Of a DNA stretch of 64,000 nt, positions 1 through 64,000 are shown piece after piece (the stretch's first letter is position 1; every line of letters begins with the position of its first letter). The stretch comes from Picocystis sp. L7 (lineage: Eukaryota > Chlorophyta > Picocystophyceae > Picocystales > Picocystaceae), in contig QXJR01000028.1 in NCBI GenBank assembly GCA_020975725.1, positions 62,001-126,000 on the forward strand. Reading direction: 5' to 3'. The position numbers were made by a program, and so were the translations under genes. Below the pieces are notes generated by a model. That model saw nothing but the letters and a program-made list of their open reading frames with translations, was not told the origin of the DNA and searched no databases.

Positions 1-1232
1 GAAAGGATGGACGACGGAAGAGAGCGCTTCGTAAAGCGGAAGAAAGCGCGAGGACGTCCCACGTGACGCCGCGAACAGGAAGACTTGCGAGTCCGAGAAG
101 GGTTGGGAGCCCGGTGGATTCATTGGAGGACGCGGTCCTTTCAACGGGGAGGCTTTCCCGTCTTTGTCTCGAAAAATCCCCCATCGAGTCCGAACCATCT
201 GGTCAGGGTGGGGTGAATTTTAATCGAATGTAAGCTGCGATCGAAGCAACCTTCGTGGAAGGAGGGGCCGTTTCAACGTTGCGACGTACACGGCGTGGAT
301 TCGACTAGGCAAGATCACCTCCGTGCACATCGTTCACATGTGGTGCAACGATTCGAACGAAAGGAGAAGTCGTCGCTGACGGTTGAAGGGGCTTGAAGGA
401 TTGTGTTTGCTCGGGGGAGCTTTCTTCGAAAGGCAGGGTGGGGGTCTCCCAACATACTCATTTCCCGTATATTCCTCGACAAATCAACCCTTACCTCGCC
501 TTGACGGGCAGTTGTATCATACCTCTCGCTTTGATGGGGAGCACAATTGAAACCAACGACGTACCACACGTTAGGCTGAGAGAGGGCACGTGTGAGGCAC
601 GTCAAGAAGTGAAGTGGCATGCATTTTGAGCGACACGTGCAAGTGACAATAACCCTATCACGGGAGCATCGGAGCGCCAACCTACATGGCAGCTAGGGAT
701 TGAATTGAACTGAGCTTTGCGAGTGGGGAAGAAAGCAAAACACTTCCCAAACCACTTCACCCTCAAAGGATTTCTCGGTTAGACTTGGGAAGCACTCCGA
801 GAGGTTCCAAAGCATCACAGCTTGTCTTTGCACAATCGGAAATTTTTGTAAGTACCGCTCGCGAAGTTTCCTATGAAGAAGCATGTTTGGGGCGTGACAC
901 GTTGGTCGGTGAGGAACGGATGAGAGTCTTTCCCCGATAAGTCATCGCTTGCTCTATGCAGTGGGACGAGTTGGTCGATTGCGGGCGTGTTGTCTGCACT
1001 TGCCGACGACGCTTGACGTTGCTTTCGTTCACCTTCCTACGATTCCGGTCGGTCGCCGTTCGTGACGTCCAACGTCACATTCTTCGACATCTCCGTCGTG
1101 GTGCGATGGGATCTTGGCCTGGGTTGTTGTGTCTATGTATTCTACGAGGTGGGGTTGTTCGCACCTCGAAGGACTGGGTCCATCCACCGGTCCATCTTTC
1201 CTTTCTGATTCGCCGGGTTCCCCGGTGGCCCC
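1..1232. other. Intergenic, no gene recognised
   Basis: Short open frames exist on both strands but none has recognisable domains or a coherent composition. The first 130 bases are rich in CpG like the 5' flanks of genes elsewhere in the window, so a gene could begin just outside the left edge. The stretch ends at the 5-bp target duplication of the copia element. Confidence 0.5.
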
Positions 1233-1718
1233 TGTTGAATTGACTAATGAGTCCCTTCAATTAGTTCTGGTTCTCTCCACAGTCGTTGTGAAATTAGTTG
1301 TGAACTGATCTGTGTCAATGAGGCGTAACCCTAGTTGAGCGTTTCTTCTTTCGTCAGGCGGTGTGGTGCCTTCAGCGGCACGTCGCAGGACGGAGGTGAG
1401 AGTGGCTTGCGGTTGGAGGGCGTTGTGGAGAACTCAGTTGGAGAATGGAAAAAATCTGGTTTACAGGTAATGCATGTGCGCTATTTATAGCGCTCCGAGT
1501 TTGTTCGAGCGAGGTGTTGTTCGTAGTTGCACGACACCTACTGACTTGCTTGTTTTGCTGTCGAAGGCACCTGTCGAGCACCTTTGCGTTCGTCCAGTCC
1601 AATGTCGGATTCCTCGGCATCTTCGTCGGGGGAACTCCTTGTCTTGGACTTCGTCGAAGATTGGGTTTGGTCACTGAGTGTGGGGCTGTTTCCTTCTGAA
1701 AGGATAGTTCTTTCAACA
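1233..1718 (-). repeat. 3' LTR of the copia element
   Basis: 486-bp direct repeat, matching 5641-6126 throughout as far as I can read. On the minus strand this is the downstream (3') LTR. Its ends carry the perfect 7-bp inverted repeat TGTTGAA/TTCAACA. Confidence 0.96.
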
Positions 1719-4700
1719 CTCCCACTCAGCTCCACTTCAGGTGAGTACATCCCAAGTTTTGATATGCAGGTCTTGAATTTTTCTTTTGGGAGTCTTTTCG
1801 TGAGGTAGTCTGCCCACATTTTTTCCGTTGGACAGTACCTGAAGTCGACTTCTTCACGTATTGCACGTTCACGCAGAAAATGGTGTTGCACGTCAATATG
1901 TTTTGCACGGCTGACTGATTGTGGATTCTTCAACAAGCGCAGAGCTGATTGGTTGTCCACCTTTACAACTATCTCAACCTTCTCTGGGTTGAGTAGTTGG
2001 TCGATAAAGTTCTTCATCCATAGGGCTTCTTTGACCGCAGCAGTGGCAGCTTGATATTCGGCTTCAGTTGTTGACAGGGAGATGGTTGGTTGAAGTTTAC
2101 TTTGCCAGGCCACTAGTCCTCCCATTATCAGTATGGCGTATCCGGTTCTCGACCTGCGTGTGTCACTCTCTCCTGCATAGTCAGCATCACTGTATACGGT
2201 TATCTGAATGCAGTCAGGTAAGTTCTGTGAGGTGCCTCGGTACGTTAGTTGTAAGTTTTTGGTTCCGTTCAGATACTTTAGCGTGTTTCTCATTGCTTTC
2301 CAATGTTCCTTTGTAGGATGGTTGTTGAATCTGGCTAACACGGATGCTGCATAGCAGATGTCTGGTCTTGTTGTACCAGCGAGGTATTGGAGCTGTCCGC
2401 TAATTTGCTGATACTGACTGTGCATCACTTTTTCTTCATCATGTTTGGCAGTCAGTGGCACAGAGAGTGGTAAATCTTGGATCTTGCTGTCTTCAATCCC
2501 ATGTTGTGTCACATAGTCCGTCACTTTTGCAGTCTGGTCCATGCTCAATGTTTGGTCAGGGATTTTTCTGGTGAGTGTGATTCCAAGAAATTGGTTTGCT
2601 TCTCCCACATCAGTTGCCTTGTACTTGGATTTGATTAGAGTTTTCATCTGTTGGACTGTATCAGATTTGTCACTGGCGATCAGTATATCGTCCACATAGA
2701 AGCACAGGAAGCAGGTTGTATCTGGTGCAGAGCATTTCAGTACGCTCTGGTCAACCTGATTGCATGAGAAGTTCATACTTCTCAAGGTGTTGGTCAGTTC
2801 GATGTTCCAGGCTCTGGGAGCTTGCTTGAGTCCGTAGAGGCTGCGATCGAGTTTCAGCACTTGGTCTGAGTTTTTGTCTGCTGACAGTCCTTTGGGTATT
2901 CGCAGGTACACTTCTTCCTCTAGGCTTGCATTGAGAAATGCAGTCTCGATGTCCATTTGATGTAGGTAAAGTTGGAGTTGATTTACCGTTGCGAGGAAGA
3001 TTCTGAGCGCTGTTTTGCTGACCACTGAGGCATATATGTCCTCATAGTCTTGTCCAGGTTTCTGATGACATCCAAGTGCGACCAGTCTGGCTTTGTATTT
3101 GACTATGTTGTTGTTGGCATCCCTTTTTATCTTGAAGATCCATTTGCTTCCAATGGGTCTTTTGTCCTTTGGCAGGTCAGTCTTGGTCCAGGTTCTCATG
3201 TGATTGAGGGAGGTGAGTTCGGATTGGATAGCTTCCTCCCACATGGCTTTGTCAGCTCTTTTCATGGCCTGTTCATAGCCATCGAATTTGTCTGGTAAGT
3301 TTTCAGCTCTGTAGGCTTTGTATTGCCTTTGTCTGTTTGGTCGGAGGTTGTATGGCTGACTCCCATGTTCATCTGCAGGTTGTGTTTCCGTTGGATCTGC
3401 TGTGTTTTCTTGTGTGGTGCCAATCTCGGTTGTACCCGTGTCATTGGTGTCACTCACTGATAAGGTATCAGTTGTGTTTTGATGCAGTTCATCTTGTGCA
3501 TCATTGGTAGTAGCAGCCTCCCACTGAACAGGGACATTCAGGTGGTTGGTGGCAGTTCTCAATTGTGTCACTTCATATGGTGTGGGAGAATATTCTCCCT
3601 TCTGGGTTTCATCAAATTTGACATTTCTGCTTATGATGAGTGAGTTGTTCACAAGCACGCGGTAGGTGCTTGTGTTCTCATAGCCCAGGAATATGCCCTT
3701 TTCACTTCGGGCATCAAACTTTTTGGTGAGTTGTTTTGAGTTCTTGAGAACCCAGGCTGCGCATCCGAAAACTCGCAGGTGCTTTACTGACTGCTTCCTG
3801 TTGCTGAGTTTTTCATATGGGGATTTGTGATCCTTTGGGTCACTGGGTGGAATTAGGTTTCTGGTGTGGGTGTAGTTCTTGATAGCTTCACCCCAGTACT
3901 TTGATGGTAGGTTTGAGCTGTTCAGCATGGTGCTGGCGTGTTCCCTCAGATCTCGGTGATACCTCTCAGCATCATTTTGTTGTGGAGTGTACCCTGCAGT
4001 TAATTCATGCTGAATTCCCTTTGCAGAAAGAAACTCCTTGAGGTCATTTCCCAGAAACTCTTGACCACGGTCCGTTCTCACTGATTTGACCCTTTTGTTT
4101 GACCCAGCGAGTTTTTCCAGGTGGTTGATGGCTTCCCTGGCATATTGGGAAGCCTGTCCCTTTGAGGACATCAGGTAAGTGAGACCAAGTTTGGTTGAGT
4201 GATCCAGTACTGACAAGTAATGTGTGTACCCTGCAGGTGTTGGTGGGCTGATTTCACCAACCACATCCATGTACAGCAAATCCAGTGGTTCCAACTGGTA
4301 ATTCTTTGGCTTGAAAGCAGTAGCTGTCTGCTTGTTCTGGATGCAGTCTTCACATTGTTTATCAGTTTTATGTGGGAGGTCAAGTTTCTTTATGCGACTT
4401 GGATGCACATGTCCAAGTCTTTGATGCCAGGTTTTTGCTGTCACACGGAGGCAGTAATGGCTGCCTGTCATGGTGGTGATCTGCAAGGTATGGTTCCCCT
4501 TCTTGATTGTGCACCTGTTGTTTTGGAAACTTACTGACGCGTTCTGTTCTGTCATGCTTGATACTGACAATAGGTTTGCGGTGAGTCCAGGTACATACAG
4601 TACATTGGTAAGTGTGAGTTTGGTATGGATTTTGTCATCCAGCACTAACTCCACTGTTCCTCTGCCTTCAGCTTTCAGGTGTGTTCCATCTGCAATTTCG

Positions 4701-5668
4701 ATGGTTGCATGATGCTGATCGAGTGACATGTCCTTGAACATTTCCTTGTGGCCTGCCATGTGCCACGATGCCCCAGAATCAACGATCCAGGTGTGCTGGT
4801 CATTGGTGGTAAGTTCTGCGGTCACTGCCATAAGGCTAATGACATTATCCTCGACCTCTGCTGACTTGTTTTTGTTGGAAGATTTTTTCTTTGATCCAGA
4901 GATGGTGATCCCATGGTCTGCTTTGAATTTCCTGCAGTCAGCGAGCACATGTCCTTTGTTGTGACAGTACTGACACCGTACTTTTTCTTTCTTCGCAGGT
5001 TTGTTCACAGAGTCAGTCTTGGCTATGAAGCTGGTACCATGGTAGAGTCTGGCTTCTTCATGGGTTAGTGATTTTCTCACTTGGGCAATGGTCAGTTTCT
5101 CATGGTAGTGCTCCAGTACAGTCACTAGATTGTTGTACTCTGTAGGCAGTCCATTTATGGCTATGGTGGCAACTTCCTGCTCAGGGAGGTTTATGCCAAT
5201 TTGCCGAAGTTCCTCGATGATCAGTACCAGATAGTTGATGTACTGGTCTGCTGTTTGATCAGATTGCTTCTTGAGCTGACTGAGTTTGCTCCTGAGATCC
5301 TTTTCGCGCAGAAATCCCTTTTCATTGTACAGGTTCTGCAGTACTTTCCAGATTTCACACGGAGTCTTGCATTGGTTCACATGCGACATGTACTCCATTG
5401 TAAGGCTATTTTTTATCCTTATCTTAGCTTTGTTAAGTTTTCTCTGAAACTCTTTGTCATCTTCCACATCTGATTTTTCAGGTTCTTCTCGTGTCATTTC
5501 CCACAGGTCATGGAGGATCAAATGATTCTCCATTCGGATGAACCATTCCTTCCAGTTTGTTCCATCCAGTTTAGGTACTGCACATACCTCAGCTGGATCA
5601 TTCATTGAGATGTTTTCCAAGCAATCCAAGGCTCTTAACCTGTTGAATTGACTAATGAGTCCCTTCAA
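1538..5668 (-). CDS. Ty1/copia gag-pol polyprotein
   Basis: A frame of about 1,376 codons encoding the copia polyprotein. Parts in order: UBN2-type gag region (about residues 30-200), CCHC knuckle CQYCHNKGHVLADC, protease with WIVDSGAS, GAG-pre-integrase and integrase core (about 420-620), reverse transcriptase with FYVDDILIAS (about 850-1100) and RNase H (about 1190-1320). Gag and pol share one frame, as is common in Ty1/copia elements. The open frame runs into both LTRs, so the true start is probably a little inside the first in-frame Met. It looks whole. Confidence 0.93.
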   Translation of the reverse strand: MKGLISQFNRLRALDCLENISMNDPAEVCAVPKLDGTNWKEWFIRMENHLILHDLWEMTREEPEKSDVEDDKEFQRKLNKAKIRIKNSLTMEYMSHVNQCKTPCEIWKVLQNLYNEKGFLREKDLRSKLSQLKKQSDQTADQYINYLVLIIEELRQIGINLPEQEVATIAINGLPTEYNNLVTVLEHYHEKLTIAQVRKSLTHEEARLYHGTSFIAKTDSVNKPAKKEKVRCQYCHNKGHVLADCRKFKADHGITISGSKKKSSNKNKSAEVEDNVISLMAVTAELTTNDQHTWIVDSGASWHMAGHKEMFKDMSLDQHHATIEIADGTHLKAEGRGTVELVLDDKIHTKLTLTNVLYVPGLTANLLSVSSMTEQNASVSFQNNRCTIKKGNHTLQITTMTGSHYCLRVTAKTWHQRLGHVHPSRIKKLDLPHKTDKQCEDCIQNKQTATAFKPKNYQLEPLDLLYMDVVGEISPPTPAGYTHYLSVLDHSTKLGLTYLMSSKGQASQYAREAINHLEKLAGSNKRVKSVRTDRGQEFLGNDLKEFLSAKGIQHELTAGYTPQQNDAERYHRDLREHASTMLNSSNLPSKYWGEAIKNYTHTRNLIPPSDPKDHKSPYEKLSNRKQSVKHLRVFGCAAWVLKNSKQLTKKFDARSEKGIFLGYENTSTYRVLVNNSLIISRNVKFDETQKGEYSPTPYEVTQLRTATNHLNVPVQWEAATTNDAQDELHQNTTDTLSVSDTNDTGTTEIGTTQENTADPTETQPADEHGSQPYNLRPNRQRQYKAYRAENLPDKFDGYEQAMKRADKAMWEEAIQSELTSLNHMRTWTKTDLPKDKRPIGSKWIFKIKRDANNNIVKYKARLVALGCHQKPGQDYEDIYASVVSKTALRIFLATVNQLQLYLHQMDIETAFLNASLEEEVYLRIPKGLSADKNSDQVLKLDRSLYGLKQAPRAWNIELTNTLRSMNFSCNQVDQSVLKCSAPDTTCFLCFYVDDILIASDKSDTVQQMKTLIKSKYKATDVGEANQFLGITLTRKIPDQTLSMDQTAKVTDYVTQHGIEDSKIQDLPLSVPLTAKHDEEKVMHSQYQQISGQLQYLAGTTRPDICYAASVLARFNNHPTKEHWKAMRNTLKYLNGTKNLQLTYRGTSQNLPDCIQITVYSDADYAGESDTRRSRTGYAILIMGGLVAWQSKLQPTISLSTTEAEYQAATAAVKEALWMKNFIDQLLNPEKVEIVVKVDNQSALRLLKNPQSVSRAKHIDVQHHFLRERAIREEVDFRYCPTEKMWADYLTKRLPKEKFKTCISKLGMYSPEVELSGSVERTILSEGNSPTLSDQTQSSTKSKTRSSPDEDAEESDIGLDERKGARQVPSTAKQASQ

Positions 5669-6126
5669 TTAGTTCTGGTTCTCTCCACAGTCGTTGTGAA
5701 ATTAGTTGTGAACTGATCTGTGTCAATGAGGCGTAACCCTAGTTGAGCGTTTCTTCTTTCGTCAGGCGGTGTGGTGCCTTCAGCGGCACGTCGCAGGACG
5801 GAGGTGAGAGTGGCTTGCGGTTGGAGGGCGTTGTGGAGAACTCAGTTGGAGAATGGAAAAAATCTGGTTTACAGGTAATGCATGTGCGCTATTTATAGCG
5901 CTCCGAGTTTGTTCGAGCGAGGTGTTGTTCGTAGTTGCACGACACCTACTGACTTGCTTGTTTTGCTGTCGAAGGCACCTGTCGAGCACCTTTGCGTTCG
6001 TCCAGTCCAATGTCGGATTCCTCGGCATCTTCGTCGGGGGAACTCCTTGTCTTGGACTTCGTCGAAGATTGGGTTTGGTCACTGAGTGTGGGGCTGTTTC
6101 CTTCTGAAAGGATAGTTCTTTCAACA
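5641..6126 (-). repeat. 5' LTR of the copia element
   Basis: 486-bp direct repeat, the same sequence as 1233-1718. It is the upstream LTR of the minus-strand element, so the element's own transcription would start here and run leftwards. Its outer edge lies 112 bp from the start codon of the divergent plus-strand Aha1-N gene. Confidence 0.96.
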
Positions 6127-6238
6127 GCCCCCGCCTTTCACCCTTGCTTTTTCCCGGGTCACGGACGTCACATTGCTGGTTCACGTCCAGGTCTGCTGCT
6201 TTCCACCCACACCTTTCTCGATTGCGAGACACGAACCC

Positions 6239-7063
6239 ATGGATCGCACAGAAGATGGAGAAAAGGTAAGAGAACGGAATGGAAGTGTTCAGGAGGAAGG
6301 GATCGGTCAACACGTAGGATCAGATTGCTGATGCGAACGTACGACACGATGTCACAACCACGCGCGGACGTGACAGGGAGAGCTCTCGTATCACTACTGG
6401 AAACGAGGTGGTAGCACCCAAGGATTGGAAGCCAAACATCCAGCACAACCCAAGGTGAGTCAACGAACTGGCGTTGGAAACCGTCGATCGCCATGGACAG
6501 TACACCCGCGTTCACGTCGATGTCACAACCTAAAAGGCAAAGAACGGGACTGACGAAACCACCGGCCATGGACAACGGAATAGAAACTGTCCCAGGAAGA
6601 AGCCAACACCCTGCACAAGTCAAGCAGTGGATCTGGTTCGCTGTGGAATGCCGCGGGAACGTTTGAAGAGGTCTGCGTCACCAAATGGGCCAAAGAAAGG
6701 TTGGACCAACTCCTCACAAAGATCGAGTCCAAGGATCCGCACGTGATTGTCACGAGGATCAAAGATTGCCAAGGAGATGCCAATCTGTGGATCGTGCGTG
6801 GAAAGAAAAAATGTGGATTCGATTTCGAAATTACACTCGAGTGGACGGCATGCGTGGAAGGAGAAGATATTTGTGGAACCATCAAGATCTTAGAAGCATC
6901 TCCGGACAATTTAGACGATCTCGAGATAGAAGTCAAAGCTGAGGAAGGCAAAGACAACCAACGCAAGCATCTGCATCCAGAGGCGGTGAGAAGAGCACGC
7001 ACCCTTGCATCAAAGCTGGAAGAAGCCCTAAGCGTATTCTATGTTGAGCTCCAGAATAAGTGA
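6239..7063 (+). CDS. Aha1 N-terminal-domain co-chaperone, three exons
   Basis: Exons 6239-6265, 6377-6454 and 6620-7063 give 182 residues. The introns are 111 bp (AAAAG|GTAAGA to GTGACAG) and 165 bp (CCAAG|GTGAGT to GCACAAG); both splice in phase 0. The product has an N-terminal YHYWKR motif, then WNAAGTFEE, TKWAKERL and the beta-rich Aha1-N fold up to VFYVELQNK. Aha1-N proteins stimulate the Hsp90 ATPase; plants have small proteins of this form, a YxYW-type motif followed by an Aha1-N domain without the C-terminal domain. The short N-terminus and phase agreement support the exon model, but the intron 2 acceptor is weak. The start codon lies 112 bp from a copia LTR. It is probably cytosolic, though I see no strong localisation signal. 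Confidence 0.8.
6266..6376 (+). other. Intron 1 of Aha1-N gene
   Basis: 111 bp from GTAAGA to GACAG in phase 0. It joins the nine-residue first exon to the exon carrying YHYWKR. An in-frame stop just upstream of that exon requires a splice or a start here. Confidence 0.7.
6455..6619 (+). other. Intron 2 of Aha1-N gene
   Basis: 165 bp with a consensus GTGAGT donor after AAG and the acceptor CACAAG, phase 0. A CTGAC branch-like motif lies near 6550. In-frame stops inside it exclude read-through. Confidence 0.65.
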
Positions 7064-8105
7064 GAATGGCCAATGAAGCAATTCTCACACGCTCGACTTC
7101 CTCTTGCCATTCAACCAGCCTCCACGGGATGGTCTGGTCTATACCCCCCTCCTTTGAAATGTTACCAAGAGAGGGGTTTGCGCAAGATCATGTAAGGAGG
7201 TGCAGCCAGGAGAGCTTGTCCCTGGATGCTCTGACAAGTCTTACAACCGCGATCAGCCCACATGCTCCACATTATCTGCATAAAGCCAGGTAAAATCCCT
7301 TTACTTGGTATGCTCACCATGCTTGCAGAGCGCACGATTCTCCTTCGAACAGGCTCTCGTATTAGGATGGCGCTGGGGCCGGTTGCCAAAAGCCCACAGC
7401 TGATTGATTGATCTTCAAGGCTACCAGCATAAGGCGACGAGATTCTCACAGTTGATAGGAAACACTCCATCCAACGTTCTTACTGTGACTGGAAAGGCTA
7501 GTACCCTGGCAAACAGCGGGTGTGGAAATCCAAAAGCAATGCAGCTTGCGACTGTGTGGATGTCACACCCGTGCCCTGTGCAAAGATTGAATACAACAGT
7601 TGACAGCACACAAAGCTCCGAGATGTATGCCCAAAGAATGGAAAACTGAGCCAACAGCTTTGAAGAGATTCAGTATTCCTACCGAGGAACGCTTCTCCCA
7701 TCCCAATCTTTGACCAAAGATTCTAGAAACGGTGCATGCTGCTAGTGTTGCTGTTCCAGCCTTTTGCAGAGTGGGAACAAGGCTCAATCTGCAAGCCGTT
7801 TGAAGCAAAGGACAAAGTTCCGGATGCGGTCTTCTGTCCAACATTCCTGTGCACCGTGAACCTGGACGCCATGCAACTGTGCAACTTGTACGTCCCTCCT
7901 TCCCAATGGAACCCATTTACCGGGTAGACTTTCGCCGGGAAGGCTGTGGAGGATTCGAGTACCGTGCATGCAACACTGCCACTCAATGATACCCTGTCAC
8001 GTGGATGGCCACAACACGCGCATCCATCTGGACGAGGTGAAACGACCTGCCGTACTTCAACGCATCCCCTGCCCTTGATTTCATAAAGGTTGCTGTCAGG
8101 TGTGA
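7064..8105. other. Convergent intergenic region
   Basis: About 1 kb between the 3' ends of the Aha1-N gene and the zinc-knuckle gene. A minus-strand open frame at 7723-8388 overlaps the zinc-knuckle gene in another frame and has no recognisable domain. I see no supportable gene; a short spliced gene cannot be excluded because the stretch is long for this genome. Confidence 0.45.
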
Positions 8106-9110
8106 CTACAAAAACGACCTGTACGGACACTCGCTTGCGGCATGCCCCTCCTTGCCACAGGTCCAGCATTCCATCGTTTGCAATCGAGGACAATTCCTTG
8201 CGATATGCCCTGTCTGCGAGCAATGGTAGCAGATGATATTGGATTCCCGTCGCCAGTCTGGCCTTTGGTTTCTTGCTGGTCTGGGACAGTTGTCTACAGT
8301 GTGCCCGGTCTGGCCGCAATTCAGGCACGATCTTTTGGGGAGATGTCCTAGCATGTCTTCGCAGCATAGATGCCCCTTGGCATGGCACACCAGGCAGGTG
8401 ATCTGCACGAGGTCTTGCGGCAGGTACTCCACGTCACACGGATCGGTGCACTTTGCCCTCCCGCATCTCAGGCAGATCTGTAGCTGCTGAAGTTCTCTAC
8501 TGTCCACGGGGCAGTCTTTGGCCTGGTGTCCGGGTTGATGGCATCGAAAGCAGAGGAAATTGGGACACTCTGCTTTTTGGTGTCCGTATTTCCCACACAA
8601 GAAGCACGGTTTTTTCTTCTCTTGCTCGGTGCAGTGTCTGGCCAGGTGTCCCGATCCACCGCATCGGAAGCATCGCAGTGCGGAGTCTTCCGGTGGATCG
8701 AAGTACCTGGGTGTCCTCAACAGTTTCCTCATTTCTTGGTTGGCTCCTTCGTCTTCTTCCCCTTCGCTGTCGGTTTGGTTTTCCTCGGTTTCCGTCTCTG
8801 TTATCGGTTGGTTTCGTTTCCTTTTCTTGTTCGCATCGTTCGTGTGCGTGCATGGTGCGACGTCCTTGATTTCTCCTTCTTCTTCCTCTTCGTCTTCTGA
8901 GCTGGACATGTCCTTTCCTTCCACGTACGCTTGGGCTTGGCTTCGCGTGGTGAAGCTCCGGAACGTGCTTCCCGACACCCCTTCCACTTGTCTTCGACAT
9001 GCTTTCCATCCCAGGTACACCCCGGGTTTCTTCCCCATTCGCACCCCGTAATACACCTTCATGTCGCCTGGTTGGACTTCCTCGTCGTCTTCGTCGTCTT
9101 GGACGGCCAT
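8106..9110 (-). CDS. Zinc-knuckle protein with RNase H1-type hybrid-binding domain (Air/ZCCHC7-like)
   Basis: 334 residues from the ATG at 9110. After an acidic start (QDDEDDEE), residues about 17-65 (KVYYGVRMGKKPGVYLGW, then FRSFTTRSQAQAYVEG) match the RNase H1 N-terminal / caulimovirus viroplasmin fold, which binds RNA:DNA hybrids or dsRNA. An acidic, Lys/Arg-rich linker follows, then about eight CCHC knuckles to the C-terminus: six canonical CX2CX4HX4C (for example CFRCGGSGHLARHC and CWTCGKEGHAASEC) and two degenerate ones in the middle. The knuckle array resembles Air1/Air2 and ZCCHC7, RNA-binding subunits of the TRAMP complex that feeds the nuclear exosome. The hybrid-binding domain is not part of those proteins as I know them. 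RRP6 lies divergently upstream beyond the transposon array, which fits a shared RNA-surveillance role. A nuclear location is inferred. Confidence 0.85.
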   Translation of the reverse strand: MAVQDDEDDEEVQPGDMKVYYGVRMGKKPGVYLGWKACRRQVEGVSGSTFRSFTTRSQAQAYVEGKDMSSSEDEEEEEGEIKDVAPCTHTNDANKKRKRNQPITETETEENQTDSEGEEDEGANQEMRKLLRTPRYFDPPEDSALRCFRCGGSGHLARHCTEQEKKKPCFLCGKYGHQKAECPNFLCFRCHQPGHQAKDCPVDSRELQQLQICLRCGRAKCTDPCDVEYLPQDLVQITCLVCHAKGHLCCEDMLGHLPKRSCLNCGQTGHTVDNCPRPARNQRPDWRRESNIICYHCSQTGHIARNCPRLQTMECWTCGKEGHAASECPYRSFL

Positions 9111-9217
9111 TGTGTTGCGGTCGCCACCTTCCCCAACGATCCAGACCCGGATCCATTCCCCTTTCAACCGATCGATGCAAAGGGTCGGAGAACGGGCGTG
9201 GTCCGGGTCTACGCCCT

Positions 9218-9240
9218 CCACCCCTATGCCACTTTTTGGG
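9218..9240 (+). repeat. Partial transposon end (left edge of array)
   Basis: 23 bases matching the right terminal repeat of the full copies (12028-12050). The bases further in (GTTTTAC) are replaced by host sequence ending CCCTC. This is either a truncated neighbour copy or the true outer end of a composite element. Confidence 0.75.
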
Positions 9241-9980
9241 CGTGTGAGTCCGAGAGGGTCACGTGCCGCCTCGTGGTCCATTCCGCACGTGCTTGGCCTC
9301 CCTCAGCATGATTTTCGATGCTCTTTCCGGTGGTGTGGGTCTCGCGTGCAGGATTCACGCCCCTGACATCGAACTCGTGCGGGTTCACTCTCGCGACTTT
9401 TGAAACCCAGGCCAATTTGGGCTGTTTGGGACCACAGATGGGAATGCGTCGGAGGACGCCCATCACGCCGATTGAGTGCGCTTCTCTTCTCTCGTCCGTG
9501 AAACCGCTTCCGCTCTTTCTTTGAGGACTTGTTTCGCCCCCTTCCCGGGCGTGGTTGGGGAGATGTGATCCAAATCTGCCCTTTGCGCCGGTCAGGCGGA
9601 CCTTGTTCGAGGTGCATGCCTATTTCGGTCTCTAAAATCGCGCACAGGCCGTTTCAGAGCATGCCAAGGACACCATTCAAAAGAACGCAACAAGAGCTTT
9701 CGAACGAGAGTACTTACAAGTCAATCTAACACGTCATTGCGAAGATACAGAGGTTTGAAGTCGAACTCGTCGACCGCTAGTAGATGGGACCCCAACGGAC
9801 CCACGCGCCTGCCCACACGGGAAGGCTCCGAGGCGTGCAGGGAAGATCGTTTCGGGACATGTGTCATCGATCGAAAAGATGCACCGTAAAACGTACAACA
9901 ACTTGGATCGAAGACTCTGAGCCTGGATCGGCCGTCCCCGGCCAAGGCGGTGGGAAACGCAGAAGTACCTCCACAGCCCA
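9241..9980. repeat. Array spacer S, copy 1
   Basis: 740 bp repeated identically at 12051-12790 and 14861-15600. No convincing coding region. Its minus strand over about 9241-9627 is clearly similar to 37205-37590 upstream of the UPF0126 gene, so it looks like captured or dispersed host sequence. It carries CACGTG motifs near its left edge. Confidence 0.85.
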
Positions 9981-12050
9981 CCAAAAAAAGTGGCACAGGG
10001 GTGGGTAAGAGGGTACAACAAAGGCCTTCCTAGCTGGATTCCCGTTCGAATGCTCCTGATATTTTGTACACATCGATAATGAGCTCCTAGTAGTAGTATG
10101 ACGGAATTTCGTTTGCAAAGAAGTCGTACATGTGCCTGTAGCCCCTTGGGTGTCGACCCTGAAAATGGACCCCGAAACCAGTAAATTGGCCACATAACCT
10201 GAATCGACACATACCCACGTAGAACGCAACCTACATCACTTTTGATGCTGTAATTTTGTAAGCATATTCTTATTCATTCTTTTACACCCTCTGCAAAAAA
10301 TCAGGGCGTAAAACGGCCAGATCAGCGCTCGAGACCATCAGATTTGTCTGCTGGTGGGGCTGTCCTACATATTCCATGAGTCCGGCAGGACCAAACATTG
10401 GTCTCCACCGACCCATTTTGGCTTGAAATCGTCTCAAACTTTGTATCATTGCTGTAATAGATGTTTGTACAAACTGGACAAAGTTTCACGGCCATGCATG
10501 ATGTCAATGGGGAATGGCGGAAAGACTCGGTGCTGTGTTATAATATTAGTAAAAAATACCCACATTTTGGCTGGATCTAAACATCCCCACTTCTCGTTCC
10601 CTCTAGTACTTTGTTCGTCCACCCTTGGATTGTATGACCTCCTGAAGTCGACGTGCCATACTTTCCAAGAGGGCCTTGCCCATACCGGCCTGTGAGAGCT
10701 CGAACCAAGCCGCTTTGGCTGCCTCGACGAGCCCCTCAAGGGTGGTAGGCTTCATGGTGGCCAGCTTCCCATCCAACAAAGCCCATGCATTCTCTATCGG
10801 ACTGAGATCGGGACTAAGAGGGGGCCAGTCGAGGACCACTCTGACGTTCTCACGCAAACTCATTTGGCCTAGAACCTCCAATGTGTCCTTGCTTCGATGA
10901 GCTCCGTCACCGTCTTGTTGGAACGTCCACTTCCTCTTTTTGAAAATCCGTTTCCCCTCATGGAAAAGCCAAGGGAGCACGTCTTTTCTATATTCCTCGC
11001 TTCCAACACCTTTGGCTCGCCTCTTGGTGCCATCCATGTACCGGCTCTTCCTTCCTGTGGTGCCCGTGACAAGTAGAAGCCGGGTGAACCCATGCAACGT
11101 GATCCCACCATACACTTTGATTCGCGGTGGGTCCTTCGTGTATTCCACGGTGGGGGAAACCCCACGAGGTACCATGGTGGTGGAAGCTCCTTTATGCTTC
11201 GCCACTCCAAGATAGATTTGGTGGGCGTCCGTGAACATCCACCTCGAAAAGTCATCGCCCAGGTGCTCGAGTGCAAAAGCCAACCTCTTTTCCTTGTGGG
11301 AGAACGTCAACCTTTGCACTAGCTTTTGCCTACGGGCTCGGATGCCCACGTCCTTGGTGATTCGATGGAGGGTTCTCAAGGATATCTTCTTGCCAAATTG
11401 GGCGTGCCAAGCGGTTTGGATATCCGCGCAAGAGGTGGGCTGCCCTTTCACGGCCGCCTCACGGACGAATTTGTCCAACCATGCCTCGTACTCCGTGGCG
11501 TAGCCCACGCTATGCCTCTCTCTCTTGGGCTTTGAGATTTTGGGCACCGTCGCCACCCATGCTCGTATTGTGGTGGGTGACCGTTTCATGACCTCGGCTG
11601 TGGCTGTCACATTTTGATGCAACATCTCGAACACCACTTGGGTGGCTTTTCTGGCCGCCTCCCGCTTCATGGCAAGTGTGGGTGTTTCCTTGCCTCGCGC
11701 AACCATCGCCGCAATCCGTGATACCTCACTCGTACCACAGAGAGTTTCGTCGTTCCTCTTTCGATTGGTGTGCTGGACGTGGTGATCGCCCCCTCTCCTG
11801 TCCTTCTGTACCCTCCTAAAAACACCCCTCTTTCACAGGCAGAGGCACCCTGGATAGGGGATTCGAGGCTAACCCTGTCCTTCTACGAGGAACTGCCCTT
11901 CGGCCTTTCCTTCACGTGTTCCTCATGCACCGGGCCTGCTTCCATCGGAATATCAAGATCTGATTCCCCGTCGTTCGTACGTGGCGATCGATGACGTGCG
12001 CCGGTTGAATACCCCTCCCAGTTTTACCCACCCCTATGCCACTTTTTGGG
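9981..12050 (-). mobile_element. Tc1/mariner-like DNA transposon, copy 1
   Basis: About 2,070 bp with terminal inverted repeats of about 30 bp; the shared core is AAAAAGTGGCAYAGGGG followed by TGGGTAARA. One transposase gene lies inside on the minus strand. TA dinucleotides lie inside both terminal repeats rather than cleanly outside, so the exact transposition boundary is uncertain. Confidence 0.8.
10603..11706 (-). CDS. Tc1/mariner/IS630-type transposase, copy 1
   Basis: 367 residues. The N-terminal 130 residues form helix-turn-helix-like DNA-binding modules (AEVMKRSPTTIRAWV; KKISLRTLHRITKDVGI). A DDE/RNase H-fold catalytic region follows with WMFTDAHQ, FQQDGDGAHRS and WPPLSPDLSPIENAW. By hand count 39 residues separate the second Asp from the final Glu (DD39E), longer than the usual 34 of Tc1 and like the spacing of plant mariners, which end in Asp. 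All three catalytic acids are present and the frame is intact, so it looks functional. It would cut and paste DNA bounded by the element's inverted repeats. Confidence 0.92.
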   Translation of the reverse strand: MVARGKETPTLAMKREAARKATQVVFEMLHQNVTATAEVMKRSPTTIRAWVATVPKISKPKRERHSVGYATEYEAWLDKFVREAAVKGQPTSCADIQTAWHAQFGKKISLRTLHRITKDVGIRARRQKLVQRLTFSHKEKRLAFALEHLGDDFSRWMFTDAHQIYLGVAKHKGASTTMVPRGVSPTVEYTKDPPRIKVYGGITLHGFTRLLLVTGTTGRKSRYMDGTKRRAKGVGSEEYRKDVLPWLFHEGKRIFKKRKWTFQQDGDGAHRSKDTLEVLGQMSLRENVRVVLDWPPLSPDLSPIENAWALLDGKLATMKPTTLEGLVEAAKAAWFELSQAGMGKALLESMARRLQEVIQSKGGRTKY

Positions 12051-12790
12051 CGTGTGAGTCCGAGAGGGTCACGTGCCGCCTCGTGGTCCATTCCGCACGT
12101 GCTTGGCCTCCCTCAGCATGATTTTCGATGCTCTTTCCGGTGGTGTGGGTCTCGCGTGCAGGATTCACGCCCCTGACATCGAACTCGTGCGGGTTCACTC
12201 TCGCGACTTTTGAAACCCAGGCCAATTTGGGCTGTTTGGGACCACAGATGGGAATGCGTCGGAGGACGCCCATCACGCCGATTGAGTGCGCTTCTCTTCT
12301 CTCGTCCGTGAAACCGCTTCCGCTCTTTCTTTGAGGACTTGTTTCGCCCCCTTCCCGGGCGTGGTTGGGGAGATGTGATCCAAATCTGCCCTTTGCGCCG
12401 GTCAGGCGGACCTTGTTCGAGGTGCATGCCTATTTCGGTCTCTAAAATCGCGCACAGGCCGTTTCAGAGCATGCCAAGGACACCATTCAAAAGAACGCAA
12501 CAAGAGCTTTCGAACGAGAGTACTTACAAGTCAATCTAACACGTCATTGCGAAGATACAGAGGTTTGAAGTCGAACTCGTCGACCGCTAGTAGATGGGAC
12601 CCCAACGGACCCACGCGCCTGCCCACACGGGAAGGCTCCGAGGCGTGCAGGGAAGATCGTTTCGGGACATGTGTCATCGATCGAAAAGATGCACCGTAAA
12701 ACGTACAACAACTTGGATCGAAGACTCTGAGCCTGGATCGGCCGTCCCCGGCCAAGGCGGTGGGAAACGCAGAAGTACCTCCACAGCCCA
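12051..12790. repeat. Array spacer S, copy 2
   Basis: Identical to 9241-9980. It separates the right end of transposon copy 1 from the left end of copy 2; the ends face each other across it. Confidence 0.85.
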
Positions 12791-14860
12791 CCAAAAAAAG
12801 TGGCACAGGGGTGGGTAAGAGGGTACAACAAAGGCCTTCCTAGCTGGATTCCCGTTCGAATGCTCCTGATATTTTGTACACATCGATAATGAGCTCCTAG
12901 TAGTAGTATGACGGAATTTCGTTTGCAAAGAAGTCGTACATGTGCCTGTAGCCCCTTGGGTGTCGACCCTGAAAATGGACCCCGAAACCAGTAAATTGGC
13001 CACATAACCTGAATCGACACATACCCACGTAGAACGCAACCTACATCACTTTTGATGCTGTAATTTTGTAAGCATATTCTTATTCATTCTTTTACACCCT
13101 CTGCAAAAAATCAGGGCGTAAAACGGCCAGATCAGCGCTCGAGACCATCAGATTTGTCTGCTGGTGGGGCTGTCCTACATATTCCATGAGTCCGGCAGGA
13201 CCAAACATTGGTCTCCACCGACCCATTTTGGCTTGAAATCGTCTCAAACTTTGTATCATTGCTGTAATAGATGTTTGTACAAACTGGACAAAGTTTCACG
13301 GCCATGCATGATGTCAATGGGGAATGGCGGAAAGACTCGGTGCTGTGTTATAATATTAGTAAAAAATACCCACATTTTGGCTGGATCTAAACATCCCCAC
13401 TTCTCGTTCCCTCTAGTACTTTGTTCGTCCACCCTTGGATTGTATGACCTCCTGAAGTCGACGTGCCATACTTTCCAAGAGGGCCTTGCCCATACCGGCC
13501 TGTGAGAGCTCGAACCAAGCCGCTTTGGCTGCCTCGACGAGCCCCTCAAGGGTGGTAGGCTTCATGGTGGCCAGCTTCCCATCCAACAAAGCCCATGCAT
13601 TCTCTATCGGACTGAGATCGGGACTAAGAGGGGGCCAGTCGAGGACCACTCTGACGTTCTCACGCAAACTCATTTGGCCTAGAACCTCCAATGTGTCCTT
13701 GCTTCGATGAGCTCCGTCACCGTCTTGTTGGAACGTCCACTTCCTCTTTTTGAAAATCCGTTTCCCCTCATGGAAAAGCCAAGGGAGCACGTCTTTTCTA
13801 TATTCCTCGCTTCCAACACCTTTGGCTCGCCTCTTGGTGCCATCCATGTACCGGCTCTTCCTTCCTGTGGTGCCCGTGACAAGTAGAAGCCGGGTGAACC
13901 CATGCAACGTGATCCCACCATACACTTTGATTCGCGGTGGGTCCTTCGTGTATTCCACGGTGGGGGAAACCCCACGAGGTACCATGGTGGTGGAAGCTCC
14001 TTTATGCTTCGCCACTCCAAGATAGATTTGGTGGGCGTCCGTGAACATCCACCTCGAAAAGTCATCGCCCAGGTGCTCGAGTGCAAAAGCCAACCTCTTT
14101 TCCTTGTGGGAGAACGTCAACCTTTGCACTAGCTTTTGCCTACGGGCTCGGATGCCCACGTCCTTGGTGATTCGATGGAGGGTTCTCAAGGATATCTTCT
14201 TGCCAAATTGGGCGTGCCAAGCGGTTTGGATATCCGCGCAAGAGGTGGGCTGCCCTTTCACGGCCGCCTCACGGACGAATTTGTCCAACCATGCCTCGTA
14301 CTCCGTGGCGTAGCCCACGCTATGCCTCTCTCTCTTGGGCTTTGAGATTTTGGGCACCGTCGCCACCCATGCTCGTATTGTGGTGGGTGACCGTTTCATG
14401 ACCTCGGCTGTGGCTGTCACATTTTGATGCAACATCTCGAACACCACTTGGGTGGCTTTTCTGGCCGCCTCCCGCTTCATGGCAAGTGTGGGTGTTTCCT
14501 TGCCTCGCGCAACCATCGCCGCAATCCGTGATACCTCACTCGTACCACAGAGAGTTTCGTCGTTCCTCTTTCGATTGGTGTGCTGGACGTGGTGATCGCC
14601 CCCTCTCCTGTCCTTCTGTACCCTCCTAAAAACACCCCTCTTTCACAGGCAGAGGCACCCTGGATAGGGGATTCGAGGCTAACCCTGTCCTTCTACGAGG
14701 AACTGCCCTTCGGCCTTTCCTTCACGTGTTCCTCATGCACCGGGCCTGCTTCCATCGGAATATCAAGATCTGATTCCCCGTCGTTCGTACGTGGCGATCG
14801 ATGACGTGCGCCGGTTGAATACCCCTCCCAGTTTTACCCACCCCTATGCCACTTTTTGGG
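12791..14860 (-). mobile_element. Tc1/mariner-like DNA transposon, copy 2
   Basis: Same as copy 1, shifted by exactly 2,810 bp, with no difference that I can see. Identity over the transposon and the spacer means the unit was duplicated as a whole, very recently, rather than by two independent insertions. Confidence 0.8.
13413..14516 (-). CDS. Tc1/mariner/IS630-type transposase, copy 2
   Basis: 367 residues, identical to the copy encoded at 10603-11706, with the same DNA-binding region and catalytic acids. Both copies are intact, so either could supply transposase in cis. Confidence 0.92.
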   Translation of the reverse strand: MVARGKETPTLAMKREAARKATQVVFEMLHQNVTATAEVMKRSPTTIRAWVATVPKISKPKRERHSVGYATEYEAWLDKFVREAAVKGQPTSCADIQTAWHAQFGKKISLRTLHRITKDVGIRARRQKLVQRLTFSHKEKRLAFALEHLGDDFSRWMFTDAHQIYLGVAKHKGASTTMVPRGVSPTVEYTKDPPRIKVYGGITLHGFTRLLLVTGTTGRKSRYMDGTKRRAKGVGSEEYRKDVLPWLFHEGKRIFKKRKWTFQQDGDGAHRSKDTLEVLGQMSLRENVRVVLDWPPLSPDLSPIENAWALLDGKLATMKPTTLEGLVEAAKAAWFELSQAGMGKALLESMARRLQEVIQSKGGRTKY

Positions 14861-15600
14861 CGTGTGAGTCCGAGAGGGTCACGTGCCGCCTCGTGGTCCA
14901 TTCCGCACGTGCTTGGCCTCCCTCAGCATGATTTTCGATGCTCTTTCCGGTGGTGTGGGTCTCGCGTGCAGGATTCACGCCCCTGACATCGAACTCGTGC
15001 GGGTTCACTCTCGCGACTTTTGAAACCCAGGCCAATTTGGGCTGTTTGGGACCACAGATGGGAATGCGTCGGAGGACGCCCATCACGCCGATTGAGTGCG
15101 CTTCTCTTCTCTCGTCCGTGAAACCGCTTCCGCTCTTTCTTTGAGGACTTGTTTCGCCCCCTTCCCGGGCGTGGTTGGGGAGATGTGATCCAAATCTGCC
15201 CTTTGCGCCGGTCAGGCGGACCTTGTTCGAGGTGCATGCCTATTTCGGTCTCTAAAATCGCGCACAGGCCGTTTCAGAGCATGCCAAGGACACCATTCAA
15301 AAGAACGCAACAAGAGCTTTCGAACGAGAGTACTTACAAGTCAATCTAACACGTCATTGCGAAGATACAGAGGTTTGAAGTCGAACTCGTCGACCGCTAG
15401 TAGATGGGACCCCAACGGACCCACGCGCCTGCCCACACGGGAAGGCTCCGAGGCGTGCAGGGAAGATCGTTTCGGGACATGTGTCATCGATCGAAAAGAT
15501 GCACCGTAAAACGTACAACAACTTGGATCGAAGACTCTGAGCCTGGATCGGCCGTCCCCGGCCAAGGCGGTGGGAAACGCAGAAGTACCTCCACAGCCCA
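14861..15600. repeat. Array spacer S, copy 3
   Basis: Identical to 9241-9980 and 12051-12790. It is followed by a partial transposon end and then host DNA upstream of RRP6. Confidence 0.85.
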
Positions 15601-15623
15601 CCAAAAAAAGTGGCACAGGGGTG
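15601..15623 (+). repeat. Partial transposon end (right edge of array)
   Basis: 23 bases matching the left terminal repeat of the full copies (9981-10003). The match stops at GGGGTG, after which host sequence CTCCCCC follows. It mirrors the left edge, which stops at the same point of the repeat. Confidence 0.75.
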
Positions 15624-15672
15624 CTCCCCCCCTCGTGGGAACCCATCCGACCCTTCCCCGAAGGGGAAGCGC

Positions 15673-15705
15673 TGAACCCTAGATGAACCCTAGATGAACC
15701 CTAGG
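15673..15705 (+). repeat. Three tandem 11-bp repeats upstream of RRP6
   Basis: Three head-to-tail copies of TGAACCCTAGR, 69 bp before the RRP6 start codon. The AACCCTAG core resembles plant telo-box promoter elements (AAACCCTA); a regulatory role is inference only. Confidence 0.6.
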
Positions 15706-15773
15706 AAGGGTGCAGGGACCGCAAGGGAGGGTGTGAGGGACGGTGGGACACGCACACCGCGGTGAAGGTCGGC

Positions 15774-18296
15774 ATGGACGCACTGCACCAGGCGTGTTCT
15801 GCAGCCGCCAAGGACGCCTCGGAACTGCCAGGACCCAAGGATCTCTTCTACTACGCCAACTTCGAAAGATACGGCCACGGGGTGAAACGAGCGAGACATG
15901 CCGTGGCCGAAATGCTTTGCCAAGCGTGTGGAAGAGATTCCCACCCAGGCATGGACGTGGCGGAAGCACACGCCTGCGTGGTCGAAGTGATGGACGAAGC
16001 CGTGGACAACGTGGACCGATGGTTGGGGGAAGCAGAAGAAAGAGCGGAGAGAAAGACGGAAAAGAAGGAAAGCGAAGGGATCGAGACGATGATGGAGAGC
16101 TGGAACCAACCGACGGCGGCGGCCAAGACGGTGACGTTCCACGTCAAATCCCTGCAAAAACCGCAGGAAGGGTTCCAAGACAAACCAGACAATTCCAATC
16201 GATCCTTCAACCACAGAACCAGGGCCGAACTCGTCGGAGAGGTCGAAACCGACCCACGATTGAAGACGCTCCGAAAGAGGCTAGAAAAGGATCATATCAG
16301 CGTACATCCCCTGCAGGAAGAGCTGGATGGATTGAAGTGCCCCGCGTGGATGAGGACGAAGCGCCGACCAGTGCCGCCTCAACCCATGGAAAGCACGCCT
16401 CTCGTGTATGTCGACACTTTGGAAGGGCTTCAGCAGATGGCACAGAAACTGCAAAGAGAACGAGCCATCGCAGTCGATCTGGAAAATCACAGCTACCGCT
16501 CCTTCCACGGATTTGTGTGCTTGATGCAAATTTCAACCCGTAAAGAGGACTTCGTAATCGATACACTAGCACTCAGAGAGCACATAGGGGAAACGTTGGG
16601 GAAGATTTTTGCAGATGAATCCGTGGTGAAAGTTTTACATGGGGCTAACCACGATATCAAGTGGTTGCAAAGGGACTTTGGGGTCTATATTCTGAACCTG
16701 TTTGACACAGGTATTGCTGCCAAGGCTTTACAGTTGGGTGGAAACAGCCTGGCAAGCTTGTTGGAGGTATACTGCAATGTCAAAACAGACAAACGGCACC
16801 AGCTATCTGATTGGCGGATTCGCCCTCTTGACGACCACATGATGCAGTATGCTAGACAAGATACCCACTACTTGCTGTACATATTCGACCAGTTGCGCCA
16901 GGAACTGCTGGCGCAGGGTGAGCTTCCGGAAGGGCTTGCTCCTGCCTCGAACAACTCCGTCCCGGATAAAGCCCAAGACTCCCTTGGATTTGTTTTCGAT
17001 CGCTCAAGGCAATTGTGCATGTCACTATACGAGAAAGATCTTTTCAGCGATGAATCTTATCTCCAAGAGTATCAAAAGATCAGCGCCAAGCTTAACGCCC
17101 ACCAGTTGTCTGTGCTGGCGGCGCTGTTTGCGTGGCGCGACAAAACTGCTCGCCTTCTTGACGAGTCGAAGGGGTATGTCATGTCCAGGAGTTTACTGAC
17201 GCGTCTCTCCCAGGGCATGCCGACAACAGCAGCTCAGGTCAGGAAGCTGATTCGGGGTGCATCTGTTCTAGTGGAGAAACATGCAGCAGACATAGCTGAA
17301 CTTATCCGAAACGCAAAGGAGAGGGCGAAGATTCAACCAGAAAATCCGAGAGGGCTACAGAGTAGCTTCATGGATGTTGGTGAGACCGAGAGAAGCCATC
17401 AGAAGGCAACCGCTAAGGAAGCTGCAATAGCGAAGCATGGTACATCAACTGTAGAGGGACAAACCTGTACGCAAGGGCTTGAGAAGCGGCCTGGTAGCAA
17501 ATTTGCCGATCCTCCCTCAAACGCTAGCGATATGGAAGGTGCTGCCAAAGGACCAATTCTTGGCAATTCCGCGCAAGCAGTTGGTCGTTCTCCTTCGCCG
17601 CTCGCGGGTGCCCTGTTTGGGAAGCGCCCCCAACGGCAAGCCCCTTCAGAGAAGGATGAAGAAATAAACAGCAAGCATGCGAAATTGATGGCGTCAATGA
17701 AGATGTCATTCAAATCTATCCAGCTGAAGGAGCGTACCGCTCCTCCCAGCCCTGTCAGCATGCAAGACAAGCTTACATCACCGTCAGAAGAAATCAGGCA
17801 GGTGGTGGTTCCAGAAACGCGGGAAGCGGAGAAAGACGCAATAGCAAAGGACCAGGAGTCACCGGAAGAAGGAACCAACCAGAAATCTACTCCAGAGCTA
17901 GGAAACGACTTGCCGGCTGCTGAGGAAGCGCCTGACTTCCTCCCTCTGCCCATCTCACAGCAGTTCAAGAGCAAGAGGAAGAAACAGGACGGCGGTCGTG
18001 GACGGAAGGAGAAAGCAGGCAAGCCTCACGGAGCTCACTCTTCGGCCTTGGCTGCAGCCCGGACCACCCCATCGTATGACTATGCTGCAGCGAAGGCGGC
18101 TGCTCTGCCGTCCCCGGCTCCTCAGGAACCGAAAGAAAGCTTGGGAAAGGGCTCTGGGCAACGAAAGAAGTATAAAGGATTTGACGGTTTTTCCATCAAG
18201 GATCCTGAAGGTCTTCGTCCAGGTCCTCGTACTGCCGTTCAGCCTTCCCGAGGCAATCGCAGTGCCACATTTGGTGGACGACGAGAGAAGAAATAA
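15774..18296 (+). CDS. RRP6: RRP6/EXOSC10 nuclear exosome 3'-5' exoribonuclease
   Basis: 840 residues from the first in-frame ATG. Order: PMC2NT-like N-terminal region (about 1-90), DEDD-Y exonuclease (about 211-376) and HRDC domain (about 430-505), then a long low-complexity basic tail. The catalytic residues are all visible: AIAVDLE, HGANHDIKWL and YARQDTHYLL. RRP6 trims rRNA, snoRNA and aberrant transcripts in the nucleus as part of the exosome, helped by TRAMP. The upstream divergent gene encodes a TRAMP-like zinc-knuckle protein, so the pair is functionally coherent. The stop codon overlaps an AATAAA hexamer (18292-18297). The tail has Ala/Pro/Lys-rich stretches and no further domain I recognise. 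Confidence 0.94.
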   Translation: MDALHQACSAAAKDASELPGPKDLFYYANFERYGHGVKRARHAVAEMLCQACGRDSHPGMDVAEAHACVVEVMDEAVDNVDRWLGEAEERAERKTEKKESEGIETMMESWNQPTAAAKTVTFHVKSLQKPQEGFQDKPDNSNRSFNHRTRAELVGEVETDPRLKTLRKRLEKDHISVHPLQEELDGLKCPAWMRTKRRPVPPQPMESTPLVYVDTLEGLQQMAQKLQRERAIAVDLENHSYRSFHGFVCLMQISTRKEDFVIDTLALREHIGETLGKIFADESVVKVLHGANHDIKWLQRDFGVYILNLFDTGIAAKALQLGGNSLASLLEVYCNVKTDKRHQLSDWRIRPLDDHMMQYARQDTHYLLYIFDQLRQELLAQGELPEGLAPASNNSVPDKAQDSLGFVFDRSRQLCMSLYEKDLFSDESYLQEYQKISAKLNAHQLSVLAALFAWRDKTARLLDESKGYVMSRSLLTRLSQGMPTTAAQVRKLIRGASVLVEKHAADIAELIRNAKERAKIQPENPRGLQSSFMDVGETERSHQKATAKEAAIAKHGTSTVEGQTCTQGLEKRPGSKFADPPSNASDMEGAAKGPILGNSAQAVGRSPSPLAGALFGKRPQRQAPSEKDEEINSKHAKLMASMKMSFKSIQLKERTAPPSPVSMQDKLTSPSEEIRQVVVPETREAEKDAIAKDQESPEEGTNQKSTPELGNDLPAAEEAPDFLPLPISQQFKSKRKKQDGGRGRKEKAGKPHGAHSSALAAARTTPSYDYAAAKAAALPSPAPQEPKESLGKGSGQRKKYKGFDGFSIKDPEGLRPGPRTAVQPSRGNRSATFGGRREKK

Positions 18297-18648
18297 ACGG
18301 TCACCCCAGCCACTCCCCTTGCCTTGTGCAACACGTTCCCCGAAGCACAGCGAATTATGAACGGTCTTTTCGAGGTCGCAATCGCCTGGACTTTCCCCTA
18401 CTTTCACGTAGGATGTGCCCTTGATGCATCTCAGGTGGCTGTCCTAGGTGTCTACTTGTTGCCAGCGATGTCTGTCCTGCCTGTGAACCTGAGATTCGCT
18501 TTTCCAAAAGACCCCGGTGACCGACGATTCGGGGTGGTACAATCCTGCTGGTGTCGCACAAGTGTCGGCCTTGTGGAGTAGGATCTATTCGTTCGTGTCG
18601 ATCCACGCCGATCCTTGGCAGAGGTGGTGGCAATCGAAAGGTTCGAAG
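18297..18648. other. Intergenic between RRP6 and K+/H+ exchange-like gene
   Basis: 352 bp containing the RRP6 3' end and presumably the promoter of the next gene. No repeat or RNA gene seen. The frame of the next gene stays open back to 18517, so its N-terminus could be longer. Confidence 0.5.
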
Positions 18649-19503
18649 ATGCGTGTAGTGGTGTTCCCGTTGCTGCGACGCAACTGGGTGTTTCACACCG
18701 TGCCTTGCGTCCAGGCCGCCTCCAAATCCAACGGAGCAAGCGCGACAACTGCCAATGCAGGAGGTGCAGAGAAGCAGGGCTGGTCCGAAGCCGTCCAACA
18801 GAAGGTGAATCGCATGGCGCAGAACGAATGGCATCGCATGGAAAAAGCATCGAAGAGATCGCTTCGGGGTGTGACCTATCGCTTTGCGCAGTGGGTGCTG
18901 TCCAAGAGAGATCCCATGGCCACCTTTCTAGGTTCCATACCACAGGATACAGAACGATTGGAAGTCATCTTCCCAGGCGGAATACCGGAAAGGATGGTAC
19001 GACGCAGGCTGAGGATGCTGGCCACGCAACGGAGAAAAGAACTGAGGTCGCAGATGATGAAATGGTGGGGAGCTACGGCAGCATCCATACCGCTTTTCAT
19101 CCTGCCTGTCACCAATCTGCCCTTATATTGGGCCGTGTACCAGCTGCACATATCAAGGAAGGCAGTGAGAGGTGCGAAAAAGCTGGAGGATCTCATATTG
19201 GAATGGGAAAGGGAGAGGTGGGGGGAGGCAATACCGCTCGAACGACTCCCGCAGGCCAAGGAGGAAGCACGAAGGCTGGATGGGTCCCTTCAGTACAAGG
19301 CGTCCGAAGTTTTGACGGGGCTGGTGGATCTTAAAGCCAGACGAGAAATGGCGCTGAGCGACGCGGCAGTGTCTTCCATTGGGGAAGAATTCGGCGGAAA
19401 GGACGAACTCCTGGAACTTGTCCAGAGAACGCGTCGCTTGGGTTGGGCTCGAGACGTTCACGAGGCACCTGATTCGGCGTCTGGCTCTACGCCTGTCACC
19501 TGA
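18649..19503 (+). CDS. Mitochondrial K+/H+ exchange-related protein (Mit_KHE1 family)
   Basis: 284 residues from the ATG whose first residues, MRVVVFPLLRRNWVFH, fit the family's usual start. A Ser/Ala-rich segment follows, then a long basic helical part (VNRMAQNEWHRMEKASKRS), a region near residues 85-120 (MATFLGSIPQDTERLEVIFPG), and one hydrophobic stretch (about 140-168) containing PVTNLPLYW. Yeast and plant members are inner-membrane mitochondrial proteins linked to K+/H+ exchange and volume control; the biochemical activity is not firmly established. The PLYW-type motif after a proline-rich hydrophobic stretch is the best family marker. An upstream in-frame extension to 18517 is possible. 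Confidence 0.75.
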   Translation: MRVVVFPLLRRNWVFHTVPCVQAASKSNGASATTANAGGAEKQGWSEAVQQKVNRMAQNEWHRMEKASKRSLRGVTYRFAQWVLSKRDPMATFLGSIPQDTERLEVIFPGGIPERMVRRRLRMLATQRRKELRSQMMKWWGATAASIPLFILPVTNLPLYWAVYQLHISRKAVRGAKKLEDLILEWERERWGEAIPLERLPQAKEEARRLDGSLQYKASEVLTGLVDLKARREMALSDAAVSSIGEEFGGKDELLELVQRTRRLGWARDVHEAPDSASGSTPVT

Positions 19504-19937
19504 CTCAATCCTTCCATGCGATTTCGACGGTTTCAGGGTCGAATTCCTCCAATTTTGGCCACTTTCTGGTGATTGGCATCCCTATGGCAATACATCCTTG
19601 GCTTTGATGCATCATCCGTTCCATCCCCGTTTCGAACTGGAATTCCGATCTCGAGACCCGTAACCGTTCGAAACCTGGACACGGTTCAGGACACGTCCCC
19701 GGCAAACCCGATGCTCGCCCCTTTCAACCACCTCGCACCTCCCTTCGTGATTGGGCGTCGGATCCCCGATCATCGCCTTTGGAAAGGGAGGAAGGGCGCT
19801 CTTCGACATGGGACACGAACGTCCGAATCGGGTCCACTCGCTTCGCGGAGCGGAACTTCGCACGCTTCGTGCTACGCACACGCGATCGAGCATCCCTCGA
19901 ATCTGCGTGCAGGTGGTCCACACGTGAAGTGGAACCG
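19504..19937. other. Intergenic / 5' leader before HisRS
   Basis: 434 bp, CpG-rich. The HisRS frame is open back to 19779, but the ATG at 19938 gives a normal targeting peptide. No other feature seen. Confidence 0.45.
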
Positions 19938-21290
19938 ATGCGAGCGCTGCCGAGGCTACCTCGTGCAGCAGTGAGGCGCAGAAGGCTCCAAGTGTCCGCC
20001 TCGAACGGAGCCAAGGATGGCGGCGGGATCGAATTGCAGCCTCCACGTGGAACGAGAGATTTCTTCCCGCCGGAAATGCGTTTGCAGAAGTGGTTGTTCG
20101 ATCATTTTCGCAAGGTTTCGGTAACGTTTGGATTCGAAGAAGTCACCGCACCAGTACTGGAGAGCGAAGCCTTGTTCACGAGAAAAGCCGGAGAAGAAAT
20201 CACCCAACAACTGTACAATTTCGAGGACAAAGGCGGTCGAAGGGTGGCACTGAGGCCGGAGCTGACACCTTCATTGGCACGAATGGTGCTCCAAAAGGGC
20301 AAGGGGTTGCCCCTGCCTGCAAAGTGGTCTTCTGTCGGACAATGCTGGAGATACGAGAGGATGACTCGTGGTAGGAGAAGAGAGCACTACCAATGGAATA
20401 TGGACATTGTGGGAGTGGAGGGAATGGAAGCCGAAGCGGAGCTTTTGGCTGCCGTCTGCACCTTCTTCACCAACGTGGGACTCTCGCAGCGACAAGTAGG
20501 AATCCGTATATCTTCCCGGAAGGTCCTGCAGACTGTCCTCGAAAAGTGCGGCATCCCAGCCGAATCGTTCGCCCCTGTTTGCATTGTGGTAGATAAGCTG
20601 GATAAAATTTCGAAAGAGAAGGTGAGGGAAGAGTTGAGTGCTCTCCATGTAGCACCAGAAGCCGTCGAAAACATCTTGAAAGCCTTGGAAGTGGATTCCA
20701 TTTCAGGACTCGCTCAGCTCTTGGGGGATGAGTCAGAGGCTGTGCAAGAGCTTCGCCGCCTCATGGAGCTTCTAGAGGGGTATGGTCTCTCCGATTGGGT
20801 AAAGTTTGATGCATCAGTTGTGCGGGGATTAGCCTACTACACAGGCATCGTGTTTGAGGGCTTTGACAGGGAAGGGAAATTGCGTGCGATTTGTGGAGGT
20901 GGTCGCTATGACAGACTGCTGTCCACTTTTGGCGGAGAGGATTTGCCCATGTGTGGGTTTGGATTTGGGGACGCTGTGATCATTGAGTTGCTGAAAGAGC
21001 AGGGCTTGTTGCCCGAGCTCCTCCCAGAGGTGCAGGATGTTGTGTTTGCGTTAGACTCCACGCTCCAAGGACCGGCTGCCTCTATTGCCATGAGGTTGCG
21101 GACGATGGGCAGAAACGTAGACCTGGTGCTAGAGGAGAAGAAAATGAAATGGGTGTTCAAGCATGCTGAGCGACTGGGTGCCCAACGGCTGCTACTTGTG
21201 GGATCGAACGAATGGGAGCGAGGAGTGGTGAGGGTGAAGGACCTCTCCAAGCGGGAAGAGGCGGATGTACCTTTGGACAAACTAGCATAA
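19938..21290 (+). CDS. hisS: Histidyl-tRNA synthetase, probably organellar
   Basis: 450 residues. The first 25 (MRALPRLPRAAVRRRRLQVS) are basic and acid-free, typical of a plastid or dual mitochondrial/plastid targeting peptide. The class II catalytic core follows: PPRGTRDFFP, motif 2 with RYERMTRGRRREHYQWNMD, the histidine-specific LAYYTGIVFE and GGGRYDRLL, and motif 3 GFGFGDAV. A C-terminal anticodon-binding domain covers about residues 345-440. The enzyme charges tRNA-His; the sequence style is bacterial, as expected for an organellar enzyme. The frame is open upstream to 19779, but that extension looks like leader sequence. Convergent with the SLC25A44-like gene, 134 bp away. Confidence 0.93.
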   Translation: MRALPRLPRAAVRRRRLQVSASNGAKDGGGIELQPPRGTRDFFPPEMRLQKWLFDHFRKVSVTFGFEEVTAPVLESEALFTRKAGEEITQQLYNFEDKGGRRVALRPELTPSLARMVLQKGKGLPLPAKWSSVGQCWRYERMTRGRRREHYQWNMDIVGVEGMEAEAELLAAVCTFFTNVGLSQRQVGIRISSRKVLQTVLEKCGIPAESFAPVCIVVDKLDKISKEKVREELSALHVAPEAVENILKALEVDSISGLAQLLGDESEAVQELRRLMELLEGYGLSDWVKFDASVVRGLAYYTGIVFEGFDREGKLRAICGGGRYDRLLSTFGGEDLPMCGFGFGDAVIIELLKEQGLLPELLPEVQDVVFALDSTLQGPAASIAMRLRTMGRNVDLVLEEKKMKWVFKHAERLGAQRLLLVGSNEWERGVVRVKDLSKREEADVPLDKLA

Positions 21291-21323
21291 AGTGATACGT
21301 TCCTCCTTGAAAAGAGGCGGAGA

Positions 21324-21329
21324 TTTATT
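21324..21329 (-). terminator. AATAAA poly(A) signal, SLC25A44-like gene
   Basis: AATAAA on the minus strand 96 bp after the stop codon. Confidence 0.5.
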
Positions 21330-21424
21330 TCACGCAAAGCCCTCCTTCGTGGTTGGTCACTTTGCAAGCTCTGCCATGTCATTCCATGACAAACGAGTTT
21401 CCATCCCTCTGCTCCAGCACCCCT

Positions 21425-22447
21425 TCAGTGCGAAGCTGGCTCCGGAAGAGTACTCATGCGCTTGATGAGTTCGTATACAGACACCATACAGGTGCCCCAC
21501 AAACTCACAGACATCATCCTTGGCACGACTCCTTTGTACAGACCCCGCACCCCACTGTCTCGAAGGACATCCGCCAGCACTTTGGTTGCGAGTGGCTTTT
21601 TCCCACGCTCGTCCAGCGGGGACACTTGCAACCGGGTCTTGATAACGTCTAAAGGGTTGGTGCAGAAGGCCGCAGTGCATCCTGCTAGTATTCCAGACAT
21701 AGCTTGTACCTTGACCAAGCTGCTCCCTTGCCTTTGCTCGTCCTTCGTCACACCACCTTCATTACGGATCAGATGCTCTTCGGGAAAGATGTGCTTCCAG
21801 ACAAGCTGTTGGTATGCACCATAGGACCCCCACCAAATGGCACTGTTTGGTACAAACGTGGCCACGGAAGCTCCAAACCCTCGATAGAGCCCTCGGGGAC
21901 CTTCGCTCTTCCAAATGGCTTGTGCCACCCGCCATCCGTTGGGTCTGTTGTTCACGGACTTGTTGATCATTTGCCTCTGAGAGATGACTTCCACGGGCAC
22001 AAACACGCACTGTGTGAGCAGGGAAGAAGCGCCTCCAGCTCCAAAATTGATTGCTCCGGCTGCAGCTGCGTCGGAAAGCCAGCCATCGCCCACACCTTTG
22101 GCGGCCACCGACTTGAACGCTTCCAGGGCACCGAGGTAGATGAATCGTGCAGGTATTTTGCCGGCCACGATGGTGCCCATGCCTTTGTACAGCCCTTGGA
22201 TCCCTTCTTCTCTGCAGATGGTCCTCGCGAGCGTGGCGGTATCACGCAGTCCGTACCGTTCTTGACTCACCATCATCCTGGTCTTCAGCACGCTCAGTGG
22301 GAACAGTCCCAGGGCCACGGTCCCGAAGAGTCCTGCACCGTATCCGAAGAACTTGCGTTTGTCCATCCGATCCCAGTCCATCCCGTTCTTCCAGTTGGCG
22401 TTCTGCGCCTCCGGTACCCGCGAAGAAGGCACGGTCTGCGCCTCCAT
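21425..22447 (-). CDS. Mitochondrial carrier, SLC25A44-like
   Basis: 340 residues with three mitochondrial-carrier repeats. The Px[DE]xx[KR]xR-type motifs are FPLSVLKTRMMV, VPVEVISQRQMI and NPLDVIKTRLQV; the first two are degenerate at the acidic position. The start of repeat 1, WDRMDKRKFFGYG, is characteristic of the SLC25A44 group, whose animal member imports branched-chain amino acids and whose plant members are poorly defined. A 20-residue polar extension precedes repeat 1. Six transmembrane helices are expected in the inner mitochondrial membrane. The substrate cannot be read from the sequence. Confidence 0.87.
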   Translation of the reverse strand: MEAQTVPSSRVPEAQNANWKNGMDWDRMDKRKFFGYGAGLFGTVALGLFPLSVLKTRMMVSQERYGLRDTATLARTICREEGIQGLYKGMGTIVAGKIPARFIYLGALEAFKSVAAKGVGDGWLSDAAAAGAINFGAGGASSLLTQCVFVPVEVISQRQMINKSVNNRPNGWRVAQAIWKSEGPRGLYRGFGASVATFVPNSAIWWGSYGAYQQLVWKHIFPEEHLIRNEGGVTKDEQRQGSSLVKVQAMSGILAGCTAAFCTNPLDVIKTRLQVSPLDERGKKPLATKVLADVLRDSGVRGLYKGVVPRMMSVSLWGTCMVSVYELIKRMSTLPEPASH

Positions 22448-23692
22448 CTTCGTCCCTCTTCCGCCGACGTCGACTCCACTCGGATGGTTTCGTGGTGTAT
22501 TGCTTTGGAGGGGGAATTCGAGTTGGGGATCTCCTCGAGGATCCGGGAGGGATCCGAAACACGTTCACAACATTGGATGGGATGGATCCGAAACCATCCT
22601 ACCCATGCATGGTGCGAAGACGATGCAAATACAAAAACAAGCTCAAGGCAAGGAAGGGCAGGCACGCCGATGCCAAGAAAACGCTTATCGTGGTCGAGGC
22701 ACGTCCATGAGTTCCGAATCGAACCCGTCCTACGCGTGGCCCATCTTTGTCACGCGTGGATGCCCACGGTTGAGTTAGCGATGCTTGGAAGGGACACCGA
22801 TTGGTCGTTTGCATGACCACATTCTTGCATGCGCGCGTGTTGGTTTGAGCAACAGCTTTTCGGGCCACCCATTCCGATGCTGGTGATGAACGAGATGCTT
22901 CTTACGAGCTTTGGAGTGAAGAACTTGCCATGCTCGACGAGATCGACGACCATTGTTTGGTTTGCGCCGCGGACTCGATTGTCGCATGGAGCGATGCCGT
23001 GGTAGACTTTGGCAGTGTCGGTTCAACCCTTCGACATGGCTCGTTCTTGAAGGAGCATAGACGTTTGGGCGCCTCCTTTCACCCCGAATACCGAGGGGGG
23101 GCAATTACGAGTGAGACGTGTGCGATCCGAACTCCTCCGAAGCACCCATTGCTTCCAGCGTCACCAAGGCACGCCGGCACGCACGTGGAAGGAGCGTTGC
23201 ATCGTGATGGACCACTTGATGGTTCGAAGGTTTGTTTTCCTTTCGACCACCTTTTTCCTTCCCGTGCTAGTGCGTACACGTGTGACTTGGCATGGAACCG
23301 GGATTGGACCTTCTACGCCCCTTGTTTCGTGGTCCACGTCCCTCTCCCACCCATCGAGGGTGGGGGAAGGGATGCGTTTCTCGTACGTGTTCTCTGGCTT
23401 GGCTTTTTCGTGTCTCCTCCCCCTCCCCCCCGCACACCCTCCCCTTGCCATCCCTTTTACGACCGTTGGACGGGTGGGGAGGGCACCGAGGGAGATCCAG
23501 TGGACCGTTGGTGGGACGGGACGAAGGTCGACAGACACACCGAGGGAGGGAGGGAAACCCGAATTGAAACATCCAAGACGACAGATTCAGGTGGGATCGC
23601 GTGCGCGTGCTGCGTTCTTCCGACGTTCGACGAGGAAGGGACGAGGCCAACGCACGAGGAAGGAAGGTTGGAAGCAAGCAGGAGGTCCTGGT
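22448..23692. other. Divergent intergenic region
   Basis: 1.2 kb between the start codons of the carrier gene and the coiled-coil gene. The plus-strand frame of the coiled-coil gene remains open back to 23111, but the encoded sequence there has no coherent character. C-rich tracts occur near 23410-23450. No other gene recognised. Confidence 0.4.
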
Positions 23693-25441
23693 ATGCCTCG
23701 CAGGGCGCCCTTGGGGGTGCGCAACGGGGAAGTGGGCGAAGACAGCACACGAGAAGAATGGAAGTTGTGGCACGCAAAAACACGCGAAACCATGCATGCA
23801 ACACTCCTCTGCCAAATAGGCGAAAGGAACCAGGAACAATTGGGCGTCGAACGAATCCAAGTGGAAAGGGGGCAAGAACAAATCCAAGACACGGTCTCGG
23901 AACTGAGCGAGGAGTCGCGTCGACAGCCGGAATTCGAAACCCGGACCCAAGACCAAGAGCACGTTTTCGTCCCCTTCACTCCTTCGAAGCTGCGGAACGG
24001 AACGATAGAGAATCCGGATGCAGGGAAAGAGGAGCAGGTAGAAGAAAACGCTGCGGAAAACGTCGGGGAAGGGGCCCAGACCGACCATCCGTCACTCCTG
24101 CATCGACTCCTCGTCAGGCAAATCCACGCTTTGCACACCGAAAACGACCAGCTCAAGTCAGGAAAAAAACCATTCCGCTCTGATGTACATACGATGCATG
24201 CGGAGGTGGAAGCAGGGTCCACCAAAGCCTCCGACCGTTTAGAAATAGCCAAGACAAGGCTCCAAAAAAAAAACCAGGAGGTTGAAGAGAAAGCCAAAGA
24301 AATACGAGGGCTTGAAAGCACCATAGCACAACTTAATGCAGTGCTATCCAGGAAAGACCAAGATCTAATCAGGTACCAGACCTTACTCCGAGAGAACGAG
24401 GGCCGTCTACTAGAGGTGCAAACATCAGGTGATCGTTGCAAGAAGAAGCTGGAAGACCAGATTGTGATTGCCTTGAGAAAGGTTGCAGACACTCGCTCCA
24501 GTATGGTGGAGGTCAAAGAGGAATTGACCCAATCAAAGAGAAAAGTAAGCATACTGGAAGCTTCTAAGAAAGCCGAGGTTGAAGAACTAACTGCAGAAGT
24601 GCAGAAGCTCAAGTCTCAGAAAGGCGAGCTGCAGGCACTCCTTGTACGCAAGACTGCAGAGCACGAGAAGCTCGAAGCAGAAATAAGGATGATGGGAGAA
24701 GAACTGAAGCAGACACAAAAAATTGTAGAAAGAAGCAGGGCAGCCGATGCCGAGTCCCAGATGGAGTTTGAGGACTTGTTCGGGCAAGTGCGTATTCTTG
24801 AATGTGAGGTCAAGGACCTCGTCGCAAACCAAAACGAGCAGAAAGCTCTGGCCGAATCAGCTTTGCAAGAGAAGACGAAAGTTTTACATGCACTTCGATT
24901 GCTTCAAAAGCAATTCGAGCAGCTCAAGCTTGACCTTGCTCAAGAGCGAATTGGCAGCGCTCGGGAGAGTTCCCGTGTGGCGGAGCTGGAACAAAGCAAT
25001 GTAGCACTTACTGCACAATGCCAGCATGCAGAGCAGAGCACTTGTAAACTACAGGAAGAAGTCCAGGAGTTCAAGCTGGCAAAGACTGAGCTTGAAGCAG
25101 TGAATGAATTCCTTCGGGCGCGTTTGGAGAGGCTGGAGAGTCAGCCCAACGCAATGTACAGAGAGCTACAGGCAATGATGAAAGAGGCAGAACAAAAAGC
25201 GGAGGAGTTAGAAACCTTGCTCCAGCAGGAGCGCGATAAAAGCTTACAGATCGAACCAGCTGTGGAGCCGGCTTCACCGCCCCGGCAGCGCCGTATTACC
25301 TGGAAAAGAGTTGTGATCCTGCCCCTTGCATATGCCTTCATGACACTTTCAAGGACCATAGCACACCAAAGGCGACGAAAGAACATTTTTGAGTTGGAGC
25401 GAAAGAAATTGCTCAGCAGGAAGTATAACTTTTCAAACTGA
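23693..25441 (+). CDS. Coiled-coil protein with hydrophobic C-terminal segment, unknown
   Basis: 582 residues from the ATG that begins MPRRAPLGVRNGEVG. Residues about 170-520 are almost continuous heptad-type coiled coil, rich in Glu, Lys, Gln and Leu. The C-terminus has a moderately hydrophobic stretch (VVILPLAYAFMTLSRTIA, about 533-550) followed by a very basic tail ending RKYNFSN. This architecture suits a tail-anchored tether or golgin-like protein, but that is inference. No family recognised. The start is uncertain because the frame is open for 580 bp upstream. Its stop codon is only 42 bp from that of the convergent DPH5 gene. Confidence 0.6.
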   Translation: MPRRAPLGVRNGEVGEDSTREEWKLWHAKTRETMHATLLCQIGERNQEQLGVERIQVERGQEQIQDTVSELSEESRRQPEFETRTQDQEHVFVPFTPSKLRNGTIENPDAGKEEQVEENAAENVGEGAQTDHPSLLHRLLVRQIHALHTENDQLKSGKKPFRSDVHTMHAEVEAGSTKASDRLEIAKTRLQKKNQEVEEKAKEIRGLESTIAQLNAVLSRKDQDLIRYQTLLRENEGRLLEVQTSGDRCKKKLEDQIVIALRKVADTRSSMVEVKEELTQSKRKVSILEASKKAEVEELTAEVQKLKSQKGELQALLVRKTAEHEKLEAEIRMMGEELKQTQKIVERSRAADAESQMEFEDLFGQVRILECEVKDLVANQNEQKALAESALQEKTKVLHALRLLQKQFEQLKLDLAQERIGSARESSRVAELEQSNVALTAQCQHAEQSTCKLQEEVQEFKLAKTELEAVNEFLRARLERLESQPNAMYRELQAMMKEAEQKAEELETLLQQERDKSLQIEPAVEPASPPRQRRITWKRVVILPLAYAFMTLSRTIAHQRRRKNIFELERKKLLSRKYNFSN

Positions 25442-25483
25442 ACTTCATTGATATGCACGCTTTGAACTGATTCCTTACCCTTG

Positions 25484-26302
25484 CTACCTTGCGCCTGGAC
25501 CTCTGAACAAGTGTAAGACCTCCTTTTCTGTCTCGTGCACTTCCCCGCATACAATCAACGAGTGTAGCGGAGGGCCCATGTCGACTTCCAAGAGCTCGCC
25601 CATGGTCGCTGCCACTATTTTTTGATCCCTTTGCCCCATTCTGGCCACGCCCACGCACATGACGTCTTTCCCGCAAGCCCCCTCTTTCCTTGATTCTTCC
25701 ACTTCCAGCATCTGTTGGACGGCGGTTTGGATGCTCATGTACCTTGGTGGTTCGTATTCTTTCTTCCCACCACACAGCGCCTTTACGGTGAGTTCCTTGA
25801 CTCGGATGTCCAGCAGGCAAAGCGTGTGCAGTCCTCTTTCCCGGTTGGCTTTGAGTTTGTCGTAGAAGCTGTCTGGTTTCCAAGTTTCGGTGAAGAAGAC
25901 GAGGGAGATGCATTCTCCGTATCGGTAGAGTTGCAATCCACAAGCACCCACGCTGGTGAGGATGTTCGCATTGTGCACCACGCGCACTTCCACACCCCTC
26001 TGAGCTGCTCTGAGCTGCAAGTCGCTGTGGGTGGTGGCACAGAACGGATCGCCCACCACGAGGAACGCCACGTCTTCGGATTCTGCGGTAGCCAGCAGGT
26101 CTTCTTCGACGCGCTGCTCGGCGAATTCCCTATCTGCCACTTCGATTTTCACGCCGTACGCGGCTTCCAATTCCTCCACGCTCGCCGCCAGGACGCTGGT
26201 GTACGCCTCCAGCACCACCCTCCGACATCGTCGCACGGCCTCCAACCCTCGCAGTGTGATGTCGGAGGCGTCTCCAAGTCCCAAACCCACCAAGTAGAGC
26301 AT
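25484..26302 (-). CDS. DPH5: Diphthine methyl ester synthase (DPH5)
   Basis: 272 residues from the ATG of MLYLVGLGLGD, the exact family start. It is an SAM-dependent tetrapyrrole-methylase-fold enzyme that methylates the EF2 histidine intermediate in diphthamide synthesis. Family motifs: GLGLGDASDIT, VGDPFCATTHSDL, NANILTSVGACGLQLYRYG, FFTETWKPDSFYDKL and RMGQRDQKI. Full length for the family and cytosolic. The frame is open 26 codons further upstream, but that part is outside the conserved enzyme. Confidence 0.95.
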   Translation of the reverse strand: MLYLVGLGLGDASDITLRGLEAVRRCRRVVLEAYTSVLAASVEELEAAYGVKIEVADREFAEQRVEEDLLATAESEDVAFLVVGDPFCATTHSDLQLRAAQRGVEVRVVHNANILTSVGACGLQLYRYGECISLVFFTETWKPDSFYDKLKANRERGLHTLCLLDIRVKELTVKALCGGKKEYEPPRYMSIQTAVQQMLEVEESRKEGACGKDVMCVGVARMGQRDQKIVAATMGELLEVDMGPPLHSLIVCGEVHETEKEVLHLFRGPGAR

Positions 26303-27247
26303 TATGGACGCTTCCAATGCCTTTCGTCGATGCCGATGGCGTCCGCCACGGACACGCAAAGCGCTTCGAGTGAAGACCACACGTGCATGCCCGTCGGTCG
26401 AGCCGACCCTTGTTGTAGACCCGGATCGCCATCCTTTCTCGACGGAAAGGGTCCCGTTTCAAACGGATCGATCTTAAAGGGTGTCTCGTGGGGTTGAAAC
26501 CAAGCCAAGGATGGAACTTTGGCCCAGGCCCTGCAGGGAAGCAGATGGTGTTGGTCCACGATGAACAATATTGACCGAGTTTCATAGTGAACTCATATCG
26601 CAATAAGGCAACGTCCCACAGGTTCAATTGCCACATAAGGTGCTGTGGAAAGCGGATCCAATCACACATGCAACAGCAGCAGGTCCTGGATCCTAGGAAA
26701 CCAGGGTTGCTGGGGATGTTGGAGCAATACTGGCATTGCCTTACCTGATGGAATCGCTGGGGTGGATGGGCATCGCTGGCAACAAAGGAACCCCGCTACC
26801 ATTCAAGTACGCAAGATGAAAAACACAATAAGGAAGTAAGAGCATGCAGCCTGAATGGCAAGGCCAGGGGAGGTAGAAAACAAAGGCGTCCCAAACAATC
26901 TACTGTTGGCCTGGTGGATAGAAAGATGTCAATGCAAAGGTAGGATAGAAGGTTCGAGGATGCTTTAAAGTTCCAATGGGTATCAATCTTGACTTTTCCA
27001 CGGTCCCCTTCAAGTAAAGGGGTCCAACGTGGAATGGATGCAGCAATCCTTTGTCTCTATGAGAGCATTCCTGACTCCTTCAATCCATGTCGGATGAGCT
27101 CGTACCTGGCAGCTGAAAGAATTCCTTACAGGCTTGCCAGGGCATCTGTTTATGTAAAAGCTGCCTTGTAAGCTAGACATCAATGCTTTCATGCTCGTGC
27201 AAAATATGGAAGAAGAAAAAATACAAGTGCTTTGAGTGCCAGAAGCA
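26303..27247. other. Intergenic between DPH5 and Myb genes
   Basis: 945 bp holding the DPH5 promoter and the Myb gene 3' end. It is less GC-rich than the 5' flanks of other genes. No ORF or RNA gene I can support. Confidence 0.4.
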
Positions 27248-29386
27248 TCACTTCCCAAGTCTAGGCCGTTTCCTCTCCTGGTATTGTGGTGCTGGAACCT
27301 TAGCAGCAGCTTTGTGCTCGCCATGTCTGACAGGACCAGCCGGCTCTGCCGACCCTGTCTTCGCCCCAAAGCCTGCTTCAGAGGCATGGCAATCTCCCAG
27401 AACGGGGGTTTCTTCATCGCTACCACTCCCCGCAAAAGAGGATTTGTCTGATGATCCCCGCTTGCCCAAGCCTCCAGCTTGAGTGTCATCACCATCGCTT
27501 CCAGAGCCAGAACCACTCCCGTTTCCTTCCCTCTGGGAGCTCCAACGTGTAGGTCTGTTCTCGTTAAAACCATGTCTAGGACGTGGGGCATTCTGATTGC
27601 CGTCATTTCCATCACTGCCAGAGCCAGAGCCAGAGCCGTTGCCGTTCTGAGGATACATCGCAGTCAAGCTTCCACTACCATGACTGCTATAGCGATTCTG
27701 CATTACCGCCTCCTCAGGCGATGGACTTTTTGGGCCTCTTTCGTTGGTGGTGCCCGAGTCACCCAGCGGAGAAGCTTCACGAGCCTGACCTCTAGAGTTA
27801 GAATTGCCATTGGCTTTGTCCTCTTCACTAGTGTTGTCCTTGTGCATACTCTGGTTTTCGTTCTCTCTCTGACTCGGGTTACTGTATCTAGCATCATACG
27901 CGGAGCTTGTGGCAAGGGAGCTTCCACAATGAAAGCTTCGTCGTGCCTTCTGTTGTCGGAGCCTTGAAACTCTCTCGGCACGGCGTTTCGCATGATCTGA
28001 GGAAGGAGCTTGCCCATCCTGCTGGTGTATAGCAACCATTGCAGCCGCCATAGCAGCAGCATGTGCAGCATTGTTCTCGACTTGTCCCAGTGTTCCACCA
28101 GCCAGAGCTTGCGCCCCACCTCTAGTCGTGTACGCATTGGTGGCTGCAACAGTAGCAGCGGTGAAGGCTTGCTGCTGGCTTGGATCGCGCATGAAGGGCA
28201 TTGTGTTCCCGAACCAACGCTCAAATGCTGTTTTAAACATCGCTTGTTGAGCTTCAAGTCCTGCAGGCATGGATGATGCACTCAGACAGTGACTCCCAGG
28301 GTAAGCAAGCATTCCTGGGCCAAGAATTGGGCTTGGAAAAGCAGGAGTTGGCCCATCAGGTGCCCCCGCTTGCAGGCTAGATTGTCCAAGTTTGCCGTTC
28401 AAATCAGAAGGGGGCGCACTGCTGCTTTCGTAGTTGCCCTGACCTTGCTTAGTTTGATACATTGCTGAAATTCGGGCAAAGGCAGCCATGTGATCCTCGA
28501 TGGGATTCCGAGTGCTACCTTTATGCACTGCCTCAGGATCAAAGTGTTCCGCCAAAGTATTGCCGCCAAACGGCCCAGGCCACTGCATCATCCCAGGAAA
28601 TGGAGGAAATTGAAATGGCAATGGTGCGAACTGTCCTGACAAGTTCATGCTTGCTGAGGTTCTCATCAGCGCAGCCGAGGCAGCAGCAGCTGCTGCTGCC
28701 GCAAGGTCCATTTGGCCGGGTAGTCCGTTATCTCCCAGGTCTTTCGTGCCCAGCCCTGTCCCGGCCGAGGAAGAATCTTCAGCTTTCCTTGGGTACGGGT
28801 GGTTGGGCTTCCTCTTCGGCCTTGGGGGTGGAATGGCTATGTCTTCGCTTATTTTACCCCCTTTGTTGGCGGCTTCCTTCTCTAGTTTGGAGAAGAACTT
28901 CTGTGCGTGGCTGCGGATCTGGACTGCGGTTTTCGTTCCGATGTGCTCTTCGATCTTTCTCCACTGTCTTCCGAACAATTTGAGCCCTTCCAAGAATTTG
29001 TCGTGCTCTGCGTCCGTCCATCGCTCTCTCTCCTTGGTAATTGTGTACGGTTTCCTGACCTGAGTTGTGGGATGCCAGGGATGGGAAGAGGTCAGCAAGT
29101 TGCCCAAAGCCGTCGGTGTCGCAGGTCCTGTTCGTCGAGCTCTATCGCATCATCTCACCTTGGCGTTCGTGTGGGTCGGTGCGGACTCTTTGCTTTGCGT
29201 GGAGGTCCCAGGATGTCCGGCGACCGGCAGCAAGGCCGTCGGAGCCATTCCCGGCAGCGGCGCCAGTCCAACGGGCATGTTCGGCACTTGCCACGTTCCT
29301 GGATTCACCTGTGCGTTCTGCATGCCTGCTTGTGGCATTCCACGTGCAGGCGGTGGAGCGCTGGGTGGCGCCTTGTGACGATTCAT
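27248..29386 (-). CDS. REVEILLE/CCA1-type SHAQKYF Myb transcription factor
   Basis: Exons 29386-29159 and 29059-27248 (minus strand) give 679 residues. The 99-bp intron runs from GTGAG to CAACTCAG in phase 0 and creates the junction [14 protein letters not shown], the conserved entry to the domain. A single Myb/SANT repeat (about 84-132) contains [15 protein letters not shown] and the SHAQKFF signature, followed by the REVEILLE/LHY motif [16 protein letters not shown]. The rest is long and low-complexity, rich in Ala, Gln, Gly and Ser. In plants this family binds the evening element in the circadian system; in an alga a clock or light-response role is inference. Nuclear. The N-terminal 76 residues are Pro/Ala-rich. 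Confidence 0.9.
29060..29158 (-). other. Intron of the Myb gene
   Basis: 99 bp, GTGAG donor and CTCAG acceptor on the minus strand, phase 0. Its removal restores the family-conserved [13 protein letters not shown] entry to the SANT domain. Confidence 0.85.
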
Positions 29387-29830
29387 CGCGTGGTTGATGT
29401 CCGAAAAGTGTCGCGACGAACGGCGGAGGATCCGACCACGTATCCATGTTCGGGACGATCGGGCACGGCCCGTCGAGGAGAAGCTGCGATCGAACCAGCT
29501 CGAGGGATTCGTCCTCTGCGGTAGAAGGGATGGCATCTCGGGCGAGTCCGCGGCCGAGCTCGCCGAGTTCGGTTCGCTTTTTCTCCGAAGGGCCACCCTA
29601 TCGTCTGACTTCCTCCGAATCGATCCCGACTTGTGGGATTCATCGGCAGGTTTTGAGATCGGTCGGTCGTGGCCCCTGTGGGTCGCAGGGGCGTTCGAGC
29701 ACGGTCGGGGGAATCGTCCGAGCTGGCAGTTTTTCGGAGGGGATAGGAACGAATCGGGGTGAGGGCCCACAGAGGGATCGGTGGAGGGACGGGTGTGAAT
29801 CCACCCCGATCGAAGGGGGACCGGGACTGC

Positions 29831-29975
29831 CCCCGGAAGCGACTGAAAAATGGTCCCCCAAGGGGCTGAATTTCGGTCCCCCCCCCCTCCAGATGCACTT
29901 TCGAACAGATGCACCCCACTCGATCGACTTAACCCAGTGTTTACGAAGGGAAGGCGGGGAAACAAGAAGAGGGAC
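29831..29975 (+). repeat. Inverted repeat, left arm
   Basis: About 140 bp nearly identical to the reverse complement of 30411-30552, including AAAAATGGTCCCC, a C-run and CGATCGACTTAACCCAG. The last 25 bases diverge gradually. It lies about 445 bp upstream of the Myb start codon. Confidence 0.85.
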
Positions 29976-30410
29976 GGAACTACCATGTACGAAAGGATAG
30001 GAACGGGGAAGAACGTGGATCCGCGGAACGGAAACAAACCTAGTGGGTGGTCACGAGGTCATTCCCTTCCGTCTCAAGGCACCGTTGATGCAAGTTTTCC
30101 TCCCTTCTAGGTTCTTCGTGGGGAAAAAACGGGAGGAACAAAACATCTCTCATCCACGCACACTACAAATGCAAGACGATCTTCATGCGATCTCAAGGAT
30201 ACCACGTTGAAAGCATCTCGAAGCCTCACTTGGTGGTTCCGTGACAAAACGTCTGCAAGTTAGGGTTGCCACTCCTCCATGTAGCACCCCTTCTTCGGAG
30301 CACGTGATGTACCATTCGCTTCCAAACGGGCCACGTGATGCATGACCCATAGCAGGAACCTTCAGACAATTTTGTTGGTGTCGAATCGACCTTCTTGTTT
30401 GTAACCATTC

Positions 30411-30552
30411 CGTTCCTTTCGATTGTCCCCGTCTTCTCTTCGTAAACACTGGGTTAAGTCGATCGAGTGGGGTGCATCTGTTCGAAAGTGCATCTGGAGG
30501 GGGGGGGGACCGAAATTCAGCCCCTTGGGGGACCATTTTTCAGTCGCTTCCG
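30411..30552 (-). repeat. Inverted repeat, right arm
   Basis: Reverse-complement partner of 29831-29975; the loop between them is about 435 bp. Near identity shows a recent duplication. No terminal features of a known transposon family. Confidence 0.85.
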
Positions 30553-30842
30553 GGACTGCCCCCCACCCTGGCACGGGTGGTGAGAAGGGGCTCGGTCCCC
30601 TGCCCCCCCCCCCCCCTCGAAAGGCGAGACCATCCCGGGCAAAGATACTTTTTCCATCGCGAAAGATGTGTGGTCGAAAAACCATGCAACCGGGGATGGC
30701 TGTGGGGTCACCGTGGACCCGACCCTTCCTGCACCATCAACGTGGGGGGCGGAAAAGCACGAGAGAGGACCGTCCCTGTGGACAGGAGAAAGAGGCATGG
30801 GACAGGAGCTGGGGATCGAAGGAGAGGAGACGGGGCCAGGAT

Positions 30843-31160
30843 GCCCCGTTCCACCGGTAGAAAGAAAAAGAACGATAGAATCTCCAGAGGCACTGGGGTA
30901 CGATGGGCTGCAAAAGCTTCCGTACTGGAATTCCAGCACAGGGAGTGATTTACTACGGACTCGTGCAGCACAATGAATGGGTTCTAGCCTTCCAGGCGGA
31001 ATGGACGGACCATGCGACAGATGGATTCGATCGATGCCGATAGCATGGCGGAAATGCATCGTGTCAACATGGATTGCACGGAGCTGTTCAGTAAAAAAAA
31101 CCGCTGGTGCCTTGAGTCAGTATCCACGGTTCGTTATGCTTGTAGATCCCCCTACGGATG
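30843..31160 (+). other. Possible small spliced gene
   Basis: Three partly overlapping plus-strand frames each read like protein: one begins MPRSTGRKKKNDRISRG near 30841, one MGCKSFRTGIPAQG at 30903, and one contains MAEMHRVNMDCTELF near 31052-31160. They are in different phases, so a gene would need introns I cannot place. It could equally be leader sequence. No family recognised. Confidence 0.2.
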
Positions 31161-31403
31161 AGTGCGCTGAGGGAAAAGGAAACATAGCCAAAACTTGGAT
31201 TTGCTGCCTTGTTTATTGATGGAAAAAGCCTCTGCGAAAGCAAACAGATACTCGATGCAGCATTTCGTATCTCGGTCGACCCACACACGGCCTGGATTCT
31301 AGCTGCTCTTTACATGAGCACTTCCTATCCGGAAGGGGAGCAGTATGGACGACTTGGTTTGTGAGAACTAGCAGGTGGGACCCCACTCCTCGCCAGATAG
31401 AGC

Positions 31404-32831
31404 TCACTGTGATGATTTTTGGTGCAGTGCCCCTGAAATCATCTCTGCCCAGCTTTTTCGTACCGGCCTGCCCTGCCTGGAACCCTTGTGCAGTGGATCT
31501 CTCTTTGGCTTGGGAACATAGGTCACGGAAGGAGAGGGGGAGGCGACGTTCTGAGGAATGATCTCTTCTTCATCTCTGACTGACACCAGGCCGTCTTCAA
31601 CATCATCTTCCTCTAGTTTCCGAGGGGTTACAATACCTGTGCTTTCGTCTTCGTCATCTGGACTGGCTCGTTGCACGTTTTGCTCGGCCAACGATTGTAG
31701 TGCATTCATGAGACCCTGCGCTTGCTTCATAAGCGTGGGAGTTTCGTATTGCTTCAAGTAGCGGATTGAGATAATGAAAGCAAGTGTCCCAAGTAGTGCA
31801 TTGATTGCCACTCCTACCCCTATTGCCGCTGCTAGGCTAAGGTTTCCACTCGTGAACAGGAAAATGCAGATTGCTGCATCAGCCCCCAAAATAGCAGTCA
31901 CGAACATGATTTTTCCACACCCTATGCAAAACATTCTCAATCCAACATCGGATGCCAGTTCCCAAAGCAATTTTGTGTTAGATTTGCCTTCTGGAGCCTT
32001 GCCATACACCTCTGCATCACTCATGACTTGTTCTGGGTTTTCAAGGTTCACCTCAGCCAAGGCAGGCGTGTCGTTCTCTTGAACCCGAAGATGCTTGTGG
32101 CTTGTGCTACCTGCAAGAGCAGTGGTGATGTGTCCAACGCCGCTACCCTGCGCCCTTTCCTGCTCTTTTTTGGCACCCTCGTTAGGTGTGGTTGCGCCAG
32201 GATCTGCGATCATTGTACTTTCCTTCGGTATTGTGGTAGAAATGACCATTTCAACAGCCAATGAAACTATCTTATAGATAGTCGAGGTGACAACGAATCG
32301 AAATTGGCCGACGTTCAAGAACTCCCATTCCGCTGGGATATCTTGCATTGCCTTTCCCATCGCCTCCGCCAACGTGCAGTGCAAAGAAAAAACACCCTCC
32401 CTGTCGGATATACCTGCTGTTGTTTCGGTGAGATGCTTGATGGCAAAGAATATTATCCTGGATAGCCCCCACATGTCTTGGACGAGTGTATCTTTTCTCA
32501 CTCCTTGTTCCCCTCGGAGTAGTTGGTACCCGATTTCGACCTTCTCGTCCTCGGAAGCGTCTGCAAGGAGCAGGATCATCCCATTCGCCACCTTGTGCGG
32601 TATTCGCTTGTCTTCCTCTAGCTCCTCTCCTTCCGCAAGTTCCTGTGCGACGTTCCAGAGTGCAGCGCCATCCACATCTAGCTGCAGCTCAGCCAGGCCT
32701 TCCATCAACTCCTGTGCAGTGTACTTTTCCTTCGTTCCCATGACTTCCCATGCGTCTTGTATCTTCGCTCCCGAGCTGCTCGGTAGCTCCTCCAGCAGGG
32801 TCAGGAGGCGCATGCCTTTGGAATCGGCCAT
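31404..32831 (-). CDS. Unknown protein with central membrane segments
   Basis: 475 residues. The N-terminal 160 residues are helical, acidic and Leu-rich (LLTLLEELPSSSGAKI; AQELMEGLAELQLDVDG). A Thr/Ser-rich linker follows. Two or three adjacent hydrophobic helices lie at about 290-365 (FVTAILGADAAICIFLF; LAAAIGVGVAINALLGTLAF). The C-terminus is polar with basic KPKRDPLHKGSRQGR. I do not recognise a family. No clear signal or transit peptide. An AATAAA on the minus strand lies 187 bp downstream. Confidence 0.75.
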   Translation of the reverse strand: MADSKGMRLLTLLEELPSSSGAKIQDAWEVMGTKEKYTAQELMEGLAELQLDVDGAALWNVAQELAEGEELEEDKRIPHKVANGMILLLADASEDEKVEIGYQLLRGEQGVRKDTLVQDMWGLSRIIFFAIKHLTETTAGISDREGVFSLHCTLAEAMGKAMQDIPAEWEFLNVGQFRFVVTSTIYKIVSLAVEMVISTTIPKESTMIADPGATTPNEGAKKEQERAQGSGVGHITTALAGSTSHKHLRVQENDTPALAEVNLENPEQVMSDAEVYGKAPEGKSNTKLLWELASDVGLRMFCIGCGKIMFVTAILGADAAICIFLFTSGNLSLAAAIGVGVAINALLGTLAFIISIRYLKQYETPTLMKQAQGLMNALQSLAEQNVQRASPDDEDESTGIVTPRKLEEDDVEDGLVSVRDEEEIIPQNVASPSPSVTYVPKPKRDPLHKGSRQGRPVRKSWAEMISGALHQKSSQ

Positions 32832-33198
32832 GATCGCAGCGCTTGGAAGTCCTGCCGTGGGCGGTGGTGCAAGAGTGGATGGGATTCGAACCCACCAGGA
32901 ATGTTAAAATGAGGAGTTCCATCGAGTCTCAGTTGTGTCTGACCCTACAATCGAGCCTTGGGGGGGGATACGAACTCGGACATCCTGGGGTCGTCGACAG
33001 GTATGTGTGGTATGGCATCGCGTGTGGGTCAGAAACGGTGCATGCATATTGATTTGGGGTTTGGAAGCGTCGCTGCAGAAGAATGCAAGGATTAGACAGG
33101 AGGCGAAACAGACGTATGCCGCGGCATAGCACGAGATCTTTGCGACTATCAACTTGGCCAAGTCTTGTGATGCACATTGGCTAATTTATTTACTGTTC
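32832..33198. other. Intergenic between unknown membrane protein and FtsH-like genes
   Basis: 367 bp. It contains a 20-bp near-palindrome (32876-32895) that looks like a tRNA T-arm on the minus strand, but no tRNA can be folded around it. The FtsH poly(A) signal is at its right edge. Confidence 0.5.
33185..33190 (-). terminator. AATAAA poly(A) signal, FtsH-like gene
   Basis: AATAAA on the minus strand within 15 bp of the stop codon. Confidence 0.5.
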
Positions 33199-36100
33199 TC
33201 AAAGGTTGCCTGAAGTGAGAAACTTCTTCATTAGTGAAGGAGGTTCTGCTTTGAGCAGCATGCCATCAAGAACTTCTCCACCAATGACTTCCTCCTGAAG
33301 AAGCCGACTGGCAATGTCATCCATCAACGCTCTGTTTTTGGACAATGTCTGAATGGCCACCTCCTCGGCAGACATAAGGATTGAGTCTACTGCCTTATCC
33401 GCCTTTTGGCTGATGAGCTCGCCGTAATTGCGCCGGGAATTTCCGCCTCCTAGATACCGAGAACCAGCCACGTCAAGCGCACGGGGACCAACACCAGGGT
33501 CCATGCCCAGTGACATGATCATGCTCTCTGCAATATTGGTAGCGCGTTGGAGGTCATCAGAAGCTCCAGATGTCAACCTTCCAAAGATGACCCTCTCGGC
33601 AGAACGCCCGCCCAGTAAAACAGCAATATCTGCACGAAGGTCGACCTCTCCCAGCAAATTTCTATCCTCCTCGGGAAGCGAAAGCGTGTACCCAAGCGCA
33701 GCATCGCCGCGTGGAATGATGCTGATTTTGGCCACACCAGAAGGCGACTTGCTTTCCTCCCTCTCATCCGCAGACTTGGCCAGAAGATCGCCCATGGCAA
33801 TTGCATCCAGCTCTGCGATCACTTTTGCCGTGCACGCCCGCACGAGTGCATGGCCAACTTCATGAAAGGCCACTACCATCCTCTCTTTCTTATTCACTAA
33901 ATACGAAGGGCGCTCAATCCCAGCAGCTTGCCTCTCAAAAGCTTCTTCGAGCTGATCGTTGCCCACAGCTGCTTCTCCTTCTCTAGCTGCAAGTAACGCT
34001 GCATCATTCAAAAGCCCAGCAAGGGATGCCCCGGTGAAGCCAGCAGCTTGCGTAGCAATCTTCGAAAGTTCGACTTCCCCAGCAAAACGTATACCGCCCC
34101 CTCGCGCATGCACTCCTAGGATCTCCAGGCGCCCCCGGCGGTCTGGAGGAGGGACAGCCACTGTCCGATCGAACCTTCCCGGCCTCCGCAACGCCGGGTC
34201 TAAAGATTCGGGCCGGTTCGTGGCCCCAATCACAATTACCGGTGGGGCTCCTTTACCGCCACTGGCAAACCCATCCATTTCAGACAGCAGCTGGTTCATG
34301 AGCTGGGAATCCGATCGTTCGTTTCCACCACTCATGACCCGCCTTGGACCTACGGCGTCTATCTCATCAATGAAGACAATGCATGGGGCTGCTGCTCTTG
34401 CTTTCTTGAACAACTGCCTTACACGAGCAGCACCCCTACCCACGAAGACTTCCTCAAACTCAGAACCTGCAGCTGCGAAAAAAGGTACCCCCGCCTCACC
34501 AGCTACCGCGCGTGCAAGGAGTGTCTTCCCTGTGCCAGGTGGACCAGTGAGCAACACTCCTCTTGGTGCTCTGGCGCCCAGTATTTCGTATTTTTCAGGC
34601 TCTCGAAGAAAGTCGACAACCTCTTGAAGCTCTGCCTTGGCTTCATCGCAACCTGCTACTTCTGCAAAGTTTTGGTTGTCTCCACTGTTGCCGATTGAAA
34701 CTGCATCTGAGCTACTAGTCTTTCCACCGGCCATTTCTCTCAACTGAAGCACTAGGAGGAGTAGGAGGAGGCCGTAGAAGGCAATTTGCAGGACATCAGC
34801 AAGTCCCATCCTGTTCCCTCTGCCATTATGCATCGTGTTTTCAACCGACACATGAACGTTAGCAGCCTCCATTTCTCGTAGTAAGTTCTGAGAAAGTGGT
34901 GCAGGTGGAAGTACTGTGTAGAAACGCATCAGCGACCACTTCCTGACTATACTCTGGATGGCGTCCTCGCTTGAAACCTCGCCAAGAGTGCCTGCTTCCA
35001 CAGAGAGCGGCTTCGACCGTCCAGTAGCGTCTTTTTCCCACACGGGAAAGCCGCCATTTGTAGTTTGCGCGTCAGGGCTGAGATAGATGGACTTGAGCAT
35101 GCAGGCATTCGGAGGGCTCTGCTCGAACCTTGCATTTGGAGAAGAGACCAACCTGCTAGGCAACCAGAGAGACACACTGAGCCTGCCGCCTTTCGAGAAC
35201 TGCACAGAGGAAACGGCACCTCCTTTAATGAGAGAAAGCAAGGTAGAGTAGTGGATTTCCAGAGGTTTCACCTCAGCAGCAGCAGGTGTGGTCGTCGTGG
35301 CACTTGTTTCCATGAGCGGTTGGTTCCTGCTCTCTGGCATGTACACAGCCACTGGTTTTTGGGCCGTTGAGGATGGAGGAGTGGCGTGCTTTGCTCTCAT
35401 GCCCGGCAGAAAGAAGGGCAAGTAGAGCGGGGCAAACAGGAGCAGAGTGACCACCATACCCCATACCTTGTGCATCCACGTTTTCTTCTTCTTCTTGTCC
35501 TGGGGCAGCAGCATGCCTGCTCGGCTTGCTCGGGTCAGCTCGTATCCTTGCACGGCACATAGCGCTGCCCAGAGGAGCGTTTGGAAAGGTCTCTTGAGGC
35601 TGGGGTCTGGTAGCCTCAGCATCATCAGGTGTGCCGCTAGGAACCCAATGGTGGCCGTGCCCAGTACAATGGCGAAGAGTCTGGGATTGCCTTCCTGTCC
35701 CACGAGCATGGCCGCTGGCAGGTTGGATGGATACCCCACTGGTTCGTTTTGCTCTGGCAGCCTGATTCTTATGGTCTCTCGCATCCCGGCTGCGTTCCCG
35801 GACGTGCTCTTCTTTTCGGTTCCCACGGGTACGTGTATGGTCCCTGGGGAGAAGAATTCCATGATGCGTTGGGCCACCTGCTGCGCCTCTTCTTGTCCCC
35901 CTTCCAGCAGCACTTCCATGGCCATGAGGGTGGTGGGTTTCCCATTCCCTGGTGCCAAGTCTCTTTCGTTCTTCATCTTGCCATCCTTGGCGCGTCTCCC
36001 TGCCTCTCGGTCTGCCCTCCTCAGCATGGCCAGTCTCCCTCCACCGAGCAGCAAGGCCACGGGTGCTCTCCCTGTCCCGTCGGATGCGTCCTCGTCCTCT

Positions 36101-36597
36101 TCTTCGTCTTGTGTGCGTGGTCTGGTGGCGGTGGCTTTGACGGCGTTCTTCGGCTTGCCTCTTCCCATGGAGGAGGCAGCATCCCAGGCCATCGTGGCGG
36201 CTGCTGCGGCCACGCCTCCCATTTCGAGTGCGTCTTTCCAACCACGCTTGTTCCTTCCTCTCCTGCTTTCGTTCAGGTCATTTCCACCACGTGCAGATTG
36301 CAGGTAGGCCACACGCACGCCCGCCTTTCCTTTCAGCCTCAGCGACTTCTCCAAGGCTTGCCTCACGGCCGCTCTCGCTTCGAGCGAGAAGGTTTCCACG
36401 GACGCGTCTTCGGCCACCACGGCGAATCGAAACAGCACGTCTTCATCGCCCGTTTCCTCTCCTTTCACGGGTCCGATGCGTCCGATCGCTCGGTTCGCCT
36501 TCCTTTGCTTCCACCTCCCTCTCTGACACTCGTTCCCGTGCCCACGTACGCGCGTCTTGGCACACGAGAGCGTTGGCTTGACCTTGCACGTGTCCAT
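33199..36597 (-). CDS. FtsH-type AAA+ metalloprotease with long N-terminal extension
   Basis: 1,132 residues from the ATG at 36597. The extension of about 620 residues contains an acidic/basic low-complexity part and hydrophobic segments (LFAIVLGTATIGFLAAHL; VWGMVVTLLLFAPLYLPFF; LADVLQIAFYGLLLLLLVLQL). The AAA domain follows with Walker A GPPGTGKT (about 683), Walker B CIVFIDEIDAVG (about 737) and SRH region ATNRPESLDPALRRPGRFDR. The M41 peptidase has the zinc site HEVGH (about 910; HEAGH is usual) and the distal SGASDDL. All catalytic elements are present, so it should be active, unlike the FtsHi group. Size and plastid/cyanobacterial style suggest a plastid-membrane FtsH of the FtsH7/9/12 kind; the exact class is inference. 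The frame is open 147 codons further upstream. Confidence 0.9.
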   Translation of the reverse strand: MDTCKVKPTLSCAKTRVRGHGNECQRGRWKQRKANRAIGRIGPVKGEETGDEDVLFRFAVVAEDASVETFSLEARAAVRQALEKSLRLKGKAGVRVAYLQSARGGNDLNESRRGRNKRGWKDALEMGGVAAAAATMAWDAASSMGRGKPKNAVKATATRPRTQDEEEDEDASDGTGRAPVALLLGGGRLAMLRRADREAGRRAKDGKMKNERDLAPGNGKPTTLMAMEVLLEGGQEEAQQVAQRIMEFFSPGTIHVPVGTEKKSTSGNAAGMRETIRIRLPEQNEPVGYPSNLPAAMLVGQEGNPRLFAIVLGTATIGFLAAHLMMLRLPDPSLKRPFQTLLWAALCAVQGYELTRASRAGMLLPQDKKKKKTWMHKVWGMVVTLLLFAPLYLPFFLPGMRAKHATPPSSTAQKPVAVYMPESRNQPLMETSATTTTPAAAEVKPLEIHYSTLLSLIKGGAVSSVQFSKGGRLSVSLWLPSRLVSSPNARFEQSPPNACMLKSIYLSPDAQTTNGGFPVWEKDATGRSKPLSVEAGTLGEVSSEDAIQSIVRKWSLMRFYTVLPPAPLSQNLLREMEAANVHVSVENTMHNGRGNRMGLADVLQIAFYGLLLLLLVLQLREMAGGKTSSSDAVSIGNSGDNQNFAEVAGCDEAKAELQEVVDFLREPEKYEILGARAPRGVLLTGPPGTGKTLLARAVAGEAGVPFFAAAGSEFEEVFVGRGAARVRQLFKKARAAAPCIVFIDEIDAVGPRRVMSGGNERSDSQLMNQLLSEMDGFASGGKGAPPVIVIGATNRPESLDPALRRPGRFDRTVAVPPPDRRGRLEILGVHARGGGIRFAGEVELSKIATQAAGFTGASLAGLLNDAALLAAREGEAAVGNDQLEEAFERQAAGIERPSYLVNKKERMVVAFHEVGHALVRACTAKVIAELDAIAMGDLLAKSADEREESKSPSGVAKISIIPRGDAALGYTLSLPEEDRNLLGEVDLRADIAVLLGGRSAERVIFGRLTSGASDDLQRATNIAESMIMSLGMDPGVGPRALDVAGSRYLGGGNSRRNYGELISQKADKAVDSILMSAEEVAIQTLSKNRALMDDIASRLLQEEVIGGEVLDGMLLKAEPPSLMKKFLTSGNL

Positions 36598-37803
36598 CCT
36601 TCCTCCCGCGCACGTCGGTTTCGATCCTTTCCTTTCGGCCTTGGGTTCCGAAGGCGTCCTTCTCCAACCTTCGGCGGATCCTTCCCACCTCGATCGGACA
36701 CCCTGGTTCCCCTCCTGTTCGCGTCCAAGTGCGCACGAACGCGCGGTGCTGTGCGGAATCGGGATGGAACCGATGGAAAGTATGGCCCAGGCCATCGACG
36801 TCCCCCTTCCCCTCCCTCCCTTCCGCCCCTGTACCAACCGGATCGAACCCCACCCCCAAAGGGGGGGGATCCCCGAAGGACGAAGTGGGGGGAGGAGCGG
36901 ACGAGCCAAGCCCAAGGGGATCGAGATGGCGGGGATGCCTTGGACAATGGGCCTCGGCCATGCCAGACACGACGAAGGTCCGGTTTGGAAGCGAAGTGCA
37001 TAACAAGAGGGGTCGGGAGGGGTCCGTGGGGATCTCACGTGCGATGGGCCGGCGAGGCGTACTCGGCCAATTCACGCCGTTGGCGCCGCAAGTGGGATTG
37101 CTTCCAAGGCACGCGCGTGCCGCAGATGCTTGTGGGGCTCGCTTGGACGATGCCGCCGTGGTGCTCGGAGACGGACGGTGCGAGGCGTCACGGACCCCAA
37201 CAGGCAAGCACCTCGACCGCGGTCCACCGCGCCTGCCTCGAAACGCGGGTTTTAGCAAGCATCTCCCCTACCGCGCGCGGCAATGGGAACCAGACCAATG
37301 TCGAAGAAACGGAAGGAGCGGATGCGTCGACGAGAGAAACGCACGCCTTGGATCGGCTTGACCGGCGTTCCCTTGCGCATGGAAACGTGGGGTCCAAGCA
37401 GGTCCCCAAGAAACCGCCTCGTTTTCCAAAGTCGCGAGAGTGGCCCCGCACGAGTTCGATGCCGAGGATGCATCTCCTTCATGGGGGAACTCCTACCATC
37501 GGAAGAAGCATGCAAAATCATGCCCAACGAGACCAAGCCCGTGTGGATAGGACCGCGAGGCGGCACGTGATCGCCTCTCCGACCCACCCGACCGCAAACC
37601 GGCACGGGGCTGGTGGAAGGGGGGGTCCGACCCCACCCCCCCCCTTTCGGTTCAACCCCGTTGGTGCGACCCAATGGAACCCGTGTCCTCGACCGGTCGT
37701 GCCCGGAACCGAAACGGGGAGTCCAGTCGTCCCCCCCATTCCCGAGGGCGAAGGGGACAGCAGGGAGAAGGGGGGAGGAAAGGGAGGAGACCGTCGCGTC
37801 AGG
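36598..37803. other. Divergent intergenic region with S-like repeat
   Basis: 1.2 kb between the FtsH-like and UPF0126 start codons. 37205-37590 is similar to the spacer of the transposon array. G- and C-runs lie near 36855 and 37620-37650. The UPF0126 frame stays open leftward through this region and into the FtsH-like coding region, but this is a chance GC-rich frame. Confidence 0.5.
37205..37590 (+). repeat. Dispersed sequence related to array spacer S
   Basis: Aligns by eye with the minus strand of spacer S (9627 down to 9241) with many substitutions and small indels. Shared blocks include AAAGTCGCGAGAGTG, CCGCACGAGTTCGATG, AAAATCATGC and CGAGGCGGCACGTGA. No single coding frame is conserved over the whole match. 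Confidence 0.75.
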
Positions 37804-38559
37804 ATGGTGCATGCCGCGGCGTGCGGAGGAAAGGGACGCACGATCGAGCGAATGGACCGTCGAAGGTGCAGGTGGCAGGGAGAAAGGAGGAAGAAGAAGA
37901 AGGGGAGGAACCAAGCAGGGAACCTGATCGGAGGGATCGGACCCGTGCTCCACGCCAGCTCCGTCCTGCAGCAACTCGATTACTTCGGTACCGCAGCCTT
38001 CGCACTCGCAGGAACCGTGCAAGCCATGGACAAAGGGTTCGACGTCGTAGGATGCCTCGCCATCGCAACCGTCACCGCAGTGGGAGGAGGCACCGTTCGC
38101 GATCTGCTCCTCGGAAACACACCGGTGTTCTGGATCCGACACCAAGAATACCTCGTCCTTGCGCTCGTCACCTCCGCAGTGACGAGGATCGTCTACTGGA
38201 TGTTCCCGTCCATCAGACCCGCCAAGAAAACGAACGTGCTCCTGGATTCCGTCGGACTCGGAACGTTCGCGGTCATTGGAACCCAAGTCGCCTTGAAAAC
38301 ACACAACTCCGCACTCGTGGCCGTCCTGAGCGGACTCATGACCGCCACTTTCGGTGGATGCATTCGGGACGTCATCCTCAATCGGTACCCACTGCTCTTT
38401 ACCAAAGAATTGTATGGAGCTTCTGCCGTCGCTGGATCCACAGCATACCTGCTGGCTCTCGCCCATCTCTCCTCCTACCGTGCATTCATGATTGGCGTCC
38501 TGTGTACTGTCCTCGTTCGAAACATCTCCGTCTCGTTCAATTGGAATGGGCCCTTGTAG
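37804..38559 (+). CDS. UPF0126 (YicG/YadS-type) membrane protein
   Basis: 251 residues from the ATG of MVHAAACGG. After a basic 45-residue N-terminus (RRKKKKGR), two homologous UPF0126 modules give about seven transmembrane helices. Module 1 carries LDYFGTAAFALAGTVQAMDKG and GGGTVRDLLLG; module 2 carries LDSVGLGTFAVIGTQ and GGCIRDVILNR. The paired GG-RD motifs are diagnostic. Bacterial homologues are proposed glycine transporters with a fold like trimeric intracellular cation channels; the substrate here is unknown. The basic start could be an organelle-targeting peptide. Confidence 0.9.
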   Translation: MVHAAACGGKGRTIERMDRRRCRWQGERRKKKKGRNQAGNLIGGIGPVLHASSVLQQLDYFGTAAFALAGTVQAMDKGFDVVGCLAIATVTAVGGGTVRDLLLGNTPVFWIRHQEYLVLALVTSAVTRIVYWMFPSIRPAKKTNVLLDSVGLGTFAVIGTQVALKTHNSALVAVLSGLMTATFGGCIRDVILNRYPLLFTKELYGASAVAGSTAYLLALAHLSSYRAFMIGVLCTVLVRNISVSFNWNGPL

Positions 38560-38622
38560 AAGTGAAAAGAACAATGTAGATTGGAGATGGCCATGCTTGG
38601 CTTGCATTTTTGACTGTGTAAA

Positions 38623-38628
38623 AATAAA
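38623..38628 (+). terminator. AATAAA poly(A) signal, UPF0126 gene
   Basis: AATAAA 64 bp after the stop codon and 11 bp before the end of the convergent RRM gene. The two 3' UTRs must overlap. Confidence 0.55.
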
Positions 38629-38638
38629 ACGATCAAGG

Positions 38639-39658
38639 TCACGTGAACTTGTCCAACTTAACCCCTAGTACACGTCCTTCCAATGTTGCCTCGTCCATTC
38701 CCTCAATGGCCCTCTGAGCGTCTTCACCCTTGTCGAAGAGTACCGTGCCGTAGCCTTTGGACCTTCCATTTCTATCCATTACAATGTCTGCGCGCAGCAC
38801 CTTGCCTTGTGCTGAGAAGAGGTCTTTGAGGTCCTGCCAAGTGTAAGAAAAAGGCAACCCGTGGACAACTACTTGCCTGCCTGCTGTTCCCTTGTTCCCC
38901 TGCCCGGTTTCTTTGACTGACTTATCTTCACGATCTTCCCGCACGAGGATTTGCCGTCCTTTGAGCTCGGTGTTGCTGAGCGTGCTGATGGCCCTTAGGG
39001 CTTCCTGTGGACTTTCAAATTCTACAATGCCACAACCTTTGGATCTTTCCCCAACCATAAGTATATCTGTATGGACGACCTTTCCTGCCGGCTTGAAGTG
39101 GTCTTTGAGCTCTTGCCAAGTAGTGTCCCAGGTGAGGTTGGAAACGAACAACCTCCTGCCGATGGCTGCCACATGCTCTCCGGCGGGAGGCGCGTTCCGG
39201 CTCTTTTTACTAGCGCGTGCGTCCATCCCTTCGTCTTTTCCTTTTCCAAGGGCTTCTTTCAGGTCTCGATCTTCCCGATCCTCCCGCACGAAGATGGCTC
39301 TGCCATCCAGTTCGGTCTCGTTCAGTTTCAATATGGCGGCGGCGGCATCTTCGGGAGTTTCGAACTCCACGATGCCGCATCCTTTGGAGCGATCTCCGGG
39401 ACCCCGGATGACGTCAGTGTGAACCACGTTCCCGACTCTCTTGAAGTAGTCCTTGAGGTCTTGCCACGTGGTGCGGTAGGAAAGGTTCCCTACATACACG
39501 CGCCTGGCCACGAGCACCGAGGTCTCCTCTCCTTTTCGTTTCTTGCCTGCGTCGGATCCCTCGCGAGGCGCCTTCGGCGTCTTCTTTCGCATCTTCACCA
39601 GATCGTCGAGCGACATGTCCAGCTTCTTCTGGACGTCCATCGCTTCCGGCGCTTCCAT
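38639..39658 (-). CDS. Triple-RRM RNA-binding protein with UAP56-binding-like motif
   Basis: 339 residues. The N-terminus (KKLDMSLDDLVKMRKK) resembles the UAP56-binding motif of ALY/REF and related mRNA-export adaptors. Three RRMs follow: RRM1 with RVYVGNLSYRTTWQDL and KGCGIVEFE, RRM2 with RLFVSNLTWDTTWQEL and KGCGIVEFE, and RRM3 with QVVVHGLPFSYTWQDL and KGYGTVLFD. RNP1 and RNP2 are intact in each. The layout resembles yeast Gbp2/Hrb1 and plant relatives, which couple splicing surveillance to export. Nuclear. The start at MEAPEAMDVQKK was chosen because it begins just before the motif. Confidence 0.9.
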   Translation of the reverse strand: MEAPEAMDVQKKLDMSLDDLVKMRKKTPKAPREGSDAGKKRKGEETSVLVARRVYVGNLSYRTTWQDLKDYFKRVGNVVHTDVIRGPGDRSKGCGIVEFETPEDAAAAILKLNETELDGRAIFVREDREDRDLKEALGKGKDEGMDARASKKSRNAPPAGEHVAAIGRRLFVSNLTWDTTWQELKDHFKPAGKVVHTDILMVGERSKGCGIVEFESPQEALRAISTLSNTELKGRQILVREDREDKSVKETGQGNKGTAGRQVVVHGLPFSYTWQDLKDLFSAQGKVLRADIVMDRNGRSKGYGTVLFDKGEDAQRAIEGMDEATLEGRVLGVKLDKFT

Positions 39659-40140
39659 CCTTCCTTCAACGGTCGTTCGCGACACGTCCGACAACGTCGA
39701 TCCCCACCGACTGCCCTTTCGACTTCCCAATGCCCCTATCACGACCTCCCTTTCCTACTCCCTTTCCAAGGAACTCGATCCAGACCGTGGTCGGAACCAG
39801 AACGGAAAGGGTTGGCGGTTGGGGGAAGCAATCGTACGTGTCCGATGTCGGAGCACCACGTGCTTTGTAAGTAGGAATGGGAAGGAAACCCGATCGATGC
39901 ATGCGAATCCTAGTCGAGCACACATGCATCGAGCGAATGATGGACACGTTGTGGATCCGAACTTGGATTCGTGTCGGTGGATGCCCCATACGGTGAAGGG
40001 GATACGGCTCGAACCATCCGTTGCACATGCCGCGCACGAAAAGGATGTCTGCGCATTCCAAAGAAGGAGAGAGTTTGTTACAAGGGACAAAAAACGTCAT
40101 GGAGACTTGCTCGCGTGTACGATTCTGACGATGAAGATCC

Positions 40141-40159
40141 TGCACGATTTTATCGTGCA
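40141..40159. repeat. Perfect 8-bp hairpin
   Basis: TGCACGAT, a 3-base loop, then ATCGTGCA. Not followed by a T-run. Function unknown. Confidence 0.6.
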
Positions 40160-41503
40160 AAAATACGAGTTTGACGTGCGTCCGTGATGACAACGGTACA
40201 ATGGATCATGCACGTGGGACATCCAAAATATGCAACGTAAAAATCAAACTTGCGCAACCCAATACGGACCGCTCACCATCCTCACTAATTAACAAAATCA
40301 GGATGGCATCGATCATTCAATCTTTCAAATTTCGCGGGAGGCGATGATTTCCACCGGTTCCTCAATGCAATGGCTAGTCACTGGTGATGGTTGTCTTAGG
40401 GACACCGACGTTTGACAAGCTTATACAATGCCAATGGAGTGCATACCTTCGAAGACACCGACATGGTGCTCTTACTCAACAAATGTGCCTGGAACTCGCA
40501 TCGCCGATTGCTCTCGACTTGTCGCTTTTGTATGGAAAGTTACCCGGCAGTCTGAATGTGTGGTTGGCCGAAAGATTCATTGAGTATCGCATACTTGAGA
40601 GGCACGTTGCGTACTTCCTCACAACATCGCAACAAGTAACTTTTCTTGTTTGATCTCTTGCCAACCCACGGTGTAGCGGGGCCGTGTTGATGCGGATTCC
40701 AATGCATCGATTGCTCGTCCACATACCTTGCCTTCGGTCTTTTGTGAAAGCGTGCGCAATCGAACACTTGGGGTCGCCTTTACGGGGTACCCAATTGTTC
40801 TTGTTTCGATAGCGGCAATGGCGATTGCAGTCGTGCAAGGGGCAGATGCGCCGGGCTAGGCTCGTCCCCTTTGAATTTGCTACTTCTTGACAATGCCATG
40901 ATCCCCATGCTTGACATGAGGAGAAGCATGGCAATGATGTGGTATCATCTCATGGTACTATTTGACACGGGTCCGTTTCGATAGGAAATGTTACATCTCT
41001 CCTCCGTCACATCCGTGTGGCTAGCATCGTTCTTCCCTTGTGATTCGGGGGCTCTCATGTCGCTTCAAGGCCGGGATCTCTATTCGTTACCACCGATTCC
41101 TTGCTTGAACACGTTTTTTTCATCAAGCTTCAAGCTTCGTGTCTCCCATCCTTGTCTTGCATGGTTGCTTCGATTGCTTCATAGCAGCGAAGGTCCGCAC
41201 CATCTTTCCATTCACGTACGGCGTTGCGTTTTCCCTAGCCTGTTTACGTAGTACACGCAAAGTCGTGGTGAACGACGTCCCCCGTCCACGTTGTGGACTG
41301 TTGTTCCCACGCGGTCCGTCGCTTCGTATGGGGACGTTTGTTTTGGTGCGTCCCGGGTTCCATCGGCGCCGCTCCATCCCGCTTCGCCTTGTCATTTTTC
41401 CTCTGCATCTCTCCCATGCCACTCGTTTCTCCCTCCTGCTCCTCCTCCTCCGCGATTCCAGCCCCGTTCGGACGGTCCATGGGATGGCTCTTCGTAGTCG
41501 GGT

Positions 41504-41593
41504 GGGTTCCCCCATGGTGCTTGTTGGTTGTATGGGTTCCCCCATGGTGCTTGTTGGTTGTATGGGTTCCACCATGGTGCTTGTTGGTTGGGT
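41504..41593 (+). repeat. 30-bp minisatellite, three copies
   Basis: Three tandem 30-bp units (41504, 41534, 41564), each containing CCATGGTGCTTGTTGGTTG. Copy 3 has two or three changes. It ends 154 bp before the USP start codon. Confidence 0.9.
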
Positions 41594-41747
41594 GGAGGCG
41601 GCTGACCGGGTGGGTTGGGGTTGAGGGAAGGACAGGGAGGGTTGGACTACAAGTTCGACCCTTTCCATCCAGCATCGCGCCATCCATCGTCGCATCGTGT
41701 GGCGTCGCCATCGAAGCACACCTCGTGTTTTCGCTTCAGAGGTACCC

Positions 41748-44719
41748 ATGACGATGGAGGTGGAGGAGAAGACGCACGAGGCGCCTCCACCGAACGAACA
41801 GCGAGAGCAGGTGGCCCATGTGGAGGCGCAACACCCGCACATGCAGGCCGGAGAGACGATGTACCTCGTCCAGAGCCGGTGCGTGCGCGAGATGGAAGCA
41901 CGCGAACGGATTCGAAAGGGTCGCGGAACGAGACGAATCGGCGCGTGGAGGTCGAACATCGAGCGAACCGAAGCTTGGGCATCGCCTGGAGGGTTCTGCG
42001 GACCCTGTTTCGTCGGCTGACCGAAGCCACGCGCGTCGACGCGTACAGTTGGTGGAGGCAATGGCAGAGATACGTCGCACACGACGAGTACGCCACGCCT
42101 TCGTCCTCGCCTTCCATAGCCATGGCCACGTCTCCCACGCCCAGTTCGCCGATGGGCGGACGGCGTGTCAAGCCTGGGCCGATCGACAACTTGCCGCTCC
42201 TGGAAGGGAAGGACGGACTGGGAGACGGTGCGGAGAATGGTGGTGAACGAGCGGAGGCTTTGCACCTCAGGAGCAATTTGCAAGAACAATACGATTACGT
42301 GATCGTTCACGAGTCCGTCTGGGAAGCGCTGTTGCGTTGGTATGGTGGGGGGCCTACTATCGCTCGAGAAGTGGTCCTGAAAGGAGTGCAGCGAGTCCCT
42401 ACTGTAGAAATCTATCCCCTCAAACTGCTGGTCGTAAGGACGGGCGAATCCAAGAACGTGGTGGAGGTGGAGTTCAGTAGTGAAGCTACCGTCGGACATG
42501 TCAAAGCACAATTGTGCAAGAGTTTTGGGTTGGAAGTGGACAAGGTGAGGATGTGGGACTACTATCATGGGAGTAAGTATGCCTTGCTTGACCAGGCAGA
42601 CAGGACACTTGAGTCTGCAAGAATCATGAATGAGCAGAAGATTTTGCTAGAAGTGAAAACGAATGGGCAACTTGAGGACGTTGAGGAAGAAAACGGGGAC
42701 GTGCTTGCCACCTCGGGGGACAGCACAGGGGACTGGATAGGCTCGTACAATGGAGGATTTAAGTATGGAGCTTTTGGGGGTGTATCTGATGATACGGTGA
42801 TTGAGTCAGCAGGCCAACGTGGGGGCTTATGCGGACTTTCCAATCTGGGCAACACTTGTTTCATGAACTCAGCATTGCAGTGCCTCTCGCACACCGCGTC
42901 ACTCGTGCATTATTTCACTTCCAAGCAGTACCATGCGGAAATCAACAAGGACAATCCGCTTGGCATGGGTGGAGAGCTGGCAAAAGCATTTGGAGCACTG
43001 ATGGAAAAACTGTGGCGGGGAGGAGCATCATCCATTAGCCCTCGAAACTTCAAACACAAGATGGCTCGTTGTGCCCCTCAGTTCAGCGGGTACCAGCAGC
43101 ACGACAGTCAGGAGTTCGTGGCTTTTCTTCTGGATGGTCTTCACGAGGATCTTAATAGAGTCAAGCAAAAACCGTACATGGAGGAAAAAGAAGATGACGG
43201 TAGACCCGAAGAAGTGATAGCAGATGAGCAATGGGGCTATTACTGCAGCCGCAACGACAGCATTATTGTCGAGAATTTTCAAGGTCAGTACAAGTCAACC
43301 TTGATATGTCCTATGTGTGGAAAACACTCGCTAAAGTTTGATCCTTTTATGTACCTCTCCCTACCACTTCCTAGTACCAAGAGAGTCAGCATCAAGGTCA
43401 CTGTCATATCTACTAAGGGCGAGGCTCCTCCTACAAAATACTGCACGCAAGTTCCTAAACAAGGAAGTATAGACACCCTCTTGGTCGAACTTGGGAACCT
43501 TTGTGAGCTCGAGGAAGATGAAGCGCTACTTTTGACCGAAATCTATGGTGGCAGGATCTTCAAGTACTTTGACGATCATTCAGAGGCGCTTACGGCAATA
43601 AAGCCGAATGATACCCTGGTGGCATATCGCCTTCCAGCTGATAAAGTGGACCGTGCCGGGAAAGAATACAGGGAAGCAGTCATATTCCACAGAAGATCTG
43701 AAAGAAGAAAAAGTTACCTCTCATCTGAAAGGTACGAGAAGAGCCTGTTTGCAGCTCCTCTCTTGGTTCCGCTTCATCCAAGCTCAGAAGACTTGAAAGA
43801 TGAGTTGAGGCATGTGGAGGCTGGGATCGAAATGGCTCTCAAGCCTTTTGTGTTGCCTGCCGAGGGTGCACAGTACGCGAATGGAGATGAAAATGGGGCA
43901 GATATGGAAGAGACATCAGAAAGTTCTGCAAAATTGTACAGAAGTGAGCCTGCCTACAGGATTTGCCGTACCAATCAGAACGGGACAACAACAGAGGACT
44001 TTGAGATGGCAGAGAGGTCGTCTGGGGATGTGCTTCGAACCATAGGTGGTTTTTTTGTAGGCAAATCCTATCCTGGTATAGAGTACTTTGCTCTGGACTG
44101 GAGCACCAATGCAGAAGAGAAATATGACCTTGGTCTCCTGGAGGCTCCCAGGCTTCACAGCAGTATGGAGGAAGCCATCGGTGCAGAGAGGGATGGTAAA
44201 AAACCAGTTACACTCCAGTCTTGCATGGAGTGCTTTCTTGACGAAGAGAAACTAGACAAAGACGACATGTGGTACTGTCCAAAGTGCAAAGTTCATAGAC
44301 AAGCGACGAAGAAATTGGATCTCTGGCGTTTGCCCGATGTTTTAGTTGTGCACTTGAAACGATTTTCCTTCAGCCGGCTGTGGAGGGAAAAGTTGGACAC
44401 CACAGTAGAGTTTCCGCATGATGGTCTTGATCTTAGCTCCTTCCTGAAAGCTAATGCAGGCAAGGAAACGTACGTATATGACCTGTACGGGGTGAGCAAC
44501 CACTACGGTAGCACAGGTGGGGGGCACTACACGGCTTTTGCAAAGTTACCAAGTAGCGGGCAATGGTACCATTTTGACGATAGCAGGGTATCCCCAGTCG
44601 ATGTTGAAGATGTAAAAACTCAGGCAGCGTACCTTCTCTTCTATCAGAGGCGCCACTCTGAGGGTACCGAAATATCTGCAATGGATCTGGACGAGGAAAA
44701 GCTGTCGAATGGGGGTTAA
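41748..44719 (+). CDS. Ubiquitin-specific protease, DUSP-UBL-USP (USP4/15, plant UBP5-like)
   Basis: Exons 41748-41878 and 42049-44719, 933 residues. The 170-bp intron (CCG|GTGCGTG to GCGTACAG) splits an Arg codon and restores the DUSP core MYLVQSR|WWRQWQRYV; without it the domain is cut in two frames. Order: DUSP (about 15-150), ubiquitin-like segment (about 165-240), and USP catalytic domain in two halves. The Cys box is GLSNLGNTCFMNSALQCL (about 313) and the His box GGGHYTAF (about 869). Two CxxC zinc-ribbon pairs are visible (CPMCG; CPKC). It removes ubiquitin from proteins; cytosolic or nuclear. All catalytic residues are present. Confidence 0.94.
41879..42048 (+). other. Intron of the USP gene
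   Basis: 170 bp, GTGCGTG donor and TACAG acceptor. It joins frame-shifted halves of the DUSP domain at a split Arg codon. Confidence 0.85.
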
Positions 44720-44779
44720 ATTCGTCCAAACTTTTAGTGCGGCTTGCATTTCCTCAGCAACACTTCGTTTTCGCATATG

Positions 44780-44785
44780 AATAAA
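44780..44785 (+). terminator. AATAAA poly(A) signal, USP gene
   Basis: AATAAA 61 bp after the stop codon. Confidence 0.55.
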
Positions 44786-44854
44786 ACTTTGTGCTCTTTC
44801 AAAACCTTCAGTCTACGTCTACGGGAAAGGCGAATCCTCCGCTCAAAGGGACAG

Positions 44855-45640
44855 TCACAGAGTCTCCAATCCATTCAATTTTCTTTCATGAGGAGACAGC
44901 CCGTTTTCCATAAAGTCCCCGAACCCCAAAGCCTTCACTGGCAGGAATACGAAAGCTATTGCTACAGTTTCGCGCAAAAAGCTTAGCCTGCCCTTCCCTA
45001 CTCTGAAAAGCTCTATCATGAGTGGGGCATGCCATTGTAACCCCATGCCAGTCGCAAGAGGCTTAAGCTTCGAACTCAGGAATTCACAACGTCCTCCCTC
45101 CAGGTCAGGATTGAGCCTGGAATGCTGAAAGAAAAAAAGCCACACAGCACAGAAAGTGAACGCGTAAAGGTTCACGAGGTACAAGTTTGGGGTTGTGGCA
45201 AAACTCATGGTCTTTGCGTGGATACCTAGCAGTGGCATTCCTATCCTTTTCCAGAACGCATCTGTCACGCCACCGCTCATTGTGAGCAATGCAGGAACCA
45301 CAAGCAGATGCTCCAACCTGGTACCCCACCAGAGATTCTCAACGCTTCTCCCATCCATGAATAAAGGAGACAGCGCACCGTAGTCCAGCTTCTGGAATGG
45401 GTGGACCATTGCATTGCTCAGACCGTTGGCTCCTACATACATCAAGAATGTGCGCCATGCGTTTCCAAAGGTTCTCGTCCAAGTCGAAGCTGCGTCGGTT
45501 GCCTCCGATCCCTGCACGTCTCTCTCGGAGCTCTTGAAGCGGAAACGGTTGTGTACTGTCGCTTGCACTCGTTTGGGCGTGGTCTCGGTTGCTCGTGCGA
45601 GGCGACGCAGCGCTCCTGAAGCTGCGATGACCCATGCCAT
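44855..45640 (-). CDS. Unknown organelle-type membrane protein
   Basis: 261 residues. The N-terminus (MAWVIAASGALRRLARATE) looks like a mitochondrial or plastid targeting peptide. Hydrophobic helices follow: TRLEHLLVVPALLTMSGGV (about 108-126), LYLVNLYAFTFCAVWLFFFQ (about 152-171) and ETVAIAFVFLPVKALGF (about 225-241). Between them are polar loops with conserved-looking GLSNAMVHPFQKLDYGALSP. I cannot name the family. Its stop codon is 135 bp from that of the convergent USP gene. Confidence 0.7.
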   Translation of the reverse strand: MAWVIAASGALRRLARATETTPKRVQATVHNRFRFKSSERDVQGSEATDAASTWTRTFGNAWRTFLMYVGANGLSNAMVHPFQKLDYGALSPLFMDGRSVENLWWGTRLEHLLVVPALLTMSGGVTDAFWKRIGMPLLGIHAKTMSFATTPNLYLVNLYAFTFCAVWLFFFQHSRLNPDLEGGRCEFLSSKLKPLATGMGLQWHAPLMIELFRVGKGRLSFLRETVAIAFVFLPVKALGFGDFMENGLSPHERKLNGLETL

Positions 45641-45919
45641 CGGTGATTCTGCAAACTCGACTTGTCACAGGTTTCCGATCCTGCCCTGACATGGAAGGAA
45701 TGAGAAAGATGCCGAGACAAAAGCTATGAGAAGGACCAGGGGGACTTGCATGGCAGATCTTGAGCCACTTTCCCTGCGACCTTCACATCCGCGCGCAAGC
45801 GCAGCAAGAAAGAATCATGCACAAGATCCAATCCTGAAACACGCTGTGCAAGGATTCGACGAGAGCGGGCGTTGAATTGCACATGGCTTTCGGATGGAAC
45901 TGTCCCTCCGGTGAAGCAG

Positions 45920-46989
45920 TTATGCATAACCAACGGGAGTGGAGCTAGGAGTATTGTGATTTCCAGCCTTGGGCATGGATAAAAGCAAGCTTCCAGTGGC
46001 TACGGATCTGGTGGCCTTGCTCAATGCTGGCAGAACATCCTCGAAAAGCTTCAAACGCAGCAGTTTTCCATCAATCGAGCATTCCAGGTGTCCAGGCTGG
46101 ATGTCGACGAGGATGGCGTTGGAATCGGTCATTTTACCGATGGGTATCTCAAGATAAGTTATTGATTTGTCTTCCGATTCCGAAAGCTTGAAGTTCCACC
46201 GACCCTGATTGGTTTGGAAGAAATGTGCTCCGGCATCGACTGGATCAGGGCAAAATGCATTCTTTCCACACGGATTTCTGAAAGTTGGAAGTTCCTTGAT
46301 ACCTGACTTCTCATCGGAAGCAACAACAGGGTCTGCAGTGTCGCTTACTTTCTGGCGAAGGTCGTTCTTCTGCCCCAATGCAGCACTTCTCTCTTCGTGG
46401 GTGATCCTCTTCCCATCCAGGCGCTTCAAACGAGGGAGTACAGAAATGACGAAGGCCCGGTAAAACCGTGCTTTCGTGCATGGGTTTCCTAGGAGGAACA
46501 GGTCTTCAAGGCTTTCATTAGCTTCCAGCCGAGCAACGCTATGCAGCTTGCTGAGGCTTATGCGATTTGCTGTCAAATCGAGCTTTGTTAGGGACCTGCA
46601 CTTTTCAAGTCCCTTGATTTCATCAATCAGGTTTAGGGCTACATTCAAGTAATTCAATTCCTCTAAGCGATGAAGATTTTTCAGTTCTGCTATTCGGTTC
46701 TCATGCAAGTAGAGGATCTTGAGGTTATAGCAATGCCGACCTAGTGTAGAATTGATTGCTGTGAGATCCTGATCGCATTCAAACGTCAGCACGATCTCCG
46801 TGGTGGTGCTTCGGGGTGGCTTACTTTGCCACGGTGCTCACGATTCGGTATGATCTCCTCAATGCGACTAACCTGCTGGTGTAAGGATATCTCTTCCAAA
46901 GTACCAAGTCTTCCATCGTTGTGTTCTGCCCTCTTTCGCAGCAAGGACTCGGTGACTTCTACGGCACTTTGCCTTTCGATGCTTGCCAT
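45920..46989 (-). CDS. DNAAF11: Dynein axonemal assembly factor 11 (LRRC6/tilB)
   Basis: Exons 46989-46842 and 46740-45920 (minus strand), 322 residues. The 101-bp intron (GTGAGC to CACTAG) splits an Arg codon. Exon 1 encodes ESLLRKRAEHN and LEEISLHQQVSRIEEI, almost the consensus LRRC6 start. Exon 2 continues with YNLKILYLHENRIAELKNL, further leucine-rich repeats (LTKLDLTANRI), the LRRcap-like GNPCTKARFYRAFVISVLPRLKRLDGK, and a C-terminal CS/p23-like domain (about 200-300). LRRC6 helps pre-assemble outer and inner dynein arms in the cytoplasm and is kept only in organisms with motile cilia, so this gene implies a flagellated stage. It is shorter than the animal protein because the coiled-coil insert is reduced. 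Confidence 0.93.
46741..46841 (-). other. Intron of DNAAF11
   Basis: 101 bp, GTGAGC donor and CACTAG acceptor, phase 1. It links the conserved LHQQ-RIEEI segment to the first full leucine-rich repeat. Confidence 0.8.
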
Positions 46990-47566
46990 TGTGAACGAAT
47001 CTGTATCGGTCACCTTCAGCACAGCTCCACGGTGAAGTCTGGTCCCCGTTCCTGCACGATGGTCCTTTCAAGGTTCTCTTGTGCTCCAATGTGTCGGCGA
47101 GGCTGGGACGTCCTATAGATGTACCAACTGGTGGTGTTCGGTCATGCGACCAAGTCCTGGTACGTTTCGGAAATGGTCCACAGATCTGGCACTGCTGGTC
47201 AACACGCCCCAGTCCCGTGTGCACCATGGCAAGCCTCTGTCGTTGGCGTACGCCGAGAGGTGCGGTTTCATTCGTATCAGATCCCAGTCTTCCAGTGATG
47301 GGAATCTCAGGGAAGCGTCCGCTCTACTCCGCTCCGTGACGTCATCGAAAGCATCGTCCAGGACAAAGCGTGGCGCACGTCCACCAGTGTTCATATTTTT
47401 TTCCCTCGTCTCCACTTCCTTCCTGCGATCTCTCCATTCGTTCGGGATGAGATTCCGATCTCATCGAGGCGTAGACCGGGTCTCCCGCCTTTTCGACCGG
47501 GATGGGAGACCGGGGATCCTCCAGGGTCGATCCGGACGTGGGGCGACCCCGCCCAACGGTTCCGTC
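46990..47566. other. Divergent promoter region
   Basis: 577 bp between the DNAAF11 start and the long coiled-coil gene start. The coiled-coil frame stays open back to 47081 but encodes nothing coherent there. No repeat seen. Confidence 0.4.
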
Positions 47567-49993
47567 ATGGGGTCGCCCCGGGGGACACTCGGATTCAAAT
47601 CATTCAAATCACTGTCAGACGCGTCTAGGACGGTCACTCGTGCGCGTGCGCGTGCACGAGGGGACGCGATCGACATGCGTGGCGACAAGACCCTTGAGGT
47701 GCAGGCCGTGGTGCTCGGAGAGAAACTGGCCGAAAAGGAGCTGGAATGTAACAATCTCCGCACCGCCAACGCCAGGCTCAAAGCGGAATGGAGTAACGCC
47801 CAGGAAGAAATCCGAAAGCTGCAGAAGGACCAAGGCATAGTGCCCAAGACCAAGCTCGAGGAAAGGAAAGGGCTTGATGCCATCGCGGACCTTTGTTTGT
47901 CACTGGAAAAGAAGACGGAAGCCGTCGATCCGAAAAGCAAGGGCAGCAACGAGAACGATGGAAAAATCGACCTGGTCTTCGAATCGTTGCAGAAGATTGA
48001 TGCCAAGCTGCGCCAGAAGTTTGAGAGGGAAATTCAGCACCAGGTGCAAGAGAACGAAAAGCCCAAGAAGTTCGAAAAGATGTTCAATGCTGACAGGGAG
48101 GGAACTTCGGACAAGGTAGAAAGGGCCGAGAAGAAAGACAAGCCATCCTACCCTAGAACCAATGCTGTAGCAAGGGCCATTGAACAGTTCCAACAGAAAG
48201 CCAATCCCCAGCCCGAGGCTAAAAGCGGGCCTGCCGATGCCGACCGGAAGGGGGTTGGCCGTCCCCCGGTGCCAATCAAGCGTAGCGGAGCTGGATTCCC
48301 TCCACAATTCGCACGCAAGGATGCTCAAGCTGGAAGTGCCGATGGTCCCTCCAAGGAAATATTGGCTGAACTGGATTCTTTGAAAAAGGAAAAAGAAGAT
48401 GCTGTCAAAAAGATGAAAGACCTCATGGAGGAGGTGAAGCAGCAGCAAGAGCATGTGCTCGATGTGCAAAAAGTGTCCGACAACCTCTCCAGCGAACTGG
48501 ACGAGCACCGTAAGGAGAATGAGCGTATGCTAGCAGAAACCGACAGGTTGCAATCCATGGTCCAGAATTACTCCGAGCTGGAAGCGCAGGTGCGCACAAC
48601 TTTGAAATCAAGAATTGGAACCGCATCAAAGGACATCGCAGGACTTGTTGACTCGTTGAAGGCATACGACGAGCAGGTCCAGGAACAGATATCCAAGATT
48701 CAAGAAAGGGAGAAAGAGGTCGCTGAGTTGGCAAAGTCTCTTCGCGAAAAGTCCAGCAATGCAAGTGATTCAGCCAATGAGCATTGCAGGAATTTAGAGG
48801 CAGAGCTCCAGAAGCTTCAAGAGAAGGTGGTATACTATGAAGAAGAAGTCTCAAAGCAACAGCAGCAGATCAGTATCTCAAAGCAACAGCAATTGGATCT
48901 TTCCCGAAGCTTGAAAGATTTGAAAGATCAGAAGGACCAATCCGTGTCCAGTCTCGAACAGGATCTATTCAGCTACAAGAGCAAAGTGTCCCAAGCCAGC
49001 AACATGGCAGAGCAGTCACGGGCCGAGCTAGCAAAAATCAAAGACGAGAAGCAGGACTTGGCTAAGAAGTGTGAATCATACCAAAAAGAGCTGGAACTGC
49101 TCAAGCATCAGGCTGACGAGCTTCGTGCCAAAGCAGACAGAGCCGATTCAGGAGGAAAGGCTGCTGTCCAGGCTCACCAGGAGCAAAGTATCAAGGAGCT
49201 GAGGGAGCAAAACCATCGCTTATCAGAAGAGTTGCAGTTTAAGAAAGATGAATTGCAGGCCATGGTGGTATCATCTGCAAAAGGGGATGGTTCTAGTGCT
49301 CATTCAGCCTCTGAAGATGGGCAGAGGTCCACGGATGCCGAGTTGGAGGCAAAGCAGGCATTGCAAAAGGAGCTGGAAGAAGTGAATGGAGCCTTGCAGG
49401 AGATGCTTGTGAGAAATATGGCCTTGCAAGAGAAGCTCTCTACACACCAAGCCAAACTTGACGCTCTCGAGAAGCAAGAGCGTGAAATCAAGCTTTTGCT
49501 ATCAAAGCATAGCGACAACGTCTGGTCTCCATCTGATTCTGGAGCATCTACCGTAGTCATCCTATCCAACCTTTTGGCGGAGATAGAGGTTGGAAGTTTC
49601 GCAACTGGCAATGATGTGAACCGCAGTAGCAACAAACATGCCCTCAAACCCAAGGATATCAATCGAATGCAGTCAAGTCCAGGTGTAAACCAAGGGTCCA
49701 GTGGTGGACAGAAAGCGGAAGGAAAGCATTGGAGTGGACATGGTGGGGAGGCCCAGGAAGCCTTGGTCGTCAGCGAAGTCCCCATGCAGGAGAATGTGGA
49801 AGATCTAGTCAGAGCAGGTGCTGGCAAAACGAAGGGTCAGCGCGGAGGTTTATTTCGGATGCTTTCCGGTACCAGTGCAAAGGCAAGCAAAAGCTTGGAC
49901 AACATGAAAGCGGACATGAAGAATGCTCAACAGAGATTGAGAGGAAATGAAGATGATGTACAGGCACTGAAGAATGAGATTTCGCATGCCTGA
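47567..49993 (+). CDS. Long coiled-coil protein, unknown
   Basis: 808 residues from the ATG of MGSPRGTLGFKSFKS; a start at 47675 (MRGDKTLEVQAVVLG) is equally possible. After a Ser/Arg-rich head, most of residues 40-680 is coiled coil with two breaks (about 190-255, Pro-rich; about 560-600, Ser-rich). The tail from 680 is Ser/Gly-rich with a basic segment KTKGQRGGLFRMLSG near 765 and a short final coiled coil. The composition suggests a cytoskeletal, Golgi or centrosomal scaffold; no specific family is recognised. Convergent with the phosphomannose isomerase gene, 53 bp apart. Confidence 0.7.
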   Translation: MGSPRGTLGFKSFKSLSDASRTVTRARARARGDAIDMRGDKTLEVQAVVLGEKLAEKELECNNLRTANARLKAEWSNAQEEIRKLQKDQGIVPKTKLEERKGLDAIADLCLSLEKKTEAVDPKSKGSNENDGKIDLVFESLQKIDAKLRQKFEREIQHQVQENEKPKKFEKMFNADREGTSDKVERAEKKDKPSYPRTNAVARAIEQFQQKANPQPEAKSGPADADRKGVGRPPVPIKRSGAGFPPQFARKDAQAGSADGPSKEILAELDSLKKEKEDAVKKMKDLMEEVKQQQEHVLDVQKVSDNLSSELDEHRKENERMLAETDRLQSMVQNYSELEAQVRTTLKSRIGTASKDIAGLVDSLKAYDEQVQEQISKIQEREKEVAELAKSLREKSSNASDSANEHCRNLEAELQKLQEKVVYYEEEVSKQQQQISISKQQQLDLSRSLKDLKDQKDQSVSSLEQDLFSYKSKVSQASNMAEQSRAELAKIKDEKQDLAKKCESYQKELELLKHQADELRAKADRADSGGKAAVQAHQEQSIKELREQNHRLSEELQFKKDELQAMVVSSAKGDGSSAHSASEDGQRSTDAELEAKQALQKELEEVNGALQEMLVRNMALQEKLSTHQAKLDALEKQEREIKLLLSKHSDNVWSPSDSGASTVVILSNLLAEIEVGSFATGNDVNRSSNKHALKPKDINRMQSSPGVNQGSSGGQKAEGKHWSGHGGEAQEALVVSEVPMQENVEDLVRAGAGKTKGQRGGLFRMLSGTSAKASKSLDNMKADMKNAQQRLRGNEDDVQALKNEISHA

Positions 49994-50046
49994 TTCTGGA
50001 GAAAGAGAGCCACGCAGCTGCCTTGTAGCACGGCATTAGTACATAG

Positions 50047-51383
50047 TTATTCCTGATGTTTTTCGTTACATTTTGCTTGATACACCACTGCGTCGTGCGC
50101 GCGAGCCATAAGCTGTACCTGAGTATGTGCAGGAAGGAAAAACACAGTTCCCCTGGCACCTTCCACATGGAGATGGAGGTTTGCGTCTGCCAGGGCTGGC
50201 TTGTCTGCACGAAAATCGCACGTCCCTTCGTACACCAGGAAAATGGACGGTCCTTTATCTGCTCGAACGGTCTTGGAGCCGGCTTTCTTAAGCGATATTC
50301 GATGCAATTCGAACTCTGGAAAGGGGGGGCGATACACAACCACGCCATTCTCCGTCTCCTCCCCTTGCATCACCTCGGGTGTTCCCTGCTTGTATGTGAG
50401 CATGTCGCACAACACTTGTGTATCTCTGAATTTGGGCGTCAGCCCTGCCCTGACGACGTTGTCCGAGGCGGCCATGATTTCCACGATGTCTCCCTTGAGG
50501 TAGGCGTGGGGTTCGTTGGCGCCCAGTGCCACCGCTTCTCCTGGTTTCAAACGCAGCAAGTTCAGCACGAACACGCAGAAGATGCCCACATCTCCTGGGT
50601 ATTGCTTGGCCAGCTCCAGCGCCCATTCTTCTTCGGGGCAGAGCGTCCGGGCCTCCCTTTCTCTTCGGAGTCGATCTACGAGCAGCTTTGCTGCTTCTTG
50701 GGCCCGTTGTGGTTCACAGTTCATGAGGTGTCGGAAGGCATCTCGCAGCGCCTTCTCTTCTCCGGTTCCGAGCGCTTGCGTCGCATGGGGGCCCCCGATC
50801 ACCTGTTCGAGCTCCGGCACGTTTCTGGCGGTCTCGGCCACGCTCTTGGCGTCTCGGAACCCGCAGAGCGCCTCGAAGTCGCGCAGTGCGACGGCCATCT
50901 CCGGCTTCGGTTTGTCGTCGGGATAGGCTTCCGGACGTCTCTTTCGCAGCTGCACGGCCAGTGAAGCGTCTGGATGCGCTTGTATGGACAGTGCCGTTCC
51001 TACGGAGAGCACTTTGAACAGGAAAGGCAGCGCACGCCTCCATCCTTGGAGCTTGAGCGGCACTTCCTCTCCCATGCTTTCGGGATGCGCTTCGATCCAA
51101 TCCTTCAGGGAGGTCTCCGAGGTTCCTTCGACGTGGGACGGTGCACCCACGTGCGCTCCCATCCAGAACTCGGCGTACGGGAGCGTTTCGTCCGCTTCGC
51201 ATCCCTGGTTGCGCGTCCACAGCTCCGCCACCTGTCGGTGATTGCGTGCGCCATGTGCGTCGGTCAGCTCGCCTCGTCTTCCCATCGATCCGTTGCTGCT
51301 TTCGATGCATCGGATCCCACCTCGCTCTCGTGTGCGGCCTTTCCCCAGGCGTACGTGCGCGCCGCGCATCGCAGACGCAGCAT
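50047..51383 (-). CDS. Mannose-6-phosphate isomerase, type I
   Basis: Exons 51383-51321 and 51231-50047 (minus strand), 415 residues. The 89-bp intron (GAG|GTGGGA to CGACAG) is in phase 0 and joins the family start RTYAWGKAAHESE to VAELWTRN, then PYAEFWMGAHVGAPS. Zn-site motifs are visible: LSIQAHPD, NEPHAYL and the region EIMAASDNVVRAG. The enzyme interconverts mannose-6-P and fructose-6-P, feeding GDP-mannose, glycoproteins and ascorbate. No targeting peptide, so probably cytosolic. The C-terminal cupin domain runs to GTVFFLPAHTQVQL. Full length for the family. Confidence 0.95.
51232..51320 (-). other. Intron of phosphomannose isomerase gene
   Basis: 89 bp, GTGGGA donor and CGACAG acceptor, phase 0. 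The first exon contributes only 21 residues. Confidence 0.85.
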
Positions 51384-52046
51384 CTTCTTCTTCTTCTTCT
51401 TCGACTTCGACGGCGGTGTCGGAAATGGACGTGAATGGTCGTTAGGTTCGTCCAGGGGTCCTCCCCATCCCACCCCGAAAACCAATCCCACACACCCTCC
51501 CACCTTGTGCACATCATCCATGGACAAAGGCACACAGATGCACACTTGTGCAGATCATCCATGGACAAAGGCACCCTCCCACCTTGTGCACATCATCCAT
51601 GGACAAAGGCACACAGATGCACACTTGTGCAGATCATCCATGGACAAAGGCACCCTCCCACCTTGTGCAGATCATCCATGGACAAAGGCACACAGATGCA
51701 CACGTGCACCGACGAGCTTGACCCTAGGACTGCGAGGAGGAGAACAGGCAAAGAAGCAATAGAAAAAGAAATGGATACAATCCGGAACGGTGTGTCCTGC
51801 GACGCGTGGTGAAAGACCAGAACCCACGGTCATGTGTCCCACAGTTGGAGAATGCAGATGCACAGACGCACACCGCAAGTGGAGTGGGCAGTGCGTGGAC
51901 TAGTGCAATTTGGACGTGGCCTGCTAATCGCCACATGCGCAAGCATCGCTCCCACCGTAGCACAAGCAAAGGGCGCATCTCACGCGATGGTCCAGGACGT
52001 GGTTGCCACCACGCAGCGGTCCTTCGAGTCGTGCCCTCCCACCCCT
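51384..52046. other. Intergenic with minisatellite
   Basis: 663 bp between the phosphomannose isomerase start and the PTOX stop. About a third is the 79-bp tandem repeat described separately. No gene recognised. Confidence 0.5.
51493..51710 (+). repeat. 79-bp minisatellite, about 2.7 copies
   Basis: Units begin at 51493, 51572 and 51651. Each unit is itself two diverged halves sharing ATCATCCATGGACAAAGGCA, so the motif appears five times with alternating spacing. It lies about 110 bp upstream of the phosphomannose isomerase start codon. Confidence 0.92.
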
Positions 52047-52907
52047 TCACTCGTCCTCGTCCGCGGTCGCGAAGACGGACGGCTGAGGGCTGTGCGGGCT
52101 CACGATGGACTTCTTGCCTTGACAGGCGATCATCGTCTTGCAGTGCTCGGCCTCGTCGTTGCGAATGTTCACGAACACGTCGTACAAGTTCTCGATGACC
52201 GGCCGACGCGTGTACGGTTCGGTCGCCGTCTGGAACTCGTCGAACAGGAAGAGGTCCGGACCAGTGTAGTACTCCACCGCCACGTCCGGCGGAGGCTGCT
52301 TCTTCAATTCTTCGCCGTGCGTCTTCAAGAACTCGTCGTACGTCTCGTAGGCGTGGCTCTCTACCTTCTCGGCGAAGTTGTACGCCATGCGTGGACTGAA
52401 GAAATACATCCCACACGTCACCCAGAAGTAGGCCACGGCCGCGTGCTGGGCCACGAAACGATCCACCCAACGCTTGTCACCGCCGAGATCTTCCATGATC
52501 AACAAATGATGGAGCTCGTTCCACGTCTCCGCGAAGTGGACCTTGATGTAATCGGAGCGCCTCCACCAGCCCAACGTTTCGTACAGGTGCAGCACGCAGA
52601 TGTAGGCGAAATAGGGCACGCGGGCGATGGTCTCGAGCACGTAGAACCTAGGATACGGCCTGTCCTTGTACAATTTGTCGAGGATGAAGACCACGGAATC
52701 CACAAGCGCGCCGTTGATGGCTCTCTCCGCACCCACCAGAGCCGAGGTGTCTTCCTCGGTCCCGCGACTGTAGGGCGGTGCGGCCCTCGTTCGCACCGCA
52801 CCGCGCCTCCCGACCTTCCTGGCGCATCTCACGTTCCTCTTCGAGCTTCTCGCGTGGAAAGGTGCGCACACGGCACGCGAGCACGTGCGCATCGCACAAG
52901 CTTCCAT
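52047..52907 (-). CDS. PTOX: Plastid terminal oxidase (alternative-oxidase family)
   Basis: 286 residues. The first 40 (MEACAMRTCSRAVCAPFHARSS) are basic and Cys/Ala-rich, a plastid transit peptide. The AOX-type di-iron four-helix bundle follows; iron ligands are visible in LHLYETLGWW, ETWNELHHLLIMEDLGGD, EKVESHAYETYDEF and NDEAEHCKTM. The segment PYTRRPVIENLYDVF before the last helix is typical of PTOX rather than mitochondrial AOX. It oxidises plastoquinol with oxygen on the stroma side of thylakoids and supports carotenoid synthesis and chlororespiration. The frame is open 156 codons further upstream; the ATG chosen gives the usual transit-peptide length. Confidence 0.95.
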   Translation of the reverse strand: MEACAMRTCSRAVCAPFHARSSKRNVRCARKVGRRGAVRTRAAPPYSRGTEEDTSALVGAERAINGALVDSVVFILDKLYKDRPYPRFYVLETIARVPYFAYICVLHLYETLGWWRRSDYIKVHFAETWNELHHLLIMEDLGGDKRWVDRFVAQHAAVAYFWVTCGMYFFSPRMAYNFAEKVESHAYETYDEFLKTHGEELKKQPPPDVAVEYYTGPDLFLFDEFQTATEPYTRRPVIENLYDVFVNIRNDEAEHCKTMIACQGKKSIVSPHSPQPSVFATADEDE

Positions 52908-53440
52908 CTCGTCCGTTCGTTCCGTTCTGTCGGTTGAACCGTCGGGAAGATCCCCCCAGGCACCACACAGTTGTGACCATGCCCGGGAGGGTCGCGAACG
53001 AGAGGCCCGGACAGTTGTGACCTGTTCGGCCCCACGTGTCGGTGTGGGAGACGCCGGATCCTTCGTATCGGATCGACGGTTACGGTTATGGATGGTATCG
53101 GTGTGGACCGCTGGACGTGGACCATGGTCGGCGTGCCTCGGAACGTCGTGTGCTGGCGAATTCCATGGCAAGATTAGGTAGGAATCCGACCGTTCGCAGC
53201 CGTGTTGACGCCTCCACAACAAGAAGCGAAGGCCCAGTAGATCCATGACACCATGCAACATGCAAGGTTCGCATCCGACGAGCCAAACGAGGTCTTCCAG
53301 GCTCATGGCAACCTCGGACCACACCGAGGGATCGCAGGGCGCAGAAGCACAAAACCGCTTTATTCTCAGAGTCAAGGCGTTGCCAGCGCTCTAGGTGTGA
53401 CAACGCGAGGTCCGATCCAGCAGCTGCATCCACAGCACAC
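52908..53440. other. Intergenic between PTOX and B3 genes
   Basis: 533 bp: PTOX promoter and B3 gene 3' end. CpG-rich near PTOX. A minus-strand AATAAA lies at 53359-53364. No other feature. Confidence 0.45.
53359..53364 (-). terminator. AATAAA poly(A) signal, B3 gene
   Basis: AATAAA on the minus strand 77 bp after the stop codon. Confidence 0.5.
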
Positions 53441-54310
53441 TCAGGAACCAGGACCGTTCAGCTGCTCCAAGGCGGCGGGCAACCAAGCTGGCATGCCCTC
53501 CACCTCCGCCAATTCACGCATGCGCTTCCAGTACGCATCCCACATGGGCGATTTGACCATGGCGTGCAGTCGGACAATGAGGTCAGTGCGCGCCATCTCC
53601 ACGCCGCGAGGGGGTGCGGTGCGTTCTTCAACGAGGGTACCGTTGAAATCGGTGAACTTGACTCCCATGCGCTTCAAACCATCCGTATAGGACTCCTCGT
53701 TCATGACATCCTGCTTCGTGCGTCGACCGCGGCGCCCGCCCCGGCCTGGAGCCATGGGCATTCCCGGATGCCATTTCCTGACACGCAGCACCAGATCCAC
53801 TTCTTCCCCCTTGTAGAACTCCATGATGTCCCCTTTGCAGATGTCCACCTCTTGGTAATACTCCCTCAGTCCGGTCACGATGTACAGTATGCATCCGCTG
53901 GTGTCAAAACGTCGGTAACGCAGCCGGATCGGCGTTCCGTTCGATCCCTTGGCGGACATGTATTGCACGGGTTGTGTGGGTGTCAACCGAGGCAGCAAGG
54001 TTTCAGCCTCGTGCTTCGGGACGACGAGCCTCCCTGCCATTCGCACCGAATCCGAATGCGACAGCTGCTTGGAGAAGAGGAACTGGAGCCCACCCACCGC
54101 GGAATCTTCGTCGTCGCTGGTTCGGACGTGCTGTTCCGCGGGTTCCACCGTCCCCCGTTCCGAAGGTCCTGCCGCGTCTTCCTCACGCTTGCGTTTCTCC
54201 CCCGAGTACGGCATCATGCCCAGGTCCAGGGTCTCCGGCGGCACGTTCGTCTCGCACTCGCGTCCTCCGTCACCAGCGGCCGTGTCGCAACGTTCCATGG
54301 CCGCTCCCAT
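53441..54310 (-). CDS. B3-domain DNA-binding protein
   Basis: 289 residues from MGAAMERCD. A basic KRKREED segment (possible nuclear signal) precedes a plant B3 domain at about 72-170. The opening FSKQLSHSDSVRMAGRLVVPK matches the B3 pattern of LEC2/ABI3, RAV and VAL proteins, followed by the barrel strands LRYRRFDTSGCILYIVTG and the closing DIMEFYKGEEVDLVLRVRK. No AP2, CW or PHD domain is present. A C-terminal helical region (about 200-285) is not recognised. Probably a transcription factor or chromatin reader; targets unknown. Divergent from the SEC12-like gene, 299 bp between start codons. Confidence 0.82.
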   Translation of the reverse strand: MGAAMERCDTAAGDGGRECETNVPPETLDLGMMPYSGEKRKREEDAAGPSERGTVEPAEQHVRTSDDEDSAVGGLQFLFSKQLSHSDSVRMAGRLVVPKHEAETLLPRLTPTQPVQYMSAKGSNGTPIRLRYRRFDTSGCILYIVTGLREYYQEVDICKGDIMEFYKGEEVDLVLRVRKWHPGMPMAPGRGGRRGRRTKQDVMNEESYTDGLKRMGVKFTDFNGTLVEERTAPPRGVEMARTDLIVRLHAMVKSPMWDAYWKRMRELAEVEGMPAWLPAALEQLNGPGS

Positions 54311-54609
54311 CGCTCTGCGCCGCTCCCGACGAGATAGAAAAAAAGTAGACCGATCCATCGACCGACTCGGGACTGGTTTCCTTTCGAACCTCCCAGCAGA
54401 TGGGTCTCCGTCTCGTCGGTTCCAGGGTTCAAAGGTTCCCTTTCGAACGGACGGCTTCCCCGACGCAACTTTCGGGTTCGTCCGGGGCCGGCGAAAGGAA
54501 GATCTGGAACCGACGAGCATCCGGGTTCGTCCCTGGGTGGAGGTCGGGTGCGAAAGGGAACACTCGGGACAAAGAAAGGAAAGGAACCAGAAGTGGGAGT
54601 GAGGAAGCG

Positions 54610-55698
54610 ATGGCGACGCGCGTGCGCAAGTTCGGCGCACCGCTGTACTGCTGCGCCTGGATCGGATCGACGCTGGAAGGGGAAGTGCAAGCACTCGTGG
54701 TGGGGGGAGGGGGTGGAAAGGGTGCACACGGAATCAAGAATCGACTTGTGGTGGCGCACTTTGACGAGGAACAGGGACTCACCGACGAAGTCTCCAGCTG
54801 CTCCACCGGCGAACGCACACCACAGCGCATGGCTGCGCATCCCAACGGAAAGGACCTTCTTGTGAGCATGGATGATGGTTGTGTGCTCTATCGAGCTCGT
54901 CGGGACGACGGGAACGGCCCAGGATATTCCAGGGTGAGTGTTCAGCCAGCTGACGACTCCTCCACGTCCTTGTCAAACCTGCCAAGTGACATCAAATGTA
55001 TGAAATTCAGCGCGAATGGAGAGAAGCTGGTGATTGGATGCGAAGACGGGAGCGTCTTTTTGTACACCTGGCCCGACCTGCAAGTAGTGCTACAAGAGAC
55101 GGGAGAGAGAGCCCTGAAAGACAGCGTCACCGGCATTGACCTCAACGATGAAGGGGACATGCTCCTGGCCACTTCCTATGACGGTAACTGCTACATCTGG
55201 AATATCAGAGAAGAAAAGATATACCAGCTCAGAAGCAATAAAGCAGAAAAATCCTCTTTTCGGGGCTGCGGTTTTTCCTCAGACGGCAAGCATGTGTTTG
55301 TGGGGCGTAATTCAAAGAGCGACGCCTTTGTGTCTAGATTCGCCATGAAGACCTGGGAAATGGAGAAAGATGTGCCCGTAATGAAAGGACAAGCAATCAC
55401 AACGTTTGAATGCTGCCCTAACCGCACCCATCTGGCTTTGGGTGGGTCGGAAGGGGAGGTTGTTGTGGTCAAAGCATGCCCACTCCGGGTGCAGAATCGT
55501 TCGAAGAAAATGCATATGGTCTTTGTTACAGCCGCATCTTTCTCCAAGGCGGGAAATACGGCCCTCACAGTGTCTGCAGATGCCAGTGCCGTATGCACAA
55601 GCACAAAGAGTAAGTCATCCAAGGGATCCTCCTTGCTCCTCTCACTCATCGTGCTTCTCCTTGCCATCCTGGCATATCACGTACTGTATACGTCTTAG
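54610..55698 (+). CDS. SEC12/PREB-like WD40 membrane protein
   Basis: 362 residues. A degenerate WD40 propeller covers about 10-325 (CAWIGSTLEGEVQALVVGGGGGKG; IKCMKFSANGEKLVIGCEDGSVFLY; VTGIDLNDEGDMLLATSYDGNCYIWN). A single C-terminal transmembrane helix (LLLSLIVLLLAILAYHVLY) anchors it with almost no lumenal tail. The layout matches SEC12, the ER guanine-nucleotide exchange factor for SAR1 that starts COPII vesicle budding, and plant PHF1. The N-terminal GGGGGKGAHGIKN segment corresponds to the SEC12 K-loop region. SEC12 versus PHF1 cannot be decided by eye. Confidence 0.85.
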   Translation: MATRVRKFGAPLYCCAWIGSTLEGEVQALVVGGGGGKGAHGIKNRLVVAHFDEEQGLTDEVSSCSTGERTPQRMAAHPNGKDLLVSMDDGCVLYRARRDDGNGPGYSRVSVQPADDSSTSLSNLPSDIKCMKFSANGEKLVIGCEDGSVFLYTWPDLQVVLQETGERALKDSVTGIDLNDEGDMLLATSYDGNCYIWNIREEKIYQLRSNKAEKSSFRGCGFSSDGKHVFVGRNSKSDAFVSRFAMKTWEMEKDVPVMKGQAITTFECCPNRTHLALGGSEGEVVVVKACPLRVQNRSKKMHMVFVTAASFSKAGNTALTVSADASAVCTSTKSKSSKGSSLLLSLIVLLLAILAYHVLYTS

Positions 55699-55744
55699 GT
55701 GGGGCCAGGAACACAGAACGGGTGAAAATCCCAATGCAAAAATG

Positions 55745-55750
55745 AATAAA
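55745..55750 (+). terminator. AATAAA poly(A) signal, SEC12-like gene
   Basis: AATAAA 46 bp after the stop codon and 44 bp before the convergent ATAD3 stop. Confidence 0.55.
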
Positions 55751-55794
55751 TGCTGCTTTCGCAATTCACAGCTTGTTGAAGCCAACAACAGGGT

Positions 55795-57543
55795 TTAGAC
55801 CACCTCTATCTTTTCCGGCGAAGTGCCCTCCTTCATCAGAATCCGTGCGTGGTGCTCTTCCACTTTCTCCTTCACAATCTCCTCAAACATGTTTCGAGTG
55901 ACCTTACCTTCCTTGCTTCCATATCCAGCACTTTGCACACTCACCAGCATCTTTGCAATCTCGCGTCCACTGAAACCTTCCGTTTCCGTCGCAGCGTTTG
56001 CAATCACCTCCTCATCAATGCCCTCTACTTCCAAGGGCTGAGCAACGCTCTTCCTGAACAATCCCCCCTCCGAAACACCTGCTTCGTAGATGTACTTCTC
56101 AAGGTACATCTTGATCATACGCTCCCGCTCCTCGAACCCAGGCAATGGGAACTCTATCACTTCATCCACCCGGTCCAAGACTGCAGAGTCCAAGTCTGAA
56201 GGTCGGTTGCTGGCTAGCACCATGACGAAATCCTTCGTCTGGCTTCCTGTGCGCGCAAGCAATGCATTCAGAGAGCTCCGAAGATTTTCTGACATTTGAG
56301 CATCTCCACGCCTCCGGAGAAAAGCGTCCGCTTCATCGATGAACAACATGAGCCCTCTCTTTGAGGTCTTGGCCCAATCAAAGACCTTGTGGATTTCCGT
56401 CACTGCCCCCGGCCCAAGTGGGGCAACGTCTCCGCCGCTCAGGATTGCAAAATCCAGGCCACTTGACTGGGCCAGCTGCCTGGCAACCAGGGTTTTTCCG
56501 GTCCCTGGTGGTCCATAAAAGAGGATGTGTTGGAAGGGGGCATTGCGAGACTTGGTGTTGGCAATGCTTCCCCCGAGGTGACGCACTCGCTCGTGCAGCC
56601 TATCGCGCAGGACAACGTTCTGAAATCCCAGCTGGTGTTTGTTGCCACCGAAGCCTGCTCGTTTCCAAGGCATTCCTCTCGAGGTCTCGCGGATGAGCGG
56701 TGGCTGTCCTAGGTATCTTTCCAGCAGCGTTCCGGTGACCCTCCAGCCTTCTCGCGCTCCGTAAACACCCAGTGCCAACGCCGTGAATCCACCCACGGTC
56801 AGAGCCAGCTTCTCGCGATCGCTCAGCAGAGCGTTCGCGGCCGAGCCGAGCTGGGAGAAGGTGGTGTTGACGACCTCGATGGCCTTTTTGGTCTCGAGTT
56901 CCCCTTTCGCCAGCAACTCCCTCCTGCGGACGTCTTCGTTCTGCCTCCCTTCCGCAATTCTGCCTTCGGCTTCTGCGAGCGCTCTCGCCCTTATCTTTTC
57001 CTTTTCAAGCTCCGCCGCCTGCTGTTCGGTGGCTCTCCTCTGGGCTTGGATGGACTCTTCTGTCTTCCTTCGCAGGGCTTCCTGCCTTTCGCTGGATTCC
57101 TCTTGCATGCGCACCATTTCCGCATTTCTCTGCCTTCTCAGGTCGTGTTCTCCTTGCGTCCTTTTCCTGGCGAGTTCGTCTTCGTACTGTGCGAGCTGTG
57201 CCTTTTGCTGGGCGTTCTGCTGCATGGTTTTCCTCTGCTCCTCCCAATGGGTCTTTTCCTTTTCCACCGAGTACTGCGCGGCTGCAGCTTGGTATTCGGC
57301 TTCCTTGGCCTTCATTTCCTGCTGCTTGGTGGTTTCCTGCTGCTTGGTGAGGTCCAGCACTCGCTTGGCATGCGGCGAGGCATTGATCTCACGCAAGGCT
57401 TTGGCCCCACGTTCCAAGGCTTCTGGATCGAAGGCCGGGGTCACTCCGGCGGGCGAAGAGGCGCACCACGTCCCCTCCTTCCAGGCCAGGCTCGTGCCCA
57501 CCGCCAGGGTGCCGATCGCGGCCGCACGCCTCGCCATCGCCAT
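55795..57543 (-). CDS. ATAD3-family mitochondrial AAA+ ATPase
   Basis: 582 residues. The start MAMARRAAAIGTLAVG is hydrophobic/basic. A long charged coiled coil with ATAD3 character spans about 55-215, then a membrane helix LALTVGGFTALALGVYG (about 243) and linker. The AAA module has Walker A GPPGTGKT (about 344), Walker B LMLFIDEADAF (about 398), sensor region VMVLASNRPSDLD and the Arg-finger region AVLDRVDEVIEF. ATAD3 spans the inner mitochondrial membrane and supports nucleoid and cristae organisation. It ends KIEVV. Divergent from the pseudouridine synthase gene, 322 bp between starts. Confidence 0.93.
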   Translation of the reverse strand: MAMARRAAAIGTLAVGTSLAWKEGTWCASSPAGVTPAFDPEALERGAKALREINASPHAKRVLDLTKQQETTKQQEMKAKEAEYQAAAAQYSVEKEKTHWEEQRKTMQQNAQQKAQLAQYEDELARKRTQGEHDLRRQRNAEMVRMQEESSERQEALRRKTEESIQAQRRATEQQAAELEKEKIRARALAEAEGRIAEGRQNEDVRRRELLAKGELETKKAIEVVNTTFSQLGSAANALLSDREKLALTVGGFTALALGVYGAREGWRVTGTLLERYLGQPPLIRETSRGMPWKRAGFGGNKHQLGFQNVVLRDRLHERVRHLGGSIANTKSRNAPFQHILFYGPPGTGKTLVARQLAQSSGLDFAILSGGDVAPLGPGAVTEIHKVFDWAKTSKRGLMLFIDEADAFLRRRGDAQMSENLRSSLNALLARTGSQTKDFVMVLASNRPSDLDSAVLDRVDEVIEFPLPGFEERERMIKMYLEKYIYEAGVSEGGLFRKSVAQPLEVEGIDEEVIANAATETEGFSGREIAKMLVSVQSAGYGSKEGKVTRNMFEEIVKEKVEEHHARILMKEGTSPEKIEVV

Positions 57544-57865
57544 CGCAGCCACCTCGATCCGAACCGCGCTCGGCGATTCTGATGCCCGGTTTCTCGGATC
57601 GACCAAAGCACGCCCCCCCCCCTCCACCCCAGGAGAGAAGAAACTCCCTCCCCTCCACCTCTCCCCACGTGGGCAGGGAGGGCCGGTGCCTGGGCCTGGG
57701 TGTGTGGCAGGGAGGGGGGGACCCCGCCGCCAGGGGAGGTGGCCAGGGGGGGGGACCGTACCCGAAAGGTCCGGGGGAGGGAGAGAACACAGGAAGGAGG
57801 GGATGATCTCGATGCATCCATCGAGATCTTCAGGAAGATATCGAAGGAAGGGGGATGGCGAGGGC
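57544..57865. other. Divergent promoter with C/G runs
   Basis: 322 bp between ATAD3 and the pseudouridine synthase gene. It contains several homopolymeric C or G tracts on the plus strand (near 57607, 57715 and 57746) that could form G-quadruplexes. Confidence 0.5.
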
Positions 57866-59311
57866 ATGGACGACGCGCAACGTCGAGAAGGAGCGGCGCA
57901 AAAACCTCGCCTGAAGGAGCTTGGACGCCTCCGGCGGGGAAGGAAGGCGATGAGGAGGGCGGGAACGCGTGCTGGGAACGGAATGCGGGTCTGGAGGCGG
58001 TGGTGCGCGTCCGCCTGCCGAACGGTGCAAGGAGAACCAGCCACCACCAGCAAGGAAGAAACGCCGAAACGACGCCTGGCCAAACGACGCGCAGCCTTGT
58101 TCGTAGGATACGCAGGTTCCAAGTACCGTGGGAGCCAGATCAATCGAGAGAGGGCCAAGGGTTGCACGGTGGAAGAAGTCCTCGAAGACGCCATCTATCG
58201 CGCAGGATTCATCGCCGAAAACAACTACCAAGACTTCGGAAAGCTGAGGTGGTCCAGATGCAGTCGGACGGACAAAGGCGTGCACGCCGCTTGCAACGTG
58301 GTCAGCCTGAAGCTCGTCGTGGAACCAGATGCCTTCGAAAAAGATCCGGAAGGGATCGAGATCGCAGAACGGGTCAACCAACACCTGCCGAACGACCTGA
58401 ACGTGTCTTCGGTGAAACGCGTCAGCAAATCCTTCCGCGCCAGAGAATGGTGCAAGAGCAGGACCTACGAGTACTACGTGCCCGGGAAGGTACTGGGCAT
58501 CGAAGACGGCAATCCGCAAAAGGAACGCCTGGACAAGTTGCAGGAGGCCCTGGAATCCTACGTCGGAAATCGACCGTTCCACAACTTCACCGTGATGAAG
58601 AACTACGTCAAGAAACCATCGACCAAGGGCGACGAAGACAGCGGTCCCGTCGAGACGATGGTGTTCGGGGAAGAGGAAAGGAAGGTCGCCGCAGGGGAAG
58701 GAAGGACCAAGAGAGCTTGGGGATCCCTCAAGTGGCAGCTGGAGGTCAATCCCAAAGACAAGGTGGGATCCTCCCATTACAGGAAGATCACCGATTTCGT
58801 TGTCAAGGAGCCGTTGAAGATGGAGGCGGGGAACTATCTAGTTCCATTGCAGGTCACAGGGTTATCCTTCATGTACAACCAAATCCGCATCATGGTAGGC
58901 ACGGCCGTTGCCGTCGCCATGGGAGCCATCCCTGTCGATGCATTGCCCGCCTTTTTTGCACAGCCAGCACGCATTAGGTTACCGATTGCACCACCCCAGA
59001 CACTGGTACTGTCCGGTGCTGATTTTTACCCATTTCGCCAACCCCACGTCCAAGCAGATGATGTCCTGTCTCAGGGACCCCTGGGCGAAGAACGAAGCAA
59101 GAGATTTTTCCGAAAGGTGATCTTGCCCGAAGTCGACGCCATGTCTGACGCAGAGGAATGGGACGAATGGATCCACCTGGTCCTAGAAACAGCGCCGTCT
59201 TCAGAAGAGCTTGACCGGTTCATGGGCACGTACCAAGAATGGAGGGAAGAGAGAAAGCAGATCGCCCTGAGCCGTGCACAAGAGCGGGAAGGCGACGCGA
59301 CCAGGGGTTGA
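57866..59311 (+). CDS. tRNA pseudouridine synthase, TruA/PUS1 family
   Basis: 481 residues if the ATG at 57866 is used; the ATG at 57950 would give a shorter, basic, targeting-like start (MRRAGTRAGNG). The catalytic Asp lies in RCSRTDKGVHAA. Other family elements: FVGYAGSKYRGSQIN at the domain start, KSRTYEYYVPG, RPFHNFT, and LSFMYNQIRIMVG in the second half. It converts uridine to pseudouridine in tRNA (PUS1 type positions 26-28, 34, 36 and others). The loop TVEEVLEDAIYRAG and the acidic insert KPSTKGDEDSGPVE fit eukaryotic PUS1. An AATAAA begins 5 bp after the stop codon. Confidence 0.92.
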   Translation: MDDAQRREGAAQKPRLKELGRLRRGRKAMRRAGTRAGNGMRVWRRWCASACRTVQGEPATTSKEETPKRRLAKRRAALFVGYAGSKYRGSQINRERAKGCTVEEVLEDAIYRAGFIAENNYQDFGKLRWSRCSRTDKGVHAACNVVSLKLVVEPDAFEKDPEGIEIAERVNQHLPNDLNVSSVKRVSKSFRAREWCKSRTYEYYVPGKVLGIEDGNPQKERLDKLQEALESYVGNRPFHNFTVMKNYVKKPSTKGDEDSGPVETMVFGEEERKVAAGEGRTKRAWGSLKWQLEVNPKDKVGSSHYRKITDFVVKEPLKMEAGNYLVPLQVTGLSFMYNQIRIMVGTAVAVAMGAIPVDALPAFFAQPARIRLPIAPPQTLVLSGADFYPFRQPHVQADDVLSQGPLGEERSKRFFRKVILPEVDAMSDAEEWDEWIHLVLETAPSSEELDRFMGTYQEWREERKQIALSRAQEREGDATRG

Positions 59312-59315
59312 ACGC

Positions 59316-59321
59316 AATAAA
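59316..59321 (+). terminator. AATAAA poly(A) signal, PUS1-like gene
   Basis: AATAAA 5 bp after the stop codon; the convergent gene ends at 59378. Confidence 0.5.
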
Positions 59322-59377
59322 TCAAAGCGCCACGATTCCAAACTCTTGTTGCATATGCAAGATGAGCGGGTCATGGT

Positions 59378-60619
59378 TTATTTCACAAAACCAAAGCTGT
59401 TCAATCCTTCCAGTATCCCCCGTGCCATGGGTGCCTCCACGAACGTCAGGCGTCCATTGTGACCTTGACCGTGGACTTCCTGGTACCATTTGCGTAAGTC
59501 CTCTTGTGCGTTCCCCACGATGATGCCTTTGCTCGGTCCACTGAGCAGGAGGATGTCGTTCCCGGAGTCACCGCAAGCGACCGTGTATTTCTCGTCGAAT
59601 CCCAGCTCCTCCCTCACATATTCCAAGGACTCGAGCTTCCCTGCCCCTTGAGGCAGCACGTCGATGTACTTCCATCCCCCTTCCCCGCTCACCACGAGGG
59701 TCGTTTTTACGCCTTCCTTCTTGATCCCCTCCTGCAGGAACCGGACTGCTTCCTCCACTCCGTCGTCCCGCACGCCCATGGTGATCTTGTGTTCGTTGAG
59801 TTCCACCGCCGGCCGGAAATGAGCCCTGTCTTGTCCCAGGTGGACCAGGAGCGCGTAAGCGACCTCTCGGACCGCCGCTGCATCCCAATCTTGATCCAAG
59901 CGATGGGACCAGTGCAGGTCTTCGACCCATTCCCCTTCTCGGTTGACGAGGTAGATTTTCGTTCCCACCGCAGAAACAAGCACGTCCGGAGGTAGGAGCA
60001 CGTCCTGTTTCTCCTCCAGAAGCTGCAGGAACTGCGGGAGGGTGCGTCCCGTGCTGTACACTAGCGCAGATCCCCGAAGCACGTGTTGCGACAGCCAAGC
60101 TTCCTTGAAGGCGGCGGTGGAGGCGTCGTCTCCCACCATCGTGCCGTCCAGGTCGCTGACCACCAGCACGGCATCCCCTCCTCGATGTCGCACCAGTTTC
60201 CCTTCCTCCAAAGCATACGTTCCTGGACGTTCCAGCTGGTAGTCGCGTTCTCCGTGAGCTTTGTCGTAGCGACCGTGTCCGTCGGTCAGGACGAACTGCA
60301 GCACGCACGGCTGCGAGTCGGACTCCACGTCCAATCGCACGACCTGCCAACGACCGCCGCTGGATCCCACGTGGGACAGTCTCGCGTCTTTCCACACCTG
60401 TTTCGCGGTCCAGGCGTGATGGCAGATCGCGTTGGACCACGACGTGGCGTAGTACAGCGCCACTTGCGGCCCTCTCTTCCCTCCGAGGGGACCGTGGCAC
60501 GCCCTCAGGTCCGACACCCGCGTTTCTCCCGTCGTCCGAAGCGGTCCGGAACCTCCGCCATGCGCGGAAGCGCGTCCCGAGGCGGATCGAAGCGCGCACG
60601 TGCGCATCACGGACGCCAT
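59378..60619 (-). CDS. Sucrose-phosphatase-like HAD enzyme with starch-binding-like domain
   Basis: 413 residues. Residues 1-55 are Ser/Arg/Gly-rich (MASVMRTCALRSASGRASA), consistent with a plastid transit peptide. About 58-150 resemble a CBM25/CBM53 starch-binding module (VALYYATSWSNA, then LQFVLTDGHGRYD and PGTYALEEG). The C-terminal two thirds is a HAD phosphatase of the sucrose-6-phosphate phosphatase group: DLDGT in VVSDLDGTMVGDD, YSTGRTLPQFLQLL, SAVGTKIYLVN and ACGDSGNDILLL. All four HAD motifs are present. The glucan-binding-like domain on a sucrose-phosphatase-like enzyme suggests action at or near starch; the substrate is unknown. Start chosen for the targeting peptide. Confidence 0.85.
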   Translation of the reverse strand: MASVMRTCALRSASGRASAHGGGSGPLRTTGETRVSDLRACHGPLGGKRGPQVALYYATSWSNAICHHAWTAKQVWKDARLSHVGSSGGRWQVVRLDVESDSQPCVLQFVLTDGHGRYDKAHGERDYQLERPGTYALEEGKLVRHRGGDAVLVVSDLDGTMVGDDASTAAFKEAWLSQHVLRGSALVYSTGRTLPQFLQLLEEKQDVLLPPDVLVSAVGTKIYLVNREGEWVEDLHWSHRLDQDWDAAAVREVAYALLVHLGQDRAHFRPAVELNEHKITMGVRDDGVEEAVRFLQEGIKKEGVKTTLVVSGEGGWKYIDVLPQGAGKLESLEYVREELGFDEKYTVACGDSGNDILLLSGPSKGIIVGNAQEDLRKWYQEVHGQGHNGRLTFVEAPMARGILEGLNSFGFVK

Positions 60620-60805
60620 CGTCCACGTGGTCCGGTTCTGGCCCGGTTTCGCCAATCACCGACGAGGACGAGCCCTTTCGGGTCCCCCCTCCCCCTCTCC
60701 TTCTCTCGTCCAACCGGGCTGGAGGGACGGAGGCCGGGTCGGTTTCGAACGTCCCGGTGAACAGACCCGGACCGGAACGGGTTCGATCCCGGATCCGAGG
60801 CGGGT

Positions 60806-61774
60806 TCAATTGGAAGGAGGATCGGGATCGTCGTCTTCCTCCTCGTCGCCTTCGCCATCCACGTAGACGTCCTTGCGCGGCACGTCGTATCGTTCGCGCA
60901 GGCGACGCGACGGGACGAAATCGCCCTTTCCGTCCGGTCCCAGGAACAGCAGGTACGTGTACGGATGATCCACCGACTTCTCCTCGTTCTCCACCACCGG
61001 CGGACGCAGCTTCTCCTCTGGGACGTACGCCACCACGATGGTCTCGGTGTCCGGCTCCCAGAATGACGTGTCGGCCAACACGAAGTAGAACGGCTGGTCG
61101 GATCCCTTCGCCCACGAACCACGACCGGCGGCGTCCATCCAGTCCTCCGATTCGCAGCAGCTCGGATCCATCCCACACACCACGCCGCGATAGCCCGCTT
61201 CGCGGTGGTACACCACCTGTCCGAGCGCGAATCCGTACTCCGTCTCTTCCCAGGAACGAGACGCTTCGGAGGCGGTGCTGAGGGCGGATTCCACCTCCTT
61301 CAACCGATCCCTGACCTTGGCGGCGTCTTGGTACCTCTCTTCTTCGATGCAGCGCTGCAATTCGGTCCGTAGACGGAGGCCTTCGGCCGCTACGTCGGTG
61401 ACGCCTGGTTGGTTCCTGGACCTTCCGCCTTTGGCTTCGAGGAGCTGCTCCATGGCCTCGTCGATCTGGTCTCGTCTCTCCCTCAGCTGCTTGGCAACCT
61501 CGTATTGTTCGTTGTTGAGCGCACGCTGCAGCCTCGTTCCCACGTCCATTTGGAAGAAGAACAGCAGCAGCTCTTCGTTGGCTCGTGTGCTGTGTTCTCT
61601 CCATGGTGCGTCTCGTTCCGTCTTCCCTTCTCCCCTCCAGAAGGACTTTCTCTCCACCCTTCCACGTCCCTTTGCACCTCCCACGGCACGGACGGCACGC
61701 ATCTCTTTCGTCCACACCTGTGGCAACGTTCGCGAAGTCGTGCAAGCAGGTCCCCACGTGTTCGTCGGTTCCAC
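60806..61774 (-). CDS. ClpF-like UVR and YccV domain plastid protein
   Basis: 322 residues. A basic N-terminus of about 70 residues (RAVGGAKGRGRVERKS) serves as a likely transit peptide. Then comes LLLFFFQMDVGTRLQRALNNEQY with two UVR-type helical hairpins (YEVAKQLRERRDQIDEAME; YQDAAKVRDRLKEVESAL), and a YccV/HspQ-like domain (FALGQVVYHREAGYRGVVCG; QPFYFVLAD; VAYVPEEKL). This order matches ClpF, an adaptor that works with ClpS to deliver substrates to the plastid Clp protease. An acidic tail (DGEGDEEEDDD) ends the protein. Stroma inferred. Confidence 0.88.
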   Translation of the reverse strand: MEPTNTWGPACTTSRTLPQVWTKEMRAVRAVGGAKGRGRVERKSFWRGEGKTERDAPWREHSTRANEELLLFFFQMDVGTRLQRALNNEQYEVAKQLRERRDQIDEAMEQLLEAKGGRSRNQPGVTDVAAEGLRLRTELQRCIEEERYQDAAKVRDRLKEVESALSTASEASRSWEETEYGFALGQVVYHREAGYRGVVCGMDPSCCESEDWMDAAGRGSWAKGSDQPFYFVLADTSFWEPDTETIVVAYVPEEKLRPPVVENEEKSVDHPYTYLLFLGPDGKGDFVPSRRLRERYDVPRKDVYVDGEGDEEEDDDPDPPSN

Positions 61775-62002
61775 TGCGCCCCCAGGCTTCCCCTCGGTCG
61801 AGGGATTTCGCCTCCCCTAGACCTCGACCATCCAACGTCTGAAAGAGGAAGCGAGAGAGGGGTGGTTCGATGCCCGTGCCAGTCGTGGGGGAGGGCTGCA
61901 GGCAGGGAAGGGAAAGCGATAGAAGGGAAAGAGAAGGGAAAGAGAAGGGGATAGAAGGGAAGGGGAGGGCCATTGTGAGCCCAAGGACGTGAGTTTGTGG
62001 CC

Positions 62003-62923
62003 ATGGTCCATGCGGTGCAAGGATTCCGTGGGAAGATCGCAAGGGAAGGACAGGTGGGAGGAAGGAAGGGATGGAGGAGGGAGGAGAAGAGGAAGACGAG
62101 GGCGTGGAAGACGAGATGTGCGCCCAGGGACGACGACGTGCTTCCAGAGAGCCTGGAAGGCGCCGTCCAACAGGCGGCCGAAGCCGTCGGCACGGCCGTG
62201 CGGGCGGGTGGTGGACGCGCCACGGCCGAGATCCTGCTTCCCGAGCTCTGGGATCCGATCTCTGGAGCGCTGATGGCCGACGAAGGGGACCAGCAAAAGT
62301 TCTGGGAGATCACGAGGTACTTCGCGGAACTGCTCGTTCGCGAACTCGACGTGCGTGCCAAGGTGTTGTATCCGGACATGGGATGTGCAGCCATGCTCAA
62401 GAACGCATGGCCAGACGCAGGATTCGAGATCGGATGCTTGGCCGATCGGACGCCCGTCCAAGACACGGACGAACTCGTCCTCATCGCTGCGCCGGATCCA
62501 CAAGGATTGGAAGACGCCAAGAGGATCACCCAACTGGCCGGTGCGGTGCCGGTGGTCCTGTTCAATCCGCGCCTGGTGAGCGGCGACGTCGGGATCGGAT
62601 TGAACGTGAGGCGCATGCGTGAGCAGTTTTTGAAGACCTTCGTGATGGCCTACTCGTTGCGTCCGATCGGTGCCGGATCGGTGTTTCGCAAGTATCCTGG
62701 CAATTGGCAAGTCTTCGTGGAAGAACAAGACACGCCAGGAAGGTATCGCAAAGTGTACGATTCGACCATCCGACCGCAAGGAGAGAGGTTGGATGCGATC
62801 CTCGAAGAAGCCTTGGAAACCGCCGAACCAGGCGATCCGGACGGTGGGGGTCCTTCCTTCTTGAACAACGTCGGCAGGACCCTCGCGTCCATGCAGCGTT
62901 TCATGCGCAGCTTGAGCCAGTAG
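62003..62923 (+). CDS. DUF1995 protein, probably plastid
   Basis: 306 residues. A basic N-terminal part rich in Arg/Lys/Gly (about 1-45) suits a transit peptide. The DUF1995 domain (about 50-290) has VQQAAEAVGTAVRAGGGRATAEILLPEL, DTDELVLIAAPDPQGLED, and the late segment SVFRKYPGNWQVFVEE. Land-plant members include LPA3, needed for photosystem II assembly, and other plastid proteins without known activity. Short C-terminal helix SMQRFMRSLSQ. An AATAAA lies 32 bp after the stop codon. Confidence 0.88.
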   Translation: MVHAVQGFRGKIAREGQVGGRKGWRREEKRKTRAWKTRCAPRDDDVLPESLEGAVQQAAEAVGTAVRAGGGRATAEILLPELWDPISGALMADEGDQQKFWEITRYFAELLVRELDVRAKVLYPDMGCAAMLKNAWPDAGFEIGCLADRTPVQDTDELVLIAAPDPQGLEDAKRITQLAGAVPVVLFNPRLVSGDVGIGLNVRRMREQFLKTFVMAYSLRPIGAGSVFRKYPGNWQVFVEEQDTPGRYRKVYDSTIRPQGERLDAILEEALETAEPGDPDGGGPSFLNNVGRTLASMQRFMRSLSQ

Positions 62924-62954
62924 TTGGTGGGGTCGACGTCCTCCTCGTGGAATC

Positions 62955-62960
62955 AATAAA
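62955..62960 (+). terminator. AATAAA poly(A) signal, DUF1995 gene
   Basis: AATAAA 32 bp after the stop codon, 93 bp before the convergent Psb27 stop. Confidence 0.55.
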
Positions 62961-63052
62961 GCGACGGGGTAGGTACGACGCGCGCAGTTTCATTACGCGC
63001 ATGCGCCTTGTTGAAACCAAAACTTTCCTCGGTCGATCGGATCCTCCGTCCA

Positions 63053-63565
63053 TCAGCGTCCACGTGCCAATGCGTTTTCCGCGGTGTTGATTTCCACGAG
63101 GACGCGTTCCAAGCGCTTCTTCGGGATGGGCGCTTTGGTGCCGAAGTTGTTGTAATGTCCGGCGATGGCGTTCAAGGCCGTGTACATGTTGCTGTAGGAT
63201 TGCTTTCCGGCTACGGAAGGATCCCTACGGTACTTGGCCACCCATTGCGCCGTCTCCTTGCGAAGCGTGGCGATCTTCTCCTCACGCGTCGGGTCCCCTT
63301 TCTCCAGCGCCAGCGTCTCTTTCACGCTGTCCAGCACCGCCTGCGTCTCCGTCTGGTAGACCTCTTCCTTCGGCGGTCCGAAGATCCCCGCACGTGCGGG
63401 TTTTGCGCCCACGACCATCGCCGCAGCCGAGAGCATCGCGGCGGCATCCCTTCGGGACACCGTGGTGGGCGGTGGGACCGTCTTCGTCCCCTTTTCGCAC
63501 GCCCTTGCGACCTGGACGCGCCTGGACGTCGCCACGGGTGTCGTGCGGACCTGCATGACCTTCAT
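63053..63565 (-). CDS. psb27: Psb27 photosystem II assembly protein
   Basis: 170 residues. The N-terminus is bipartite: a basic plastid transit part, then a twin-arginine lumen signal SRRDAAAMLSAAAMVVGAKPARA with cleavage expected after ARA. The mature four-helix Psb27 domain has YRRDPSVAGKQSYSNMYTALNAI, AGHYNNFGTKAPIPKKR and the terminal AENALARGR. Psb27 binds CP43 on the lumen side of photosystem II during assembly and repair. All conserved blocks are present; the length is normal. Convergent with the DUF1995 gene, 129 bp between stops. Confidence 0.95.
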   Translation of the reverse strand: MKVMQVRTTPVATSRRVQVARACEKGTKTVPPPTTVSRRDAAAMLSAAAMVVGAKPARAGIFGPPKEEVYQTETQAVLDSVKETLALEKGDPTREEKIATLRKETAQWVAKYRRDPSVAGKQSYSNMYTALNAIAGHYNNFGTKAPIPKKRLERVLVEINTAENALARGR

Positions 63566-64000
63566 CTCCCACGTGGGATCGGCTGGTTGCGCTTCGGCGG
63601 ACGCACGTCAGCGGCACCACACCACACGGTCTCTGAGCGTTGCTTGGATCGATTGGAAGGACGTGATCTTCCCTCTCCATGGCACCTCGTTCCGGGACGA
63701 CCTGATCCGGACCCCCCCCCCCCACCACCCGCGAAGGATATCCCCCTTTCACGCAGAGGAATCGTAGGGGATGATTAGGACGTCCTCTGCGGGAAGAGGG
63801 GAGAAAAAGGGGGATCGATGGGATCCTCTGCGGGGTGAGCTCTCCTGTTCCCACCCGAAAGGGGACCGTTTCCTTCGGACGGGTTCCGGTTCCCTCGCGA
63901 TCGCAGAGGAACGCCCGCCCGACGTGGACGGGGGAGGTCCCGACCCTCCTCCCTCCCCCCCCCCCGGGTTAACCCGATCGTAAACTCGAGGGAAGGGGTC
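63566..64000. other. Psb27 upstream region to window edge
   Basis: 435 bp, rich in CpG and C-runs (near 63712 and 63955). No gene can be supported; another gene may begin beyond the right edge. Confidence 0.45.

Follow-up and report, generated by a model that had tools for sequence, protein, structure and literature searches.

A predicted RNase H1-type hybrid-binding domain fused to an AIR-like zinc-knuckle array in a Picocystis gene neighbouring RRP6

Air1/Air2 in yeast and ZCCHC7 in humans are the RNA-binding subunit of the TRAMP complex, and RRP6/EXOSC10 is an exonuclease of the nuclear exosome. Yeast Air has five CCHC zinc knuckles, compared with eight modules in the algal protein described here. 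Excerpts of the yeast literature report that the motif IWRxY, sited between knuckles 4 and 5 of Air, binds Trf4 (PMC10767929), that trf4-delta cells exhibit R-loop-mediated instability that is suppressed by RNase H (PMC3676323), and that loss of AIR1 or RRP6 raises rearrangements that are partly RNase H-suppressed (work cited in PMC3676323). According to a passage of PMC4140647, a TRAMP-like complex with its poly(A) polymerase was yet to be identified in plants as of 2014.

The second system that concerns us is RNase H1, whose hybrid-binding domain (HBD) has the fold order strand-strand-helix-strand-helix (excerpts of PMC7657459). In the same excerpts, the Drosophila HBD without the catalytic domain bound hybrids tightly and did not bind dsRNA or dsDNA in the assays, whereas the yeast HBD preferred dsRNA. 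In the human HBD, the substitutions W43A and KK59/60AA compromised hybrid binding (PMC10639055, in excerpt). An HBD-like (Caulimovirus) domain also occurs outside RNase H1, as in the protein described here, in ANKLE2, which has a LEM plus ankyrin architecture, is restricted to animals and does not bind hybrids (PMC13179284, in excerpt).

The window analysed here, a stretch of 64,000 nucleotides from a contig of Picocystis sp. L7, encodes a protein (HBD-AIR) that has the CCHC knuckle array in common with Air1/Air2, ZCCHC7 and green-lineage AIR-like proteins, and that also has RYFD ahead of this array in common with the green AIR-like proteins, but that differs from all of these in its predicted N-terminal HBD. 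It resembles RNase H1 in the sequence and fold of its HBD and in the key Trp of that domain, but it is without the catalytic domain. HBD-AIR is described here as an adaptor of a familiar type to which a known domain has unexpectedly been added. The features of the locus were as follows.

8106..9110, minus strand: HBD-AIR gene, a single open frame of 334 aa, with a full-length relative (P0002) that is 74–75% identical
8916..9059, minus strand: predicted RNase H1-type HBD, residues 18–65 (Pfam match 20–62), from PF01693, phmmer, AlphaFold2 and Foldseek
8742..8915, minus strand: linker modelled with low confidence, containing acidic stretches and the basic cluster KKRKR, residues 66–123, 32/58 identical to P0002
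8685..8741, minus strand: NQEMRKLLRTPRYFDPPED motif before the first knuckle, residues 124–142, 19/19 identical to P0002
8127..8672, minus strand: zinc-knuckle array, residues 147–328 (PF00098, E 5.5e-27)
9218..15623, no strand assigned: tandem Tc1/mariner-type transposon array that parts HBD-AIR from RRP6
15774..18296, plus strand: RRP6/EXOSC10 gene, 840 aa, divergent neighbour (PF01612, E 3.5e-48; HRDC, E 9.6e-11)

The HBD-AIR reading frame runs on the minus strand from an ATG at 9108–9110 to a TAG at 8106–8108, with 334 codons and no intron. The frame continues upstream to an ATG at 9281, which would give a protein of 391 aa; this version was rejected, as its first part lies inside the transposon insertion that begins at 9218. 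Position 9110 is likely the start codon because Met-Ala also stands at this position in P0002 and because P0001, a second database relative, aligns with P0002 only weakly, and with gaps, upstream of 9110; a start codon further upstream is less likely. A scan for sigma-70 promoters and for terminators returned 0 promoter-like and 3 terminator-like sites (2.2 of the latter expected) and is uninformative for a eukaryotic promoter. Elsewhere in the window, an intact ORF of 1376 aa (1538–5668, minus strand) was read by eye as a Copia-type polyprotein, and an ORF at 6701–7063 on the plus strand matched Aha1_N (Hsp90 ATPase activator; E 5.3e-20) and is apparently the 3' part of the gene downstream of HBD-AIR. 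The GC content of the window was 50–58% in 24 of its 32 two-kilobase steps (range 46–64%), and that of the published Picocystis genome is given as 53.6% in a passage of PMC6346183.

Four tests, namely a Pfam profile, phmmer, an AlphaFold2 model and Foldseek, agreed in predicting that the N-terminal domain is a genuine HBD. PF01693 matched residues 20–62 of HBD-AIR with 57.8 bits (cut-off 21; E 1.3e-15) and matched the relative P0002 with 54.3 bits. When the protein was compared with the PDB using phmmer, it aligned without gaps to the human RNase H1 HBD (3bsu; E 4.6e-9, 39.3 bits) and to yeast RNase H1 (1qhk; E 5.8e-8, 35.8 bits). NCBIfam returned a single ribonuclease H model match on the HBD, below its cut-off. 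Of five single-sequence AlphaFold2 models of the HBD, the best had a pLDDT of 82.1 and the other four 58–76, and the modelled order was strand-strand-helix-strand-helix (E E H E H), with all three strands predicted. Foldseek matched the model to 3bsu with a probability of 1.00 (TMt 0.80–0.85, best E 2.6e-3), and every one of the six PDB matches at probability 1.00 was an RNase H1 HBD; 0 of 87 matches reached an E of 0.001. An earlier note on this DNA, made from the letters alone, had read the N-terminal module as an RNase H1-type HBD joined in one gene to an Air/ZCCHC7-like array of about eight CCHC knuckles, with no RNase H catalytic domain, and had proposed HMM searches for PF01693 and zf-CCHC and a structure prediction of the module as checks. 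The reading of the module was borne out by all four tests, the PF01693 score being significant and the best model having the strand-helix order of an HBD, and the Pfam search of the ORF likewise returned no PF00075 or PF13456 match, i.e., no RNase H catalytic domain.

Of the hybrid-contact positions W43, K59 and K60 of the human domain, two are kept or conservatively changed in HBD-AIR and one (K60) is not. Trp35 aligns with W43, and the Trp is present in both fusion proteins; Arg51 aligns with K59, so that a basic residue is retained; and Ser52 aligns with K60, a Ser that P0002 shares. The loop sequence is DRFPA in human RNase H1, DGYGG in yeast RNase H1 and EGVSG in HBD-AIR, of equal length but with other residues. 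Given that the fly HBD binds hybrids whereas the yeast HBD prefers dsRNA, either outcome is possible for the algal domain.

On the sequences available, HBD and AIR-like knuckles are fused in one gene, an arrangement common to two distinct proteins, and the fusion is not an assembly artefact because the 74%-identical, full-length P0002 retains both parts. Among the best 120 of 245 homologues, PF01693 was carried only by P0001 (100% identical) and P0002 (74%, full length). P0002 presumably also comes from a Picocystis. Alignment A2 was composed of the window protein and 35 rows hand-chosen from these best 120 of 245 homologues; PF01693 was found in 3 of its 36 rows, which, taken with the preceding result, are those of the window protein, P0001 and P0002, the P0001 row being the same protein with a different N-terminus. 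The window protein was identical to P0002 at 4/17 positions in the N-terminus, 30/48 in the HBD, 32/58 in the linker, 19/19 in the RYFD stretch and 168/192 in the knuckles (residues 143–334). Identity of the HBD was thus slightly above that of the linker and far below that of the knuckles, and this moderate conservation tempers any claim of strong constraint. A database search with the HBD region only (residues 1–112; 344 candidates) recovered P0001 alone and not P0002, and was therefore too insensitive for mapping the origin of the HBD.

In a model of full-length HBD-AIR, pLDDT was <50 at residues 68–96 and 98–119 of the linker and pTM was 0.26, and therefore no docking or knuckle geometry was read from the model. 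The KKRKR cluster of the linker, read by eye, is a possible nuclear localization signal. Caulimovirus transactivator/viroplasmin P6 has the same domain fold as the HBD (several of the top 22 viral Foldseek matches), but its partners differ and we know of no AIR-like knuckle array in it. Insertion of a caulimovirus sequence was rejected as an origin, since there were viroplasmin fold matches but no other viral family in the ORF.

The knuckle array gave a PF00098 match of 93 bits (E 5.5e-27) in six stretches. By pattern, eight CxxC modules were recognized, so that the number in the earlier note holds for modules; six of these are canonical CX2CX4HX4C knuckles (starting at residues 147, 169, 187, 262, 294 and 315), one is a variant (residues 239–250, CLVCHAKGHLCC) and one is degenerate and has no His (residues 213–225, CLRCGRAKCTDPC). 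RYFD (8697–8708), ahead of knuckle 1, was present in 36/36 aligned rows of green-lineage AIR-like proteins and was among the 34 columns that were invariant in the 36 rows. Homologues without the fusion were 35–46% identical over 54–82% of the query (best 120 of 245) and, where named, were largely from land plants and green algae; several were named AIR1, AIR2 or ZCCHC7-like by their sources, and some HEXBP-like or cold shock protein. In searches of the PDB, retroviral nucleocapsids ranked above yeast Air2 both for the protein itself (E 7.6e-10 vs 1.5e-4) and for a 12-sequence family profile (1.7e-11 vs 1.5e-8). Because short knuckles alone do not separate families, the AIR assignment rests on the collinear array together with its flanking motif, a collinearity established with green-lineage proteins so named rather than with full-length yeast or human Air/ZCCHC7. 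With this scope, the zf-CCHC search and the collinearity both agree with the Air/ZCCHC7-like array of the earlier note. Its placement of both modules in one gene is upheld by the single open frame and by the full-length relative that keeps both, and its remark that no described protein has such an architecture is in line with the open-licence papers, in which no description of a fusion of HBD and zinc knuckles was found. The NEXT complex (ZCCHC8-RBM7-MTR4) has the concept of a zinc-knuckle exosome adaptor in common with HBD-AIR, but HBD-AIR resembles AIR-like proteins, and the family profile matched ZCCHC8 weakly (7z4y, E 0.079).

The Trf4-binding motif IWRxY was found in 0/36 rows, the window protein included, and HBD-AIR was therefore filed as AIR-like and not as a proven Air subunit. 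In the place of the yeast IWRxY, between knuckles 4 and 5, HBD-AIR instead has EYLPQDL (8409–8429). A pattern [DEN][YFH]xxxD[LIFVM] ahead of knuckle 5 was present in 26/36 rows, and its Asp in 36/36. Together with RYFD, this green AIR-like pattern is a candidate for a replacement TRF4 interface.

Partners and RNase H genes were sought in the genome (20.5 Mb, 30 contigs) by six-frame searches without intron models, in which domains split by introns could be missed. The HBD-AIR protein gave a single strong match, its two further matches elsewhere being weak (E 3.8e-5 and 1.7e-4), and a plant AIR1 query matched the HBD-AIR locus with E 2.9e-46 and other places with E 5.7e-4 and 0.00155. The HBD-AIR locus was thus the only strong AIR-like match in the genome. 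Two DSHCT helicases were found, of which the one compared with the PDB (L006) is MTR4 (E 8.3e-174), and three PAP_assoc polymerases, of which the one compared with the PDB (L008) is TRF4-like, its best match being the Trf4 chain of 3nyb (E 1.6e-59); that the genome has MTR4 and TRF4-like genes besides its one strong AIR-like match is a further likeness to the AIR type. PF01693 was detected once in the genome, at HBD-AIR (20.5 Mb, 30 contigs, 3 candidates scored). There was one RNase HII, and the six-frame search found no PF00075, but PF13456 was found once, in the following gene, and it would therefore be wrong to state that the genome has no RNase H.

Contig C4, about 282099–282901 (1316–2118 of L011): RNase HI-like gene (PF13456)

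The first catalytic motif of this gene, FDGGSRGNPG (L011 1316–1345), lies in another frame just upstream of the remainder, and the frame change is probably an intron. No HBD was detected at L011 by the six-frame search, so that, in contrast to RNase H1, the alga has an HBD without a catalytic domain in HBD-AIR and a separate RNase HI-like gene without a detected HBD.

The divergent neighbour of HBD-AIR is RRP6, a point beyond the earlier note that adds to the exosome link. The interpretation given in that note, of a factor that could bring R-loops or dsRNA to the TRAMP/exosome system, is supported in part, with hybrid binding and entry into a TRAMP complex as its putative elements. The RRP6 product matched the EXOSC10 structure with E 7.1e-86; a homologue from Picocystis salinarum was 71% identical to it along the whole length and one further protein 70% identical, and other named RRP6 homologues were 29–50% identical (best 120 of 1506). 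The two genes are parted by a transposon array of 6406 bp that is built from a 786-bp unit, present three times, and two bodies lying between these copies. The 786-bp units are identical and spaced at 2810 bp, the two 2024-bp bodies are identical and each carries a 367-aa Tc1/mariner-type transposase (PF01498, E 5.8e-11; DDE_3 below its cut-off), and there were 0 mismatches between the first two 2810-bp units. P0001 runs from the upstream sequence of HBD-AIR straight on into what lies beyond the insertion, apart from a junction difference of a few bases, and an allele without the transposon insertion therefore exists. In this insertion-free allele, the start codons of HBD-AIR and RRP6 would be about 254 bp apart. 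The chance of an exosome-related gene at the neighbour position was ~0.3%, a post hoc figure for one genome with estimated inputs (7,000–8,000 genes, from the gene spacing of the window, and some 25 exosome-related genes). The adjacency of HBD-AIR and RRP6 was seen in one genome.

These features could be accounted for in several ways. HBD-AIR might be an exosome adaptor of the AIR type whose HBD recognizes duplex or structured RNA (pre-rRNA, tRNA precursors) rather than R-loops and merely widens the grip on RNA. The EGVSG loop, which is closer to the yeast DGYGG than to the human DRFPA, speaks for this explanation, but human and fly HBDs prefer hybrids and phmmer scored the human HBD (39.3 bits) slightly above the yeast HBD (35.8 bits), and we regard it as possible but rather unlikely. 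It is unlikely that the fold has ceased to bind nucleic acid and has become a docking site for proteins, as in ANKLE2, the domain of which does not bind hybrids and is important for the PP2A interaction (excerpts of PMC13179284). The moderate conservation of the HBD between the two fusions would fit such a role; however, the ANKLE2 domain is without one strand and the RNA-binding loop (same excerpts), whereas the HBD-AIR domain aligns ungapped with RNase H1 HBDs, has three predicted strands and keeps the key Trp.

We consider it quite improbable that HBD-AIR has no role in the exosome system and is either a CCHC RNA-binding protein of cytoplasmic or general function (CNBP/HEXBP-like) or a Gag nucleocapsid domesticated from a retroelement. 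Retroviral nucleocapsid knuckles were the best PDB matches by E-value, the ORF at 1538–5668 (Copia-type by eye) lies nearby, and some homologues bear the names HEXBP-like or cold shock protein; but the best nucleocapsid matches span one knuckle pair, the whole array and RYFD can be aligned with land-plant and green-algal AIR-like proteins, the ORF matched no Gag, protease or RT family at E up to 1, and there is one strong genome match, with RRP6 as its neighbour. A Gag/Copia origin was rejected on the span of the nucleocapsid matches, the lack of any such family in the ORF and the one strong genome match. For two genes misjoined by the assembly or by a missing stop, no supporting point was found, and this explanation is scarcely credible: two separate database entries, P0001 (100%) and P0002 (74%), each carry the two domains in a single frame, and no stop interrupts the linker, part of which is conserved. 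An assembly chimera was rejected for the same reasons.

The explanation that we prefer, which we hold to be about evenly balanced between right and wrong, is that HBD-AIR is an AIR-type adaptor of a TRAMP-like exosome cofactor, with the HBD holding the complex at RNA:DNA hybrids. For it speak the four HBD tests, the kept Trp35 and the basic Arg51, the hybrid binding of the fly HBD, the AIR-like homologues with their invariant columns, the partner genes and the yeast genetics of TRAMP and R-loops. Against it weigh the Ser at the K60 position and the changed loop, the moderate conservation of the HBD, the absence of IWRxY from the 36 rows, the ranking of nucleocapsids above Air2 in the PDB, the ANKLE2 domain that does not bind hybrids, and an adjacency to RRP6 seen in a single genome. 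The predicted domains, their fusion in two proteins, the single detected copy, the RRP6 neighbour and the TRF4-like and MTR4 genes are read from the sequence itself; that HBD-AIR binds hybrids, joins a TRAMP complex, is co-expressed with RRP6 and acts on R-loops is what we infer. In the proposed mechanism, the HBD would be attached N-terminally to the AIR-type adaptor through the flexible, charged linker, and the knuckle array would serve both to bind RNA and to dock on the TRF4-like poly(A) polymerase. With the complex kept at RNA:DNA hybrids (R-loops) by the HBD, the displaced or nascent transcript would receive a tail, MTR4 would unwind it, and the exosome with RRP6 would degrade it. HBD-AIR and RRP6 might be co-expressed from a shared divergent promoter.

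A bolder proposal, which we put forward tentatively and with more doubt than trust, is that in Picocystis-like algae the HBD has moved from RNase H1 to the sole AIR-type adaptor, encoded back to back with RRP6, and that R-loops are cleared by TRAMP-exosome and not by an HBD-guided RNase H1. In the literature passages on which this analysis draws, no direct physical connection of the decay machinery with the recognition of hybrids was found. The domain fusion and the divergent RRP6 neighbour offer evolutionary evidence for such a link, and if the bolder proposal is true, HBD-AIR would be a naturally occurring protein in which recognition of hybrids and 3'-5' RNA decay are physically coupled. 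The fusion also provides a handle on the question of whether the green lineage has a TRAMP-like complex.
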